A model generated the notes under the pieces. That model searched no databases. It had not been told where the DNA came from and saw only the letters and a program-made list of their open reading frames with translations. 64,000 nucleotides of DNA from Candidatus Zhuqueibacterota bacterium. Lineage in GTDB: Bacteria > Zhuqueibacterota > Zhuqueibacteria > Zhuqueibacterales > Zhuqueibacteraceae. The translations under genes were made by a program, and so were the position numbers. The first letter of the stretch is position 1, and the number at the start of each line of letters is the position of its first letter. The stretch lies in NCBI GenBank assembly GCA_022616415.1, contig JAKEEU010000194.1, forward strand, positions 1 to 64,000. Direction: 5' to 3'. This document shows, one piece after another, positions 1-64,000 of this stretch.

Positions 1-72
1 CGAGGCGCTTTTTGCCGAAGCAATCTCTTGATTTTCAAAGGATTGCTTCGCTGAAAAACGCTCGCAATGACG
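1..72. repeat. Dispersed palindromic (REP-like) repeat, family A, running off the window edge
   Basis: CGAAGCAATCTC...GATTGCTTCG...CTCGCAATGACG; same core as at 28430-28515. Confidence 0.7.
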
Positions 73-338
73 TTACAAAATAACCCGTAACGAGTATAAA
101 AATGGATAAGTTTATCTCTCATTCCCGCCATCTCTTTCCATGGCACTTGAGCGTAATTCTGTCGTATTGCTTCCGGAACACTTTTAGTGGCCTCGCCGAT
201 GATTTCCAACTTTCGAATGACAGCACTCGAGGTTTTATCATCGAGCTTGAATTGGCCAAATTCCAGATCTTGGACGAATTTCTCAATGGCCTCCATAGCT
301 TCCAAGATGTCTTTTAAATACAGCTTGAAGTCTCTCAT
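1..338 (-). pseudogene. HEPN-domain (DUF86) protein, partner of the adjacent MNT nucleotidyltransferase; C-terminus apparently replaced by repeat sequence
   Basis: Manual minus-strand translation MRDFKLYLKDILEAMEAIEKFVQDLEFGQFKLDDKTSSAVIRKLEIIGEATKSVPEAIRQNYAQVPWKEMAGMRDKLIHFY..., containing RDKLIH; ATGA overlap with the MNT gene; reading frame then enters repeat A. Confidence 0.7.
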
Positions 339-637
339 AAATAAACCATCTCTTGCAAAACGTTGGCCTTGATCTCTTCTCCAAGAGCTTTTTGCGGTAC
401 AATATCAACCTTGCGATTGAGCTTTTCTTCGAGAAATAGACCAAGCCCGACGTAATCGAAAAGATCGGCGCGCTCGTCAAAATCCACCAATATATCCACA
501 TCGCTTTCTCGTTTTTCTTCGCCGCGCACAACAGAGCCGAAGAGCCCCCTCACTTCGGCTTTATATCTCTGTCGAATCTCTTGCCGCTTCTCCGCAAGGA
601 TTTTCAAAATTTCTTCTGCTTTCATCGTTTTGCTCAT
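335..637 (-). CDS. MNT-type nucleotidyltransferase (MntA-like antitoxin)
   Basis: GLFGSVVRGEEKRESDVDILVDF motif (GSxxR...SDxDxxV); start trimmed to MSKTMKAEEIL. Confidence 0.8.
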   Translation of the reverse strand: MSKTMKAEEILKILAEKRQEIRQRYKAEVRGLFGSVVRGEEKRESDVDILVDFDERADLFDYVGLGLFLEEKLNRKVDIVPQKALGEEIKANVLQEMVYL

Positions 638-677
638 CTCCGTTTGCTTTGTTTGAAATCGGACATGCCTACAGCAA

Positions 678-706
678 AGTATAGTCATTACAGCGGCAAA
701 ATGCAA
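678..706 (-). promoter_or_regulatory. Predicted sigma70-type promoter for the MNT-HEPN pair
   Basis: Minus strand TTGCAT-17 nt-TATACT; near-copy at 1576-1604. Confidence 0.5.
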
Positions 707-730
707 ATCTTTTTGCATTTTCATCTCTGT

Positions 731-1540
731 TCACTTCTTCATCACCGCCACCAAATTCCCGTCCGCCTCTTCAAACGGCGGAAACAACTTAATCTCGGCA
801 AAGCCAAGCTGCTTGGCAAAAATTTCAAGATTGGTGGCGTTGAAAATGTGCAAGTGCTCCAGCGATTTCAACGCGCCCCAACGTTCTTTCGACTCGCGCG
901 CTTGCGGTGCAGCGCCGTCCGGCGTTTGGGCGACGAAAAGGCCGCCGGTTTTCAAGATACGATAAATGCCGCTCATGTCGCGGCGCGGCTCTTCAAAATG
1001 CTCGATCACATCGATGGCGGAAATCACGTCAAATGTGTTATCGTGAAATTGCGTCTGTACGTCGATAAATCTTTGTGAGAAAATGTTATTCGCAAACTGT
1101 TTGAATTTTCTTTGAAACGGCATCATCAACTCCGGCACCAATTCGACGCCGTAGACGTTCCAATTATGCGCAATCGCCGCCGCGAGCAAAAAGCCTTTGT
1201 TGCAGCCGATATCGAGCCAGGTTGGCTGCGCCTGCCGATTCGAATAAAGCGAAGCGACAAAATCAAAAATCCGGTTCGCCCGCGCCATGGATTTGTCAAA
1301 ATTGCGAACTTGCGTAAATCCACGATACGGCGCGACCGCCTTGCGCCGCCAAGCTTTTAACATGCCACCATCGTAAGCATGGTATAGTTTGGCCGTCGGC
1401 TGCACGTTGTCGACGTAAATTAGGCCGCAATGCGAGCAGCGTACGTAGTCATGCGAATCGACGGCGGCGTAGTGATTCACATTTTCGGCGCTGCTGCAAA
1501 TGAAGCATGAACGCATTGAATATTTCCGGGAAAAGGGCAA
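731..1540 (-). CDS. Class I SAM-dependent methyltransferase with N-terminal Cys motif
   Basis: CFICSS...CSHCG N-terminus; WLDIGCNKGFLL and FDVISAIDVIEHFEEP motifs. Confidence 0.85.
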   Translation of the reverse strand: MPFSRKYSMRSCFICSSAENVNHYAAVDSHDYVRCSHCGLIYVDNVQPTAKLYHAYDGGMLKAWRRKAVAPYRGFTQVRNFDKSMARANRIFDFVASLYSNRQAQPTWLDIGCNKGFLLAAAIAHNWNVYGVELVPELMMPFQRKFKQFANNIFSQRFIDVQTQFHDNTFDVISAIDVIEHFEEPRRDMSGIYRILKTGGLFVAQTPDGAAPQARESKERWGALKSLEHLHIFNATNLEIFAKQLGFAEIKLFPPFEEADGNLVAVMKK

Positions 1541-1575
1541 CCATACAACCAGACTTGTCTTCTAAAAACTAACAA

Positions 1576-1604
1576 AGTATAATGATTGCACAGGCAAAAT
1601 GCAA
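1576..1604 (-). promoter_or_regulatory. Predicted sigma70-type promoter for the methyltransferase
   Basis: Minus strand TTGCAT-17 nt-TATACT about 35 nt upstream of the start. Confidence 0.5.
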
Positions 1605-1653
1605 ATCTTTTTCGCAACGATTTTGCTGCGGTTGAAATATCTGTTGTGTGTTT

Positions 1654-4600
1654 TCAATATGGCAGGTCAGGACAGGCAGGCTCGTAGGGTATGTCCGCAC
1701 CGATGAATCGGTTCCTTTCATCTGACGTCAGGTTGCGTCTGGTCTTTTCACAAACCATATTAGCCAAAATCTCGGTGCGGGTAATCCAAATGCGGATCGT
1801 CCCGTCATCGCTTCCTGAGATGAGGCTTTGGCCATCCGGGCTAAATGCCACCGAATTTACTGCCCTCTCGTGGCCACGCAGAATAATCGGCCGGGCATCT
1901 TGATGGAAAAAATCCCAAAGTCGAACGGTTTGGTCCGCGCTACCCGATGCAAGTGTCCGGCCATCGGCGTTAAAGGCCACCGATAAAACACCCGCATCAT
2001 GGCCATCCAGTACGATCGGGCTCGCGTCTGGCTCATGCAAATCCCAAAGTCGGATGGTTTTGTCGGCGCTTGCGGAGGCCAGCAGACGAGAGTCCGGGCT
2101 GAATGCCACTGCATGGACGCCACTGTTGTGGTCACCGAGAGACGTGGGATCATTAGGAAATTGGCGCGAATCCCACAACAGCACACTTCCATCGCCGCGC
2201 CCCGCAGCCATCATTTCGCCGTTTGGACTGAATGCCACCGACTCAAAACCGAACTCGCGCCCATAGAAGATTTTTGGACTTTCGGTTGGCTGATACAAAT
2301 CCCAAAGTCGCACGGTCCAGTCGAGACTGCCGGAAGCCAACCACTGTCCATTCGGGCTAAACGCCACAGAGAGCACGGCAGATTCGTGCCCTCGCAAAAC
2401 TTTCGGTTCGGCATTGGGCGTGTTCAAATCCCATACTCGTATGGTATGATCAGCACTGCTCGATGCTAATTTCCGGCCATCCAGGCTGAACGTTACTGAC
2501 TCGACCCCAAAATCATGTTCGCGCAGAATCCGATCGGATTGATCCAATCGCCATAGCCGCACTGTGGCGTCGTAACTGCCGGAGACGAGGGCACGGTCAT
2601 CAGAATTGAATGCAACAGATTTGACCGGGCCGGTATGGCCGTGCAATTCAGTCGGGATCGCTGCCGGCCGGCGCAAATCCCAAAGGCGAATCGTGGCGTC
2701 GGAGCTGCCGGAGGCCAGCATGGCGCCATCCGGACTGAATGCAACGCTCCTCACCCAACCTTTGTGGCCGCGTAGAACGACGAACGCGGAGTCAGGTTGA
2801 TTGATATTCCATAAGCGTATCGTTCTGTCCTCGCTCGCTGAGGCAAGTTGCTGGCCGTCCAAACTGAATGCGACCGACAAGATCCGGCCTTGGTGGCCAT
2901 GCAAAATTTTTGGAACCGCATTTGGCCGTCCCAGATCAAATAGACGCATGTCCGCATCGCCGCTGCCAATGGCCAACTTCTGCCCATCCGGACTTAACGC
3001 CAAATTTTTGATCTCGCGCAAGTGTTGATAAAAAATCTTTGGCGGAGCGGTTGGATCATGCCAATCCCAGAAACATACAGTTCCATCGGCGCTGCCCGAC
3101 GCCAGGATTTTTCCATCCGGAGAGAATCTTATTGCATTGATCTCACTTTTGTAGTTGAGTTGAATGCTGCCGCCATGATCGAGTTGGCCGAGGTTCCAGA
3201 GCCGAATCGTTCCGTCAGCGCTGCCCGAGGCGAGAATTTTGCCGTTCGGGCTGAACGCGACGGCTCTCACTTCATTCGTATGGCCTTGCAGGAGCATGGC
3301 CTCAAGGTTGGGTTGATCCGGATTCCAAAGCCGCACGATGCCATCCGCGCTGCCGGCCGCCAAAATTTGGCCATTCGGGCTGAACGCGACAGACCTGATG
3401 GCGCTGAATTGGCCGCGCAGAACGGCAGGGGCGCGATGGAGTTGGCGCAAATCCCACAGTCGCACCGTGCCGTCCTCGCTGCCGGAGGCGAGAAACCGGC
3501 CATTTGGACTGAACGCCACGCTCCAAACCCAATCCGCATGGCCGGCCAACACGGCGCTGAAATAACGAATGCTCAACACTTCGCGCAAGGCCGCATCGAC
3601 TTGCGGCAAAGCATGAAGCTGATGCCGCTGATCGAAAAGATAAGCTTGACGCGCCAGCAATGCGCCGCGTTCGTGCTGCCCTTGGCGGATTTGGCGTGTG
3701 GCTTCGGCAACAAGTGTTTGCACGATGGAAAACCAGCGCAAGCGATCCGACTTCGATTTTTGGAAATAGGCAAATGTGGCTGCTCCCAACGCGGCGAGAA
3801 ACAAAACCGCGAACGCCGTTAAAAAAAGCCGTAGCCGTTGCAATTGGCGTTGGCGCGCCACTTCCTTATCGTGCTCGGCTATGACGATGGCCGCGCGGCT
3901 GGTCCGCACCAACTCGCGCAGCGCGGCATCGTAACCGAGATCCACGGCATCCGGACAGGTGAGCCACCGTTCGGCCTCGCGCAATTCAATTTCGTCGAGC
4001 AAGCCGCCGCTGCCGCTGCCAAGGCGCATCCATTCCGTTGCCTTGGTTTCCAACCGCCGTCGCGTTTGCTCGGCCTCGCGCCGCTCCGCAAGCCAACCAT
4101 TGAGGGTGGGCCAACTGTTAATGAGCACTTCGTGAGCCATGTCCACTTTCCGGCCACCTTCCCCTTCTTCGCCGCTGAGGGTGAGCAAGCGATTGTCCGT
4201 CAAGTGGCGCAAGGTCCGTTCAAACAACAGCGGATCATCGTCAGTGGAGCGGAGAGCAGCGACCGGTTGTTGGCGGCGCGTATCCGCGCGGCCCTCGCCA
4301 AATTGCACCAAGCGCAGGAAGATACGCCGGGCAATGCCGCGCTGATCTTTATGAAGTTGGGCCAGCGTGGCATCGGCTTTGATAGTGAGCGCGACGGCGA
4401 GGCCGCTCCGTGTACCCTCGCCTATATGGTCGTAAACGTAGCGAGGAATAAAACGCCGCTGTTTCTTTTCCCAGAGCAGCGCCATGGTCTCCTGCACCAA
4501 AGGCAGCACGCCGGGCTGCTCATCGGCTTCCACATCAGCGAGCAAACGCTCTAACAGTCCGATTTCGAGATAGACGCCAAGATTCTCCGCGGGTTTGGCA

Positions 4601-5613
4601 ATGGCATCCAGCAAAGCCTCGCCAGCCAGTGGCGCGATCTCAAGCCGTTCGCTGGAGGCCACGGGCCAAAGCGCGGTGCGCATCAAATCGTTGTGGAAAA
4701 AATCGGAGCGCATGGTGAGCACGAGAAAGCAGTTTTCCACTTGGCGCAGCGCTTTGATGGCGGCAATGAAAGCGGTCTCAACCGGCTTGGGATTTTGGGT
4801 GAACAATTCCTCGAACTGGTCGATGATGAGCAGAAGATGTTTTGCCGAAAAGTTTTGCGTCAGTATTGTTTTACCAAGCGCCTCGGGATTGGAAACGCTC
4901 GCGAGAGGGATGTTCAAGGCTTGCGCGAGCGCTGACATCGGGGCGTTGCCGGGGCGCAGAGTTTTGATCAGCCACTCTCCCGGCTGTTGCTGGTGGAGGC
5001 CGGGAATGAGGCCCGCAAAGACAAGCGAGGATTTGCCAGAACCGGAAGGGCCAATGACGAAGAGATAGTTGTGATGGCGCAGCCGGCGGCGCAACATTTC
5101 GATCTCTTGCTCGCGGCCGAAGAAATGGCGCGCGTCGTGCTCGGAAAAAGGCACCATACCGGGATAAGGGCAGGGAATGCGCTCTGGCTCCGGCTCCGGT
5201 TGGTCGAGCAAGTGGCGGAGACGCGCCATCTCGTTTTCCCAATTGGCCTCGCCGGTGCAATCTAAATGAACGAGGAATTCAACGTGCAGCGGCAGCTCAC
5301 AGGGTTGCAAGAGAAGAGGGATCAGGCGATCACGCCGTTCCGTAATGCTCGCGTGAGCAACAAGCTGCTCGCCGAAAATGGACCACTCGTCGTTCACAAA
5401 GGCGGGACTGAAAACCAACAAGGTGTAACGGCTGGTGGTAACGGCGCGCTCAAACTCTTCAACTATCGGCGCGCCGGGACGAAAGTCTTGCCGGGTGATG
5501 AGACGTTCAGAAGTCAAACCGAGCGCAGGCAGGAGATAGCCGCGAATCCATTCCTGGTCCGCATCGCTGCTGAGAATGAAGAGATCGTGCTTGTGCTCGG
5601 TTGGTTCGATCAT
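1654..5613 (-). CDS. TIR - nSTAND NTPase - transmembrane helix - 14x WD40 protein
   Basis: N-terminal TIR-like region (HDLFILSSDADQEW...LLVFSPAFVNDEW); PYPGMVPFSEHDARHFFGREQE and Walker A GPSGSGKSS; hydrophobic FLTAFAVLFLAALGAATFAYF; 14 WD40 repeats counted in the translation. Confidence 0.9.
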   Translation of the reverse strand: MIEPTEHKHDLFILSSDADQEWIRGYLLPALGLTSERLITRQDFRPGAPIVEEFERAVTTSRYTLLVFSPAFVNDEWSIFGEQLVAHASITERRDRLIPLLLQPCELPLHVEFLVHLDCTGEANWENEMARLRHLLDQPEPEPERIPCPYPGMVPFSEHDARHFFGREQEIEMLRRRLRHHNYLFVIGPSGSGKSSLVFAGLIPGLHQQQPGEWLIKTLRPGNAPMSALAQALNIPLASVSNPEALGKTILTQNFSAKHLLLIIDQFEELFTQNPKPVETAFIAAIKALRQVENCFLVLTMRSDFFHNDLMRTALWPVASSERLEIAPLAGEALLDAIAKPAENLGVYLEIGLLERLLADVEADEQPGVLPLVQETMALLWEKKQRRFIPRYVYDHIGEGTRSGLAVALTIKADATLAQLHKDQRGIARRIFLRLVQFGEGRADTRRQQPVAALRSTDDDPLLFERTLRHLTDNRLLTLSGEEGEGGRKVDMAHEVLINSWPTLNGWLAERREAEQTRRRLETKATEWMRLGSGSGGLLDEIELREAERWLTCPDAVDLGYDAALRELVRTSRAAIVIAEHDKEVARQRQLQRLRLFLTAFAVLFLAALGAATFAYFQKSKSDRLRWFSIVQTLVAEATRQIRQGQHERGALLARQAYLFDQRHQLHALPQVDAALREVLSIRYFSAVLAGHADWVWSVAFSPNGRFLASGSEDGTVRLWDLRQLHRAPAVLRGQFSAIRSVAFSPNGQILAAGSADGIVRLWNPDQPNLEAMLLQGHTNEVRAVAFSPNGKILASGSADGTIRLWNLGQLDHGGSIQLNYKSEINAIRFSPDGKILASGSADGTVCFWDWHDPTAPPKIFYQHLREIKNLALSPDGQKLAIGSGDADMRLFDLGRPNAVPKILHGHQGRILSVAFSLDGQQLASASEDRTIRLWNINQPDSAFVVLRGHKGWVRSVAFSPDGAMLASGSSDATIRLWDLRRPAAIPTELHGHTGPVKSVAFNSDDRALVSGSYDATVRLWRLDQSDRILREHDFGVESVTFSLDGRKLASSSADHTIRVWDLNTPNAEPKVLRGHESAVLSVAFSPNGQWLASGSLDWTVRLWDLYQPTESPKIFYGREFGFESVAFSPNGEMMAAGRGDGSVLLWDSRQFPNDPTSLGDHNSGVHAVAFSPDSRLLASASADKTIRLWDLHEPDASPIVLDGHDAGVLSVAFNADGRTLASGSADQTVRLWDFFHQDARPIILRGHERAVNSVAFSPDGQSLISGSDDGTIRIWITRTEILANMVCEKTRRNLTSDERNRFIGADIPYEPACPDLPY

Positions 5614-5640
5614 GCGTGGGTTCTTTCAGGAAACTTGGAA

Positions 5641-5694
5641 GTCGGACTTGCACAGGAGATCATTTGAGCTTTCTAAAACATGAGCAAGTCCGAC
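5641..5694. repeat. Inverted repeat, family C
   Basis: GTCGGACTTGC (5641-5651) / GCAAGTCCGAC (5684-5694); related hairpin at 43248-43310. Confidence 0.7.
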
Positions 5695-5706
5695 CGTTCA
5701 AGCTTT

Positions 5707-8346
5707 TTATTGCGCTAAAAAGCTGATTCTCACGCCGCCAACGATGATGAAGTCCCCCTTGGTCGAGGGAGTGGCTTTATCATGAAATACATAACCCATT
5801 CCACCATGCAGCCAGATATTTGATAGGATCCGCCCTCCCATCAAATTCCCGATGTTGAGCGCGCCGGGAGAAAGCGCAATCCATTGCCGGTCAAGATCTC
5901 CGCTGGCAGAAATCATGGGGAATGCCACAACTCCCGAGGCCCCGCTTTCGCCGTAATTGAATAACGTCACCCCAACGCTGCCCGTGCCTTTTGAAACCGA
6001 TGAAGTGGAGTTTAAATCCACTCCGAAATTGATGTTAAAGTCTTTGTTAACGCCTGGTTTGGGAGGAATATCTTCGACCGTGGTCGTATCATACCGGAAA
6101 CGCTCAAAGAATGCCGTGGCAACTCCAAGACGGCCGGGAGCTTCGTACTCAACGAAGACCGAGCCGCGGTACAAGCCCTTGTTCTTGAAGACGTCGACTT
6201 CAGCTTTCCAGAGGGAGGAGGAGTCTACCGGTTGCAGCATGAAACACTGATCCGGTTGCATGCTTAGATTCGGCTGATCTGGTTGACTAGTCGTCTGCGG
6301 TGGTTCGACTAATAGCGTAACCCCGCGAATTGGGTATTTATTAGGATTATCCAATGCCACGAAAACAGTTCTCTCCGGCCCAAGTACAGGACTTCCAACG
6401 ATACTTCCCAAAACCTCCCTTGCCCCCGCTGCTAATTGTGTCGGGCTACGTTTGTACCCAAGGATTGATGCGCTTGTAATGTTCCCAAAAGTCTCAATTG
6501 TAGCATCAGTCTCAAAAGAGCCAATCATATCAGAGTTTATCTCCGGGTCTCCGGATTTAAGTCCCCAGCCAATCTGGAATGCGCAAAGGACGTTATAGTT
6601 GGCCTCCATTGCTGAAAGGAAATGAGAGGAGAAAGTTGTCAGTCCGCAAAGTGTGGAGTAGTTTTCTGTCTTGTTGGCGGCCACATTCTGCAGGCTCGAA
6701 ATCGCGTGAGCATTAAGCGTAGATCCTGATGAAGGGGTGAAATCACTATTTGTAAGCTGCATGGTGTTTAACAAGTCGCCAGAATTATCCCCCGCGTGTA
6801 TAAAGATAATTCCCCGGTTAAATCCCCTATTGTTAATCCCCGTATAACGGCTCCAAAGACGTTTATTAGAATCAATAGAATCAGGTTGATTCAACGCCGC
6901 AGTGTAGGTAGTTTCGATTTGTGCTGCTGACAGATTCAACGTCCCTCCGCCCGCGGCAAATTGTCCTGACGCAAGTGTGTTCCCAATCCAAAAGAAAAGC
7001 AGCCCGCAGTGATTCTCAAAGTCAGTCTGATTGGCTGATCCAAGATCTCTCCTGAGAAAATCGTTGATTGCAGTCCTGAGTTGCGCTAGAGTTTTTGTAG
7101 CGCCGGAACCGTCATAGAGAGTTTCCAACAAAATATCCTGCTGCCGGAATCCGCGGCTATTGATAAGAACATCGCGCACACGATTTGCCATACTGAGGTG
7201 ATGGTTGTAATCGGGACTATGGCCAACGACAATCACGGCATATCCTGCAGGTTGGGTGGATGAAAGAGTGAAACTGGAACCTGAAGGTCCTGGCGTGCAG
7301 TTGGCAGGCGGCGGTGCAAGAAAAATTGATGCCGGGGCGGTACTCGCGTACAAAAGCTGTTTTGAGTTTTTATCCGAGCTGCCGTAAGAGTCGAGAATAA
7401 CTTTTGTGGTTTCAGCCGTAGCCTCGATTTGATAGATGCCGGACGGTCCTGCTTGAAAATCGGCGCTGAATTTTCCACTGCTACTATCGGGTAAAACAGT
7501 GATGGCGTCCTTCTTGCGGTCAGGAGCAGTAACACTAATTGTGATTTTCGCGCCACGCGCATAATCTGGCGTAATCTGACCCAATACCCGTAGCGTCTTC
7601 GGATCCTTCCGATAACGGAAACTATCCTCGGCTGAAACCGTCAGGCGGAAGGGGCTGCGTTTCACCTCAAAAAAAATAGGCTCGGCAATCACCGAATCAG
7701 GACCACTGGTGGCGTTTTGCCTTTGCCAAACAGCGACGGCTTGCCACCGCCCATGTTCCGAGAAGACGTGATTGATATGGTACAAACCTTTCTCATCGCC
7801 TTTGGTTTTTAGGATGGTCTTTCTGTGACTGGGTGATATTAAATTGACCTTGATTGAAGCAGCAGGTTTTGCCGGGATAGCCCTGCCTTCCATACTTTGT
7901 GGAAGGTTCTTATCGAGCTGACCACTCGGCGGAACATCCACGACAAGCTTGGGGCTTTGCTCTGTCGCCTCGACAATATTAAGCCAGGCCTGCAAAGTAA
8001 CGGTTGTATCGGCGCCGGAGGCGATTATGAAGAGCCGGTGCCTGCCGATGTGCTTCTCATTTCTGGCGCTCACTTTCAGGCGAACGAGTACCGGCGTGGT
8101 AACTTGAGTCGCTTGGTCCTTCGGAAATTGAATACTCAGGACGGGATCGGCTTCTGATTGCGCACGAAGATTTACCGGTATCGCCTTATTCCCTTTTGCA
8201 AATACCTCGACCCAATAATACGCCGTATCTCGAGCGGTGATGGTGCGGGAAAAATGGTCAATGGACAGACGTAGATCCGCCCCTTCTACACCATTTCGAA
8301 GGCAAAACAGCAGCGCGAGGCTAACCCATCTTAAACTTATTCTCAT
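5707..8346 (-). CDS. Secreted multidomain protein with an apparently inactive caspase/C13-like domain
   Basis: N-terminal signal-like segment; GYAVIVVGHSPDYNHH...GFRQQDI...LLFFWIGNT...GIIFIHAGDNSGDLL resembles a C13/caspase-hemoglobinase fold with altered catalytic positions. Confidence 0.6.
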   Translation of the reverse strand: MRISLRWVSLALLFCLRNGVEGADLRLSIDHFSRTITARDTAYYWVEVFAKGNKAIPVNLRAQSEADPVLSIQFPKDQATQVTTPVLVRLKVSARNEKHIGRHRLFIIASGADTTVTLQAWLNIVEATEQSPKLVVDVPPSGQLDKNLPQSMEGRAIPAKPAASIKVNLISPSHRKTILKTKGDEKGLYHINHVFSEHGRWQAVAVWQRQNATSGPDSVIAEPIFFEVKRSPFRLTVSAEDSFRYRKDPKTLRVLGQITPDYARGAKITISVTAPDRKKDAITVLPDSSSGKFSADFQAGPSGIYQIEATAETTKVILDSYGSSDKNSKQLLYASTAPASIFLAPPPANCTPGPSGSSFTLSSTQPAGYAVIVVGHSPDYNHHLSMANRVRDVLINSRGFRQQDILLETLYDGSGATKTLAQLRTAINDFLRRDLGSANQTDFENHCGLLFFWIGNTLASGQFAAGGGTLNLSAAQIETTYTAALNQPDSIDSNKRLWSRYTGINNRGFNRGIIFIHAGDNSGDLLNTMQLTNSDFTPSSGSTLNAHAISSLQNVAANKTENYSTLCGLTTFSSHFLSAMEANYNVLCAFQIGWGLKSGDPEINSDMIGSFETDATIETFGNITSASILGYKRSPTQLAAGAREVLGSIVGSPVLGPERTVFVALDNPNKYPIRGVTLLVEPPQTTSQPDQPNLSMQPDQCFMLQPVDSSSLWKAEVDVFKNKGLYRGSVFVEYEAPGRLGVATAFFERFRYDTTTVEDIPPKPGVNKDFNINFGVDLNSTSSVSKGTGSVGVTLFNYGESGASGVVAFPMISASGDLDRQWIALSPGALNIGNLMGGRILSNIWLHGGMGYVFHDKATPSTKGDFIIVGGVRISFLAQ

Positions 8347-8356
8347 TTTACATCTC

Positions 8357-9781
8357 CTAGTTGAATTTACAAACCCGAATTCTATCGGTTAAAAGCATAT
8401 AGATGCGACCTTCCTGCGCATTCATGCGGGCCAGGAAGCTGGCATCACGTGGACTGTCTACAAATGGAAGTTCCAGATACCTTTGCAATTTCCAATCGGC
8501 GAAGCTGTAGTAAAGCAAAAAAGCGGGATTGTCGCCGGGATCGCCCGTGCAGGCTGCCACTGCTAATACTCCCGGATGCCTATTTTGTGGATCAACAAAG
8601 CCCGTCACGCTTCTCGGCGAGAGCGGGCTTTCCATCCCAGGAATCCCAACAGATATTTCAATTGTTCCGTAACTGAGTGGATCAATTATGACGATCGTGC
8701 CTTTTGCGGTAGTTACATACAGTTTGGAATCATGCCCAACCCATAAATCTTTTGGTCTATCATTTAACTGGATTTCTTGCAGGCGTGATTCAGTGCTGAT
8801 ATTGAAAATCGATATGGAGTTTGAGCCTTCATTGGCACAAAACAAGCGCCTGGCATCCGGCAACACAGCCAATCGTCGGGGGTTCAGTCCGGTCCGCATA
8901 TTGGTTCGTGCGGGATCGCATTTTCCCACTCTGAATTTGAAAATCGCCTGGGAATTGCCGTCAGCGATATAGACTGCGTCCCTGCTTGGGTCTGCTACCA
9001 CTGCCTGGGGTTTGGCAATGGCGTCTGTTTCGCATGCAGCAATGAGAAAGCTGCCGGTCCACAAGAATACTTGAACTCGACCAAACAAGGCTGATGAGCA
9101 TACATAAATATAAGCTGAATCATTTGGGGCCGTGCAGACTACAGCCATGTCGCTTGTTGGATTGTATATTCTATGAAAATCAATCTCCTCATCGTTCGCA
9201 TTAAATACTCTTAGAAACCCTCCGGCCGCCACGAATTTGGTTTTCCCACAGAAGCCTATTGCCGTTGGCAACGAAAAAGAGACCGGGGCGTTAATATTAG
9301 TTTCTCCAAGGTAGTTACAATCTAAAGGCAAGGGATACGCCAGCGCCGAATCTGGCCATGAAAGATCAGACCAGGAGTTGTCCCGCATGGCGGTCACTCG
9401 ATAGGTATAAAGTTTATCACCAACGATCCCTGTTGTCGTGGTTGAATCAATCCAAACCTCCCGCCGAGGAGGAGCAGGATAAATGGTATCAATCTTAGTG
9501 CTATTGAGGGCTTGCCGAAAGAGAACAAAACGATCTACATCGATTCGCTGATCACTTTCGACAGGATAAGTCGGCCACTTCCATTTGAGTGTAATCTTGC
9601 CATAATCGGTCACGGCGTCGAACTCAAAAGGATCATGTTTTTTCGAGTTCTCAGAGTCAAACGGATTGTCGTGGCCGGTGCATCCCAGCATAGCCCAAAT
9701 CAACATCGCCGCCGGCGCCTGGCGCCAGCTTTGACGCGAGCACCGGCTCATCGGAATTTGCAAAACCAAGCTTCTCATCAC
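8357..9781 (-). CDS. Putative lipoprotein with YncE/NHL-like beta-propeller
   Basis: Lipobox-like MLGC; repeats such as VVADPSRDAVYIADGNSQAIFKF, LAVLPDARRLFCANEGSNSISIFN. Confidence 0.6.
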   Translation of the reverse strand: MMRSLVLQIPMSRCSRQSWRQAPAAMLIWAMLGCTGHDNPFDSENSKKHDPFEFDAVTDYGKITLKWKWPTYPVESDQRIDVDRFVLFRQALNSTKIDTIYPAPPRREVWIDSTTTTGIVGDKLYTYRVTAMRDNSWSDLSWPDSALAYPLPLDCNYLGETNINAPVSFSLPTAIGFCGKTKFVAAGGFLRVFNANDEEIDFHRIYNPTSDMAVVCTAPNDSAYIYVCSSALFGRVQVFLWTGSFLIAACETDAIAKPQAVVADPSRDAVYIADGNSQAIFKFRVGKCDPARTNMRTGLNPRRLAVLPDARRLFCANEGSNSISIFNISTESRLQEIQLNDRPKDLWVGHDSKLYVTTAKGTIVIIDPLSYGTIEISVGIPGMESPLSPRSVTGFVDPQNRHPGVLAVAACTGDPGDNPAFLLYYSFADWKLQRYLELPFVDSPRDASFLARMNAQEGRIYMLLTDRIRVCKFN

Positions 9782-11160
9782 TTCACCTCTTTCTCAAACA
9801 CCGGCTTTCTGGGATTGATGAAAGCCGCATTGGTCCAAAAGCCCAGGCTGGCGACGGCGACTAGCGCGGCGGAATTTCGCAACATCTCGTTACGGTGCAG
9901 GCGGCTATAGTTATTATCCGCAGCGCGACTGGTCAACGCTTGCTCGTAGTCACTCTTACCGTTGCCAGCGGCTTGCCACATCAGCACGGCCGGAAGAATG
10001 CCCGCCACGGTTGTGCGCAGGCTCCATTTCCGCCACGCGTAAGGCACTCCTTCAAATCGCGCCTGATATCCGAAGTGTCGCGCGATGTGTACGACCGCGC
10101 TATCGGCCAGGCTTTTCAGGTCACGCGCCTGCAAGCGTTTGCTCAACACCACCCGCTCGCCGGGATTGAGCCGCAGCGAGAGATCGAGAACAAAGAGCTT
10201 GCCCTCCTTGCTCCCGCTGCCGCGAACGATATAGGACGGCAATTTGTAAAGCGCATCGATGTCGGGGGGGTCGCCGGGACGCGGCTGCCATTGGGCACTG
10301 AACGCCGCATAGCGTTTGGTGCGAATCTCCGGACAAAGCGCGATGAAACTTTCAAGATGCTCGAGAAACTGCTTCGACCATTTCGGCTGTTTTTTCGCCG
10401 GCTCGAAATCCAGCGGTGACAGCGCCAAAATTTGATTCTCTGGCGTAGGCGGATCGAGATGACAGTGGTCTTTTAAAAATTGGCGCACCTGCAACGATTG
10501 CAGCACACGATTCGTGTGGCTTTGGCCGGTCACCAGTTTTTCGGTGATAACACCGGCAACGATGCCGCGATCGTTCAATACCGGGCTGCCGGATTCGCCG
10601 CCCTGCACTGCCCTGGCGGTAATATCGAACGCGATGTTGTAATACGGATTCTGGCTAGACACAATAATCCCGCGCGTGATTTGAAGTTCAAGCTTGCCCG
10701 CGGAATAGCCGAGGGCATGCACAGGCGTACCATCGAATTGCTGCCGCTTGCTTACCGGTAGAACACGAAAATTCGAGATACTGTTGCGGTCGATATATAG
10801 AACCGCGAGATCGTCGCCTTCCCGGCGGTCGAAACAAACCTTGTTTTTGGCCACCCGAATCGTGTCGAGTGTGCCATAAGGAATAACCCAGATGTGCGGC
10901 GCCAGCCTCCATCCAACGTTTGAGTCGGCATAGGCAACTACATGGCGATTGGTGAGCAGCGCCAGTTGCGTTTTCGTCGAATCGATGATAAAGCCGGTGC
11001 CTTCGTCACCGACGCCTTTCCCTGCCGCTTGCCAGGAGACGCGAATCTTGACAACCGCTGGCAGCGCTTGCTCAAAAAGGCTTTGTTGCTCTTGCGCGCC
11101 GGCGAGGGAGGCCAAACACAAAAGCGCCAACCCAACCGCCAGCCAAACTTTAGGCTTCAT
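9778..11160 (-). CDS. Secreted trypsin-like serine protease with C-terminal membrane segments
   Basis: Signal peptide; LLTNRHVV (His), EGDDLAVLYID (Asp), GGESGSPVL (Ser); C-terminal hydrophobic segments. Confidence 0.85.
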   Translation of the reverse strand: MKPKVWLAVGLALLCLASLAGAQEQQSLFEQALPAVVKIRVSWQAAGKGVGDEGTGFIIDSTKTQLALLTNRHVVAYADSNVGWRLAPHIWVIPYGTLDTIRVAKNKVCFDRREGDDLAVLYIDRNSISNFRVLPVSKRQQFDGTPVHALGYSAGKLELQITRGIIVSSQNPYYNIAFDITARAVQGGESGSPVLNDRGIVAGVITEKLVTGQSHTNRVLQSLQVRQFLKDHCHLDPPTPENQILALSPLDFEPAKKQPKWSKQFLEHLESFIALCPEIRTKRYAAFSAQWQPRPGDPPDIDALYKLPSYIVRGSGSKEGKLFVLDLSLRLNPGERVVLSKRLQARDLKSLADSAVVHIARHFGYQARFEGVPYAWRKWSLRTTVAGILPAVLMWQAAGNGKSDYEQALTSRAADNNYSRLHRNEMLRNSAALVAVASLGFWTNAAFINPRKPVFEKEVK

Positions 11161-12304
11161 GGTGAACTCCTTTGAAATATCGCCCGGTTCGTATGCGCTC
11201 CCTCAACGTAACGTACAAAATGAAAATCTGAGCCAAAACTCCAATCAACAGTCCAATCTTCGCTTCCAAATGCGAGAGCGCCGAGGATGTCTGATTCTCT
11301 AATTTTTTTCCAACACCGGCGTAGAAAGTGCTCGTTTCCCCGCGCAGCGTGGCGTTCAATCGACCGGGGCGCAAAGCGCGGAGTTTGCGCAGCTCGAAAC
11401 CGCTGAGGTCATTTTGACGAATGTGAACGAGACCTTGCAATTCCGGTATCTTTTTGCCGTCCACGCTGAAAATGACACACTCCACTTCTGATGCCGTAGC
11501 ATGGCCATTCGTAGCTTGTTGCGTGTCATAGAAGTTGACCTGCTCGACGCGCATGGGAAGCTCGAGCAGATCTTCGTTCACGGGATCCAGATTCAGCAAG
11601 TCATAAAAGATCAGCGCCCGGCTGCCGCAGCCATTGATTGCAGCGTTCCTTGTGTCGGCGCGCGGCCGGAATCCCAAGCAATCATGCGACAGCGCAATGG
11701 TTTGGGCGGCATGGCGAGCTTGCAACTGGTACTCCTGGATTTGAACTCGGATGGTATCGCTCAACATTGCAAGCCGCAATTGCGTTTGCCCGCCGCTTAT
11801 CTCCAAGTTGAATTTGTGGTGCAATTGGCCGCGAGGCCACAGCGCGATTTCGTTGGCGCCGGTTACCGTCAAATCGGATATCTGCAGTCTCGAGCTTAAA
11901 AATACAAGCTGAGCATCCGGCCCGGGGTTCGGCGTGAAAAGCAGGTCGGTCGAGCCGATCTCCTGCACACCGGCCAATGGCATCGCCGGCCCGCATTCAA
12001 TTGGCCAGAAAGCTTTTTCCACCTGAATGGAGAAAGCGTCCAACCCCCGAATGCCCAACAAAGAAATCGGCGCCGCCTTAAGCAGCGACCGGCCCGGTAA
12101 TTGGGCCCTGGCAGGACGGAACGCCAATTTTTCTGTGGCAATCTCCAAATCCACCACCGCCGGTGGATGATAAAAGTGGAGCACGATGGCGGCTACAACC
12201 ACGATGCCGGTGAGGAAATAAAACGCCTTCATCAAAACCAGCCGCTGGCTTGATTTGACCACGGCTTTGGCGGGCGCTGGCGGATTTTTTAGTTTTTGGG
12301 GCAT
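11150..12304 (-). CDS. Membrane protein of unknown function
   Basis: N-terminal and C-terminal hydrophobic helices; overlaps neighbouring genes on both sides. Confidence 0.6.
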   Translation of the reverse strand: MPQKLKNPPAPAKAVVKSSQRLVLMKAFYFLTGIVVVAAIVLHFYHPPAVVDLEIATEKLAFRPARAQLPGRSLLKAAPISLLGIRGLDAFSIQVEKAFWPIECGPAMPLAGVQEIGSTDLLFTPNPGPDAQLVFLSSRLQISDLTVTGANEIALWPRGQLHHKFNLEISGGQTQLRLAMLSDTIRVQIQEYQLQARHAAQTIALSHDCLGFRPRADTRNAAINGCGSRALIFYDLLNLDPVNEDLLELPMRVEQVNFYDTQQATNGHATASEVECVIFSVDGKKIPELQGLVHIRQNDLSGFELRKLRALRPGRLNATLRGETSTFYAGVGKKLENQTSSALSHLEAKIGLLIGVLAQIFILYVTLRERIRTGRYFKGVHHEA

Positions 12305-13062
12305 GGCGTGAAAATGGGCTTATGATAAAAAGCATACGGCCTGAATAAGTCAAGCTCTCCTCCGGACTTCAAAAATATCTTGCCTTTTACAATCAACCTA
12401 TAAGTTCCTTCCGGCGCAGGCTTCTCGCCGATCCGGCCATCCCATGAAATGATGAAAGGCGCGTTACCGGGATAAAACTGCTTGGGACTGATGAATACAC
12501 TTTCGTTCCGATCCTCCGGTTGAATCACTTGCAAGATCGAATAAATGAGCTCGATATCCTGATTCGGCATAAACTTGAACTCGTAATGACTCAACGTGTC
12601 CGGCGTGTTGCCATTCCAAGCCACCGCCGAGATATGTTGTATACCATTGACATCCTGGCGGCCTTTGCCGACGACTGACCACGCTTCGACCCGTACTGGC
12701 TGCAAGGTCGTGTTGAGCAGACCTATGCACTGAAAAAAGCCAATAGACCATCCACTGGCGCCAGGTTTCAGCGCGTACAGCAATTTCTCTTGCCGGATTT
12801 CGACAGCAAGCGGATAGCCATCCGGAACAAAGAATTGGACAAAGCTGGTATCTTTATGCTTCGGCTGGCTGCCCTTCTTCAAGCTCGCGTGAAACGCCAA
12901 AATCTCGACATCGAGGCCGGCAACTTCCTGACGCGGCATAACCAGCTTGTACTGCCCTTTCGGGTCAACGTACAAAACCGCGTCGCCTTGCGCCTGCGCA
13001 TAAGCCATTGCCGGAAGGGATATGGCGGCGATCAACATGGCGGCAAGTTTTCTCGCTTTCAT
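12289..13062 (-). CDS. Secreted protein of unknown function with FlgD-like C-terminal segment
   Basis: Signal peptide MKARKLAAMLIAAISLPAMAYAQ; PFIISWDGRIGEKPAPEGTYRLIVKGK. Confidence 0.6.
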   Translation of the reverse strand: MKARKLAAMLIAAISLPAMAYAQAQGDAVLYVDPKGQYKLVMPRQEVAGLDVEILAFHASLKKGSQPKHKDTSFVQFFVPDGYPLAVEIRQEKLLYALKPGASGWSIGFFQCIGLLNTTLQPVRVEAWSVVGKGRQDVNGIQHISAVAWNGNTPDTLSHYEFKFMPNQDIELIYSILQVIQPEDRNESVFISPKQFYPGNAPFIISWDGRIGEKPAPEGTYRLIVKGKIFLKSGGELDLFRPYAFYHKPIFTPCPKN

Positions 13063-13296
13063 AAAACCGCTGAATGTGTTAAGGCGTTATTTTCCTATTG
13101 AAAATGGGGGGCGAAGTCGCGCGTGCATGTTGTCCCCAAACGTGATTCAAGGTTGAACGCCAAGTCATCCTTAGCAAGCTCACGGCAATACAGCCAAAAT
13201 CCCACTACCTCTCTAATACTATAGACAAAAAAAGCGGGTAAGTTTCACACACAATAGAAAACTTTTTTTTAATCGGATTATTCAACAACCGGGCGC

Positions 13297-14526
13297 TTAT
13301 CGGCGTGGGAGTGGCCCTTGCAAGGCTTGCACGAGACGGTCGAGCTGGCGTTCGGCGCGGAGGGGATGAGTGAGGTAGATGGTGGTGAGCATATTCAGTC
13401 GCGCCGGCAGCCGTTCTTCATCTATCGGCGCGATCTTCACGGGCAGCAAACGATACGTCCCTTCCTGGATGCTCATCGTCTGCCCCAAAACATTTTCAAA
13501 GTTTGTCCAATTGTCTGCCAGATAATCTTCCGACAGGATAATTATTGTGCGCTTGGACTGTTTGATGCCCCGCTCGATATTTACCACTCTGGCGACGCCG
13601 GGTTCTTCGACCTCGCCAGAGATAGCAAGCCGTAAACCGGCGCTTTGCAAATGTGGCACCAGTGCTTTCCACACATAGATGGTGTCGGCGCTCTTGTCCA
13701 CATAACTGATGTAAGCATCAAACCGGAAGCCGTCCTCGTCTTTCGGCACAACGCCATGTTGCCCGCCCCGGTAGAGCGCGATGGGAAAGTTGTTTTCCAG
13801 GTCGGCCTTGAAAACAGGATGCTGGTTGGGTTGGTCGCCGGTGACACGAGGTTGAAGATACTCAAAGAGATCGAAGATGCGAATGAAGCCGTCATCGCTC
13901 GCAGCGCCGCCACGCAGCCCATTCAGCAGGTGTTGGGTAAACAAACCATACTCGGCGCCGGGCAGCACATAGGAATACTCGTCACTGCGCGACGAGGCCA
14001 AAATCACGCGGCCCCGGCCGGACTTGAGCGCCTCGTAATAGTTTTCCGATAAACCGGGTTTGATCGTGGGCGCCGACAAATTTTTGGGTTGACCGATGCC
14101 GCCGGCGTGGCAACAGTCGAACACTACGACGGCTTGACAAGCTGGAATGTCGCGAAGAGCTGTGGTAAATTCAGCGCCAGAAATGGCGGTTTGCGCAACG
14201 CTGTGGTCGGAGCTATCGGTGACGTCAACGGGCAGCAAGTATTCATCCGCGTAGGCGCCGGTTTCTATGCGGCCGCCGTGGCCGGAAAAGTAAAGGAAAA
14301 CCGTTGTCTCTGCATTGCTGCGTTGTGCAAGATTGGCAAGGGCTTGGCGCCAAGCTGCCAGCGTCGCTTGGCCGTCAGAAAGCAACTGTACGTTTTCCGC
14401 GTGATAGCCACAGTACAGCGGATCGATCAACAAATTGTAGATGGCCCGCGCGTCTTGCGTTTGCGGCAGCGTTCGAATGTGCCGGTAATCAGCGATGCCA
14501 ATCACCAGGGCGTGAGCGTTGTCCAT
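13297..14526 (-). CDS. Caspase-like (C14) peptidase fused to C-terminal TIR domain
   Basis: ALVIGIADYRHI, FLYFSGHG (His), VVVFDCCHAGG (Cys); C-terminal FRFDAYISYVDKS...IIILSEDYLADNWTNFE TIR. Confidence 0.9.
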   Translation of the reverse strand: MDNAHALVIGIADYRHIRTLPQTQDARAIYNLLIDPLYCGYHAENVQLLSDGQATLAAWRQALANLAQRSNAETTVFLYFSGHGGRIETGAYADEYLLPVDVTDSSDHSVAQTAISGAEFTTALRDIPACQAVVVFDCCHAGGIGQPKNLSAPTIKPGLSENYYEALKSGRGRVILASSRSDEYSYVLPGAEYGLFTQHLLNGLRGGAASDDGFIRIFDLFEYLQPRVTGDQPNQHPVFKADLENNFPIALYRGGQHGVVPKDEDGFRFDAYISYVDKSADTIYVWKALVPHLQSAGLRLAISGEVEEPGVARVVNIERGIKQSKRTIIILSEDYLADNWTNFENVLGQTMSIQEGTYRLLPVKIAPIDEERLPARLNMLTTIYLTHPLRAERQLDRLVQALQGPLPRR

Positions 14527-14529
14527 AAT

Positions 14530-15471
14530 TCAATACGGAATATATTCACTCGCACTCGATCCATCGTCGTACAGATCAACCACTGCATACGCCGGCGGAA
14601 ATTCCTGATACGCGCCGTCCCACCAGTTGCCGGAGACCGCGCCGTTGCACAAATATTTGACGCCAAGATACCTCACTTCATCCTGCAAATGAATGTGCCC
14701 GCTCAAACAAACCTTGACATTGGGGTGCTGCCGGAAAACGTCTTTGATCCGGCGCGCGTCGATGTGCATCCACGCGCCGGGGACTTGCCAGTTGCCGTTC
14801 TTTTCGTTGTCGCCATCGAAAAAGGAGCAGAAGCAGATGATGGGAATGTGCGAGAGCACACAAACCGGCGTAGCCGTCGGCGTTTTTTTCAAATCTTCTT
14901 GCAGCCACGCAAATTGCTCTTCATCGAGCTTCGCAACATAACCACCCTTCGCGGCGTGCGTGCTGTCGAGCACGATAAAGTGCCAGCCGGCTTGATCGAA
15001 ACTGTAATAGCGCGTCGTGAGGCCAAACGCGTCCATCGCCCACTGCTTGCCGTAAAGCTGATCTTGCTTGATCAGCTTCTTCTCCATTTTCCAGCCCCAC
15101 ACGTCGTGGTTGCCGATGCAATGCACCACCGGCAGGGCGCATTGGTTTTTCAGCACGCTTTGCCAAATCTGCCATTGCGTTTTGGTGCGCGCCTTATCCG
15201 CTTTGAGCGCGTCCATAATTGAATCTCCGCCGTTGAAGATGATGTCAGGTTTATCGCTCAAACTTTGCGCGTGTTGCAGTGCACGCGCCATGCCCTCCGG
15301 CGCAGATTGCTCCGGCTGAACGTGAACGTCGGTGAGATGCGCGATGCGCAAGGCGCGCCGGCGATTTTGTGGGCGATTCGCAAAGGCATCGAATGGCGTA
15401 AACGCGGTTGCACCCAATGCTGCGGCACTCGTGTTGCGCAAAAAATCTCTTCGCGTCATTCCCTTTTTCAT
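14530..15471 (-). CDS. TAT-exported calcineurin-like metallophosphoesterase
   Basis: RRDFLRN twin-arginine leader; HLTDVHV, NGGDSI, GNHD, LSGHIH motifs. Confidence 0.9.
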   Translation of the reverse strand: MKKGMTRRDFLRNTSAAALGATAFTPFDAFANRPQNRRRALRIAHLTDVHVQPEQSAPEGMARALQHAQSLSDKPDIIFNGGDSIMDALKADKARTKTQWQIWQSVLKNQCALPVVHCIGNHDVWGWKMEKKLIKQDQLYGKQWAMDAFGLTTRYYSFDQAGWHFIVLDSTHAAKGGYVAKLDEEQFAWLQEDLKKTPTATPVCVLSHIPIICFCSFFDGDNEKNGNWQVPGAWMHIDARRIKDVFRQHPNVKVCLSGHIHLQDEVRYLGVKYLCNGAVSGNWWDGAYQEFPPAYAVVDLYDDGSSASEYIPY

Positions 15472-15500
15472 TTCAGTATTCTCCGGTTCGCATCAAGCAA

Positions 15501-15535
15501 AAACGCCCGAGGACAAGCTCGGGCGTTTCTCTTTT
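15501..15535. terminator. Rho-independent terminator (usable in both directions)
   Basis: AAACGCCCGAG-GACAAG-CTCGGGCGTTT with flanking A/T tracts. Confidence 0.8.
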
Positions 15536-15551
15536 TCAACTCCAACAACGG

Positions 15552-15722
15552 TTAAAGGCCCTTCATCTTCGTGCCCACCACCAGAACGACAAAGCCAACC
15601 GCCACCAGCCAGAAGGAATACGTCGAAACATAAGCGATAGTGACAAATCTCCCCACGATGCCGAGCACTCCGAGGATCACCGCGATGAGCCAAAGAGTCT
15701 GAGTCGGTGCATTGAGCTTCAT
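15552..15722 (-). CDS. Small two-TM membrane protein
   Basis: MKLNAPTQTLWLIAVILGVLGIVGRFVTIAYVSTYSFWLVAVGFVVLVVGTKMKGL. Confidence 0.6.
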   Translation of the reverse strand: MKLNAPTQTLWLIAVILGVLGIVGRFVTIAYVSTYSFWLVAVGFVVLVVGTKMKGL

Positions 15723-15937
15723 TTTCCTTCCTCCAACAAGATGGTGAATAAATAACTTCTGTGAGTTGATCGCACCATTCCTGGAGAAATTGAGCGCCAC
15801 AGATGATTTTTTCGAGGGTGCGCTGGCGGGGGCTCAATGATCCTCAGTTGATAAAGAACTAATGATTGCTCCCAATATGTCAAAACTCCTAAAAAAATGC
15901 AAGAAGTTTTTTACATGTATTCTCAAACAGGTGAACT

Positions 15938-18900
15938 TTATTTACGTCTCTCCACCACGGCGTATACCATCGGAATGACCACCAACGTCAGCAGCGTGCC
16001 GATGGTCAAGCCGCCGATCACCGTCACCGCCAGGGGCGTGCGCAACTCCGCGCCTTCGCCGAAGCCGAGCGCCATCGGCAGCAAGCCGAGAATCGTCGTC
16101 AGCGTGGTCATAAAAATCGGCCGCATGCGAATCTGACCGGCTTGCTTGATGGCCTCGAGCTTTGACACGCCCTCTTTGCGCAGTTGATTAATGTAGTCGA
16201 TCAACACAATGGCGTTGTTGACGACGATGCCGGCGAGCATGATGACGCCGATGAGCACGACGACGCTGATGACGGTGCGGGTCACCAGCAGTGTGATGAT
16301 CACACCAATGAGGCCGAAGGGAATCGTGAACATGATGACGAACGGGTGCACGAGCGACTCGAATTGGCTGGCCATAACGAGATAAACAAGAAAGACCGCC
16401 AATCCAATCGCCAGCTTCATGCTGTCGAACGATGTCGCCATTTCGCGCTGCTGGCCGCCTATGCGGACAAGAAAATCCGGCGGCAGTTGAAGCTGGTCGA
16501 TTTGTTTTTGAATATCCGCGGTGACGCTGCCGAGATCGCGGCCGGAAAGATTGGCAGTCACCAAAGCCACGCGCTCCTGATCGATGCGGCGTATCTCGCT
16601 GGGGCCGCGCTCGAGACGAACTTCCGCGATGGAAGCCAGTGGCACCGGCACGTCGCTCGCCGGATTGACGATCAGACGGCGCAGGTCATTGACGTTGCGG
16701 CGCTGCTCTTCGCTGGCGCGCACGCGAATGTCGATCTTGCGATCCTGCCGGGTGAATTCGGTTGCGACCTCGCCTTGCACTTTATTGCGCACCACACTGC
16801 CGATGCCGTTGATGTCCAAGCCCAACGCCGCCACGCGCCGGCGATTGAAAACGATTTGCACTTCCGGGTTGCCGCCTTCGGTCGAGGCCTTCACGTCTTT
16901 CAAGCCGGGAATCTCGCGCATTTGTTGCGCCAATTCCAACGAAACGCGTTCAAGCTCGGTCAGATTGTAGCCGCGAACTTCGACCTCGATCGGTGTTTTA
17001 AAACTGAAGAGGGTTGGCCGAGAAAATTTAAATTCCATGCCGGGCAAATGATTCAACTCCACGCGCAGGCGATCCATCACGCTCTGCTCGCGCTCACCGA
17101 TGTTGCCGGGTTTCAATTTCACGTGAACTTGCCCGAGATTCTCGCGCTCTTCGCTGGAGGAAAATCCGGCTTGCTCCGAAGCGCCGGCAATGGTGTAAAC
17201 CGTCTCGGTTTCCGGCAGTTGGCTCACCACTGCGGCCACGGCTTGCAAAGCCCTGTCCGTTGCTTCAACCGGTGAGCCGACCGGCAGCTTGGTGTCGATA
17301 TAAAATTCTCCCTGGCTCATTTCCGGAACCAGCTCGGTGCCGACAAAAGAAACGCCGCCGAGCGACAGCAAGAACAAAAACAACGTCGCGGCCAGCAAGC
17401 GCCCGCGCCACGGCATGACGGCATCGATCAGCTTGGGATAACGTGATTGCAATTTTCCGAAACCGGATTCGAAGGCGCGATACACCGGCGCAAAAATGAA
17501 ATTTATGCCCTGGCCGATTTTTGCGAGCAACCATCGCACCCCGCTTAGCAAAGTTGCCGCAACGTTGACGAGACCAGCGCCAATCTTCTGCCGCCATTTG
17601 CCGAAACCGGAAGCCGGTACGGTGGCATCACTTGTCGCACTCGTGGTCTCGTCGAGGCGAATCGCAATGCTCGACAGCATTGGAATCAGCGTCAGCGCCA
17701 CCAGCAAAGAGGCCATCAATGAAAACGTCACGGTCAAAGCCTGGTCGTTGAAAAGCTGGCCGGCGATGCCTTCCACAAAAATGATCGGCAAAAAAACACA
17801 GACCGTGGTCAACGTCGAGGCCGTCACAGCAACGCCGACTTCGCTGGCGCCTTTGTCCGAGGCCGCAGCCGGCGACAATCCCTGCTTGCGATAGCGGTCG
17901 ATCGCTTCCAGCACGACGATGGAGTTATCGACCAACATGCCGACGCCCAGCGCCAGCCCGCCGAGCGACATGATGTTGAGCGTCACGCCGGAGACGTACA
18001 TCAAAAAGAAGGTGACGATGACCGAGATGGGGATGGAGAGGCTGATGATCACCGTGCTTTTGAGATTGCGCAGAAACAGCCACAGCACCAGAACGGCCAA
18101 AATGCCGCCGTAAATCGCGGTGTTCAACACTTCGTCGACGGATTGCTGAATGAATTCCGATTGGTCGGCGATGATAACCAGCTTGTCCTTGACGCCGAAT
18201 TTCTCCCACTCAGCGCGGATGGCGTCCAATTTTTCTTTGACGCGGCGCGCGACCATGACGGTGTTTTGATCCGCTTCCTTGTAAATGGCGATCTCAACAC
18301 TTTCCAAATTATTGACGCGAGTGATGAGGTTGCGCTCTTTGTGGCTTTTGTGGACTTTGGCCACGTCGCGCAGCACCACCGGCACGTTGTTGCGCAGGCC
18401 GACGACGATGTCGTTGATTTCGTCGACGGTTTGAAATTCATTCAGCGTGCGGACGATGAACTCGGCTTCGCCCTCTTTCAACGTGCCGCCGGTGAGGTTG
18501 ACGTTCTCCTGCCCGAGGCGCGTGGTGACTTGCGTGATGGGAATGCCCAGCGAGGCCAGTTTGGCCGCATCCAGCTCGACCTGGATTTCCTCTTCGAGGC
18601 CGCCGGACACTTGTACGGCAGCGACGCCATCGAGACTTTCGAGTTCTTGTTTGATTCTTTCTTCGGCGACGAGGCGAAGCGCAATCAAGTTCTCTTCGCC
18701 GTAGAGCGCGATGCGCATGATCGGGTCGAGCGAGGGATCGAAACGCAACACGACCGGCACTTCGGCGTCGCGCGGCAGCGCCAACATGTCGAGCTTTTCG
18801 CGAATGTCGAGCGAGGCGAAATCCATGTTGGTGTTCCACTCAAATTCGATGATGACGTCGGAAACGCCGGGGCGCGAGATCGAGCTGGTGCGCACGACGC

Positions 18901-19126
18901 CAGAGACGACGCCGACGGACTCTTCGATGGGCTTGGAAACGAGATTTTCCACTTCGCCGGGCGCGGTGCCGGGATACCCGGTGCGGACGGTCAAAGTCGG
19001 ATAAGAAATATCCGGCAAAAGATTGATGGGCAAACGATCGAAAGCCACCCAGCCGAAGATGACCGAGGCCAAAAATATCATGGTGATGGTCACGGGCCGG
19101 GCGATGGAGAATTTGACGAGTTTCAT
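15938..19126 (-). CDS. RND efflux transporter permease (HAE1/AcrB family)
   Basis: Full-length RND translation with GGLALGVGMLVDNSIVVLEAI and AGIVVNNAIVLIDYINQLR. Confidence 0.95.
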   Translation of the reverse strand: MKLVKFSIARPVTITMIFLASVIFGWVAFDRLPINLLPDISYPTLTVRTGYPGTAPGEVENLVSKPIEESVGVVSGVVRTSSISRPGVSDVIIEFEWNTNMDFASLDIREKLDMLALPRDAEVPVVLRFDPSLDPIMRIALYGEENLIALRLVAEERIKQELESLDGVAAVQVSGGLEEEIQVELDAAKLASLGIPITQVTTRLGQENVNLTGGTLKEGEAEFIVRTLNEFQTVDEINDIVVGLRNNVPVVLRDVAKVHKSHKERNLITRVNNLESVEIAIYKEADQNTVMVARRVKEKLDAIRAEWEKFGVKDKLVIIADQSEFIQQSVDEVLNTAIYGGILAVLVLWLFLRNLKSTVIISLSIPISVIVTFFLMYVSGVTLNIMSLGGLALGVGMLVDNSIVVLEAIDRYRKQGLSPAAASDKGASEVGVAVTASTLTTVCVFLPIIFVEGIAGQLFNDQALTVTFSLMASLLVALTLIPMLSSIAIRLDETTSATSDATVPASGFGKWRQKIGAGLVNVAATLLSGVRWLLAKIGQGINFIFAPVYRAFESGFGKLQSRYPKLIDAVMPWRGRLLAATLFLFLLSLGGVSFVGTELVPEMSQGEFYIDTKLPVGSPVEATDRALQAVAAVVSQLPETETVYTIAGASEQAGFSSSEERENLGQVHVKLKPGNIGEREQSVMDRLRVELNHLPGMEFKFSRPTLFSFKTPIEVEVRGYNLTELERVSLELAQQMREIPGLKDVKASTEGGNPEVQIVFNRRRVAALGLDINGIGSVVRNKVQGEVATEFTRQDRKIDIRVRASEEQRRNVNDLRRLIVNPASDVPVPLASIAEVRLERGPSEIRRIDQERVALVTANLSGRDLGSVTADIQKQIDQLQLPPDFLVRIGGQQREMATSFDSMKLAIGLAVFLVYLVMASQFESLVHPFVIMFTIPFGLIGVIITLLVTRTVISVVVLIGVIMLAGIVVNNAIVLIDYINQLRKEGVSKLEAIKQAGQIRMRPIFMTTLTTILGLLPMALGFGEGAELRTPLAVTVIGGLTIGTLLTLVVIPMVYAVVERRK

Positions 19127-19319
19127 GAATTGGTTGCTGGTTTTCTGGTTGCTATATTTTCCATGATCATTGTTCCATTTTTATGGAACAATATTACAAA
19201 TTTTGTTACAATTCAGGCGGTTCTCAATAGGCAAAATGATTTTGGGCAAAACTATTAAAAAAACTTTGAATTGTTTTGCCCCAAATAGTTTTGTCTTTCA
19301 ATGTACCTTCCCAGAAACT

Positions 19320-19381
19320 ACTGACCGGTCACTTTTCCATCGATATATCGAATCATAAATTTGCTGTAGTGACCGGTCAGC
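19320..19381. promoter_or_regulatory. Paired palindromic operators TGACCGGTCA, likely TetR-family-type
   Basis: TGACCGGTCA at 19322-19331 and 19370-19379, 48 bp apart, with CGATATATCG between, upstream of the 15938-19126 gene. Confidence 0.55.
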
Positions 19382-19392
19382 ATTTTGATATC

Positions 19393-22300
19393 TTACCTCC
19401 CGCTTGCCACGGCCACCCGCTTCACCCAAATCCCGATGTCATCCAAAATCGAATAGAGAATCGGCATCAAAATCAGCGTCAGCGGCGTGGAGGTGAGCAG
19501 GCCGCCGACGACGGCGATGCCGACCGGCGCATACATGGCGGTGCGGCCTTCCTGCGGGCCCCAAATTTGGGGGAAGAGATAGGGAACCACCATCGGCGCG
19601 AGGCCGATGATCGTCGTCAGCGTCGTCATCAAAATCGGCCGCAGGCGATTGGCGCCGCCGCGAATCAGCGCTTCGCGGCGTGAGAGGCCCTGCCGGCGCA
19701 GATGATTGACGTAATCAATGAGAATGATGCCGTTGTTCACGACCAAGCCGCAAACAACGAGCAAGCCCAGCCAGCCCATATTGGAAAGCGTAGTGTTCGT
19801 TGCCCAAAACAAAAGAATGACGCCGACCACGGCAAACGGAATGGAAAACAAAATCGTGAACGGATGGACGAACGACTCGAACAACGCGGCCATGACGATA
19901 TAAATGAGAATGATGGCCAATAAAATGGAGAATTGCCCTTCCAGCGAGCTTTGCTGCATGAGCATCCAGTTGCGGCCAAGATCCCACGAAAAGCCGGGCG
20001 GCAGCTTGACCTCGGCCATGCGCGCGGTAATATCCTGGCTGACCATCCACAAGCTGGTGCGCTCGGTATTGGCAAAAACGGTGACGGTGGATTCGCGATC
20101 TTCGCGCTGAATCGCCTCCGGCCCTTTTTTCATGCGAAATTTTGCCAGGGTGCCAAGCTTCAACATTTCACCGGCGCCATTTGCAGAACCGTTAGTCGCC
20201 ACAGCGGCCGTGGCGCGCACCGGCATATTTTGTAATTGCTGCAGATTGACGCGATCTTCTTCCTTCAACTGCACGAGAATATCCACTTCCTTGTCGCTGG
20301 TCTTGAATTTGGAAGTGGCGCGGCTGGAAAGCGCCGAGGCAATCGTGCTGGCCACTTGTTGCGCGCTCAGGCCGTAGCGCTCGACGCGCTCGCGATCCAC
20401 CGTCACCTGAATTTCCTCGTCGCCGCGCTCCCAGGAAGTATCGACGTCTTTAATGCCTTCAATATCTTTGATCAGTTCGCGAATTTCTTCGCCATAAATT
20501 TGCAGCGCCGCGGTGGACGGCCCTTTGAGATTGATGCTTACGCCCATCTGATCGCCGCCACGGCCGTGCATGCGGCCGATTTTAAATTCAACGCCAGCCA
20601 TCGCGGGCAAAGCTTTCCGCACGAGATCATAAAGTTCCGTGGTCGATTTCTTCGCGTCCTCTTCGGGGGCAAAGAAAATTTCCAATTCACCGCGGCGGGT
20701 GCTGACTTCCGAGGCGATAGTGACGATCTCCAATTCCTCACGGCGATTCATCAAAATGGTTTCGGCGGAATCGAACACGGCCCGCGCCTGCTCGAGATCG
20801 AAGCTGCGCGGCAACAACACGTTGATTTCCAAACGGCGCTCCGGCGAGCTCGGCATCCAGTCGCGGCCGATGCTGCCGTACATTTTCCAGGCGCCGAAGA
20901 GAATGCCGATAAACAACACGAAGAACGCCAGGCGATGGCCGAGGGCAAATTGCAAAGCTCGCTGATAGCTGTTGCCCAATTTAGTCGCCATGACGGCGCG
21001 CGGTTTTTCTTCGCCGAAAAACAGGCGCGAGGCGGCCAGCGGGATGAGCGTCAACGCAATGAGCAGCGACGCCACGGTCGCCACGCAAATGGCCAGGCCA
21101 AAATCGCCCATGAAACGCATCATGCCGCTGCCTTGCAGAAAGATCACGGGAATGAATACGATGATGTTGGTCAACGTCGCAGCCATGACCGCAACGCCGA
21201 CTTCCTTGGCGCCGGTGATGGCGGCGGCCGTCGCCGAGAGCCCTTCTTCCTGTTTGTGCCGGAAAATATTTTCAACCACGACCACAGCCGGATCGACCAG
21301 CATGCCGACGGCGAACATCAACCCCGAAAGCGAGACCAAATTGAGCGTCACTTGCGAGTCGAACGGATTGAGCCGTAGAATGTACATGAAGAGAAACGTG
21401 CAGACGATCGACACCGGAATGGCAATGCTGATAATGAGCGTCGTCCGCACCTTGCGCAAGAACAGGAAAAGAATGAGATTCGCCAGCACGCCGCCAAAAA
21501 TACCGGCGTAGGCGAGATTGCGCAAGCTGGTCAGAATGTCCGTCGATTGATCGCGAAAGATTTGCAAGGTGACATTTTGAAATTGCGGCTCTTCCCGCAA
21601 CTCCTGCAATACCGTTTTCACTTTTTGGATCACTTCCACCACATTCGCGGTAGAAGCTTTAAAAACCCGAACGGAGATGGCGTCCTGGCGGTTGAGGCGG
21701 TCGTATTCTTCGATTTCCGGAACGTCGAAGCGCACCTCGGCGAGATCTTTGAGCGTGAGATTGTGGCCGGAGATCGGCACCTCGGCAATCTCTTCGACGG
21801 TTTGAAATTCGCCCATGACCCGCACGGTGTATTTCTTGCCGCCATCCATCACGTAGCCGCCGGAAATGTTGAGGTTGTTGTTGCGCAAGCTGCGGCTCAG
21901 ATCTCTGGCATCGACGCCGAGCGAGCGCATGAGATTTTGATCGAGATCGACGAGCACTTGCTTTTGGTCAACGCCGCGCATCTCAACGTTGGCCACGCCG
22001 TCGATGCGCTGGAGCCGGGGCGCAATGACTTTTTCCACCAACGTGGCCAGCTCGGCTTTGGAGCCTGGCCAGGCGACGCTGAACTGGAAAACCGGCCGAT
22101 CTTGCGTGGACCAGCGCCGGATAAACATGCGCTCGACATCGGAGGGCAAATCCTGGCGCACGCGGTCGAGGCGGTCGCGCACTTCCACCGCAGCGATATC
22201 CATATCCGTGCCCTCGCGAAATTCGAGGCGAACATTGGCGCCGGTTGCCGAAGAAGTGGAGGTGATCTTGTCGAGATGGGTGAGCGTGCCCATGATTTCT

Positions 22301-22503
22301 TCAACCGGCTGGGTGATGAAACGCTCCACCTCCTGCGGCGAGGACGATGGATAAGGAACGGAGATGCTCAGGTTGACCGACTGAAACTCCGGAAGGTAAG
22401 TCAGCGGCAGGCGCTGCAGCGCCAGCAGACCGAGGACGATAATGCTGACGATCACCATCGTCGTGGTGATGGGGCGTTTGACGGAGTATTCGGAAATATG
22501 CAT
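19393..22503 (-). CDS. RND efflux transporter permease
   Basis: Full-length RND translation; SGLMFAVGMLVDPAVVVVENIFRHKQ, CGLVVNNGIILIDYVNHLRR. Confidence 0.95.
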   Translation of the reverse strand: MHISEYSVKRPITTTMVIVSIIVLGLLALQRLPLTYLPEFQSVNLSISVPYPSSSPQEVERFITQPVEEIMGTLTHLDKITSTSSATGANVRLEFREGTDMDIAAVEVRDRLDRVRQDLPSDVERMFIRRWSTQDRPVFQFSVAWPGSKAELATLVEKVIAPRLQRIDGVANVEMRGVDQKQVLVDLDQNLMRSLGVDARDLSRSLRNNNLNISGGYVMDGGKKYTVRVMGEFQTVEEIAEVPISGHNLTLKDLAEVRFDVPEIEEYDRLNRQDAISVRVFKASTANVVEVIQKVKTVLQELREEPQFQNVTLQIFRDQSTDILTSLRNLAYAGIFGGVLANLILFLFLRKVRTTLIISIAIPVSIVCTFLFMYILRLNPFDSQVTLNLVSLSGLMFAVGMLVDPAVVVVENIFRHKQEEGLSATAAAITGAKEVGVAVMAATLTNIIVFIPVIFLQGSGMMRFMGDFGLAICVATVASLLIALTLIPLAASRLFFGEEKPRAVMATKLGNSYQRALQFALGHRLAFFVLFIGILFGAWKMYGSIGRDWMPSSPERRLEINVLLPRSFDLEQARAVFDSAETILMNRREELEIVTIASEVSTRRGELEIFFAPEEDAKKSTTELYDLVRKALPAMAGVEFKIGRMHGRGGDQMGVSINLKGPSTAALQIYGEEIRELIKDIEGIKDVDTSWERGDEEIQVTVDRERVERYGLSAQQVASTIASALSSRATSKFKTSDKEVDILVQLKEEDRVNLQQLQNMPVRATAAVATNGSANGAGEMLKLGTLAKFRMKKGPEAIQREDRESTVTVFANTERTSLWMVSQDITARMAEVKLPPGFSWDLGRNWMLMQQSSLEGQFSILLAIILIYIVMAALFESFVHPFTILFSIPFAVVGVILLFWATNTTLSNMGWLGLLVVCGLVVNNGIILIDYVNHLRRQGLSRREALIRGGANRLRPILMTTLTTIIGLAPMVVPYLFPQIWGPQEGRTAMYAPVGIAVVGGLLTSTPLTLILMPILYSILDDIGIWVKRVAVASGR

Positions 22504-22577
22504 AACGGCCTCAACAAGGGCAATTAATAGTTTTTTTCGTTGCGGTTCTCTTGTCGTTGCAAAGTCAAGAAGCTACA

Positions 22578-24116
22578 TCACTGTTGCGGCGGGCCGCCGC
22601 GCATCATGCCGCCCATTTTTTGAAACCACTCGCGCAGGAATTGGCTCTGTTTTTCCAGATCGTTTTTGAAGTCGTCGTCCTTCATCTTTTTCTCCCAAGC
22701 TTCCTTAAATTCCGGAGAACGTTGTGAGAGCCGTTCCACGGCATTTTTGATGCGCTCCGGATCCAGCGGGCCTTGTCCCCATCGGCCCGGTCCGCCTTGC
22801 CGCATCTGGCCTTCGGGCCGCGATTGTCCCGCTTGCCCATCAGTAACCTGCGGCGACGCGCCAGCAGAATTTGCTGGCACAGTGGCTTGTAGCGAAGGTG
22901 AGCTCGCAGCCAACTTCTTCTCCGTTGCCGAAGATTTTGCCGGTTGTTGCCCCGCTGCCATTTTATAAGCGCTCGTGTCTGCCGGCGTCATCGAAGTTGA
23001 AACCTGTGTCGTGCCGGAAATCCGAATCGGCAAACCTTCGCGCAATCCCTCCTGCCCTACCGTCACCACCTGTTCGCCTTCATTCAGCCCGCTCAAAACT
23101 TCAACGCGGTCGCTTTCTTGAAAGCCGAGCTGCAGCGTGACTTTGCGCGCCACGCCGTTGTCGTAAACGTAAACTTGATCGGCATCACTCTCCAAAATCA
23201 GCGCCTTTTTCGGAATCACCAGCGCGTCGGCGTGCGTCTCGGTGATAATAAACGTCGTGACGAACATGCCGGGCTTCAACAAGCCGGTGCGATCATTAAT
23301 GTCAATAGTTACTTTCATGGTACCGCTGGCGGGATCGACGATCGGGCTGATCATTCTGACCTTGCCGCTAAATTCGTTGCCGGTCAGCGCTTCGGCGGTA
23401 ATTCTCGCTTGCTGGCCGACGCGCACCTGCCGCATGTCGCGCTCCGGAACGTGAATGACGGCGCGCAGCGGATCGAAATCCGCCACGCGAAAAACTGCCT
23501 GGTTAAGATTAACGCGCTGGCCCAGCTCGATCAACCGGCCGGTCACGACGCCGGCGATCGGCGAGCGGATGTCAGTGTAATCCACCTTTAGCTTCGCCGT
23601 TTCGTAGGCCGCCTGCGCCGATTCGTACTGATAGCGCATGTCTTCGAGATTTTCCTTGCTCACTAAATTTTTCTCGAACATATTTTTGGTACGCTCGAAA
23701 TTCGATTTCGCCGTTTGTGCGCGGATTTCACTCTCGCGCAATTGCAATATCAGCTCTTGCTCATCGAGCTGGGCAAGCGCCTGGCCGGCGCGCACAACGT
23801 CGCCCTCTTCCGCCAGCAGCTTGCCCACCTGTCCGGAAACTTTGGCCAACACTTCGACTTCGCGCTCGGCTTGGAGGGTGGTGGTGTTCAGCAAGAACGT
23901 CGAGATATCAGCGCGCGTGACGGCTTCTACTTGCACGGGAACGCCGCCGGCGCCGGCCATGCTATCTCTTCCACCCATCGTGCCAGAGCCGCGCTGGCCT
24001 TGGGCTCCACTATCGCGGCCAGATTCATCCTTTTTGCCGCAGGAAACTGAAACCAGTAATGCTAAGATCAACAAGATTCTTGCGGAGAAAAAATGTTTGA
24101 TGTGTTGCGGTAGCAT
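22578..24116 (-). CDS. RND periplasmic adaptor subunit with long C-terminal extension
   Basis: Lipoprotein-like SVSCGKK; HlyD/MFP motifs (VEVLAKVSGQVGKLLAEEGDVVRAGQALAQLDEQE). Confidence 0.9.
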   Translation of the reverse strand: MLPQHIKHFFSARILLILALLVSVSCGKKDESGRDSGAQGQRGSGTMGGRDSMAGAGGVPVQVEAVTRADISTFLLNTTTLQAEREVEVLAKVSGQVGKLLAEEGDVVRAGQALAQLDEQELILQLRESEIRAQTAKSNFERTKNMFEKNLVSKENLEDMRYQYESAQAAYETAKLKVDYTDIRSPIAGVVTGRLIELGQRVNLNQAVFRVADFDPLRAVIHVPERDMRQVRVGQQARITAEALTGNEFSGKVRMISPIVDPASGTMKVTIDINDRTGLLKPGMFVTTFIITETHADALVIPKKALILESDADQVYVYDNGVARKVTLQLGFQESDRVEVLSGLNEGEQVVTVGQEGLREGLPIRISGTTQVSTSMTPADTSAYKMAAGQQPAKSSATEKKLAASSPSLQATVPANSAGASPQVTDGQAGQSRPEGQMRQGGPGRWGQGPLDPERIKNAVERLSQRSPEFKEAWEKKMKDDDFKNDLEKQSQFLREWFQKMGGMMRGGPPQQ

Positions 24117-24220
24117 CGATGCATCTCCGGAATTTTCGTCAGGATGAGAATACTTGGAATCTCGACCATGCGGTTAAATTCACCAAGCAGCAAACCACGT
24201 TTAAAAATCCTGCAGAATTA

Positions 24221-24292
24221 GCCCAACGGATTGAAAAACGACCAACGGATTTTATTTTCAAATCCGTTGGTTGTTTCTCAATCTGTTGGACA
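24221..24292. repeat. Large inverted repeat, family B
   Basis: GCCCAACGGATTGAAAAACGACCAACGGATTTTATTTT / CAAATCCGTTGGTTGTTTCTCAATCTGTTGGACA. Confidence 0.75.
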
Positions 24293-24336
24293 TTTGTTTT
24301 TAAAGCTTTTTTGGTTTCGGCTCGTCCGGCTTATGT

Positions 24337-25557
24337 TTATTCATATCGTAGCGCGACGATCACATCTTGCCGGGCGGCGCGATAGGCCGGATAGAGGCCG
24401 AAGACAATGCCGACGGCGGCGGCAAAGAAAAAACTGACCACAATCGGCTCGGGCGAAATCAGCGTTTTCCAACCCGCCCAATTTGCCAGCATCTTTGAAG
24501 CGCCCACGCCGGAGAGCACGCCGATGATGCCGCCGGTGAGAGAAAGCGCCAGGGCCTCCATTAAAAACTGAGTCAAAATGTCCCGCCGTTTCGCGCCGAT
24601 GGCTTTGCGAATGCCGATCTCGCGCGTGCGTTCCGTCACCGAAACGAGCATGATATTCATAATGCCGATGCCGCCGACGATCAGCGAGACGATCGCAATG
24701 CCGGCGAGCAGCATGGTGAAGGTTTTGGAATTTTCCTCGAGCGTGGCGAGAATATCGGCCTGGTTGCGAATGCTGAAATCATTGTCCTGGCTGTCGCGCA
24801 GGCGGTGCTGCTGCCGTAGAACCTGCTCGACATCGTAAAAAGCTTTTTCCATGAGCGCGGCGCTCGCCACCTGCAGCGAGGCGTTGTTGATGTAATCGAC
24901 GCCGAACAGCCGCATTTGCGCCGTGGCGAGCGGGATCAAGACTTGATCGTCCGGGTTCATCCAGCCGCTGGCCTGGCCTTTGGTTTCGAGCACGCCGACG
25001 ATTTGAAAATTCATGCGGCCGATGCGCAAGGTTTTGCCAACCGGATCGTCTTTCGGATCGAACAAATTGTCCCGCACCGTCGAGCCGATCAGGCAAACGC
25101 GGGCGCGCGCCGCCTCTTCTGGCGCCGTGAAATAGCGTCCGGCCACGGCTTTGACGTTGCGCACTTCGCCGTAGTTCGGCGTCGTGCCGACGATGCGCGT
25201 GTTCCAATTGCGATTGCCATATTTGACTTGCGTGCCGCGCCGAAATTCCGGCACCACGGCAACGACGTCTTCGCATTGCGCCAAAACCGCTTCGACATCC
25301 TTGCGCGTGAGCCTGACGCTGCTGCCCACTGCCGCCATCACCGGGCCGGACCTGGAAGAGCCCGACTCCACATAAAGCAAATTCGACCCCAAAGCTTGAA
25401 TGCGCTCCGTGGTCGCTTGTTGCGCGCCTTCACCGAGCGCGATCATCGTAATCACCGAGCCGACGCCGATGATGATGCCGAGCATCGTCAGCGCTGAGCG
25501 CATCTTGTTGGCCCGCACCGAGTCAAATGCGACGCCGATGCCTTCGCGAAAATCCAT
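24337..25557 (-). CDS. MacB-like ABC transporter permease
   Basis: RANKMRSALTMLGIIIGVGSVITMIALGEGAQ; FtsX-type TREIGIRKAIGAKRRDILTQFLMEA. Confidence 0.9.
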   Translation of the reverse strand: MDFREGIGVAFDSVRANKMRSALTMLGIIIGVGSVITMIALGEGAQQATTERIQALGSNLLYVESGSSRSGPVMAAVGSSVRLTRKDVEAVLAQCEDVVAVVPEFRRGTQVKYGNRNWNTRIVGTTPNYGEVRNVKAVAGRYFTAPEEAARARVCLIGSTVRDNLFDPKDDPVGKTLRIGRMNFQIVGVLETKGQASGWMNPDDQVLIPLATAQMRLFGVDYINNASLQVASAALMEKAFYDVEQVLRQQHRLRDSQDNDFSIRNQADILATLEENSKTFTMLLAGIAIVSLIVGGIGIMNIMLVSVTERTREIGIRKAIGAKRRDILTQFLMEALALSLTGGIIGVLSGVGASKMLANWAGWKTLISPEPIVVSFFFAAAVGIVFGLYPAYRAARQDVIVALRYE

Positions 25558-25674
25558 AAAAATTTTGCTCCAAAGATTTTTAATTTCATGTTTGCTTGTT
25601 TGCCCGTTAGCCTGTTTGCCAGTTGGTTAAGTTCACTTATACAACCAAACTCAAAAAAGTTCTAAAAATTTTAT

Positions 25675-25713
25675 GCCCAACGGATAAAAGCTGCCAACGG
25701 ATTTAAACAAAAT
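25675..25713. repeat. Repeat family B, single arm
   Basis: GCCCAACGGATAAAAGCTGCCAACGGATTTAAAC. Confidence 0.65.
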
Positions 25714-25929
25714 GGTTTGCAATAGCAAGCTTCATTTTTCTGCCCGCCATTTTTCTGTCTGTACTTCTGCCACAGAAAAATTCAGAAGGCAGAATGATTC
25801 TTCGGCAGAATAAATTGTGTAATCATTCGCCAAAAAATTATTCTGCCTGTTTGATTCCGGCTTGTCCGGCTTAGGATTTATTAACGGGCAAGCTGGATAA
25901 CCGGATAACCGGCTAACTGGCCGACGCTT

Positions 25930-27279
25930 TTACCGTTTGCCGCCGGAGGGCTGCTGTCCGCCGCCAAATCCGCTGAAACTGTTCATATTGCGCATGCGGT
26001 CCATAAACTGCTGCCGCGCCGCGGCGGCGCGGCTGGCGCTGAAAACGAGCACGCTATCGCCTTCTTGCAAGCCGCTGACGGCTTCGGCAACATCAAAATT
26101 GCTGGCGCCGATTTGCACCCGCCGCGGCACGAAGCGGCCGTCGTTCTTCACGAGCACGAACTTTCTCGCGGCTTGTCCGTTGCTCGCCGTATTGTCACGG
26201 CCAAAACCGGGCGCGCCGCCATTCGCCGCGGGGGCGTTGGCAAATTGTTGGCGCATTCTGGCGCGAGCCGAGTCCGGCATATTGCGCCGCCCTTGCACAA
26301 TCATAGTGGAATCGTTGCCATACATCGACGCCAGTTGCGTGCGAATTTCCGCAAACTCTTTTACCGCTTGCTTGGCCACCAACAAAACATCTTGCCGGTC
26401 CGCCACGGTCAAGTCGACCGTCGCGTTCATTCCGGCTTTCAATTTATTATTCGTATTTGCCACCACGACCGTGACGTTGAACGTCGTAACGTTTTGCTCC
26501 ACTTTGGCCAACGGCGCAATGCGTAAAACGTAGCCATAAAAGACCTCGTCAGGGAAAGCATCAGGAACCACTTTGGCTTTCTGGCCGATGTGGACCTGCC
26601 CGATGTCCACTTCATCGACTTCCGCGTAGATGTAAACGCTATCCGTATTAGCGACCGTTGCGATGAGCGTGCCGCCGCTGACGGAATTGGTGCCGGAAGA
26701 AATGACCTGGCCGGCCTCGACGTTTTTTTGTAAAACCAGGCCGTTGATCGGCGAACGCACCACCGCATCTTTCAGCCACGTCTCCGCGGTCACCAGCTCG
26801 CTTTCGGCTTTGATTTGCTGCGCCTTGGCCCGCACCTCCTCGAGCTTGACTTGATCGATTTCAGCTTGAGAAAGCAGGCCGCGATTAAAAAGCTCCGTCT
26901 GCCGTTTGACGTTGCTCGCGGTTTGCGCCACCGTCGCTCTGGCCAATTCGAGATCGGCAACGGCCTGCTCATAGGCGTTGCGTAAATCGGTTTCATCAAT
27001 GCGGGCGATCAGCGTCCCCTTTTGGACGCGGTCGCCTTCTTCCACCGGCATCGTTAGAATCTGCCCGGAAGCCTTACTTTTGACTTCGACTTTTTGTATC
27101 GGCTCGACCCTGCCCGTGGCGGAAACCAGCGCCGTCAAATCGCCGCGCGTGACAACGGCGAGGCGTTGCGAAAGGCCGGCCGGCGCGCTTTTTACGGCGG
27201 GCTGACGCGGCCACAAAAAATAACCGCCCGCGAGAATGACAATGACCAAACCTGATAAAACAAGCGATTTCTTGCTCAT
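25930..27279 (-). CDS. HlyD/MacA-like periplasmic adaptor
   Basis: VEPIQKVEVKSKASGQILTMPVEEGDRVQKGTLIARIDETD. Confidence 0.9.
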   Translation of the reverse strand: MSKKSLVLSGLVIVILAGGYFLWPRQPAVKSAPAGLSQRLAVVTRGDLTALVSATGRVEPIQKVEVKSKASGQILTMPVEEGDRVQKGTLIARIDETDLRNAYEQAVADLELARATVAQTASNVKRQTELFNRGLLSQAEIDQVKLEEVRAKAQQIKAESELVTAETWLKDAVVRSPINGLVLQKNVEAGQVISSGTNSVSGGTLIATVANTDSVYIYAEVDEVDIGQVHIGQKAKVVPDAFPDEVFYGYVLRIAPLAKVEQNVTTFNVTVVVANTNNKLKAGMNATVDLTVADRQDVLLVAKQAVKEFAEIRTQLASMYGNDSTMIVQGRRNMPDSARARMRQQFANAPAANGGAPGFGRDNTASNGQAARKFVLVKNDGRFVPRRVQIGASNFDVAEAVSGLQEGDSVLVFSASRAAAARQQFMDRMRNMNSFSGFGGGQQPSGGKR

Positions 27280-27344
27280 ACGAAAAAGTTCCTTGCGTTA
27301 ACGAGTATAAATTTGTTGTTTGAATGTTATCACTGAAAATTTCT

Positions 27345-28559
27345 TCATTCCAATTTTGCCGATCTTCGCTGGCGCGACCACAGCCACACCCCGAGCAACA
27401 CCACAGTTCCAATGATAATCAGCCAATTTCGTGACTTCGCAAAATTAGTGGCAGCTTGATCTTTTCTGACCAAAACCAGGCTGGTGGCCATCTTTTCCAA
27501 TTCTTCCATCGCCACTTCACCGAGCAAGCTGTAGGCAACGCCGGCTTCTTCGCCACGCACGAGGCTCAACGCTTCGCTATTCGGCCTCCTGTCCTTTTTG
27601 GATTTTAGATCGTGCGCGCCGGAAAATTCGAAAAGCGACAGTGTGGTCAAACCGTCGCTATATTGAAAATGGTAATAAGTCTTTCCCTTGCGATGAATGG
27701 CTTTGACCTGGCGAAAATGGAATCCCGCCGGCGGCTCGCGCGGCAGCAGAAGCGCATCCGTCGCGCCGGCAATAAAGGCGCCGAGATCGGTAAAATTATC
27801 CACCTCGACTTGATTTGGCTCCACGCGCTTGAGCGAGTCCGGCAATGCCACGACGGCGGAATCGACCGGCGCAAATTCAATCTCCCGAAAAAATGAAGTG
27901 GAAACCAAATTATCAAAACGGCCGAAGCGCTGGGTGCGCAGCAAAATGCCGGTGGCGCGGTCGGGCCAAATTTCGAGCCGGCCACGATGAGGGTTTTTCG
28001 GAATAAAACGAAAGTGCTCGGTTGAGCGGCCCAGCAACGTTTCTCCCGGCTCTACCCGAATGTGATAATTTTCGCGCAGCCAATCCAATTCCGCGGCGTG
28101 GCGCAACGCCTCAAAAAACATCGGCGACTCTCCGCGCTCGGTGCGGGCAAAACGCCCCACGTGCCGATTGCCCGCAAAACGCACGGATTCGCCGTCGATA
28201 AAAAGAACCGCGCCTTGCAGCTTTTCCGGCTCGAGGAATTCGATACGCGCCTGGTCGGGATGGCGATGCCAAATGTGGCGGATGAGGGTGAGCGTCGTGT
28301 CGGCGTGGCGAAACTCACGCACCCAAATTCCCGCAAAATCCTGCCGGCGCTGCGCTGCAATGATGCGGGAGAGATCATCGTTTTGCGGCGCGGAAAAAAT
28401 ATATCCGTTTAGATTCGGAATAGCAGTCATGGCGAGGAGCGCAGCGACGAAGCAATCTCTCCGTTTAAAAAGATTGCTTCGTCCCGCTATGAGCGGGACT
28501 CGCAATGACATTGAACTAAACATTGAAAAAAACAAACTAACGATCTGAACCACGGCCAT
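27345..28559 (-). CDS. RseB/MucB-like regulatory protein; start uncertain
   Basis: RQDFAGIWVREFRHADTTLTLIRHIWH...ARIEFLEP...GNRHVGRF; follows ECF sigma and anti-sigma genes; N-terminus overlaps repeat A. Confidence 0.55.
   Translation of the reverse strand: MAVVQIVSLFFSMFSSMSLRVPLIAGRSNLFKRRDCFVAALLAMTAIPNLNGYIFSAPQNDDLSRIIAAQRRQDFAGIWVREFRHADTTLTLIRHIWHRHPDQARIEFLEPEKLQGAVLFIDGESVRFAGNRHVGRFARTERGESPMFFEALRHAAELDWLRENYHIRVEPGETLLGRSTEHFRFIPKNPHRGRLEIWPDRATGILLRTQRFGRFDNLVSTSFFREIEFAPVDSAVVALPDSLKRVEPNQVEVDNFTDLGAFIAGATDALLLPREPPAGFHFRQVKAIHRKGKTYYHFQYSDGLTTLSLFEFSGAHDLKSKKDRRPNSEALSLVRGEEAGVAYSLLGEVAMEELEKMATSLVLVRKDQAATNFAKSRNWLIIIGTVVLLGVWLWSRQRRSAKLE
28430..28515. repeat. Dispersed palindromic (REP-like) repeat, family A
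   Basis: GCGAGGAGCGCAGCGACGAAGCAATCTC...GATTGCTTCGTCCCGC...GCGGGACTCGCAATGACA. Confidence 0.8.
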
Positions 28560-29019
28560 TCTCCGTGAGCAATAATGTCGACAGCGTTTCGGTGGTAAAC
28601 GCACCTTGATCCTGCGCAATCGCGTGCTCGCGCAAAAAAAGGCGCAGCTCTTCTTGCGAGCTTGCCGTCACGACGGGTTTCTGTTGAATGAGATTATACG
28701 AAAAGATCAGCAGCACCAGTGCCAGCAACGCCACAACCGGCGCCGGACGCAAGCGCCGCAGCCAAGCTGTTGCCGGCCAGCGCGAAGGCTGCGGTTTTCG
28801 CACGCGGCGCAGATGATGCACCCAGCGCTCTATCTCCACTGGCGGCAGCTCCGGCCGGTGAAGCTGCTTGAGCGTTGCCGCAGTCTCCAGCAATTCGGCA
28901 AGCTGCTTTTGGCAATGGCGGCACTCGTGAAGCTGTTCCTGGATTTTAGCCAACTCTGATGCGGAGGCATTGCCTTCAGCAAAACGCATCAACTCAAGCG
29001 GATCGTGTGAACAGGACAT
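28537..29019 (-). CDS. Anti-sigma factor with zinc-finger-like motif
   Basis: EQLHECRHCQKQ; single TM; adjacent to ECF sigma. Start trimmed to MSCSHDPLEL because upstream codons are repeat sequence. Confidence 0.75.
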   Translation of the reverse strand: MSCSHDPLELMRFAEGNASASELAKIQEQLHECRHCQKQLAELLETAATLKQLHRPELPPVEIERWVHHLRRVRKPQPSRWPATAWLRRLRPAPVVALLALVLLIFSYNLIQQKPVVTASSQEELRLFLREHAIAQDQGAFTTETLSTLLLTENGRGSDR

Positions 29020-29068
29020 GGCAAACTCGCATGTATTTAGGTTTTTATATGCGTGGAGCGAGGAAGCG

Positions 29069-29182
29069 TTGGATTGTTGGAGTAATGGAGTGTTGGATTG
29101 ATGGATTATTGGATTTCTGCTGAGTGCTACACACATCACTCCAATACTCCATCGATCCATTACTCCAACACTCCATAACTCC
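29069..29182. repeat. Inverted/tandem repeat region, family E
   Basis: TTGGATTGTTGGAGTAATGGAGTGTTGG...CCAATACTCCATCGATCCATTACTCCAACACTCCA. Confidence 0.65.
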
Positions 29183-29195
29183 ACGAAATTAATCT

Positions 29196-29795
29196 TCACG
29201 AGCTAAACTCACGCAGGAACGGCTGCATGGCGCGGCGCGCGTAATAAAGCCGCGACATCACCGTGCCTTCGGGAATTTCCAGCATCTCCGCGATCTCGCG
29301 CTGGCTGAAGCCTTCCAAATCATAAAGGATCAGCACCAGGCGTTGCGGCGATGGCAGCTTTTTTAAGCCGGCGTCGATGGCGCGATGCAGCTCCGCTTGC
29401 TCCTGCTCGCGGTGCGGATCGCTTTCGCCGGCAAAGCTGTCGAGACGATCAAGCCATCCGGTTTCCGGCAAAGGAAGCTCCGGCCGCAAAAAAATTTTCT
29501 TGAACCGGCGCAGCGCTCTGACTTGATTGAGACAGAGATTGGTCAAAATGCGAAAAAACCACGTCGCGAACCGGCCGCGAAAATCAAACTTGCCGATATT
29601 CGTGTAGGCGCGCAGAAAAGCCTCCTGCACGGCATCGGCGGCATCTTCGGGGTTGCGGCAAAACCGGCGCGCAATTCGCAACGACTTGGGAAGGTAAAGC
29701 CGCACCAGCATGTCAAAAGCCGAATCATCGCCATCTTGAATGCGCCGAATCAGCTCTTCATCAGCCGGCAATTCCGCCGCCGAGGCTTGCTTCAT
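29196..29795 (-). CDS. ECF RNA polymerase sigma factor
   Basis: Sigma2 (DAADAVQEAFLRAYTNIGKFDFRGRFATWFFRI) and sigma4 (LEGFSQREIAEMLEIPEGTVMSRLYYARRAM). Confidence 0.95.
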   Translation of the reverse strand: MKQASAAELPADEELIRRIQDGDDSAFDMLVRLYLPKSLRIARRFCRNPEDAADAVQEAFLRAYTNIGKFDFRGRFATWFFRILTNLCLNQVRALRRFKKIFLRPELPLPETGWLDRLDSFAGESDPHREQEQAELHRAIDAGLKKLPSPQRLVLILYDLEGFSQREIAEMLEIPEGTVMSRLYYARRAMQPFLREFSS

Positions 29796-29834
29796 AATTT
29801 TATATACACCGCAATCGGCAAAACCTTCAATCTT

Positions 29835-30635
29835 TTATTCTTTGGAAAACAGAAGCCCATACAAAGCGTCCCCGATTTTATATGAAAAGAAGCCGATGAC
29901 CATGCCACCGAGATAGTCCTTTACCGTGACTATGATCGGCAAATCCAGGTTCCCCAGTCTTTGCAAGAGGAGAATGGTGATCGTTGAAACCACAGAGCCG
30001 GCGAGAAAAAAAGTCATGGCTTGGGCCAGCAATTTTTCCGTCCGTGCCGGCTGTCCGGTTTTGGCAGCGTGCAGCTTACGGTAAGCCGGCACAAAAATGG
30101 CGAGGAATAACGCTCCCAAGACGCCGCCGCGCACGACCGCGCTCAATGGTGGCGCCAAAGTTATTGGCGCGGTCTGCTCCATCGAATGTATGTTGGTTTC
30201 CCCGCTCACATGATACTGCACCAAACCCTTGACCACGTATTCGCCAGGCGCCAGGAGCAGCGTTTCGGTCTCATAGAAATATTTCTGCCAGGGAATCTCG
30301 ACGCTGGGAACCGAGAGCCGGTAGGTTCTTTGTGATCCCGGCGGCAACGATTCCACCTTTTCAATGAGCTTCGCGCTCAGCGTGGGACGTATGGCTTTCA
30401 TGCGCTCCGGCAAAAAGACGGCGACACTATCGACGTCGAACGCTTTCGACTGCAAGTTGGTCAAGACGACGTCGATGTCGAGAGCCGCGGTGATCGACGT
30501 TTCGGCTTGGTAGATGAGAACGGATAAATAAGGCCGATTTTGCAGCGCCGATCTGGCTTCCGGTGGGATTTGTGCATGTAAAAACGAATGCTCCCCCAAC
30601 AAACACGATGAGAGAAGAAGTATTTTCCAAATCAT
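29835..30635 (-). CDS. Secreted/membrane protein of unknown function
   Basis: Signal peptide and C-terminal TM segments. Confidence 0.5.
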   Translation of the reverse strand: MIWKILLLSSCLLGEHSFLHAQIPPEARSALQNRPYLSVLIYQAETSITAALDIDVVLTNLQSKAFDVDSVAVFLPERMKAIRPTLSAKLIEKVESLPPGSQRTYRLSVPSVEIPWQKYFYETETLLLAPGEYVVKGLVQYHVSGETNIHSMEQTAPITLAPPLSAVVRGGVLGALFLAIFVPAYRKLHAAKTGQPARTEKLLAQAMTFFLAGSVVSTITILLLQRLGNLDLPIIVTVKDYLGGMVIGFFSYKIGDALYGLLFSKE

Positions 30636-30767
30636 ATTGCGGCGCGACCCATGGTTAATTTTTAACTGTCAAAAGCAACCGCCCGGACGCTTCGTAGTTT
30701 AAGTGAGTGCATTGTATCTAAACTTGCCGTTCTCGTAAAAAAACGTCCGGACGGTGAATAGTTACGT

Positions 30768-31550
30768 TCATTTTTCACACGTCAACGCCCAGGTCAGATT
30801 CCGGATTTCGCGTTCGATTTTCTTTTTGAGAGGGGTTGGCAGGCCGGGGGTTTGTTTCCACTCTTCGAGGAAATCGCGATACGATTCCCATTCTTCGCGG
30901 CAATTGTCCTGTTCCCCGCACAATCTTTGTCGCAAATCTTTATACGGTACGATCGGGGTTTCCTGCCAGGTTGGGCAGCGGAACAGCCAATATCGCCACA
31001 AGTTCACGGATTCGGTGCTAAAGTACAGCGGTGAAATATCCAAAAACTTTTCGAAGAGATCGCGAATGCTGTGCCCGCCGCGATTGCCTCTTCTGACGAC
31101 GGCATTGCCAAGATGGCGAACCGCCGCTTGAATTCGATAGAACGAAGTGCCTTTGATGGTCCGGCGCTGATCGTCGGATAAATTGCCGTACCACTGAATA
31201 TAATCCTTCCATTTCTGCACGGCGGCATCTGCGAAGTGCAGGATTTGCTCTTCATCTTCCATTTCGTTGCCGCGCTCGAGATAAAGCTGCGCGATGTCCC
31301 ATTTGAGAGCTTCTTGCTGAAAAATGCTCAATTGCGCCACCGCGTCAGGTTGGCGATCAGCCTGTTCCAGGAATTGCAGCGCCGCGGAACGATTGTTTTC
31401 CTGAACCGCCTTGTACGCCTGGCGAATGAGGTTGAGAACCGTGTCACGATTGCCAGGGCCTGCCGTTTGTGTCATGCCACTCGTGGCGTCAAAAGCAATA
31501 AACAGCATCCCCCAAAATGCCAGATACCGAAAATATGCACAACGAGTCAT
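30768..31550 (-). CDS. Secreted protein of unknown function
   Basis: Long ORF with hydrophobic N-terminus. Confidence 0.5.
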   Translation of the reverse strand: MTRCAYFRYLAFWGMLFIAFDATSGMTQTAGPGNRDTVLNLIRQAYKAVQENNRSAALQFLEQADRQPDAVAQLSIFQQEALKWDIAQLYLERGNEMEDEEQILHFADAAVQKWKDYIQWYGNLSDDQRRTIKGTSFYRIQAAVRHLGNAVVRRGNRGGHSIRDLFEKFLDISPLYFSTESVNLWRYWLFRCPTWQETPIVPYKDLRQRLCGEQDNCREEWESYRDFLEEWKQTPGLPTPLKKKIEREIRNLTWALTCEK

Positions 31551-31901
31551 TTTGAATACCCAAATAAAATCCAGAGGACAAGAATATGGAATCGTTCAAC
31601 CGAAATCAATTGTATCGTGATACATGAACAAAAAGGCGTTCGGGGCAAGAGAATACTGGTGAATATACACAGCATTTTCTGAAAAGTCAAGCGCGAGCAT
31701 GGAAATAGGATAAAAAGCAAACTGCGTAGACAGGACGTTCAAATCAAAAAGTTTTTTTGGCAATTGGGGGCAAATTTTGCTTGCTTGTTAAGTCGAGAGG
31801 TGTTAACTTCTCGCGAGGCGATTTGAGCGGGGCGATTGAAATGAACTACCACGCAGCAGGCTGTGCGGTATCTTAAAGCGTTTTTCAAATGCGCGTGCAG
31901 G

Positions 31902-31988
31902 TTTGTAGTCTTGCCCCCTTGTGGGGCACTGTTGCAGCCGCAAACTCATTGGCTTTGACAGCCGCCCACAAGGGGCGGGGACTACAAA
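31902..31988. repeat. Inverted repeat, family D
   Basis: TTTGTAGTCTTGCCCCCTTGTGGGGC / GCCCACAAGGGGCGGGGACTACAAA. Confidence 0.65.
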
Positions 31989-32094
31989 ACCCGTTCATCC
32001 AAATGAAAAACGTTATTAATGATGACTTTCATATTATTCCGAAGCAAGCTTCGGGAATTTGACCCGAAGAGATTAAATAATTAGTTCCGTACCC

Positions 32095-32796
32095 ATGCGC
32101 GAACCCGTTTTGAGCCAAGCCATCGAAGATTATTTGAAGGCCATTCATTTTTTGCACCTCACCGAAAAACGCGTTTCCACTTCGGCGATTGCCGAGCGGC
32201 TCGGTGTGGCGCAGGCTTCGGTGACCGGCATGATCAAAAAAATGGCGGAAATGAAGCTCGTCGAGCATTCGCCCTATCAAGGCGTCGAGCTTACGCCCGC
32301 CGGGGAAAAGATCGCGCTCGAAATCATCCGCCATCATCGCCTGCTCGAGCTTTATCTCGCCGAGGCCATGGGCTACAGTTGGGACAAGGTTCACGACGAG
32401 GCCGAGAAACTCGAGCATGTCATCTCCGAAGAATTTGAGGACAAAATCGATGAGTTTCTCGGCCGGCCGACGGCCGACCCGCACGGCGCGCCGATACCGA
32501 CCAAGGACGGCCAAATGCCGGCGTTTCAGGGTTTCGCCCTTTCGCAAGCCGAGGCCGGCGATCGCGTCGTGGTGCGCATGGTCTCGGACCGAGACGCCGA
32601 AAAATTACGCTATCTCGGCAAGATCGGCCTCTATCCCAATATTGAAATCGAGGTGATTGAAAAAGCGCCGTTCAACGGCCCGGTACACATTCGCATCAAC
32701 GAGGTTTCCCACTATCTTGGCCGGGAGTTGGCTGAGGTGATCTTGGTGGATAGAATCGAGAAAAGTGCGGAGGGCAAAGCGCAAAATAATTCATAA
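32095..32796 (+). CDS. DtxR/MntR-family metal-dependent transcriptional regulator
   Basis: SQAIEDYLKAIHFL...STSAIAERLGVAQASVTGMIKKMAEMKLVEH; C-terminal FeoA-like domain. Confidence 0.9.
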   Translation: MREPVLSQAIEDYLKAIHFLHLTEKRVSTSAIAERLGVAQASVTGMIKKMAEMKLVEHSPYQGVELTPAGEKIALEIIRHHRLLELYLAEAMGYSWDKVHDEAEKLEHVISEEFEDKIDEFLGRPTADPHGAPIPTKDGQMPAFQGFALSQAEAGDRVVVRMVSDRDAEKLRYLGKIGLYPNIEIEVIEKAPFNGPVHIRINEVSHYLGRELAEVILVDRIEKSAEGKAQNNS

Positions 32797-32798
32797 AA

Positions 32799-33446
32799 TC
32801 AAATCTCCCACACTCTCGGGAGAAAATGTCCAATCACTTCTGAAAAGTATCGGTCGTCTTGGAGTAAAATCGGTTGATACAATTTATCCTGCCGCCGATA
32901 AGCCCGCAAAATAATATTTGAGTCCAACGAAGATTCGCAGATAAAATACTCTTTAACACCAATGGTCTCGTAAAAAAATGGCTTAAAATAAAGGTCATTT
33001 TGCCGTGATTGAAAAGAGATAACTTCAAAAACAACCAGAGGAATTCCAAACTCGTTGCTTCTTTCAGCTTTCTCCACGATAAAAACGTCCGGAGCATAAC
33101 CTGGAGGCACGGTGCCGACGCCCGTATATTCATCGAGCTTACTTTGAATAAAGCGTTTCGGCGCTCCAAAACGTTCAAGACCGGCCACAAAATTTTCTAT
33201 ATTAATGACGTTCTTAAAATCGCCAAAGGCATTGACGAGCCAATCGTCGAGATACCGAAAAGTATCGTGTTTAACCACAAATTCAGTATTTTCTAAAAGC
33301 AGTCGCAATCTATGATAGAGTTCTCCAACAAAGTCATTGTGAGGGTCCCGGGCTGGTGACATATTAAACTCCTCGTAAATGTTGGAAAGAGGCAAAGGCC
33401 TTTCCAGAATTTCAATCATGGTCACACCTTTTAATGTTTGAATCAC
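32799..33446 (-). CDS. Uma2 (DUF820) family restriction-endonuclease-fold protein
   Basis: PPGYAPDVFIVEK, PLVVFEVIS, KPFFYETIGVKEYFI. Confidence 0.75.
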   Translation of the reverse strand: MIQTLKGVTMIEILERPLPLSNIYEEFNMSPARDPHNDFVGELYHRLRLLLENTEFVVKHDTFRYLDDWLVNAFGDFKNVINIENFVAGLERFGAPKRFIQSKLDEYTGVGTVPPGYAPDVFIVEKAERSNEFGIPLVVFEVISFQSRQNDLYFKPFFYETIGVKEYFICESSLDSNIILRAYRRQDKLYQPILLQDDRYFSEVIGHFLPRVWEI

Positions 33447-33489
33447 GCTTTTAGCAATTTCTACATAAAGCTAAGAAGGAAATGATAAA

Positions 33490-34755
33490 ATGTCAATCAT
33501 TTTTTTGCAAATTGTAATCTGCCTTACATTCTTTTTTTCTTCGGTCTGTCTATTTTCCCAAGGAACTTGGCAAACCAAAGCGCCGTTGCCGACGCCGCGC
33601 AGCGAGGTCGCGGCTGCCGAATTGGATGGAAAAATTTACGTCTTCGGCGGCATCGTGGAAACTGGCGCCGCCACCAACGTCGTTGAGGTTTATGACATTG
33701 CCCAAGACCGCTGGACTGCTGCAGCGCCATTGCCGGTAGCGCTTCATCATATTGGCGCAGCAACGGTCAACGGCAAAATTTATGCAGTGGGCGGTTTGGG
33801 CGGCGGTTTCGTCCCGGTGAATACACTCTTTGAATATGACCCGTTGACGAATCAATGGTCACGCAAAGCTGATTTGCCGGCCGCCCGCGGCGCCATGGCA
33901 ATTGCCGTCGCGGATGGAAAAATTTATGCGCTGGGCGGCCAGAAGCCGGGCACGGTTGCGACCACCGACAACACGCAATACGATCCGCAGACTAATTCCT
34001 GGCAGCAGTGGGTGCAGATGCCGACGCCGCGAGAGCACGCTGCAGCAGCAACTATCGACGGCAAAATTTATGTTGCCGGCGGGCGCCAAGGCTTTCTGGC
34101 GACGAATCTCCGCACATTGGAAGTTTACGATCCGGCCGCATTCAGATGGAGATCATTGCCGGATATGCCCACGGCTCGCAGCGGCATTGCGGCGACTGCA
34201 TTGAATGGGCGCTTGTATATTTTCGGCGGCGAGTCGAGTCCTCGCACCTTCAATGAGAACGAGGAGTTTGATCCGGTGATGGAAACTTGGCGCGCGATGG
34301 CGCCAATGCCGACGGCTCGCCATGGTTTAGGGGCGATTGGTTTTGGCGGCAAAATTTACGTAATTGGCGGTGGGCCGCAACCGGATCTGTCCGTTTCCAA
34401 TGCACATGAAGTCTTCACTCCACCGACGACGCGGGTGAAAGAGCCGGCCGCAACGATCCAGCACTTTCGCCTGTTCCAAAATTATCCGAATCCGTGGAGC
34501 AGAAGCTCGCTATTTCCGCAAACCGTTATTCGCTATCATTTGTCGGAGGCGGCTAAAGTGAGCGTGTCGATATACAATACACTCGGTCAACGGGTTCGTC
34601 TGTTGTTGGCAGCGCACACACAATTGGCCGGCGAGCATTCGATAAATTGGGACGGTCACAACGACGCGGAAAAAGCCGTGCGCAGCGGGATTTATTTTTA
34701 TCAACTGCAAGCTGGAAGACAAACGGCGTGGGGAAAGCTGGCGGTGATGGAATAA
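33490..34755 (+). CDS. Secreted kelch-repeat protein with FlgD/T9SS-like C-terminal domain
   Basis: Multiple kelch repeats (GKIYVFGG/GKIYAVGG); C-terminal FRLFQNYPNPW...IYNTLGQ...SGIYFYQLQAG. Confidence 0.9.
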   Translation: MSIIFLQIVICLTFFFSSVCLFSQGTWQTKAPLPTPRSEVAAAELDGKIYVFGGIVETGAATNVVEVYDIAQDRWTAAAPLPVALHHIGAATVNGKIYAVGGLGGGFVPVNTLFEYDPLTNQWSRKADLPAARGAMAIAVADGKIYALGGQKPGTVATTDNTQYDPQTNSWQQWVQMPTPREHAAAATIDGKIYVAGGRQGFLATNLRTLEVYDPAAFRWRSLPDMPTARSGIAATALNGRLYIFGGESSPRTFNENEEFDPVMETWRAMAPMPTARHGLGAIGFGGKIYVIGGGPQPDLSVSNAHEVFTPPTTRVKEPAATIQHFRLFQNYPNPWSRSSLFPQTVIRYHLSEAAKVSVSIYNTLGQRVRLLLAAHTQLAGEHSINWDGHNDAEKAVRSGIYFYQLQAGRQTAWGKLAVME

Positions 34756-34760
34756 AGAAC

Positions 34761-34872
34761 GTTTGTAGTTGCGCCTTTAGGCGTTCTTAATGTGAAATCA
34801 AGATATCTTTGCAAAAGTCACTGGGGCTTGAAAATATGTACATCCTGCGCCTGAAGGCGACCACTACGAACT
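34761..34872. repeat. Inverted repeat, family D
   Basis: GTTTGTAGTTGCGCCTTTAGGCG ... CGCCTGAAGGCGACCACTACGAAC. Confidence 0.6.
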
Positions 34873-34879
34873 CATGACC

Positions 34880-36040
34880 TCACGGCAAATTCTCCTGCAA
34901 CACCCTCATCACATTCCCTCCCATAATCAGCCCGATTTCCTTTTCAGAAAATCCCTCTGCCATTAACGCCTCGGTGAGCTGAACCAAACCCGCCGTGTCA
35001 AAGGGTGTTGAAACCGCGCCGTCGAAGTCCGAGCCGAGGCCGACGTGTTCGACGCCGGCGAGATCGGCGGTATAACGAATAGCCTTGACGATGGCTTGTA
35101 CGTCGGTGGCGCAAACCGCGGCGTCAAAATAAGCGATACCGATCACGCCGCCGGTTTGGGCAATGCGTTTGATATGGTCATCGCTGAGATTGCGCGCACC
35201 GTCACAGGTGCCTTTAACACCGGTGTGCGAAACCAGCACTGGCTTTGTGGCAATCGTGAGCACATCATCAATCGTTTGGGGCGAGGCGTGCGCCACATCC
35301 ACGAGCATGCGTTTGGCTTCCATGCGCCGGATCATTTCTTTCCCTTTTTCAGTGAGTCCTCCCTTCTCAGCGCCGTGCGCCGAGCCGGCGATGTCGTTGT
35401 CAAAAAAATGCGTCGGCGCCATCATGCGAAAGCCGGCGTCGAACAGCACGTCGATATTCGCCAAATCACCTTCCAAAACCTGCGCGCCTTCGATGCCGAG
35501 AAATCCGGCGGTGAGATTATGATCGGTTTGCCGGCGTGCCAGATAGCTCTGCAAATCCGCCGCGGTTTTGATCAGCACCAGCTTGCCTTGTGAGCGCGCA
35601 GCAAACTCGTGCAGCTTTTTCGCCTGATAGAGCGCGCGTTCTTTCAGACTACCCCAAGTTCTCGGCGGCCAGCGTTGGGCAATGGCGAGAACCGTAATCA
35701 TGTCCGAGTTGCTATCGTTGCGCTCCATATTCAGGCCGAACGGCACTTTGGAAACAATCGTGAACGCTTCCAACGCCACGTTGCCGGCGAGCAGACGCGG
35801 CACGTCGACGTGGCCAACTTTGCTGCGCTCGAGCAGGTTGCGATTCCACAGCAAAGCATCGCAGTGTAAGTCGACAATCTCCAAACGTTGGTGCAACGCC
35901 AGCGCGCTTTCGGAAGGCGTGTACGGCGCTTGCGCTAAAACGGCGTTGGCGCGTTTGGTCACTTGCGCGGGCAGAACAAACATGAAAACGCCGAGCAGGA
36001 GCAACAAGGCCAAAGCGGAGTAGACAAAGAATTTTTTCAT
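34880..36040 (-). CDS. Membrane dipeptidase (peptidase M19)
   Basis: LEIVDLHCDALLW, GIEGAQVLEGD, HASPQTIDDV, HTGVKG, HVGLGSDFDG. Confidence 0.9.
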   Translation of the reverse strand: MKKFFVYSALALLLLLGVFMFVLPAQVTKRANAVLAQAPYTPSESALALHQRLEIVDLHCDALLWNRNLLERSKVGHVDVPRLLAGNVALEAFTIVSKVPFGLNMERNDSNSDMITVLAIAQRWPPRTWGSLKERALYQAKKLHEFAARSQGKLVLIKTAADLQSYLARRQTDHNLTAGFLGIEGAQVLEGDLANIDVLFDAGFRMMAPTHFFDNDIAGSAHGAEKGGLTEKGKEMIRRMEAKRMLVDVAHASPQTIDDVLTIATKPVLVSHTGVKGTCDGARNLSDDHIKRIAQTGGVIGIAYFDAAVCATDVQAIVKAIRYTADLAGVEHVGLGSDFDGAVSTPFDTAGLVQLTEALMAEGFSEKEIGLIMGGNVMRVLQENLP

Positions 36041-36043
36041 TAT

Positions 36044-36514
36044 TCAAAATGGGATGGTATAAAACAGCGCGTCGTTGTAGCGGCTCCAATAACGGCCCCG
36101 CTCTTCGCCGGATAATCGCTCTAAATGTTTCCACCGCCAATGCCATTCCCCGGCAATGATGCCCGTCCAAAATCCCGCCGCGGCAACAGAGTAATATGGA
36201 AAAAAGGAGCCCGGCGGGAAGCCGAGTATGGCGGCGATGATAGGAGGAACGGAGACCAGCAAGAGAAAGCCAAAGCTGCCGGCCAGCCGCCATTTCAAAT
36301 AGGTGGGTTGATCTTTCTGCATGGCGCGCCGGCGCTCGCGCCGATACGTGAGGTCGTAACTGCCGAGCACAAGGACGAGAAAGACGCCGTCGGCCAGGTT
36401 GTAATCAAACTCGAAGCGTATGGGAATGAGAACGGCCAAGATGGCCGTCACCACGCTCAAGCGGCGCAGGCGACGCGTGAAAAAACGCAGATCGAATGGT
36501 TTTGCCGGTGGCAT
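36044..36514 (-). CDS. Membrane protein of unknown function
   Basis: Four hydrophobic segments; 4-nt gap to the M19 gene. Confidence 0.5.
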   Translation of the reverse strand: MPPAKPFDLRFFTRRLRRLSVVTAILAVLIPIRFEFDYNLADGVFLVLVLGSYDLTYRRERRRAMQKDQPTYLKWRLAGSFGFLLLVSVPPIIAAILGFPPGSFFPYYSVAAAGFWTGIIAGEWHWRWKHLERLSGEERGRYWSRYNDALFYTIPF

Positions 36515-36524
36515 GGCTAAAACA

Positions 36525-36556
36525 AAAAACCCCAACTCGCAATCGAATTGGGGTCG
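36525..36556 (-). terminator. Rho-independent terminator of the cold-shock gene
   Basis: Minus strand ACCCCAATTCGATTGCGAGTTGGGGTTTTTTG. Confidence 0.75.
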
Positions 36557-36574
36557 GTGTCGTAAAGATCCGTG

Positions 36575-36775
36575 TTAGGCTTTGGACACGTTCTTGGCTT
36601 GCAAGCCTTTGGGGCCGCGCTCGACTTCAAACTGCACGCGGTCGCCCTCTTCGAGAGACTTGTAACCTTCGCCAACGATGGCTTTAAAGTGAACAAAAAC
36701 ATCGTCGCCGCTTTCGCGCGCGATGAAGCCATAGCCCTTGGCATTGTTGAACCACTTCACGGTTCCGGTTTCCAT
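36575..36775 (-). CDS. csp: Cold-shock protein (CSD)
   Basis: [30 protein letters not shown]. Confidence 0.95.
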
Positions 36776-37185
36776 AGAGAAACACCTTTCTTAAAGAATG
36801 AATGGACCGTACAACCGGCTTTTAGCCCAGCGGGCATAGCCCACTAAACAAAAAAATCGCAACGTATGGCATTTAATGCTGCAGCCACCATTCGTCACGA
36901 TTCTGAATGAAACTGCCGGCCCGGTCTCCAAGAAAGGCGTACCTCTGCACACGGTGCCTGAAAGGATGAACGGGTTTTCTTGCGAAAGCAGTCTTGCATA
37001 TACAGGGCGTAAAAACGGTGTACTGTTATTTACGCCCATATATTACTAATTTTTTTTTAAAAAAGCAAGCTTTATTTTATGGGAAGATATTTCCTGCTAA
37101 AACCCTTGCAATAATAACGTAGGCGCTAAACTGAACTGAACTGTTTCCATGATTTATTCTCCGGTTTCACCAAAGCCAAACTTTC

Positions 37186-37515
37186 CTAACTGCCAGTCGA
37201 GCCGGCCGGGTTGCTTCTCGCCATCCGCAGCTTTTGCGAAAGCTTGACGTAGCGCACCCATGGCTGCTTGCTGAGCTCTTCCACCGCGCGCGGCGAAAGC
37301 GTGGCCGTGAAAATCTTTTTCCCGGCCGTGGCGCCTTTAACGCCGATTGCCCGCAAAAACGTGGTTGCTGTTGGGTCCACCGTCTGCGCCGTGTGAATGA
37401 AAACGGGCAGCGCGCGCTCTTCCGGATTTTTCATCTCGTCGAGCGCGGCCGCTAGCACGGCGTCGATTTTGCGATTATCCATAACGTCTCCTTTCCCTGC
37501 ATAAGCCTTTCTCAA
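37186..37515 (-). CDS. Stand-alone subtilase-propeptide-like protein
   Basis: Aligns by eye with the N-terminal region of the adjacent subtilase; ATGA overlap. Confidence 0.5.
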   Translation of the reverse strand: MRKAYAGKGDVMDNRKIDAVLAAALDEMKNPEERALPVFIHTAQTVDPTATTFLRAIGVKGATAGKKIFTATLSPRAVEELSKQPWVRYVKLSQKLRMARSNPAGSTGS

Positions 37516-39359
37516 CTCTTTGTGGGCAGCACCACATTGCCAATCTGGACCTTGTCATCTTCAACAATGATTTGGGGCCGCGGCGCTGATTCCAACTTTT
37601 TCGCCAAGCCAAACGCATCGATCAAGCCATAGCCCCATTTCGAGTCAAAGGTACCCGGCGGCTGCCCAGGAATCTGGCTGTTCGCGCGCAACAGTGCTTT
37701 GACGGTTTCAGGCTCCAACTGCGGATCGCGCTCCAGCAGCAACGCCACGAGGCCGGTGATAAACGGCGCCGCCATGCTGGTGCCGGCATCAGCGCGATAG
37801 CCTGTTGCAACTAAATAAGCCGGCGGCACCTGGGAATCGGCCGACAGCGCCGAGACGATCATCGCGCCCGGCGCCGCCACCTCCGGCTTCTGGCCGCCGT
37901 CGCGCAGCGGACCCTCGCTGCTGAAATCGGAAATATCATCCACCTCCAAACCGACTTCTTGGAGATTATTCTTGGCATCACGCCACCGCGTCTTGGTGGT
38001 GTACGAAGCCACCGTAATCGCGCTCGCCGCCGCGCCGGGCGAGCCGATCTTCATGGTGTCTTGCACGCTACGGCCAACAAACAAGACGTTGAGCTGCTCG
38101 CTGTTGTCGAGCGCCCAAATATCGACTTGTCCACGATTCACCTCCACACCGTGCAGCCGCAGACGCCAGGTTCCGGGCGTAACCGGCTGCGGCGAGTCCT
38201 GCCCGGAGCGGGACAAAATTTCGATGAGCAGATTGTGATCGCCATTGGTAGGATCAGGACCGGGCGTGGAAATGCGCACGCGGCCCTCTTGCAAATCGTA
38301 CGTTCGCACCGCCGAGCCGCTCTCAATGATCCCTTGGTAAGGCGTTTGAAATCCGCCGGGAGAGCGAACAGCAATCTCGAATTTATCACGGCCCGAGTAC
38401 CAGCCGTTCAATGCGGCGAAACGAACCGCGTCTTCGCCATACGAAACCGGAATATGAAAAAGAACGGTACGCGTTCCTCCTTGCGGCACGGCGATTTGCG
38501 CGTGAATATTGTCGTTGCCTTCGTTGCCGGCCGCGCAACACACGATGCGCCCGGGGCCGGATTCAGCGTCGATGATCTGCGATAACGAATCGCTGCCATC
38601 GTGGGCATCGCCGTGCCCGCCGAGACTGAGATTCACCACCGCGGGCCGGCTCAGCTCGCTGGCAACGCGAAAGATGTAACGAATGCCGTCGGCAATGTGC
38701 GCTTCCTGAAAAGAGGTTTTGACGACGATCAAATCCGCGCCGGGTGCCACGCCGCCAAAAGTAGCATCCGCGCCGGCGGCGATTCCAGCCACGTGTGTGC
38801 CGTGTCCATTATCGTCGCGCGAAACCTGCATAAGCTCGCCGGTAAATTCCGCGCCATAATCGCCTTCCTGGACACCCGGGCCGCGTAGGGTTTGGTCCCA
38901 GATGCGCAAAAGACGGCCCTTGAACGCGGGATGCTTCGGATCAATGCCGCTATCAATAACGCCAATGACGACTCCCTTGCCGCTTAAATCGGTTTTGATG
39001 CGAAATTCCGGCAGGTGTACTTTGCCCGGCGCGAAATCCATAGCCGGCTGCAAATAACGCGACGGGATGATGCGCTCCACCGCCGGTTCTTCGGACAACA
39101 CGTCCAGTTCTTCCAGCGGCAAAAACGCCGTTCTCACGCTGCCTTTCGATTGATTCACCCGAATTTTCCGCTCTGCCAAATGTTCCAGTCCGGCTTGCTC
39201 GCCGCAACGAATAAAGACCACCGCCCGGGGCGGTTTGGGGCTGCTCTTTTCCGAGACCAGGCCCAATGAACGCATGTGCGGAACCAAACCATCCGGTCCT
39301 TTTTGTTGATAGTCGTCCCACGCCACTACCAAGCCTGGAGCAATTTTCTCATATTTCAT
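37512..39359 (-). CDS. S8 family subtilisin-like serine peptidase
   Basis: VIDSGID (Asp), NGHGTHVAG (His), GTSMAAP (Ser). Confidence 0.95.
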   Translation of the reverse strand: MKYEKIAPGLVVAWDDYQQKGPDGLVPHMRSLGLVSEKSSPKPPRAVVFIRCGEQAGLEHLAERKIRVNQSKGSVRTAFLPLEELDVLSEEPAVERIIPSRYLQPAMDFAPGKVHLPEFRIKTDLSGKGVVIGVIDSGIDPKHPAFKGRLLRIWDQTLRGPGVQEGDYGAEFTGELMQVSRDDNGHGTHVAGIAAGADATFGGVAPGADLIVVKTSFQEAHIADGIRYIFRVASELSRPAVVNLSLGGHGDAHDGSDSLSQIIDAESGPGRIVCCAAGNEGNDNIHAQIAVPQGGTRTVLFHIPVSYGEDAVRFAALNGWYSGRDKFEIAVRSPGGFQTPYQGIIESGSAVRTYDLQEGRVRISTPGPDPTNGDHNLLIEILSRSGQDSPQPVTPGTWRLRLHGVEVNRGQVDIWALDNSEQLNVLFVGRSVQDTMKIGSPGAAASAITVASYTTKTRWRDAKNNLQEVGLEVDDISDFSSEGPLRDGGQKPEVAAPGAMIVSALSADSQVPPAYLVATGYRADAGTSMAAPFITGLVALLLERDPQLEPETVKALLRANSQIPGQPPGTFDSKWGYGLIDAFGLAKKLESAPRPQIIVEDDKVQIGNVVLPTKS

Positions 39360-39678
39360 ATCCTATTTTCTCCCAATGGGCGTCGTTTTGGCCCAAGTTC
39401 CTTACAGGCGTAGCCTAAATTGTCTTTTGAAAAAAATTTCAACACGCGCCGATAACGTGTCATAGATTAATGTATCCATTTTATTCTGAAAAGCAAGCGC
39501 GAATTACGAAACCCGCGGAAAATCCGCACTCCACCGAAACCAATTATTTTACCCAAAATCATTTTGGCCTTTTTTTCTTACACAAATCATTATGCCTGAA
39601 TAGCTGCGACGATCCACAATTTTCCCCTTGCTTTTCCCCGCCCTGCTTTTTATACTATAGCCACAGTGTTTCCAATAC

Positions 39679-41217
39679 ATGAATATGCAATCAACTTCTG
39701 CAAACGACCGTCTCTGGGAACTCGAGCGCCAAGTCTTTCAGCTCAGCACGCTATATGAAATGGCGCAAACTTTAGCGGCTTGTCGCGACAGCGAGAGCAT
39801 TTATTCCGGCGTGTTGGCGATTCTTGCCGGTACTTTTGGCGTGGGGCGCGCAGCGGCATTCTCGCGCGATCGCGAAAACGGGCGCTGGCGTTGTCTCGTT
39901 TCCCGCGGTGAATATTCCGCTGAAAATCTCAACGCACAACTTCAGGAGGCGGGCGCCAACAATCTCGAGCAAATTCGTCATCATATCCAAACCCTGTTTG
40001 CAATTCAAAATGAAAATTTTTTGGCGCCGGTAGCCTTGGCCGTTCAAGAGCAGCCAACAGGCGCTTTCTTTCTCGGTTCCAAGCTTTCGGGTGAGCCGTA
40101 TCGCGACGCCGATCGTGAGTTGTTGAACGCGGTGGCGAGCTACACGGCGAAGGCGTTGGAGAATCTTCAGCTCTACGAAGCGCTGCGCGAAGCGCAGGAA
40201 AAATTGCGTCTGGAAAATCTGGCGCTGCGCGAGGCGATCAAAAAAGAGTTTGCCGCAACGGCGATTCTCGGGCAAAGTGCGGCGATTCAAAAAGTGCTCG
40301 GGCAGGTGCGCAACTTTGCCAAAAGCGAAGCGAATGTGCTGATTTACGGCGAGACCGGCACCGGCAAGGAACTGGTGGCGCGCGCCATTCACTTCAATTC
40401 CAAGCGCGCAGACGGGCCGTTTCTCGGCATCAATTGCACGGCCATTCCGGAGAATCTCGTCGAAGCGGAATTTTTCGGCATCGAGCCGGGCACGGCGACC
40501 GGCGTGAAGAAGCGCATCGGCCTTTTCGAGCAGGCCAATGGCGGCGCGTTGTTCATTGACGAAGTGGGCGACATGCCGGCGAATATGCAGGCGAAGTTGC
40601 TGCGCGCTTTGCAAGAGCGCTCGCTGCGGCGCGTCGGCGGCGACCGCGAGATTATGGTGGACGTGCGGGTGATTGCAGCGACCAACAAAACCCTGCCAGC
40701 GGCGATTCGCGATGGCCGTTTTCGCGAGGATCTTTATTATCGCCTGGCCGTATTAGAATTGCACATTCCGCCGTTGCGCGAGCGGCGCGAAGATATCGCC
40801 TTGTTGGTCAATCATTTTTTGGAAAATTTTGAGAAACGCGTCGGCCGGCGAATCGCGGGTTTCGCTCCCGAACTTTTGCAAGCGCTCGAAGTTTATGATT
40901 GGCCGGGCAACGTGCGCGAGCTGGAAAACGAAATCGAGCGCCTCGTTACACTCGCTGAAGACGGCCAGGTTTTGCAAGCCGAGCAACTCTCAGCAAAATT
41001 TGCCAGAAAGAAAAGTGTAAACACTGCGGATGAGAAAAAATCTTTTGACAAACTGCGGGACGCCATCGACGATTTGGAAAAACGCATGATTAGCGCCGCG
41101 CTGGAAAAATTTCACGGCAACAAAAGCCAGATGGCGCGCACGCTCGGGCTCAGCCGCCTGGGCTTGCAGCGCAAAATGGAGCGGCTCGGCCTGTCGCGAG
41201 GAGCGGACGAAACATGA
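39679..41217 (+). CDS. GAF - AAA+ sigma54-activator-type - Fis HTH regulator
   Basis: Walker A GETGTGKE, GGALFIDEVGDMP, C-terminal Fis-type HTH; GAFTGA loop replaced by GTATGV. Confidence 0.9.
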   Translation: MNMQSTSANDRLWELERQVFQLSTLYEMAQTLAACRDSESIYSGVLAILAGTFGVGRAAAFSRDRENGRWRCLVSRGEYSAENLNAQLQEAGANNLEQIRHHIQTLFAIQNENFLAPVALAVQEQPTGAFFLGSKLSGEPYRDADRELLNAVASYTAKALENLQLYEALREAQEKLRLENLALREAIKKEFAATAILGQSAAIQKVLGQVRNFAKSEANVLIYGETGTGKELVARAIHFNSKRADGPFLGINCTAIPENLVEAEFFGIEPGTATGVKKRIGLFEQANGGALFIDEVGDMPANMQAKLLRALQERSLRRVGGDREIMVDVRVIAATNKTLPAAIRDGRFREDLYYRLAVLELHIPPLRERREDIALLVNHFLENFEKRVGRRIAGFAPELLQALEVYDWPGNVRELENEIERLVTLAEDGQVLQAEQLSAKFARKKSVNTADEKKSFDKLRDAIDDLEKRMISAALEKFHGNKSQMARTLGLSRLGLQRKMERLGLSRGADET

Positions 41218-42716
41218 CCCTGCGGGCGCGTTTAATTCTTATGGCGCTGCTCGAAATCGCCTTGACGATTTCGATCGTTGGCGCAGTGATCTACCACGAA
41301 TCGCGCAAGGAAATCGAGACGCTGGCGCGCGATTTGATCCGGGCTCGAACCGAGTACGCCTACGCCGTTTGCGAACGCTACTATGAGCTTTACCAGCAAC
41401 CCACGCCGGACTTGAAAGAAGAAATTCGCAAGGTGCGCATCGCTGCCGATGGTTACATTGCCGTCATCCGGAACGTGCCGGCTGATAAAAAGGGCGTTTT
41501 AGTCATTCATCCGGTCGACGAGGAGAGAAATATCAACACGCCGGAGTTTCCGCACATTCAAGAAATCATTCAAACCATCGACGCGGCCGGGCAAATTGAT
41601 GCTTACGCCGGTTACAAAGATTTTGTGCAAGGAACTGAAGCGCGCGGCCGGCAGGGCGAGAAAAAAATCGGTTATTACATGTATTATAAACCGTGGGGAT
41701 GGATTTTATTGTCCACCGCTTACGAGCGCGACATCTTTCTCAGCGCCGACATGGTCAAAGAGCGCACCATTATCGCCATCGTCTTTGTCGGCATCGCGGC
41801 CATGTTCCTGGTGACCTTGTCCATCCGCAAAATGTTTCTGCCGCTGCGCCAACTGACGGCGCTGACCCACGAGGTCGCAGCCGGAAATTTGGATGCGAGC
41901 ATCGTGGTGGAATCCAAAGATGAGATCGGCGCACTCGCGAGATCGTTCAATGTCATGTTGCGCTCCATCAAACAGAATATACGCATCTCGCAGGAGTTCG
42001 ACATCGCCCGCCGCATGCAGGCGCAAATGTTGCCTAAAACCGCGCCGCAATTTCCAGGAATTCAGATTGCGGCCTATTCGTTGCCGGCTACTGAAGTCGG
42101 CGGAGATTTCTATGATTTTTTGCCGCTGAAGGAAGATCGACTCGGCATCATCGTCGGCGACGTTTCCGGCAAAGGCGTTTCCGGCGCGATGGTGATGACC
42201 GGCGCGCTCTCCGCGATTCGTTTTGCCGCGGAAGAGCGCCAAACCACCCACGAGATTTTGGAGCGCAGCAATCGCCGATTGGTACACGATATTCAAGTCA
42301 ATATGTTTGTCGCGGTTTTCTGCGGCATCCTTGATTTATCCCGAAAAATTTTATACTATTCGAATGCCGGGCAAACCATGCCGATGCTCTATCGCAACGG
42401 CCAGGCGAGTTTTTTGCCGCAATCGGAAAACGGCGATCGCTTTCCGCTCGGCATTCGACCGCAGGTGAAATTCGAGCAACTGCAAATCGCGCTGCAGCCG
42501 GGCGACTTGTTGGTGTTTTACACGGACGGCATTGTGGATATGATGAACGGCACGGCCGAGCCGTTTGGCTTCGAGCGTTTGCAACAATCCATCCAAATGC
42601 ATGTCCACGCGCCGCTGGGCGAGCTGCCGCGACGATTGATTGCCGACGCTGAAAAGTATACCGGAACGCGCGAGCATATCGACGACCTCACGCTCGTGGT
42701 GCTGCGATTGGAATGA
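41214..42716 (+). CDS. Cache - HAMP - SpoIIE-type PP2C phosphatase (RsbU-like)
   Basis: ARRMQAQMLPKTAPQFPGIQIAAYSLPATEVGGDFYDF; GDVSGKGVSGAMVM. Confidence 0.9.
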   Translation: MTLRARLILMALLEIALTISIVGAVIYHESRKEIETLARDLIRARTEYAYAVCERYYELYQQPTPDLKEEIRKVRIAADGYIAVIRNVPADKKGVLVIHPVDEERNINTPEFPHIQEIIQTIDAAGQIDAYAGYKDFVQGTEARGRQGEKKIGYYMYYKPWGWILLSTAYERDIFLSADMVKERTIIAIVFVGIAAMFLVTLSIRKMFLPLRQLTALTHEVAAGNLDASIVVESKDEIGALARSFNVMLRSIKQNIRISQEFDIARRMQAQMLPKTAPQFPGIQIAAYSLPATEVGGDFYDFLPLKEDRLGIIVGDVSGKGVSGAMVMTGALSAIRFAAEERQTTHEILERSNRRLVHDIQVNMFVAVFCGILDLSRKILYYSNAGQTMPMLYRNGQASFLPQSENGDRFPLGIRPQVKFEQLQIALQPGDLLVFYTDGIVDMMNGTAEPFGFERLQQSIQMHVHAPLGELPRRLIADAEKYTGTREHIDDLTLVVLRLE

Positions 42717-43249
42717 GTGTGACCATGCCTCGCAAACGCGGACTTGATGGACGAGCGCGGAGAAACACAAGTGCAATTGAAGCAAGAGCAAGCATGGCCG
42801 GAAAAAGCAAAACCAAGCCGCTCCACGAAGCACCGGGCGAAGTTCGCCTCTCGTTGCCTTCGTCCCTCGGCTACGAAAGAATCGCCATGGAAGCTGCCGC
42901 GGCGATGGCCCGCATGATGGGCTTTACTCCCCCGCGGGTGGAAGATTTGCGCACCGCGGTTTCCGAAACGTGCATCAACGCCATCGAGCACGGCAACAAG
43001 CTGAACGCCGCCAATCGCGTGGACGTGCTTTTGCACCCGCACGACGAAACCTTGATCGTGCAAGTATTCGACAACGGCGCCGGCTTTGAGAGCAGCGTGC
43101 ACACCGCGCCGCAAATCGACAAAAAAATTCGCGGCGAGGAAAATTCACGCGGCTTGGGCTTATTCCTGATTGAGCATCTCGTCGATCACGTCGAATTTAA
43201 AACCATGCCGAAGTTGGGCCACGTGACTACTTTAACAATGAAAAAGTGA
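42713..43249 (+). CDS. Anti-sigma-factor-type serine kinase (RsbW/RsbT-like HATPase)
   Basis: LRTAVSETCINAIEHGN, VFDNGAGF, RGLGLFLIEHLVD. Confidence 0.9.
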   Translation: MSVTMPRKRGLDGRARRNTSAIEARASMAGKSKTKPLHEAPGEVRLSLPSSLGYERIAMEAAAAMARMMGFTPPRVEDLRTAVSETCINAIEHGNKLNAANRVDVLLHPHDETLIVQVFDNGAGFESSVHTAPQIDKKIRGEENSRGLGLFLIEHLVDHVEFKTMPKLGHVTTLTMKK

Positions 43250-43310
43250 AGTCGGACTTGGGCATAGCGTCTATAAATTTAGCAAAATCCTGCCGCCCAA
43301 GTCCGACTTC
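43248..43310. repeat. Inverted repeat, family C
   Basis: GAAGTCGGACTTGGGC / GCCCAAGTCCGACTTC, perfect 16-nt arms. Confidence 0.8.
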
Positions 43311-43335
43311 GCTTTGATTGAGTGGAGGAAGATTC

Positions 43336-43680
43336 GTGGAAGAAATTCAAGTCAATCTTCGTCTTGAAGAAAAGCTGGCCGTCGTCGATCTTGCCGGCGA
43401 TGTGACCAGCCTGGCAGAAAAAAAATTATTGGCGGCGTATGAAAAAGCCGTGGCGCAAAAAGTCAAATGCGTTGTGCTCAATTTCAGCAGCGTGAGCTAC
43501 GTCAATTCAGCCGGGATGTCCATTTTGATTACGCTGCTGACGCGCTCGCAGAACCAGAGCGTAACGCTGCGCGCCTTCGGCCTGTCGCCGCATTTTCAGA
43601 AAATTTTCGAGATGGTGGGATTGCTGAAATATATTCCGCATTTTGCGAATGAAGCGGAAGCACGCGCGAGCTGCGCATAG
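43336..43680 (+). CDS. STAS-domain anti-anti-sigma factor (RsbV-like)
   Basis: VVLNFSSVSYVNSAGMSILITLL; GTG start preceded by GGAGGA. Confidence 0.9.
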   Translation: MEEIQVNLRLEEKLAVVDLAGDVTSLAEKKLLAAYEKAVAQKVKCVVLNFSSVSYVNSAGMSILITLLTRSQNQSVTLRAFGLSPHFQKIFEMVGLLKYIPHFANEAEARASCA

Positions 43681-43723
43681 CTCGGACGGCCATGTCCGGC
43701 ATGATATTCACTCAAAAGAATTA

Positions 43724-43889
43724 GTCCAACGGATAAAACAAGCGTTGGCAAAGTGATTGGGGACAGAATGATTATTTGACGAAGATATTGAATTATTTTG
43801 TCTAATATTTTCGTGACAGCTTCCTCGGTTGAAGTATTGCGATTACAAGCTCTTTTATTAAATCTGTTGGCCGCTTTTATCCGTTGGAC
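43724..43889. repeat. Inverted repeat-flanked element, family B
   Basis: GTCCAACGGATAAAA (43724-43738) / TTTTATCCGTTGGAC (43875-43889), perfect 15-nt arms. Confidence 0.75.
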
Positions 43890-43947
43890 ATAAAAGCTTT
43901 CAGAATTTTTTCTAGATTTGGCTGTCTAATATAATGAAGCAGAAAAC

Positions 43948-44907
43948 ATGACTGACTACCACCTGCGCCCAATGCAGCGGGATGATTTGCCGGCGGTGAA
44001 TCGCATTCTCTCCAAAGCCTTCACCGCGGCGCGGATCAATGACGGCCTCAAAAATACGCACGTGCCGCTTTGTCACCTTTCATTTTTGGAAATGTACCTC
44101 ACCGCGTTTCCGCCTGGTTGTCTCGTCATTGAAAATGACAACGGCCTCGTGGGTTACACCTTTTCACGTTTGTGGGGTGAAGTGGCATGGATCGGCCCGG
44201 TCAGCGTGATTCCGGCGCATCAAGGCAAGCGCCTCGGCCAGCAGTTGATGGTGCGAGTTCTCGAAATTTTAAAGGATGCCGGCGCGCGGGTGATCGGCTT
44301 GGAGACAGTACCACGCAGCTATCGCAATATCGGCTTTTATACGAAGCTGGGTTTCCTGCCGCAAAACCTGACCGTGGATTTGATTCTCTCTGCCCCTCGT
44401 CTCCCCGAAGAACCGCTGCCGGCTGATTACGAGGTGATCTTTTACGGTGATACCAATCCAGCCGAAAGAGCTTTTCTCGATTCCGCCGCTGAGGCATTGG
44501 CTCGCCGGCTCGATCCACACTTATCGGCTCGGCCGGAAATAGAATTGACGCGCCAATTTCAATTTGGCGATACATTGTGCGTGCGCCGCGATCGAGAGCT
44601 GCTCGCCTGTTTCGTCGTCCATACGAAAACTTATTCGGAGGACGAAACGCCGCGATTTATGAAGGTGGTTCTAACGCTGATGGAACCGGCGTTGTCGATC
44701 ACGGAAATCCTGCCGCATCTTTTTGCCTGGGCAAGCCGGGAAAGATTGGACACCGTCAGCTTCCGCACCCCAACGCGCTACAAACGCGCTTACGCCGAGC
44801 TTATCGCCGCCGGCTTTCAAGTGTTCCACAGCGATTTGCGCATGACGTTGGAGGGCTATGAAGAGGTGGCGGATCCACAGAGTTTTTATTTGAGCAAATG
44901 GGAGTGA
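43948..44907 (+). CDS. GNAT family acetyltransferase
   Basis: VSVIPAHQGKRLGQQLMVRVLEILKDAGARVIGLET. Confidence 0.85.
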   Translation: MTDYHLRPMQRDDLPAVNRILSKAFTAARINDGLKNTHVPLCHLSFLEMYLTAFPPGCLVIENDNGLVGYTFSRLWGEVAWIGPVSVIPAHQGKRLGQQLMVRVLEILKDAGARVIGLETVPRSYRNIGFYTKLGFLPQNLTVDLILSAPRLPEEPLPADYEVIFYGDTNPAERAFLDSAAEALARRLDPHLSARPEIELTRQFQFGDTLCVRRDRELLACFVVHTKTYSEDETPRFMKVVLTLMEPALSITEILPHLFAWASRERLDTVSFRTPTRYKRAYAELIAAGFQVFHSDLRMTLEGYEEVADPQSFYLSKWE

Positions 44908-44960
44908 GAGCCCGAGAATAAATTCTCAGGCTCAAAAACGGAAATCGGCTAAAGCCGATT
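44908..44960. repeat. Two adjacent hairpins in intergenic DNA
   Basis: GAGCCCGAGAATAAATTCTCAGGCTC and AATCGGCTAAAGCCGATT. Confidence 0.6.
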
Positions 44961-45021
44961 CAAAAGATTTACAGTAATAAAACGAGAGCGGTATTTGTAA
45001 ATGACGATTAAGGTGAAGAGA

Positions 45022-47898
45022 ATGTCGAAATATTCCATTTTGTTTTTCTGCTTCTTTATTGGTTGCAACACCGCAACCCAAAATCGTATGAATGCACCAG
45101 TCAATTCCCAATCTGCCGAAAAATGGGTCGAAAAAACGCTGGCGCAAATGACGCTGCGCGAAAAACTCGGGCAGATGTTTTTTTATCATCTCGACACCAA
45201 TTTCAAAACCAACGACGATCCGGCCTGGCAAAAGATTGAGATGCTCGTCAAAATGAATCATATCGGTGGGATTCATCTTTGGCGCGGCGAGCCTTATGCG
45301 ACGGCGTATATGACGAACCGCCTGCAAAAGCTGGCGAAGATTCCGCTGATTTTTACCGCCGATCTCGAACATGGCGCGGCGCGTTTTGGCGGCACGGATT
45401 TTCCGCCGAACATGGCGATTGGCGCGACCGGCGATCCGCAGATGGCCTACCAAATGGGACTACACAGCGCTCGTGAAGCGCGCAGCCTCGGCATTCATCT
45501 CACCTTCGCGCCGGTTGTGGATGTCAACAATAACCCGCTGAATCCCATCATCAACGTGCGCTCTTTTGGTGAAGAGCCGGAGATGGTAGCGCGTTTCACT
45601 GAGGCGTTCATTCGCGGCTGTCACGATGGCCGATTGCTCACGACGGCCAAACATTTCCCCGGACACGGCGACACGGCGGAAGATTCTCACATCGAGCTGG
45701 CTTACGTGCCGGCGGACAGCGCGCGGTTGGAGCAAGTGGAGCTTGTGCCGTTTCGTCGCGCGATTGCCGGCGGCGTGGACTTCGTCATGACGGCACATCT
45801 CAACGTGCGCGGCGTCGCCATGAATCCGTATGATGCGGCCACCATCTCGCCGGAGATTATGACCGGTTTGTTGCGCCAGCGGCTCAATTTCGACGGCGTG
45901 TTGATCACCGACTCGATGCGCATGTGGGCGATGACGCACAATTATACCGATGCGTTCGCCACGGTGCAAGCCGTCAAAGCCGGCGTTGACGTCATTCTCG
46001 TGCAGGAGAACGTTCCGGAGATGCTTGCCGAGCTGGAGAAGCGCGTGCGCTCCGGAGAGATTCCGCTGACGCACATCGATCAATCCGTGCGGCGCATTCT
46101 CCGCAGCAAAGCCAAGATCGGACTGCAACAAGAACGTTTGGTGAATCTGGATTCGCTGGCGGCTCACCTTGGTACTTCGGACGCCAAACAAGCTGCCGAA
46201 AATGCGGCGGCGCAAGCCATTGCCTTACTGAAAAATGATGACTCAATTCTCCCTCTCTCCCCTGCTGATACCGGCCGTGTAGTGATCATTGAGTGGTGGG
46301 ATGAATCTCATTCTCGCGCCACCAGTTCGTTTGTTCGCGAGTTGGGGCGTTATCTGACGAATTGGGAAAATTTTATTCTGACGCCCGATGCGGATCGCGA
46401 TCTATTCGCCGAAATTTTGCAGCGCGTCCGCGCCGCGCGTCTGCAAATTTGGCCAGTTTATACGCCGCTGCGAGCTTGGAAAGGTCACGTAGGTTTGCCC
46501 GAAAGCTTGCAGCCGCTGGCTGATTCTTTGTTTGCCACCGGTGTTCCGGCAGTCGTGGCGAGTTTTGGCAATCCTTACATCTATCCGCAAGTGCAAAACG
46601 CCGCGGCGTATTTGGCGACATTTGGCGGCACCAACATTTTAGAGATCGCGGCGGCGCGGGCTTTAATAGGTGTAACGGAAATTTCAGGGAAATTACCGAT
46701 TTCGATTCCCGGCTATTTTGAGCGAGGCGCCGGAATAAAGCTGGCGGCGAAAGGCACACAACCGATCGCGCCGACCGCGATACCGGATTGGCGCTTGCGT
46801 ACCGGCTTTCCGGAAGAGGCGAAAATGAGCGCGGCCAAATTGGATTCCGTTCGCCTCGTGATGCAAGACGCCGTGCGCGACTCCGTTTTCCCCGGCGCGG
46901 TTTTATTAGTGGCGCGCAATGGCCTTATTGTGATGAATGAAGCTTTCGGCACCATGGGCTACAAAGAGTTCAATCGTCTCATGCCGCTGGACGCCATTTT
47001 CGATATGGCTTCAGTGACCAAATGTGTTGCCACGACGACGGCATGCATGCTGCTTTATGAGCGCGGGCTGCTCGACCTCGACGCGCCGGTACAAAAGTAT
47101 TTGCCGGTGTTTGCCGGCGCCAATAAAGAAAAAATAACCATCCGGAATTTACTCACTCACAGCTCCGGCCTCACCGCCTATCGACGCTATTTCCTCGACC
47201 ACCATGCTCCCGGCGAAATTATCAAGGTCATTCTCAATGAGCCGCTGGAAAATCCGCCCGGCAGCAAAACGGTGTATTCCGATCTGGGCGTTATTCTGCT
47301 GGGAAAAATTGTCGAAAAACTTTCGGGTCAGCCGCTCGATTTGTTTTGCCGCGAGCAGATTTTCGCGCCGCTCAAAATGAGCGAAACTTTTTACAACCCA
47401 CCGCAAGAACTCCTCTCACGCATCGTGCCGACGGAGTTTGATTCGTGGCGCGGCCGCATGGTTCATGGTCAGGTTCACGACGAGAATGCTTTTGCGCTCG
47501 GCGGCGTTTCCGGCCATGCGGGGTTGTTTTCCACGGCGAGAGACTTGGCGACATTTTTGAATATGTTGCTGAATGGCGGAGCTTACGAAGGTGGGCGGCT
47601 CTTGAAACCGGAAACCATAGCTTTATTTACAGCGCGACAAAATATCGTTGCTGGCAGCAGCCGTGCGCTGGGTTGGGATACGGCAGACGGCAAGAACTCC
47701 GCCGGCCATCTCATGAGTCAGCGCGCGTTCGGTCACACCGGCTTCACCGGCACTTCGGTTTGGATTGATCCCAAAAAAAATATGTTTGTCATTCTGCTCT
47801 CGAACCGCGTGCATCCGACGCGGAATAATCAAAAGCTTCTGAGTTTTCGGGCGAAGTTGCACGATGCGGTGATGAAAGCTATTGAGACTTCTCCTTGA
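45022..47898 (+). CDS. Lipoprotein: GH3 (NagZ-like) fused to class C beta-lactamase/PBP-like serine hydrolase
   Basis: KHFPGHGDTAEDSH and LITDSMRM (GH3); SVTK, YSD, FGHTGFTG (beta-lactamase fold); lipobox FFIGC. Confidence 0.9.
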   Translation: MSKYSILFFCFFIGCNTATQNRMNAPVNSQSAEKWVEKTLAQMTLREKLGQMFFYHLDTNFKTNDDPAWQKIEMLVKMNHIGGIHLWRGEPYATAYMTNRLQKLAKIPLIFTADLEHGAARFGGTDFPPNMAIGATGDPQMAYQMGLHSAREARSLGIHLTFAPVVDVNNNPLNPIINVRSFGEEPEMVARFTEAFIRGCHDGRLLTTAKHFPGHGDTAEDSHIELAYVPADSARLEQVELVPFRRAIAGGVDFVMTAHLNVRGVAMNPYDAATISPEIMTGLLRQRLNFDGVLITDSMRMWAMTHNYTDAFATVQAVKAGVDVILVQENVPEMLAELEKRVRSGEIPLTHIDQSVRRILRSKAKIGLQQERLVNLDSLAAHLGTSDAKQAAENAAAQAIALLKNDDSILPLSPADTGRVVIIEWWDESHSRATSSFVRELGRYLTNWENFILTPDADRDLFAEILQRVRAARLQIWPVYTPLRAWKGHVGLPESLQPLADSLFATGVPAVVASFGNPYIYPQVQNAAAYLATFGGTNILEIAAARALIGVTEISGKLPISIPGYFERGAGIKLAAKGTQPIAPTAIPDWRLRTGFPEEAKMSAAKLDSVRLVMQDAVRDSVFPGAVLLVARNGLIVMNEAFGTMGYKEFNRLMPLDAIFDMASVTKCVATTTACMLLYERGLLDLDAPVQKYLPVFAGANKEKITIRNLLTHSSGLTAYRRYFLDHHAPGEIIKVILNEPLENPPGSKTVYSDLGVILLGKIVEKLSGQPLDLFCREQIFAPLKMSETFYNPPQELLSRIVPTEFDSWRGRMVHGQVHDENAFALGGVSGHAGLFSTARDLATFLNMLLNGGAYEGGRLLKPETIALFTARQNIVAGSSRALGWDTADGKNSAGHLMSQRAFGHTGFTGTSVWIDPKKNMFVILLSNRVHPTRNNQKLLSFRAKLHDAVMKAIETSP

Positions 47899-47944
47899 AA
47901 AATAAAATTTTCTTTCATATATTCAATCATTAAGAGCATCTTGT

Positions 47945-48232
47945 ATGCGCGATGAAATTCAAGACCGGTATGGTAATCCAATTTATCTTACGGATGAACG
48001 ATGGCAACATATCGTTGATCACCATCCGGAATTGAGTGGTCATCGTGCTGAAGTTTTAAGCGCTATCCGCTCCGGTAAACGTAGACAGGCTCCGCTATAT
48101 CCTGACACATTTTATTATGTTAAAACCTTTCCTCGCTTGAAAGGAAAACTCAGATATATTCAAGCTGTCGTTGCGTTTCACTGGAAGGGTGATCAACCCA
48201 ACAATTTCGTCGTTACTGCACATCCTGTCTAA
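47945..48232 (+). CDS. Small toxin-like protein (possible RelE/BECR-type nuclease)
   Basis: YLTDERWQHIVDHHPEL...YYVKTF...YIQAVVAFHW...NFVVTAHPV; followed directly by a DUF2283 gene. Confidence 0.5.
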   Translation: MRDEIQDRYGNPIYLTDERWQHIVDHHPELSGHRAEVLSAIRSGKRRQAPLYPDTFYYVKTFPRLKGKLRYIQAVVAFHWKGDQPNNFVVTAHPV

Positions 48233-48248
48233 TCTTGGAGGCAAAACG

Positions 48249-48602
48249 ATGCGTCTATCTTATGATCCGGAAGTTGACTTATTAGAAGTTATCTTTGACG
48301 AACGCCTGCATGGGGTGGAAAATGAAAAAGCAGCTTTTCAACTGCGTGATGGAATCATTTTGTACGTTACTGCTGATTTAAAAAGAATGATACAACTGAC
48401 TGTAGTGAACTATCGCCGATATGCTGAATTGCCGGTGGTTCATTTTGAAGGTTGGAATACTTTCTCAAAAAAGGATAAGCAGCAATTATTGCCACTTATT
48501 GCTTCTCCGACTTTATTAGCTTTTTTGAAGCTTGATCCAAAGACCGGTTATGGCCATCTCACCACGCCGGATGTTTTGGAAATGTTTGCCGTCGCCGCTT
48601 AA
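48249..48602 (+). CDS. DUF2283 family protein
   Basis: MRLSYDPEVDLLEVIFDE signature. Confidence 0.8.
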   Translation: MRLSYDPEVDLLEVIFDERLHGVENEKAAFQLRDGIILYVTADLKRMIQLTVVNYRRYAELPVVHFEGWNTFSKKDKQQLLPLIASPTLLAFLKLDPKTGYGHLTTPDVLEMFAVAA

Positions 48603-48732
48603 GAAAATTTAAAAGCTTCTCAAGTGTTTTCGCGCCCAAATCAAAGGGAATACAAAATAGCCCTTTGCGTGTTTGTTAAGATATTCAGCGCGACACTTTA
48701 AGAATGCGGGAAGAATTATAAACAGATATAAG

Positions 48733-49608
48733 ATGCCGATCACGATCTCCATTTTCAACAGCAGCATCAGTTTGATCTTCATTGCATTATGCTTTACCGA
48801 GAGCCTCTTCGCCGGCGCGTGGACGCAGCGCAAGGATCATTACTATTTCCGCCTCAGCGGTTTCTCCTTTAACTCCCGCGCTATTTTTGACAAGAACGGG
48901 AATCGCGTTGACCTCACCGACAACGGGCGGTTTACCGATATTGGCGCGTATGCTTATCTCGAATATGGCTTGAGCGACGTGGTGACTTTTGTCGGCTCGG
49001 TTCCCTACAAGCGCTTGCGCTTTCGCAATGAGAGCAGTACGATGCCGTTAAATCGAAAAGGCATCGGCTGGGGTGATGTTTATCTCGGCCTGCGTTATTT
49101 GCTTTCCGATAAAGGCCCGGTCACTTCGCTGCAAGCGGCTTTCAAGCTGAGCACCGGGTATCAAACCGATACCACGGCGTTGAGTCTCGCGCCGCCGCTC
49201 GGCGACGGCCAGAATGATTTCGAGCTGCGGGCGCTGATCGGGCAATCGATTTTGCGCCACACGGCTTACTACAATCTGGATATCGGCTATCGCGCGCGCA
49301 GCAAGACGCCAGTGGATGAAATTCCTTTTGCGTTTGAAGCCGGTCTCGGTCTCGGCAAAGCCGCCTTGCTTATCGGGCAAATTTACGGCGTGCGCGCGCT
49401 CTCCGGTGCAGAAGCAGTCACGATAAAGACGCAGAGCCAAACTTCATTGAACCCGGTTGAAGATTATGTCAAAGCGCACGCGCAAGTGATCTTGCACGTT
49501 GTGAAAGGAATGGACGTGGCGTTCATTTATGAAAATCTTCTCGCCGGCCGGAATACGGCTGCCGGGAGAAGTATCGGTGTGGCTTTAGCGCTCTTTAGCG
49601 TGCATTAA
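48733..49608 (+). CDS. Putative outer-membrane beta-barrel protein
   Basis: Signal peptide and alternating beta-strand-like pattern. Confidence 0.55.
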   Translation: MPITISIFNSSISLIFIALCFTESLFAGAWTQRKDHYYFRLSGFSFNSRAIFDKNGNRVDLTDNGRFTDIGAYAYLEYGLSDVVTFVGSVPYKRLRFRNESSTMPLNRKGIGWGDVYLGLRYLLSDKGPVTSLQAAFKLSTGYQTDTTALSLAPPLGDGQNDFELRALIGQSILRHTAYYNLDIGYRARSKTPVDEIPFAFEAGLGLGKAALLIGQIYGVRALSGAEAVTIKTQSQTSLNPVEDYVKAHAQVILHVVKGMDVAFIYENLLAGRNTAAGRSIGVALALFSVH

Positions 49609-49740
49609 TAAAGAAATCGCTTGAATTTTTGCCAAAAGCTCGTTAATTTTAAATGTTGGCAATTTAAGTCGCTTAAATTAAATCTGAAATGATCGGGAGG
49701 AAGAAATGGCCACAAACATCGATATTTATAAGGAGAAAAA

Positions 49741-50064
49741 ATGTCCCATCCCCTCGAAGTAACCGATGTGAATTTCAAAGACGAAGTGTTGAGTTCCGAC
49801 AAACCCGTGCTGGTGGATTTTTGGGCGGAATGGTGCGGCCCGTGCAAGATGATCGCGCCGGCGGTGGGGGAATTGGCCAAAGAATACGAGGGCCGCTTCA
49901 AAATCGCCAAGCTCGACGTGGATGCCAATTATCAAACCGCCGGAGAGTATGGCGTCCGCAGCATTCCGACCTTGCTCATCTTTAAAAACGGCAAAGTCGT
50001 CGATCAAATTGTCGGCGCCGTGCCGAAACAGCGGCTCAAAGAAAAGCTCGACGCTAATCTTTAA
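49741..50064 (+). CDS. trxA: Thioredoxin
   Basis: WAEWCGPCKM, GVRSIPTLLIFKNGK. Confidence 0.95.
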   Translation: MSHPLEVTDVNFKDEVLSSDKPVLVDFWAEWCGPCKMIAPAVGELAKEYEGRFKIAKLDVDANYQTAGEYGVRSIPTLLIFKNGKVVDQIVGAVPKQRLKEKLDANL

Positions 50065-50242
50065 TGAGAACAGCATGGACGAACGCGGAAGTTTTCGCGT
50101 GATTTTCAGTCGCAACCAAATTTTTAAAAATTTTAAATTTTCAATTTGCAATTTGCAATTTTCAACTTGCCGTTGGCCGAAGCCTAGACCATTTTCCCAT
50201 TCAGGTTTCGGCCAACTTTTTTTGCAATCGCCGCGCTGAATC

Positions 50243-51454
50243 ATGCCAAAACCAAATGTCTATGACTTGCTGATCGCCGGCGCGGGTCCGGCCGGATTAA
50301 GCGCTGCCATTGCTGCCGCCAAAGCCGGATTGCGCGTCGCCGTTTTCGAGCGCAGCAAAGAAATCGGCTATCCGGTACACACCAGCGGCGGCAGTTGGAT
50401 TACCGAGCTGCGAAGACTCGGCGTGCCTGAGCGATTTATGCATCCAATTCGCACCGGAAAGTTTTTGGCGCCGGCAGCGACCGCCAGCTTTTCTTATGAA
50501 ACGCCCGTCAGTTGCATTTTAGACGTTCGCGGTTTGTATCAATATCTCGCCGGCCAGGCCGCCGCGGTCGGGGCGGATATTTTTCCCAGCGCCGGTGTTG
50601 AATATGCCGTGTTGCAGGACCATCAACCGTGCGGCTTGAAGGTGCGAAATCACGGCGAGTTTTTTGCGCCTCTGCTCATCGACGCAACCGGCGTGGCCGG
50701 CGTGTTGGCGCAACAGATGAATCTGCGCGGGCCGATCACGCGATACGGCCGGGGCGCGGAGTATGATTTCTATTGGCCGGAGTGGCCCGGCGATACGATT
50801 GCCTTGCTCTTTGGCAGCTTGGCCCCAAAGGGCTATGCCTGGGTGTTTCCGCATGGCGAAGCAAGAGCGCGTATTGGCATAGGTGTATTGTATCCGGAAG
50901 CCTCGACCGAGCCGCGAAAATTATTACACGCGTTATTAGCGCGTGGTGAGATCGCCGGCTGTCCCCTCATTCGCCGCGCCGCGCTTGAATTTCATCTTGG
51001 AACCATTCCGGCGGTGCCGCCATTGCAAAAAACTTCCGCGGCCGGCTTGATGGTGGTTGGCGATGCCGGCGGCCTGATTTCGACGCTGCTCGGCGAGGGC
51101 ATTCGCTTCGCTTTGGATATTGGCCGCATGGCGGGAGAAGTGGCAGCCGAAGCGCATCAGGTCGGACGGTTCGATGCCGAGTTTCTGACGCGATATGACG
51201 AACGTTGGCGCGAGCGCTATGGCCGGCTCTTTGCTTGGGGCTGGGCAATCAATCAGCGCCTGGCGGAATATGACGATAACGCGTGGAATGAAAAAATCGC
51301 GTTGCTCTCGCAATTTCCGGTTGAGGCCATTCCGGCGCTGCTGCAAGGCGATTGGTCAACGCCGTTGTTGCTCGCCTTGCTCTGGCACCATCGCCGGCGT
51401 TTGAGTCGGACGATGTGGCGGTATTTCTACAAAAATATGTGGAAAAAGTCTTGA
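50243..51454 (+). CDS. Geranylgeranyl reductase-like FAD-dependent oxidoreductase
   Basis: DLLIAGAGPAGLSAAIAAAKAGLRVAVFERSKEIG; VGDAGGLISTLLGEGI. Confidence 0.9.
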   Translation: MPKPNVYDLLIAGAGPAGLSAAIAAAKAGLRVAVFERSKEIGYPVHTSGGSWITELRRLGVPERFMHPIRTGKFLAPAATASFSYETPVSCILDVRGLYQYLAGQAAAVGADIFPSAGVEYAVLQDHQPCGLKVRNHGEFFAPLLIDATGVAGVLAQQMNLRGPITRYGRGAEYDFYWPEWPGDTIALLFGSLAPKGYAWVFPHGEARARIGIGVLYPEASTEPRKLLHALLARGEIAGCPLIRRAALEFHLGTIPAVPPLQKTSAAGLMVVGDAGGLISTLLGEGIRFALDIGRMAGEVAAEAHQVGRFDAEFLTRYDERWRERYGRLFAWGWAINQRLAEYDDNAWNEKIALLSQFPVEAIPALLQGDWSTPLLLALLWHHRRRLSRTMWRYFYKNMWKKS

Positions 51455-51524
51455 TTTTGTTCGATGATTTACATAAATTTAAAAGTTTTCGGCAAGAACG
51501 AACAAGCATCTTAGGAAAGGCATC

Positions 51525-52598
51525 ATGTTGGTTTTAATCATGGCAGGTGGGGCAGGAACGCGGTTTTGGCCCAAAAGCCGGGAACGCCATCCGAAGCAGT
51601 TATTGCCCATCGTCGGCGAGGGGACGATGCTGCAAAACACCGTGCGCCGATTGCAGCCGCTGGTGCCGGCAGAAAACATTTTTGTCATCAGCAATTCGGT
51701 GCAATATCCCGGCATCGTCGAGCAATTGCCGATGCTGCCGGCGGAGAACATCATTGTCGAGCCGCGGCCGAAAAATACCGCGGCCTGCATCGGCTTGGGC
51801 GCAGTGATGCTCCAAAAGCGCGAGCCGGACGGCGTCATGATCGTGCTGCCGGCCGATCATTTGATTAGCGACGACGAGGTTTTCCGCGAGACATTATTGA
51901 ACGCCGGCAAAATCGCCGCCGAAAAAGACGTTCTCATTACCATCGGCATTCAGCCGAGTTATCCGGCCACCGGATATGGCTATATTCAGTTCAGCGATGA
52001 GCGGATTTCGGCTGGACAAGCCACGGCTTATCGCGTCAAAACTTTTGCCGAAAAGCCCAATCTGGAAACCGCCAAGCGCTTTCTCGACAGCGGCGACTTT
52101 TTGTGGAACAGCGGCATTTTCGTTTGGCGCATTCCGGTGATCATGGGGCAGATTGAAGAGCACATGCCGCATCTTTATGACGGCTTGCGCGAGATCGCCC
52201 CCGCTCTCGGCAAACCGGAACAGAGCCAAATCATCGACCGCGTCTACCAGCAGATCAGAAGCATTTCGATTGATTACGGGGTGATGGAAAAAGCGCGGAA
52301 CGTGCTGGTGTTGCGCGGGCAGTTTCACTGGAACGATTTGGGCAGTTGGGATGAAGTTTACAAGCTGCTGCCGAAAGATCAGGACTACAATGCGACTGGT
52401 GAACAACCGCACGTGTTGTTGGAAAGCAGCGGCTGCCTGATCGACGTGCCGGGAAAAATCGTGGCGGCAGTCGGCCTGCGCGACTTGATGATTGTGGAGA
52501 CGGAAGATGCCTTGCTGCTTTGCCCACGCAGCCGCGCGCAAGACGTGAAAGACTTGGTCGAGTTGATCAAGCGGCGCAAGCTCCATCACCTGTTATAA
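51525..52598 (+). CDS. Mannose-1-phosphate guanylyltransferase
   Basis: MAGGAGTRFWPKSRERHPKQLL; VEPRPKNTAACIG; FLWNSGIFVW; FHWNDLGSWDEVY. Confidence 0.92.
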   Translation: MLVLIMAGGAGTRFWPKSRERHPKQLLPIVGEGTMLQNTVRRLQPLVPAENIFVISNSVQYPGIVEQLPMLPAENIIVEPRPKNTAACIGLGAVMLQKREPDGVMIVLPADHLISDDEVFRETLLNAGKIAAEKDVLITIGIQPSYPATGYGYIQFSDERISAGQATAYRVKTFAEKPNLETAKRFLDSGDFLWNSGIFVWRIPVIMGQIEEHMPHLYDGLREIAPALGKPEQSQIIDRVYQQIRSISIDYGVMEKARNVLVLRGQFHWNDLGSWDEVYKLLPKDQDYNATGEQPHVLLESSGCLIDVPGKIVAAVGLRDLMIVETEDALLLCPRSRAQDVKDLVELIKRRKLHHLL

Positions 52599-52646
52599 AG
52601 CGTAAATTTAAAACGTCATCTCTCGATTTATCTTCTTATTAATAAG

Positions 52647-52961
52647 ATGAAAGAAGAAGAAGTTCTATCCGGATTAGAGAAGTTAGTCGAAAGCTTGAGC
52701 ATTCAATTGCGATACGAAAAGGGGGATTTTGCCGGTGGCTATTGCGTGCTCGAAGACAAGCGCATGATGATCGTCAACAGCGCGCTATCGCCGGCGCAAC
52801 GCATCAAAGTATTGGCGGGCGAATTGGCTGGAATGAACCTCGAAGAGGTGTTCGTGCTGCCAGCTTTGCGCGAAGCCATTATGGAGGGAGCCTCGAGTCA
52901 GGGCAAGGCTCCTGCCAGTGTTGCCGAGGGACACCCCAAAAATATCCGCTCTGAAAATTGA
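52647..52961 (+). CDS. Small hypothetical protein
   Basis: ORF between co-directional genes; no family recognised. Confidence 0.5.
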   Translation: MKEEEVLSGLEKLVESLSIQLRYEKGDFAGGYCVLEDKRMMIVNSALSPAQRIKVLAGELAGMNLEEVFVLPALREAIMEGASSQGKAPASVAEGHPKNIRSEN

Positions 52962-52979
52962 ACCATCGTAGGAGGCGAC

Positions 52980-53438
52980 ATGGAAAAAATTGAATTGGTG
53001 CCCTATTTCAATGAGTCGCTGTTCATCCCCACTCTGCGCGCCAAGACCAAGGAAGGCGTTCTGGAGGAGCTGGTTGATCGCTTCGTGGAAGCGCGATTTT
53101 TGCGCAACCCGACTATCGCGCTGGAAATGATCCACCGGCGCGAGCAATTGGGCAGCACCGGCATCGGCCACGGCATCGCCATCCCCCACGGCCGAACGAC
53201 GGCAGCGGCGGACGTGATGATTGCCTTCGGCCACTCCAAAAACGGTATCGACTGGCAAGCCATGGACGATCATCCGGTACATCTCATCTTCATGGTGCTG
53301 GCGCCGCCGCAAGAGCTTAACAACCGCTACCTCCCCGTTCTCGGCCGTCTGGTCGAAGTGCTCAGCGAACCTCGTCAACGCGATAAATTTCACACCGTAA
53401 CCACTTTTTCCGATTTCATCAACCTTCTCAAAAACTAA
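52980..53438 (+). CDS. PTS EIIA (PtsN/fructose-type) domain protein
   Basis: GSTGIGHGIAIPHGRT with active-site His. Confidence 0.9.
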   Translation: MEKIELVPYFNESLFIPTLRAKTKEGVLEELVDRFVEARFLRNPTIALEMIHRREQLGSTGIGHGIAIPHGRTTAAADVMIAFGHSKNGIDWQAMDDHPVHLIFMVLAPPQELNNRYLPVLGRLVEVLSEPRQRDKFHTVTTFSDFINLLKN

Positions 53439-53788
53439 TGCCAGGAAAAATCAAAAACCAGATCGAATTTCTCGTTGCCTTGCAAGACCTCGATATCATG
53501 ATCAAAGAAATCGAGGAAGTGAAAGAATTGGGATTCGAAGTCAAGGGTGAGGGCCTCGCGGCTTTGGCGAGTGCGCGCGAAGATTTGGTGCTGAAAATCA
53601 AAAAGCCGCTGCTGGCGGCTTACGAACGGCTGCGCAACCGCTACAAACGCGCCATTGTGCCGGTCAAAGACGACAACTGCCTGGGCTGTTTCATGCGGCT
53701 CCCCACTTCGATCACCGCCCACGGCCGCACCGACAAAGAGGTGCTCGTCTGCGAAAATTGCGGGCGCTTTCTGTATTGGCTGTCGTGA
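53438..53788 (+). CDS. C4-type zinc-ribbon protein (short DUF164/zf-RING_7-like)
   Basis: N-terminal coiled-coil remnant; CLGCFMRLP...VCENCGRFLYW. Confidence 0.75.
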   Translation: MPGKIKNQIEFLVALQDLDIMIKEIEEVKELGFEVKGEGLAALASAREDLVLKIKKPLLAAYERLRNRYKRAIVPVKDDNCLGCFMRLPTSITAHGRTDKEVLVCENCGRFLYWLS

Positions 53789-53962
53789 TATGCGTTCACT
53801 AAACCGCACATTTCCCCGATTGTAGCCAAAGCAATCTTATAAGCTCAATGTAAATGAGCCTTGCTTCGACCAACTCATTCCCCCTTTATGATAAATCTAC
53901 GCCAGCCACTTTTATTAAAATTTTGTAACGCTGAAAAACTCAAAACGAGGAGGCGCGTTTGG

Positions 53963-56647
53963 ATGAAAGCCAGATTCTCTACCCTAATCCTAAGTTTATT
54001 TGTCTTCGCAAACTCTGCGCTCACACAGCAATTTGAGTTTTATCCCAATGCCAGGTTTGATCCTGCCGTTCCCACGCTGGAGCAAGTGGTCGGACACAAA
54101 TGGGGCGAAAAGATCACCATGCACCATGAAGTCGAGAAATACATTCACAAGCTCGCGGAAGTCTCTAAAAATATTCGCGTCGTGAAATACGGCGAAACTT
54201 GGGAAGGCCGGACGTTGTACTACATGATCGTGGCCTCCGAGCAGAATCTGGCTCGCATCGACGAAATCAAAATCGGCATGCAGAAGCTGTCGGATCCGCG
54301 CCAGATTACATCGGCGGAAGCAGATAGACTCATCTCTTCGCTGCCGGCTGTAACTTGGCTGGCGTATGGCGTTCACGGCAACGAAATCTCCAGCACCGAT
54401 GCGGCGCTGCTCACCGCCTATCATCTCGCCGCGGCGCAAAATGACACGCTGGCGCAGATCGTCTTGCAGAATAGCGTGGTGATTATCGACCCGATGGAAA
54501 ATCCGGATGGCCGGGATCGTTTCATCACTTACTTTAGGCAAACCACCGGGCGTTGGCCGGACGCCGATCAACAAGCCGCCGAGCATCGCGAAACCTGGCC
54601 GAACGGACGCAGCAATCATTATCTGTTTGACATGAACCGCGACTGGTTTGCGCTCACTCAACCCGAAACACAAGGCCGCGTCAAAGCCTTTCTGGAGTGG
54701 TATCCTCAGGTGTTTGTTGACCTCCATGAAATGGGCTCGAACTCGACCTATTATTTCGCCCCGCCGGCTGATCCACTCAATCCGGAAATGCCGCTGGCGC
54801 AAATCGAGATGCTGAAAAAATTCGGCAGAAATAATGCAAAATGGTTCGACCGCATGAAGTTTGATTATTTCACCCGTGAAGTTTTTGATTCGTTCTATCC
54901 AGGTTATGGTGAAGGCTGGCCGATTTTTAACGGCTCCGTCGGCATGACCTACGAACAGGCCTCGGCTCGAGGCTTGGTCGTTAAACGCGATGATGAAACG
55001 ACGATGCGCTATCGCGACACCGTACAGCATCATTTTATCTCGTCGCTTTCCACCGCGGAAACGAGCGCGAAAAATCGCGCCGAGGTGTTGCGGTATTTTT
55101 ACGAATATCGCCGCTCGGCCATCGAAGAAGGCAAAACCGGTGAGATCAAAGAGTATCTCATCGTGCCGGGCAGTGATCCGAACCGCACGGCCAAATTGGC
55201 CAATTTATTGAAGACGCAGGGCATCGAAGTGAAAAAAGCGGTGGCGGCGTTTCAGAATCGCCGCGTCGAGGATTATTACGGCGGCGCCGTGCAAGCGAAA
55301 AATTTTCCGGCAGGAACGTTCATCGTCTCGCTCGCGCAACCGGCGAAGCGGCTGGCAAAAACCCTGATGGAAAAGCACGTGGCCATGGATGACAAATTCA
55401 TCCAGGAACAATTGCGCCGCGAGAAGAAACGGCTCGATCATCAATTTTATGACGTCACCGGCTGGTCCCTCCCGCTCTTATATGACGTCGAATGCTATCG
55501 CGCCCGCGACGCTTCGGTCGGCAATTTTTCTTTGCTCGGTTCGGAGACTTCCAGCCAGATCATTGGCGGAAAAGCACAACTGGCTTATTTGATTCCCTGG
55601 GGCACGAACGCTGCAGCGAAAGCGCTGGCGAGCCTGCACCGCAAGGGCATTCGCGTCTTCGGCGCCGACATGGAATTTACCCTGAACGGCCGCAAGTATC
55701 CGCGCGGCACGTTGATCGTCAAAGTGAAAGACAATCCGGACAACCTTTATGAAACACTCGCCGAAATTGCGAAATCAGAAAATCTCGAAATCATTGCGAC
55801 CAACTCGTCGTGGGTTGACGACGGCGTGAACTTTGGCAGCGGCAATGTGCAATTTTTGGAGAAACCCAAGATCGTGCTGGCTTATAACACGCCGGCCTCC
55901 TCCCTGTCCGTTGGCTGGACGCGATATTTGCTCGAGCAGGCTTACGGCTATCCCGTGACGATCGTTCATACCAATCAATTGGGTAACGCCGATTTGTCCA
56001 GATACAACGTGATGATTCTGCCGGATGCTTTTGGCAGTTACGATCGCGAGCTTGGCGAGGGCAACGCCGTTAAAGAGTGGATCCGAAAAGGCGGCACCTT
56101 GATCACTTACGGCAACGCCACGCAATGGCTCACCGGCGAAAAAGTCGGGTTGCTCGCGACAAGCCGCGAATTGAAAGGCGGCAAAGCCGACAAAGATGAG
56201 AAAAAAGACAAGGCAGAGAAAAAAGAAGAGAACAAACCGGATTTGACCAAGCCGTTCGACGTGGAAAAAGAAATTCAGCCGGAGAAAGAGCTGCCGATTG
56301 AATCGCCGGGACCCATCGTGCGCATCTCGCTCGATACCGAGCACTGGCTGGCGTTCGGCTACGACGGCGACGCGAACGTGATGGTCAACAGCCGCAACAT
56401 CTTCACGCCGCTCAAGCTGGACAAAGGAACCAACGTCGGACTGTACATGCCGGAAGACAAGCTGGTGTTGAGCGGATTTATTTTTGAAGATTCCAAAAAG
56501 CAGTTACCCAATAAAGCGTACCTCATGCACCAGCCGCACGGCAGCGGTCACGTCGTCGCTTTTGCCGAAGATCCGAATACGCGCGCATTCTTCGACGGCA
56601 CCAACCTGCTGCTGATGAACGCCATCTTCTTCGGGCCGGCGCATTGA
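53963..56647 (+). CDS. Secreted M14 zinc carboxypeptidase
   Basis: GVHGNEISS, MENPDGRDRF, DLHEMGSNSTYYFAPP; signal peptide. Confidence 0.9.
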   Translation: MKARFSTLILSLFVFANSALTQQFEFYPNARFDPAVPTLEQVVGHKWGEKITMHHEVEKYIHKLAEVSKNIRVVKYGETWEGRTLYYMIVASEQNLARIDEIKIGMQKLSDPRQITSAEADRLISSLPAVTWLAYGVHGNEISSTDAALLTAYHLAAAQNDTLAQIVLQNSVVIIDPMENPDGRDRFITYFRQTTGRWPDADQQAAEHRETWPNGRSNHYLFDMNRDWFALTQPETQGRVKAFLEWYPQVFVDLHEMGSNSTYYFAPPADPLNPEMPLAQIEMLKKFGRNNAKWFDRMKFDYFTREVFDSFYPGYGEGWPIFNGSVGMTYEQASARGLVVKRDDETTMRYRDTVQHHFISSLSTAETSAKNRAEVLRYFYEYRRSAIEEGKTGEIKEYLIVPGSDPNRTAKLANLLKTQGIEVKKAVAAFQNRRVEDYYGGAVQAKNFPAGTFIVSLAQPAKRLAKTLMEKHVAMDDKFIQEQLRREKKRLDHQFYDVTGWSLPLLYDVECYRARDASVGNFSLLGSETSSQIIGGKAQLAYLIPWGTNAAAKALASLHRKGIRVFGADMEFTLNGRKYPRGTLIVKVKDNPDNLYETLAEIAKSENLEIIATNSSWVDDGVNFGSGNVQFLEKPKIVLAYNTPASSLSVGWTRYLLEQAYGYPVTIVHTNQLGNADLSRYNVMILPDAFGSYDRELGEGNAVKEWIRKGGTLITYGNATQWLTGEKVGLLATSRELKGGKADKDEKKDKAEKKEENKPDLTKPFDVEKEIQPEKELPIESPGPIVRISLDTEHWLAFGYDGDANVMVNSRNIFTPLKLDKGTNVGLYMPEDKLVLSGFIFEDSKKQLPNKAYLMHQPHGSGHVVAFAEDPNTRAFFDGTNLLLMNAIFFGPAH

Positions 56648-56648
56648 G

Positions 56649-56672
56649 GTTCGTAGTTACGCCTTCAGGCGT
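56649..56672. repeat. Repeat family D, single arm
   Basis: GTTCGTAGTTACGCCTTCAGGCGT. Confidence 0.5.
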
Positions 56673-56768
56673 TGAGCGTTAGCCGGTTGGCCCGTTAGCC
56701 TGTTAATTGGCGAACTGCAACAAGCAAACTTTTACTATATTTTCGCGCCAATTTCACTTGCACCATAG

Positions 56769-57815
56769 ATGCGAATTCTCGTCATCGGCGGTACCAAATT
56801 CATCGGCCCGTTCGTGGTGCGGCAACTCATCGAACGAGGCCATGAAGTCACCGTCTTCCATCGCGGCCAAACCAAAGCCGATTTGCCAAATACCGTCCGG
56901 TATATTCAAGGAGATCGCAAGCAGCTTCACAATTTTCGAGCAGAATTTGAGTATTACAGGCCGCAGGTTGTGCTCGACATGGCGCCGTACACCGAGCAAG
57001 AAGCGCAAGCGGTCGCGCAAACTTTCAAAGGACTGGCGCAGCGGGTGGTCGCCATCAGCAGCCAGGATGTTTATCGCGCTTATGAACGCGTGCGCCGAAC
57101 CCATCCTGGGCCGCCCGATGCGGTGCCGCTGACGGAAGAGTCGCCGCTGCGCGAAAATTTGTATCCCTATCGGCAACGTTTTCCCTCGCAACAACTTGGC
57201 AAAGACTTTGACGAGCTTTGGCATGATTATGACAAAATTCTGGTCGAGCGCGTGTTCATAAGTGAGCCGGAATTGCCGGCGACGGTGCTGCGCTTACCGT
57301 GGGTGTACGGCCCTGGTGATTATCTTCATCGCATGTTCCCGCATTTGAAGCGCATGGGTGATGGCCGAAACTTTATATTGCTCGAAGAGGGTCAAGCCGG
57401 ATGGCGCTGGACGCGCGGATATGTGGAGAACGTGGCGGCAGCGATTGTACTGGCAATCACCAGCGAGCGTGCGAGAAACCGAATCTACAATGTTGGCGAA
57501 GAAAAGGCGCTCACGGAAGCCGAATGGGTTGATCACATCGGCCGCGCCGCAAAATGGAACGGCAAAGTCGTAGCGGTTAAAAAGGAAAAACTGCCTGCTC
57601 ACTTGTCGATGAATCTGGATTGGAATCAACACCTCGTTGTTGATACGAGCCGCATACGTCGGGAATTTGGTTATGTCGAGCCGGTTCCACTTGCAGAAGC
57701 TATCGCGCACACCGTGCGATGGGAACAAGAAAATCCACCGGAGCAAATTGATCCGAAACAGTTTGACTACAAAGCGGAAGATGCTGTGCTAAAAGCGGTG
57801 GATATCAAACTTTAG
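56769..57815 (+). CDS. NAD-dependent epimerase/dehydratase
   Basis: MRILVIGGTKFIGPFVVRQLIERGHEVTVFHRG. Confidence 0.9.
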   Translation: MRILVIGGTKFIGPFVVRQLIERGHEVTVFHRGQTKADLPNTVRYIQGDRKQLHNFRAEFEYYRPQVVLDMAPYTEQEAQAVAQTFKGLAQRVVAISSQDVYRAYERVRRTHPGPPDAVPLTEESPLRENLYPYRQRFPSQQLGKDFDELWHDYDKILVERVFISEPELPATVLRLPWVYGPGDYLHRMFPHLKRMGDGRNFILLEEGQAGWRWTRGYVENVAAAIVLAITSERARNRIYNVGEEKALTEAEWVDHIGRAAKWNGKVVAVKKEKLPAHLSMNLDWNQHLVVDTSRIRREFGYVEPVPLAEAIAHTVRWEQENPPEQIDPKQFDYKAEDAVLKAVDIKL

Positions 57816-57892
57816 AAGGCTCTACTAAAGCTGCATTGGTGATTTCGATTTTTCTGGCAAAGGCTGGCCGCCGTGTGCTGGTTTTGGAATAA
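57815..57892 (+). pseudogene. Relic of an FAD/NAD-binding oxidoreductase Rossmann motif
   Basis: Translation EGSTKAALVISIFLAKAGRRVLVLE*. Confidence 0.45.
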
Positions 57893-57932
57893 CTCGAAAC
57901 GCAAAGAGAAAATCCGCTGGAGCTTATGAGCC

Positions 57933-60900
57933 ATGCGAAAAATCATTTTTCTCTCTTTTCTCGCCGGCTTTCATGTTCCTGTAACCGTCTCTGCCCAAAC
58001 TCCGCAGCACGACGCAGAACGGAGCCGGCACGAAGCCGGCATGCCTTTTGTCAGAAATTACAGCCCAAAAGAATACGGCGCCTCCGCTCAAAACTGGGCG
58101 ATTACCCAAGATACGCGCGGCGTCTTGTATTTTGGCAACGGCAGCGGCGTGCTTGAATACGACGGCGTTTCGTGGCGCTTGATCGCATTGCCCAACCAAT
58201 CAAGTGTCTTCTCGCTCGCCATTGACGACAGCGGGAGCGTTTATGTTGGAGGATATGCCGATTTCGGCTATTTGGCGCCAGATTCCATCGGCAACATGCA
58301 ATTTATCTCGCTCCTTAATCATGTGCCGCAAGAAGATCGCCAATTCAACGAGGTGTGGGAGACGTGCGTTACCTCGCATGGCGTTTACTTCAGAACGGAT
58401 CAACGTCTTTTCTGTTGGTCAAATCATCAACTCCGGGTTTGGAAGTCCAGCACCTCGTTTCATGCGGCCTTTGTCGTGCGCGAGATACTTTATATTCAAC
58501 AATGGGGCGTCGGGCTGATGCAAATGACGGGCGCTTCTTTGCAATTGATTCGTGGCGGGGAAGAATTTTCCGACGAGCGTATCGACGTCATCCTGCCTTA
58601 CGATGAGGAAAAAATCCTGATCGGCCTCCGTATCTCGGGTTTGTTTTTATATCATGGCGCTGGCTTGCAGCCCTTTCAAACCGCGGCGGCAGCGTTCCTG
58701 CGTGAGAATCAGCTTTATCACGGCGCGGTTTTGCCGAACAGCGACCCTACGGGCGTAGCTTTTGCCTTGGCAACGGAGCGAGGCGGCGTGGCGATCATCG
58801 ACCGGCAAGGAAATGTCGTGCAGCTTTTGAACAAAGCCGCGGGCTTGCGAGACAATACCGTTAATTTTGTTTTTTTCGATCGTCATGGCGCGGCAGTGCT
58901 GGCGCTGGAAAGGGGCATTGCTCGCGCCGAAATATTTTCCCCGCTCTCCCGCTACGGTGAACAATCCGGACTCAAAGGTTTTGTCATGTCGATTCTCCGG
59001 CACGAGGGAATTTTGTACGTGGCGACGAGTTTGGGCGTTTTTTATTTGCAATCACCATTCGAAATGTTTCCGTTGCAAAACGAATTTCAACCGGTGGCAG
59101 GCATTGCGACACAGTGTTGGGCCTTGCTCGCCATGGGCGAAGCATTGCTCGTCGCCAGCAATGACGGGATTTATCGTATTGAAAATCGCAAGGCTGCCTT
59201 GATCAAAAAGTCAACTCAAGGCGACTTTGCCGCGTTGTGTCTCCATCGTTCCAGGCAAGACACCAATCGAGTTTACGTCGGGCTAACTGATGGTTTGGCC
59301 GCTTTGCGGTATAATCCGGTGACAAAAAATTGGATCGATGAAGGAAGACTCGCTGCCATTCACGAAACCATTTGGACGATTGCCGAGAGCGACGACGGCA
59401 GACTATGGCTGGGATCGGAATCGCAAGGCGTCTTGCGTGTGGATTTCACCGTGCGCAAAGATTCTCCCCAAATAGAACGCTTTGATTCTCGAAACGGCTT
59501 GCCAAGTGGATGGATCGGCGTTTATCCAATCGCCGATAAAACGATTTTTACAAGCATGCAAGGCGTCTATCGCTTTCACGAAGCCGCTCAACGCTTTCTG
59601 CCGGATTCGAGCTTTGGAGTTTACAACGCTCGAGCGGTTGGCGTCGTAGTCGAAGACAAACAGGAGAACATCTGGTTCGATGCGGCTGGATTGAATTGTG
59701 CTCAACGCCGCGCCGGAGGAGCTTTCGCTTTGCTCCGAACCCCTTTTCTCAAAATTCCCAAGTTTGAGATCAATGCCATTTATCCGGAAGAAGGCGGCGT
59801 TGCCTGGTTGGGCGGCGACGAAGGGCTGGTGCGCTACGACGCCAACATTCAAAAAAATTATGCTGTGGATTATCCGGCGCTGATTCGTTGCGTTGCTTCG
59901 CTCCAAAGGGATGAGACGGTTATTTTTGCCGGAGCATTTCGAAATCAAAATCGCGCGGCCCCAACCCTGGCCTATGCTGACAACACGCTGCGCTTCGAAT
60001 TTGCCGCTCCCAATTTTGCAGCCGAATCAAAAAATCAATTTCAATTCTATCTGAAAGGATTTGACCAAGGCTGGTCGGCGTGGAGCCGGGAAAGCAAAAA
60101 GGACTACACCAATCTGCCGGAGGGAAATTACCGTTTTCACGCGCGGGCCAGGGACGTTTACCAGCATGAAAGCCGCGAAGCGGTTTATGCCTTCAGAATT
60201 TTGCCGCCCTGGCATCGCGCTTGGTGGGCGTATGGCTTGTACATTTTGGCGTTCGCCACCGCGCTATTTGCTTATGGCCGTTACAAAACCAAAGCGCAAG
60301 CGCAGGCATTGGAAAAGGAGCGGCAAATCAACGAGCGCCTGCGTCGGGTTGACAAGCTTAAAGACGAATTTTTGGCGAATACCTCTCACGAGCTGCGCAC
60401 GCCGTTGCACGGGATCATCGGCCTCGCTGAATCTCTCACTGATGGTTTCACGGAAGCGCCGCCAGAGAATACGCGCGCCAATCTCGCGATGATCGTCGCC
60501 TCGGGCAAAAGGTTGGCCGCGCTGGTCAACGACATTCTCGATTTTTCGGAGATGAAAACGCGAAATCTGGAGCTGCAATGCAAGCCGGTCGATATTCGCA
60601 TTCTCACCGGCGTGGTGCTGAAACTCAGCGAGCCGCTGCTCGCCGGGAAAAACCTGGTGTTGAAAAATGAAATTGCGGAGAATATCCCGTCCGTTCATGC
60701 CGACGAAAATCGGCTGCAGCAAATCATGCACAATCTCGTGGGCAATGCCATCAAATTTACTCCCTCCGGAGAGGTGACGGTTTCGGCGGCACCCAACAAC
60801 GACATGGTGGAAACCAGTGTGTCGGATACCGGCATTGGCATACCGCGGGAAAAATTTGGCGACATCTTCAAGTCATTCGAGCAAGTCGAGACGTCGATGG

Positions 60901-62420
60901 CGCGAGAATATGGCGGCACCGGCTTGGGCCTGGCGATCACCAAAGAGTTGGTGGAACTGCACGGCGGCACCATTCGAGTTGAATCCCAAGTTGGCAAAGG
61001 CTCGACGTTTACTTTTACTTTGCCAAAGTCCGAAGTTGCAAAGTCCGAAGTCATGAAAGTCGAAGTCGCGAGGGTTCGGGAGGTGAAGCGCGGAGCGTCG
61101 AGCGTCGAGCGCGAGGCAATAGATTCTTACGCGTTACGCCCTGCACTTCACGCTCGACGCTCCACGGCGCCGAACGGCGAGTTCAAAATACTTATCGTGG
61201 ATGATGAACCGATCAACCAGCAAGTCTTGGCCAATCATCTTGCCCGTGTTAATTATGATTTTGTTCAGGCTTTCAATGGTGAGGAAGCTTTGCAAGCCAT
61301 CGACCGAGGAGAAAAGTTTGACCTGGTGCTCTTGGACATTATGATGCCCAAGCTCTCCGGCTATGAAGTGTGCAAGCGCATTCGCGAGAAATTTCTGCCA
61401 AGCGAGCTGCCGGTTATTATGGTAACGGCGAAAGACCAGGTTGCCGACCTGCTCGAAGGTTTTGCTTCGGGCGCCAACGATTATCTCGCCAAGCCGTTCT
61501 CCAAAGATGAGCTGCTGGCCCGCCTAAAAACGCATCTGAATTTGTTGCGCATCAATTCCGTCTGCGCGCGTTTCGTGCCGCACGAGTTTCTGCGCTTTCT
61601 CAACAAGGAAAGCATCACCGACATCAAGCTGGGCGACAACGTGCAGATGGAGATGACGGTTTTTGTGTCGGACATTCGCTCGTTTACCGCACTATCGGAG
61701 CAGATGACGCCGGCGGAAAATTTTGCTTTTATTAATGATTATCTGGCCAACGTCGGGCCGTTGATCCGGCAGCACCACGGTTTCATCAACCACTACACCG
61801 GCGACGGGGTGATGGCGCTGTTTCCACGAAAAGCGGAGGACGCGCTCGTCAACGCCGTTGTCACGCAGCGATTGCTGGCGGGCTTTAACGCCGAACGCCG
61901 GCAGCGCGGCAAGCCGCCGATTCGCGTCGGCATCGGCTTGCACACCGGAAATTTGATGCTCGGCATCGTCGGCGAGACGGAGCGCATGCAAGGGGATATT
62001 TTCGCCGATGCCGTCAATCTGGCGAGCCGCATCGAAGGCTTGAGCAAGCTCTACGGCGTTTCCATCGTCATCAGCGAACAGACGTTGTCGCGGCTCGATC
62101 ATGCCGAAACATACAACACGCGGTTCTTGGGCAAGGTGCAAGTCAAGGGCAAGAAAGAATGCGTTTCGGTGTTTGAAATTTACGACGGCGATCCGGCGCC
62201 GATCATCGAGCTGAAGCTGAAAACCAAAACGGATTTTGAAGAAGGGCTGCACTGCTATTTTGCCAAGGATTTCGCCCAAGCCGTCGTGCGCTTTAAGAAT
62301 GTCTTGACGGCCAATCCGAATGATAAAACCGCAGAGCTTTACTTGCGGCGCTCCGCGCGTTTTGTGGTCGAAGGGGTTACGGCTGATTGGGAGGGCGTTG
62401 AAACGATGGAGAGCAAGTGA
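57933..62420 (+). CDS. Propeller - hybrid histidine kinase - receiver - adenylate/guanylate cyclase
   Basis: Two-component-regulator propeller and Y_Y_Y regions; DEFLANTSHELRTPLHG; GGTGLGLAI; KILIVDDEPINQQ...LLDIMMPKLSG; VFVSDIRSFTALSEQM...HYTGDGVMALF...ADAVNLASRIEGL. Confidence 0.93.
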   Translation: MRKIIFLSFLAGFHVPVTVSAQTPQHDAERSRHEAGMPFVRNYSPKEYGASAQNWAITQDTRGVLYFGNGSGVLEYDGVSWRLIALPNQSSVFSLAIDDSGSVYVGGYADFGYLAPDSIGNMQFISLLNHVPQEDRQFNEVWETCVTSHGVYFRTDQRLFCWSNHQLRVWKSSTSFHAAFVVREILYIQQWGVGLMQMTGASLQLIRGGEEFSDERIDVILPYDEEKILIGLRISGLFLYHGAGLQPFQTAAAAFLRENQLYHGAVLPNSDPTGVAFALATERGGVAIIDRQGNVVQLLNKAAGLRDNTVNFVFFDRHGAAVLALERGIARAEIFSPLSRYGEQSGLKGFVMSILRHEGILYVATSLGVFYLQSPFEMFPLQNEFQPVAGIATQCWALLAMGEALLVASNDGIYRIENRKAALIKKSTQGDFAALCLHRSRQDTNRVYVGLTDGLAALRYNPVTKNWIDEGRLAAIHETIWTIAESDDGRLWLGSESQGVLRVDFTVRKDSPQIERFDSRNGLPSGWIGVYPIADKTIFTSMQGVYRFHEAAQRFLPDSSFGVYNARAVGVVVEDKQENIWFDAAGLNCAQRRAGGAFALLRTPFLKIPKFEINAIYPEEGGVAWLGGDEGLVRYDANIQKNYAVDYPALIRCVASLQRDETVIFAGAFRNQNRAAPTLAYADNTLRFEFAAPNFAAESKNQFQFYLKGFDQGWSAWSRESKKDYTNLPEGNYRFHARARDVYQHESREAVYAFRILPPWHRAWWAYGLYILAFATALFAYGRYKTKAQAQALEKERQINERLRRVDKLKDEFLANTSHELRTPLHGIIGLAESLTDGFTEAPPENTRANLAMIVASGKRLAALVNDILDFSEMKTRNLELQCKPVDIRILTGVVLKLSEPLLAGKNLVLKNEIAENIPSVHADENRLQQIMHNLVGNAIKFTPSGEVTVSAAPNNDMVETSVSDTGIGIPREKFGDIFKSFEQVETSMAREYGGTGLGLAITKELVELHGGTIRVESQVGKGSTFTFTLPKSEVAKSEVMKVEVARVREVKRGASSVEREAIDSYALRPALHARRSTAPNGEFKILIVDDEPINQQVLANHLARVNYDFVQAFNGEEALQAIDRGEKFDLVLLDIMMPKLSGYEVCKRIREKFLPSELPVIMVTAKDQVADLLEGFASGANDYLAKPFSKDELLARLKTHLNLLRINSVCARFVPHEFLRFLNKESITDIKLGDNVQMEMTVFVSDIRSFTALSEQMTPAENFAFINDYLANVGPLIRQHHGFINHYTGDGVMALFPRKAEDALVNAVVTQRLLAGFNAERRQRGKPPIRVGIGLHTGNLMLGIVGETERMQGDIFADAVNLASRIEGLSKLYGVSIVISEQTLSRLDHAETYNTRFLGKVQVKGKKECVSVFEIYDGDPAPIIELKLKTKTDFEEGLHCYFAKDFAQAVVRFKNVLTANPNDKTAELYLRRSARFVVEGVTADWEGVETMESK
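61092..61163. repeat. In-frame palindromic element inside a CDS, family F
   Basis: GGAGCGTCGAGCGT (61092-61105) / ACGCTCGACGCTCC (61150-61163), perfect 14-nt arms. Confidence 0.75.
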
Positions 62421-62521
62421 AAATTGGTGTGGCGTGTATCATTGCGGGGCAAAAATAATCTTTAAAGCGCTTTGGCTGAGTTGTAAATTTTCAACTATTT
62501 TCATCTTGTCGATGATGGCTT

Positions 62522-62941
62522 TTACTTCAGTTTGTGACGCAATCTTGCGTGTCCAAAATAAACGCAAACAAGAGCCAAATCCACTACGCTAATGCCATTT
62601 TGTTTACAGTATCGTACTGCTTGTTTATCATTACTCAACAGACGGCCTCGACGATTTTTAGACAAGACTATCGCCTCACGTTCACCGGCATTTAATTTCT
62701 TGGGTAATCCCTGGGCCAGCTTTTGCTCGTTTTCTGAAAGATGGAGGATTTGAAGCTTGCCACCAACAGCATGTAAAATGACCTCAAGGTGTTTTTGGCC
62801 ATAAGCCAGTCCTGTTTGCAGTTCCCGATGAACTGCCGGCGGAATAAAAATCGTGGCGTTGGGAAATAAACGGAAGAGCAGAGGCAAAGACTCACCGGCA
62901 GCTAATGAGCTGAGAATGTTAGTATCGCTGATTACGAGCAC
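62522..62941 (-). CDS. PIN-domain toxin-like protein (DUF3368)
   Basis: VISDTNILSSLAAGE; NAGEREAIVLSKNRRGRLLSNDKQAV. Confidence 0.85.
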   Translation of the reverse strand: MLVISDTNILSSLAAGESLPLLFRLFPNATIFIPPAVHRELQTGLAYGQKHLEVILHAVGGKLQILHLSENEQKLAQGLPKKLNAGEREAIVLSKNRRGRLLSNDKQAVRYCKQNGISVVDLALVCVYFGHARLRHKLK

Positions 62942-63276
62942 AAAAGCCCCTCATGTTCAAGTTCTTTGGTAACTGCATCCATCTCGTCGGCCGTAAAGTC
63001 AGTCTCCACCAAAACTGAAATATTGCGCTTTCTGAGAATGTCAATCAATTCCCATCGAGTAATGTTTGCCAGTTCTGCTGCCCGTCCCAGACTGCACTTA
63101 TCTGCAAGGTAAAGAGCAATGGCTTCCTCGACTGTGGCCTGTTCAGGCAAACCGTCGTCGATTCGAAACTTCAACATTTCGGCCAAGACGCGTTGGTCGA
63201 CAGGTGAAAGGCTTTGAGCAAGCTCAAAAACCTGTTGAATTGTTAAATTTTCTGCTTGTACGTTCATCAGCCTCAT
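62932..63276 (-). CDS. UPF0175 family antitoxin
   Basis: ATVEEAIALYLADKCSLGRAAELANITRWELIDILRKRNI; overlaps the PIN gene. Confidence 0.85.
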   Translation of the reverse strand: MRLMNVQAENLTIQQVFELAQSLSPVDQRVLAEMLKFRIDDGLPEQATVEEAIALYLADKCSLGRAAELANITRWELIDILRKRNISVLVETDFTADEMDAVTKELEHEGLLCS

Positions 63277-63400
63277 CCTTATTTTAGGTGCTCATTTTTT
63301 GATTTGTTATTTATCCTAAAACTTTTTAAATATACTAATTTTCTTTTTACAATGCAAGCGATCCTTGCTATTCATTTGCTACCAAAACAAGGATGAACCC

Positions 63401-64000
63401 ATGACAAAATCCCAATTCATTGTCTTTCTCCTGCAAAGTTTGATTTTCGCTGTGCCGCTCTTTGCTCAATCCGCTCCCCCAAAAGGAGACGCAACGCTCG
63501 AGCACGCCCGCAAAATTCTCAAATCCACGCCGCTCATCGACGGGCATAACGATCTGCCGTGGGAGATTCGAAGGAATGCGCAGGCGCCGCACGATGTAGA
63601 GGCCTACGATCTTCGCAAGCGGACGCCGGGACATACCGATCTCGCGCGGCTAAAAGAGGGGCTCGTTGGCGCGCAATTTTGGTCGGTGTATATTCCAGGC
63701 GAGATCAAAGCCGAAGGTTTTGCCAAAGTTCAATTGGAACAGATCGACATCGCCCGCCGCGTGATCGAGCGCTATCCGGAAAGTTTGGCTTTGGCGCTTA
63801 CCGCGGCTGATATTGAAGCGATTTTCAAAACGGGCCGCATCGCCTCGCTGCTCGGCATGGAAGGCGGCCACGCCATCGAAAATTCTCTTGGCGCGCTGCG
63901 CGCCTTTTATGCGCTCGGGGCTCGCTACATGACGCTCACCCATAATGTCACTTTGGACTGGGCCGACGCCGCGGCAGACGCGCCCAAGCACAACGGCCTT
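63401..64000 (+). CDS. Membrane dipeptidase (peptidase M19), truncated by window end
   Basis: STPLIDGHNDLPWEIR; LLGMEGGHAIENSLGALR; signal peptide. Confidence 0.9.
   Translation, partial: MTKSQFIVFLLQSLIFAVPLFAQSAPPKGDATLEHARKILKSTPLIDGHNDLPWEIRRNAQAPHDVEAYDLRKRTPGHTDLARLKEGLVGAQFWSVYIPGEIKAEGFAKVQLEQIDIARRVIERYPESLALALTAADIEAIFKTGRIASLLGMEGGHAIENSLGALRAFYALGARYMTLTHNVTLDWADAAADAPKHNGL

Follow-up and report, generated by a model that had tools for sequence, protein, structure and literature searches.

Pseudo-orthocaspases are known in bacteria, where they make up 8.6% of bacterial orthocaspases (PMC6426788). These C14-type proteins, of which SyOC of Synechocystis is an example, belong to clan CD, have lost the His-Cys dyad, are presumably inactive and have been kept in evolution (PMC6426788, PMC7889975). 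The same features probably recur in a predicted 879-residue protein encoded in the window analyzed here, a stretch of 64,000 nucleotides of contig JAKEEU010000194.1 from a Candidatus Zhuqueibacterota bacterium. There are, however, clear differences: pseudo-orthocaspases carry a C14 p20 domain, most often with Tyr and Ser in the positions of the dyad, whereas the 879-residue protein has Asn or Asp in the first position and Asp in the second, and is nearer to C13-like proteins. Unlike the pseudo-orthocaspases, it is also predicted to be secreted, contains Ig-like regions and is encoded in an envelope operon. The best profile match of its central domain is to peptidase family C13 (legumain, GPI8; PF01650) and the C13-like proteins of KSB1, but, in contrast to the peptidases of this family, it is not recognized by PF01650 and is missing both catalytic residues.

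Inactive caspase and trypsin domains have also been described in bacterial conflict systems (PMC7159879). In the vWA-MoxR systems, the caspase-superfamily domains found in the effector position are mostly inactive, and trypsin-like peptidases are used as well (PMC7159879), a likeness to the operon described below. Those systems are intracellular and NTPase-based (PMC7159879), whereas the five conserved genes of our operon encode an envelope set in which neither Pfam nor PADLOC recognized a vWA, MoxR, VMAP/iSTAND, NTPase or effector-associated domain. In humans, the pseudo-caspase cFLIP(L) shows that a dead homologue of a caspase can be the partner of a live protease (PMC7586951); the partner of cFLIP is a caspase, a protease of its own kind, whereas the live, conserved neighbor of the pseudo-C13 protein is a serine protease. 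PMC7159879, PMC6426788 and PMC7586951 thus provide precedents in which inactive caspase-like domains serve in roles other than catalysis. Bacterial pseudo-caspases are already known, but the secreted C13-like form in an envelope operon is new.

A clan CD-like domain in a predicted secreted protein

The pseudo-C13/caspase-like protein is encoded by an ORF with an ATG start at 5707..8346 on the minus strand, exactly where a sequence-only reading of this DNA had placed it, and all the strings quoted in that reading (GYAVIVVG, ANRVRDVLINSRGFRQQDILLETLYDGSGATKTLAQLRTAINDFL, LLFFWIGNT, LNLSAAQIETTY and GIIFIHAGDNSGDLL) were found in its translation. From the N to the C terminus, the protein is predicted to consist of a signal peptide, an Ig-like region, the clan CD-like domain, another Ig-like region and a C-terminal beta-rich domain. 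Its N terminus is signal-peptide-like but weaker, falling below a simple hydropathy cut-off, and that of the only ortholog, which is 39% identical, is strongly hydrophobic; the protein is predicted to be secreted. The full-length structural model had low confidence, with strand-rich parts on both sides of a central alpha/beta part, and was too poor for domain assignment beyond these strand-rich ends; Foldseek searches with this model matched mostly FN3 and Ig-like proteins.

The central domain (residues about 366-600; 6547..7251, minus strand) was not identified by any model in Pfam, NCBIfam, PHROGs or PADLOC. Specifically, neither PF01650 (C13) nor PF00656 (C14 p20) matched the 879-residue protein or its ortholog, and a search of PDB sequences, including a profile search, returned no match to the protein. 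The assignment to clan CD therefore rests on remote homology. We compared a two-sequence alignment of the domain, from the window protein and its ortholog, with seven C13-like proteins from the same phylum gathered via PF01650, using hhalign. This comparison yielded a score of 38.5 (E 7.6e-5), which was not reached by any of 150 column shuffles (best 24.6) or by the reversed control (15.4). The score against the C14 caspases of the phylum was lower than that against the C13-like set, at 29.6, with a shuffled maximum of 22.4. The confident stretch of the alignment, beta1 to beta3, takes in the His position, whereas no significant score was obtained when the C-terminal half of the domain was aligned alone.

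The AlphaFold model of the domain, built from the two-sequence alignment, was poor (mean pLDDT 36.7). The alternation of strands and helices in this low-confidence model follows the order expected for clan CD, and its top PDB matches in Foldseek were mostly caspases and plant metacaspases (best E 4e-3), with lumazine synthases also among the matches. The C13/caspase-like pattern noted in the sequence-only reading is borne out by the profile scores and by the Foldseek matches, the latter from a low-confidence model. Altogether, we consider it likely, although not proven, that the domain is akin to clan CD. The lack of a library model that recognizes it, the low confidence of the structural model, the presence of lumazine synthases among the matches and the insignificant score of the C-terminal half would also fit some other Rossmann-like three-layer fold with a superficial likeness to clan CD. 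We regard such a fold as unlikely, given that the profile score is well above those of the 150 shuffles, that caspases and metacaspases dominate the top Foldseek matches and that the remnants of the catalytic motifs come after the correct strands.

The five-gene operon and its flanking genes

The pseudo-C13 gene is present in two of the 82 genomes of the phylum, the window's own and the KSB1 MAG OFTM356 (JAJDAF010000055.1). Scanning the genome contigs with the 879-residue protein alone returned nothing, and an alignment-based scan of these contigs recovered the OFTM356 relative only. The protein had no tblastn match in plasmids, and an approximate query typical of the C13 family had no match in plasmids or in the phylum, an uninformative outcome. 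On a viral contig (L003), a short part of a phage protein matched by chance and was dismissed. The trypsin and lipoprotein profiles also had weak matches at other places in the phylum, which lie in unrelated loci.

Both genomes encode, in the same order and orientation, p257, p384, a trypsin-like protease, a propeller lipoprotein and the pseudo-C13 protein, with identities between the window and OFTM356 of 29%, 25%, 30%, 38% and 39%, respectively. In the window, the five ORFs, all on the minus strand, overlap or lie 10 bp apart. The proteins p257 (12289..13062) and p384 (11150..12304) have orthologs in OFTM356 and belong to no known family; p257 starts with a signal-peptide-like sequence and is a predicted secreted protein, and p384 has a hydrophobic segment near either end, with the middle part probably periplasmic. 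The third gene (9778..11160) encodes a trypsin-like protease (S1, Trypsin_2; Pfam E 1.6e-16), predicted to be secreted from its signal-peptide-like N terminus, and the catalytic triad His73, Asp117 and Ser190 is intact in the alignment of the window protein and its ortholog; this serine protease is the only recognizable active enzyme of the operon. The fourth protein (8357..9781), likewise conserved in OFTM356, combines an FN3-like domain with a beta-propeller; its hydrophobic stretch is followed by a conserved Cys and then TGHDNPFD, and it is probably a lipoprotein, with a non-canonical lipobox. Together with the predicted secretion of the pseudo-C13 protein, these features are the envelope signs of the operon. 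Promoter and terminator scans of the locus gave results at chance level.

Two further genes, which we treat as context rather than core, flank the operon on the same strand. Upstream, at a distance of 235 bp from the tight operon and 3 bp behind a metallophosphoesterase gene, lies the gene for a caspase-TIR protein (13297..14526), in which the intact catalytic motifs FSGHG and DCCHAGG are present as previously read. Sequence predictions detected no signal peptide and no membrane segment in this protein, which is predicted to be cytoplasmic and so should be in a different compartment from the pseudo-C13 protein. Its caspase domain resembles the EACC1-associated type NF047832, with a score below the cut-off. 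Downstream of the pseudo-C13 gene, after 93 bp, begins the gene for a TIR-nSTAND1-WD40 protein (1654..5613), in which a single strong hydrophobic segment (residues 591-618) precedes 14 WD40 repeats, which might therefore be extracytoplasmic. The TIR domains of the two flanking proteins are related (29% identity, E 2e-6), suggesting these proteins as partners; for the caspase-TIR, the TIR-nSTAND-WD40 protein is a more plausible partner than the pseudo-C13 protein.

Neither the caspase-TIR gene nor the TIR-nSTAND-WD40 gene is present at the orthologous locus of OFTM356, and the TIR-nSTAND part has no match in the entire OFTM356 genome. Because both genes are missing from that locus, we define the conserved unit as the five-gene envelope operon. 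The shared strand of all these genes, the 93 bp spacing, the membrane segment before the WD40 repeats and the similarity of the two TIR domains would be consistent with the operon being the sensing front end of the TIR-nSTAND-WD40 and caspase-TIR proteins, such that all would form a single defense or cell-death island in this genome; the absence of both flanking genes from the OFTM356 locus, and of any TIR-nSTAND match from that genome, makes such an arrangement quite improbable. It would be similarly speculative, and a long shot, to envisage a pseudo-legumain-like receptor that, with the propeller lipoprotein and the double-anchored p384, would control the trypsin-like protease and, in this genome, signal to the intracellular TIR-STAND and caspase-TIR proteins via the membrane-spanning WD40 protein, in which case the five genes would constitute an envelope system so far undescribed. 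In this genome, where the operon lies between the caspase-TIR and TIR-STAND genes, a connection with cell-death systems is unproven but open to testing.

Catalytic positions and a proposed role

In active C13 peptidases, the catalytic His comes after beta3 and the Cys after beta4; the two copies of the pseudo-C13 protein instead have Asn456 or Asp in the first position and Asp520 or Asp in the second. By alignment, the His position of the window protein is occupied by Asn456 (codon 6979..6981, minus strand; IGNT for xGHG) and the Cys position by Asp520 (codon 6787..6789, minus strand; AGDNSG for DACxSG), which agrees with the earlier proposal that both catalytic positions are dead. The ortholog, the sole relative available for comparison, has IGDA at the His site and AGDGSG at the Cys site, that is, Asp and Asp, so that both substitutions are non-catalytic there as well. 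The placement of the Cys position, which is based on the register of the motif (the full-length alignment sets AGDNSG beneath DACFSG), the predicted order of secondary structure elements and the Foldseek matches, is less firm than that of the His position.

As aligned, neither copy can use the standard His-Cys dyad. The dead state appears to be conserved because the ortholog lacks both residues too, although this conservation is seen across two sequences, which are too few for dating or for a test of selection. Around the two sites, I-G-x and A-G-D-x-S-G are unchanged between copies that share 37-39% identity. The identity of the domain (38%) is similar to that of the remainder of the protein, indicating that it decays no faster than the sequence around it. 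Because the standard dyad is missing, the 879-residue protein is a putative pseudo-peptidase.

Could the domain still be an enzyme that employs other residues, for example, Asp520, His547, Ser522 or Cys567? Asp520, Ser522, His547, Ser550, Ser551 and Cys567 are invariant in both sequences, but invariance across two sequences is weak evidence for an alternative active site, and the fact that the two copies differ at the His position, with Asn456 in the window protein and Asp in the ortholog, argues against it. We know of no clan CD peptidase with such a set of residues, which also counts against this option, and we consider it very improbable.

We favor, with somewhat more confidence than doubt, an interpretation of the 879-residue protein as a secreted pseudo-peptidase, the dead clan CD-like domain of which would act as a binding or regulatory module in an envelope complex encoded by the five-gene operon, with the trypsin-like protease as the catalytic member. 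Under this pseudo-peptidase model, the five products would assemble in the cell envelope, and, in the simplest reading, the trypsin-like protease would do the cutting. The pseudo-C13 domain would either recognize the substrate or hold or regulate the protease, and the C-terminal beta-rich domain might anchor the protein at the outer membrane. The sequence-only reading had instead suggested that the protein could be a substrate or decoy of the adjacent active caspase-TIR or could regulate it. Of this proposal, the secreted, dead clan CD domain is supported, but the functional link is most improbable: the two genes share a strand and a 9-kb stretch, and both domains are assigned to clan CD, yet the predicted compartments differ, the caspase-TIR gene is outside the tight operon, and at the orthologous locus it is missing while the five envelope genes are kept. 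Dead caspases are known as intracellular regulators; if the pseudo-peptidase model is correct, the secreted C13-like case, conserved with a trypsin-like protease, would carry the concept over to extracytoplasmic proteolysis and supply a small, testable set of genes in a poorly studied phylum.

Origin of the contig and other C13-like proteins of the phylum

The RND pump encoded in the window (15938-19126) is about 70% identical to that of another family (f2) of the order, with a best identity of about 52% within the genus to which the genome is assigned. In the RND-pump loci of relatives, the genes behind the pumps differ, and there is no clean empty site. The contamination of the source assembly is 8%, and the contig may come from another member of the order, that is, it may be a contaminant or transferred; the doubtful origin of the contig is without effect on the conclusions at the gene level.

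A TPR-CHAT-like protein (L025, 4907-8170), assigned by reading, is encoded beside sigma-factor-like genes at a distance of some 5 kb from the orthologous operon. The phylum has another pseudo-C13 family as well (L006, L007, L010, L011, L014 and L020), the members of which match PF01650; it keeps GHG but has Ser or Ala in the Cys position, with motifs such as NTSSASG, NTASASG, NTTAASG and similar ones at this site. In another locus (L004; G009:C32, minus strand), a KSB1 C13 protein with an intact DACFSG motif is fused to a C-terminal outer-membrane barrel domain, a C-terminal domain arrangement that can be likened to that of the 879-residue protein.

Follow-up and report, generated by a model that had tools for sequence, protein, structure and literature searches.

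A caspase–TIR protein and a TIR–nSTAND1–WD40 protein as candidate halves of an apoptosome-like two-gene system

The 64,000-nucleotide stretch of DNA analyzed here (the window) encodes a caspase fused to a C-terminal TIR domain. We regard this protein as probably one half, the executor, of an apoptosome-like system of two genes for defence or cell death, whose halves would be coupled by unlike TIR domains. Four observations carry this reading: the architecture of the two proteins, the conserved pairing of their genes, the swapping of proteases on a constant TIR and the asymmetric distribution of a glutamate between the two kinds of TIR.

The caspase–TIR protein and its distribution

The caspase–TIR gene lies on the minus strand at positions 13297-14526 and, on the basis of its open reading frame and Pfam matches, encodes a 409-residue predicted executor. 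A preliminary description of this DNA had bounded the reading frame correctly and had recognized the caspase fused to a C-terminal TIR; the Peptidase_C14 and TIR matches both exceed the curated Pfam cut-offs. The Peptidase_C14 domain covers residues 5-247 (13786-14514; E 5.5e-24) and presents the p20 fold match and His/Cys dyad characteristic of peptidase family C14. The dyad motifs, which had been described as intact, are indeed present as YFSGHGG (His83, codon 14278-14280) and FDCCHAGG (Cys139, codon 14110-14112, assigned as the nucleophile by the usual D-x-C-H motif) and proved invariant when six orthologs were aligned. Because the dyad is both intact and invariant, the protein is likely to have protease activity. 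The effector-side TIR domain (residues 268-403, 13318-13725), matched by Pfam TIR and TIR_2 at residues 271-398 (E 4.6e-12 and 2.1e-11), holds the segment SEDYLADNWTNFENVL, in which Trp340 is followed at the W+4 position by Glu344 (codon 13495-13497). On the same strand, a gene for a calcineurin-like phosphoesterase whose N-terminus is twin-arginine-like (TRRDFLRN) occupies positions 14530-15471 and ends 3 bp before the caspase–TIR start codon.

The caspase and TIR matches are about 20 residues apart, and the protein contains no added ligand-binding domain. The short interval bears on two ways in which the chain might work alone. The caspase could cut its own linker and thereby free an active TIR, as the preliminary description had proposed; the window linker does contain Arg253 and Lys263, and orthocaspases are believed to cleave after basic residues (PMC8283722), but neither the sequence nor the length of the linker is conserved across orthologs and no conserved basic cleavage site is apparent in it. 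The proposal of autoproteolytic release is thus unsupported, and we deem it the most improbable of the readings discussed here. Alternatively, the fused caspase might be activated by a cyclic ADP-ribose isomer produced by the TIR, in the way that N7-cADPR activates the caspase of type IV Thoeris, for which the cited summary describes a link between a TIR product and a caspase-like protease (PMC12847820). The absence of an extra ligand-binding domain in so short an interval argues against this second reading, which would also leave a partner TIR–nSTAND1 gene and the trypsin and CHAT swaps described below unexplained, and we hold it to be very unlikely.

Full-length orthologs number 16, comprising the window protein and 15 cyanobacterial proteins that are 51-67% identical to it. 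They include a protein encoded on plasmid2 of Calothrix brevissima (BAY66897.1, 51% identity) and others from Symploca and further cyanobacterial genomes (identity up to 67%); being common to all 16, the fusion is not a chance arrangement. The window aside, no full-length caspase–TIR protein was found at E <= 1e-20 among the 82 genomes of its own phylum. The 67% match in a cyanobacterium and the absence from close relatives together suggest, at the level of sequence, that the gene was acquired by horizontal transfer. Phage records yielded no caspase–TIR relatives. Viral contigs were searched with the window protein, the sensor TIR and the TIR alignment, none of which found a relative; the caspase–TIR alignment recovered only distant caspases (20-26% identity) from the viral contigs. 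A decaying caspase–TIR gene was also observed in Symploca (L006:5322-6113), in which the caspase survives up to about residue 232 and the TIR is mostly deleted, with the downstream TIR–nSTAND1 gene intact.

The partner gene, its conserved pairing and the exchange of effectors

The second half of the putative system is a 1319-residue TIR–nSTAND1–WD40 protein (1654-5613, minus strand), a predicted sensor and scaffold, the gene for which the preliminary description had overlooked. It is composed of an N-terminal TIR (residues 10-141, 5191-5586), an nSTAND1 NTPase domain (residues 149-532, 4018-5169; E 5.8e-97) and an array of 13 WD40 stretches at about residues 687-1297 (1723-3555). The sensor-side TIR is matched by the TIR of the caspase protein and scores above the TIR_2 cut-off, and in it Gly81 replaces the catalytic Glu, with a Glu one residue later. 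A P-loop (GPSGSGKSS) and an acidic motif (IIDQFEE) can be read directly in the translation, and the protein thus combines the nSTAND1 domain, P-loop and C-terminal repeats that characterize nSTAND1 sensors. Its gene lies on the same strand as the caspase–TIR gene, 7.7 kb downstream and with five genes between. Given this partner, the TIR of the executor is most likely a coupling domain and not an independent toxin.

The neighbourhoods of all the caspase–TIR orthologs were fetched and annotated. A second TIR gene is present near the caspase–TIR gene in all 16 cases, downstream and on the same strand in 15 of them, and a downstream TIR–nSTAND1 gene occurs at 14 of the 16 loci, 12 of which show a gap of 16-457 bp. 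The gap is 3.1 kb in Calothrix, with one TPR gene in between; in one Symploca contig (G082 C56) the caspase–TIR gene is followed by a lone 160-aa TIR and then by an nSTAND1 gene, and the exception is G641, in which the second TIR gene is a divergent TIR–FGE-sulfatase gene. The sensor of the Symploca contig (L031:2827-6176) seems to have been split into the 160-aa TIR reading frame and a separate nSTAND1 reading frame, with another nSTAND1 fragment upstream of caspase–TIR. The pairing also holds in reverse: an effector-side TIR gene was found near all 16 close TIR–nSTAND1 matches (E <= 1e-100) in 293 cyanobacterial genomes, the neighbours being 13 caspase–TIR genes (one decayed), one CHAT–TIR, one trypsin–TIR and one lone TIR. 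As in EAD-type systems, the same domain, here a TIR, is therefore found on effector and sensor within one gene cluster.

It might be argued that the two genes of the window are chance neighbours, the caspase–TIR protein acting alone and the TIR–nSTAND1–WD40 gene being unrelated to it. The window's genome is TIR-rich, with 44 matches, and for the window alone the density of 44 TIRs in 10.3 Mb gives an estimated probability of about 7% for a second TIR within 8 kb. The recurrence of the pairing in every ortholog examined nevertheless refutes chance for the family, and we consider such an explanation very unlikely. Some of the 44 TIR_2 matches of this genome are in long proteins and some are clustered (contigs C266 and C27), and the genome looks rich in TIR systems.

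Between the two halves lies a cassette of five genes for predicted exported proteins (5707-13062, minus strand), located at 12289-13062, 11150-12304, 9778-11160 (a trypsin-like protease with a signal peptide), 8357-9781 (a lipoprotein-like beta-propeller) and 5707-8346. A second genome of the class (G027, L082:4282-11560) has all five with their order preserved, and the 19.5 kb fetched around that cassette contain no TIR, caspase or nSTAND1 gene. Because the five exported genes are present together without TIR genes in that genome, they were rejected as a part of the system, and from their gene content they are probably an independent unit. The 879-aa exported protein encoded at 5707-8346 (minus strand) has a central stretch, GYAVIVVGHSPDYNHH..., that by eye is reminiscent of a caspase or gingipain fold devoid of catalytic residues; neither Pfam nor BLAST against the caspase supports this resemblance.

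The effector-side TIR is not restricted to caspases. A CHAT domain is fused to the same TIR in G471 (L059; 68% identical to the window TIR) and a trypsin-like domain to an effector-side TIR in G639 (L084), and in G613 the effector-side TIR stands alone, near a patatin-like gene. The effectors exchanged on a constant TIR (caspase, CHAT and trypsin) are all proteases, and the pattern is that of EAD-type exchange. Conversely, the nearest relatives of the caspase, encoded on proteobacterial plasmids, carry EAD1 in the place of the TIR and belong to GTPase systems with a second EAD1, which in Skermanella is located on GAP1. Both the swapping of effectors with retention of the TIR and the presence of EAD1 in its place are how coupling domains behave. 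The locus of the lone TIR (L083:5496-12960) comprises a TIR–nSTAND1 protein, a patatin-like phospholipase, a TPR-S protein and the lone Glu-bearing TIR, and is possibly a lipase version of the sensor/effector TIR system.

Two TIR clades and the role of the effector-side TIR

The effector-side and sensor-side TIRs form two separate clades (support 99/98), which indicates that the split between them is old and that the asymmetry of the glutamate goes back to a single ancient difference that both sides have kept, and not to many independent events. The residue at the position of Glu344 is Glu in 18 of 19 effector-side TIRs and Gln in the remaining one (the trypsin fusion), against Glu in none of 21 on the sensor side (Ile in 8, Ala in 4, Val in 3, Gly and Thr in 2 each, Phe and Ser in 1 each); in three sensor-side TIRs, that of the window among them, a Glu is shifted one residue later. 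The preliminary description had stressed a Glu at W+4, and in the window protein both residues are in place; across the family it is the Glu that is kept, while the Trp varies (W, Y, M, I, V). Glu344 is retained among the effector-side TIRs (18/19) down to 28% pairwise identity and, among the 19 columns invariant in the effector-TIR proteins other than the trypsin fusion, it is the only one never found on the sensor side. This retention ties its function to the effector side, although that function need not be NADase activity.

Drawing on STAND, EAD and apoptosome biology, we propose that the C-terminal repeats of TIR–nSTAND1–WD40 would sense a trigger, that the NTPase domain of the sensor would then drive oligomerisation, as in other STAND proteins, and that the Glu-less TIR of the sensor would make a heterotypic TIR–TIR contact with the TIR of the caspase–TIR protein. 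Caspase domains crowded together in this manner could be activated by proximity, and the ensuing proteolysis, with or without loss of NAD+, would lead to a presumptive outcome of cell suicide or phage defence. The effector-side TIR would most likely serve mainly as a coupling domain, in the manner of an EAD or CARD. We count in favour of coupling the pairing in both directions, the effector swaps, the EAD1 relatives, the two clades, the Glu344 pattern and the TLR-like sequence, and against it the separation of the halves in the window by 7.7 kb and by five genes that look unrelated, as well as the fact that effector-side and sensor-side TIRs are no more alike within a locus (32% identity) than across loci (30%), in contrast to published EAD copies, which are paralogous. 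The distances in the effector-side and sensor-side TIR sets are correlated in a mirror-tree comparison (0.49), a value that we do not count as evidence of contact because co-inheritance alone would give it.

The same asymmetry admits a dual-output executor, in which the sensor's Glu-less TIR, itself inactive, would be the template on which the Glu-bearing TIRs assemble into an active NADase, and proteolysis and NAD+ use (or a signal) would occur in one complex; this amounts to the proposal of the preliminary description extended by the sensor. We entertain this reading tentatively. The 18/19 versus 0/21 distribution of Glu344 speaks for it, as do Trp340 of the window protein, which is as in NADases, and the precedent of plant sensor-type TNLs, which are also without the Glu and act by way of a signalling-competent TNL paired with them in the genome (PMC7282519). 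Moreover, Calothrix-type members have Arg and Asp/Glu at the positions of Arg151 and Asp167 of AbTir; the window-type clade, however, has Trp and Ser there, the trypsin–TIR relative has Gln for Glu, and Trp340 is variable in the family. In its more specific form, which we judge somewhat unlikely, the asymmetric pair would consist of a conditional enzyme and its recruiter, and one trigger would release both NAD+ cleavage and caspase-like proteolysis; if true, a bacterial counterpart of the paired TNL receptors of plants and of the animal apoptosome would be united in one complex.

The glutamate itself has to be read with caution. A Glu at this position is found in >70% of TIRs overall and in >90% of those of TLR1/2/6/10, and its presence does not follow enzyme activity (PMC7075850); the TIRs of TLR4 and MyD88 are devoid of NADase activity (PMC7282519). 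In AbTir, the residues that matter are S140, R151, D167, V193, W204, E208, R215 and Y238, of which Arg151 and Asp167 are both required for its NADase activity (PMC11374754). Glu344 occupies the C-helix position of AbTir E208 and SARM1 E642 that is typical of NAD+-cleaving TIRs, a position shared with TLRs that are not known as NADases. The window protein further agrees with AbTir at S (Ser274), W and E, but the positions of R151 and D167 are Trp286 and Ser303 in it and its close relatives, a departure that is not a strict definition of inactivity; this mapping was read from sequence, with the conserved V in the A helix and G in the BB loop as anchor points and AbTir itself outside the alignment. 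To our knowledge, other NADase TIRs may also be without an Arg at the R151 position. Calothrix-type members do have the Arg and the Asp/Glu, and the trypsin–TIR relative, with Gln for Glu, shares the same gene arrangement.

The predicted structure of the domain has the topology of a TIR, and Glu344 falls within its predicted C helix (model residues 78-88), at a confidence (3 sequences, mean pLDDT 59) too weak to place side chains, as was that of the full-length caspase–TIR model (4 sequences, mean pLDDT 49). A Foldseek search with the TIR model (mean pLDDT 59) returned TLR10, TLR1 and MyD88 among the first matches, at a TM of about 0.45, and by sequence the solved structures closest to the TIR family are the scaffold TIRs of TLR1/6 (E about 1e-18 to 1e-19), ahead of AbTir (1.7e-6) and Roq1 (2e-4). 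TLRs are likewise the first matches of the lone TIR of L083, which looks like an NADase, and to some extent TIR sequences in general therefore lie close to TLRs. An enzyme would explain the strong retention of Glu344 no less well than an adaptor. From these comparisons, it is possible, though we rather doubt it, that the window protein cleaves NAD+, and we estimate the chance to be higher for Calothrix-type members. Of the earlier proposal that one chain has both protease and NADase activity, the protease part is likely, as reasoned above, and the NADase part is neither confirmed nor contradicted. The 'catalytic' Glu alone is in any case insufficient for annotation as an NADase.

Comparison with known systems

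Caspases with TIR domains and coupling through EADs are already known (PMC3501461, PMC7159879, PMC8195603). The EAD-coupled conflict systems include GAP1/GASH GTPase systems with caspase-EAD1 (PMC7159879, PMC8195603), and the system proposed here resembles them in having a related caspase (42-46% identity) with a C-terminal coupling domain, a second copy of which is found on a protein of the same operon. It differs from them in that the coupling domain is a TIR, a fold that is often enzymatic, in that its copies come from two separate clades and in that the core protein is a TIR–nSTAND1 sensor and not GAP1. The portions consulted of a study of prokaryotic metacaspases name TIR as an associated domain and present caspase-NACHT-WD40 single chains, a one-piece counterpart of the split system of the window; the conserved division into effector-TIR and TIR–nSTAND1 and the Glu asymmetry are not described in those portions (PMC3501461). 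Type IV Thoeris, as far as the cited summary goes, likewise brings a TIR together with a caspase-like protease in a single defence pathway (Rousset et al. 2025, cited in PMC12847820), but there a TIR cyclase and a nucleotide-activated caspase are separate proteins of one operon that communicate by a diffusible nucleotide, whereas here TIR and caspase form one chain that is paired with a STAND sensor. The paired TNLs of plants (PMC7282519) share with the window system a Glu-less sensor TIR that is genomically paired with a Glu-bearing TIR, although here the NTPase is found on the sensor only and the partner is a protease. In the literature searched, which lay mostly outside subscription journals, no conserved protease–TIR / TIR–nSTAND1 module is described in which one TIR has the Glu and the other lacks it.

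If the proposed coupling is true, bacteria recruit caspases to NLR-like sensors by means of TIR–TIR contacts, and the TIR logic of animal and plant immunity and the caspase logic of apoptosis are joined in one system, which, being a compact two-gene system, makes the question of whether a TIR is scaffold or enzyme addressable by single substitutions. In the APAF1-caspase-9 apoptosome and in the inflammasome, a STAND NTPase with WD40 repeats and a caspase are joined by a shared interaction domain. The pair of the window is analogous in combining a predicted STAND NTPase–WD40 protein and a caspase with a shared domain, and differs from the animal apoptosome in being bacterial and in having a TIR in place of CARD and nSTAND1 in place of NB-ARC.
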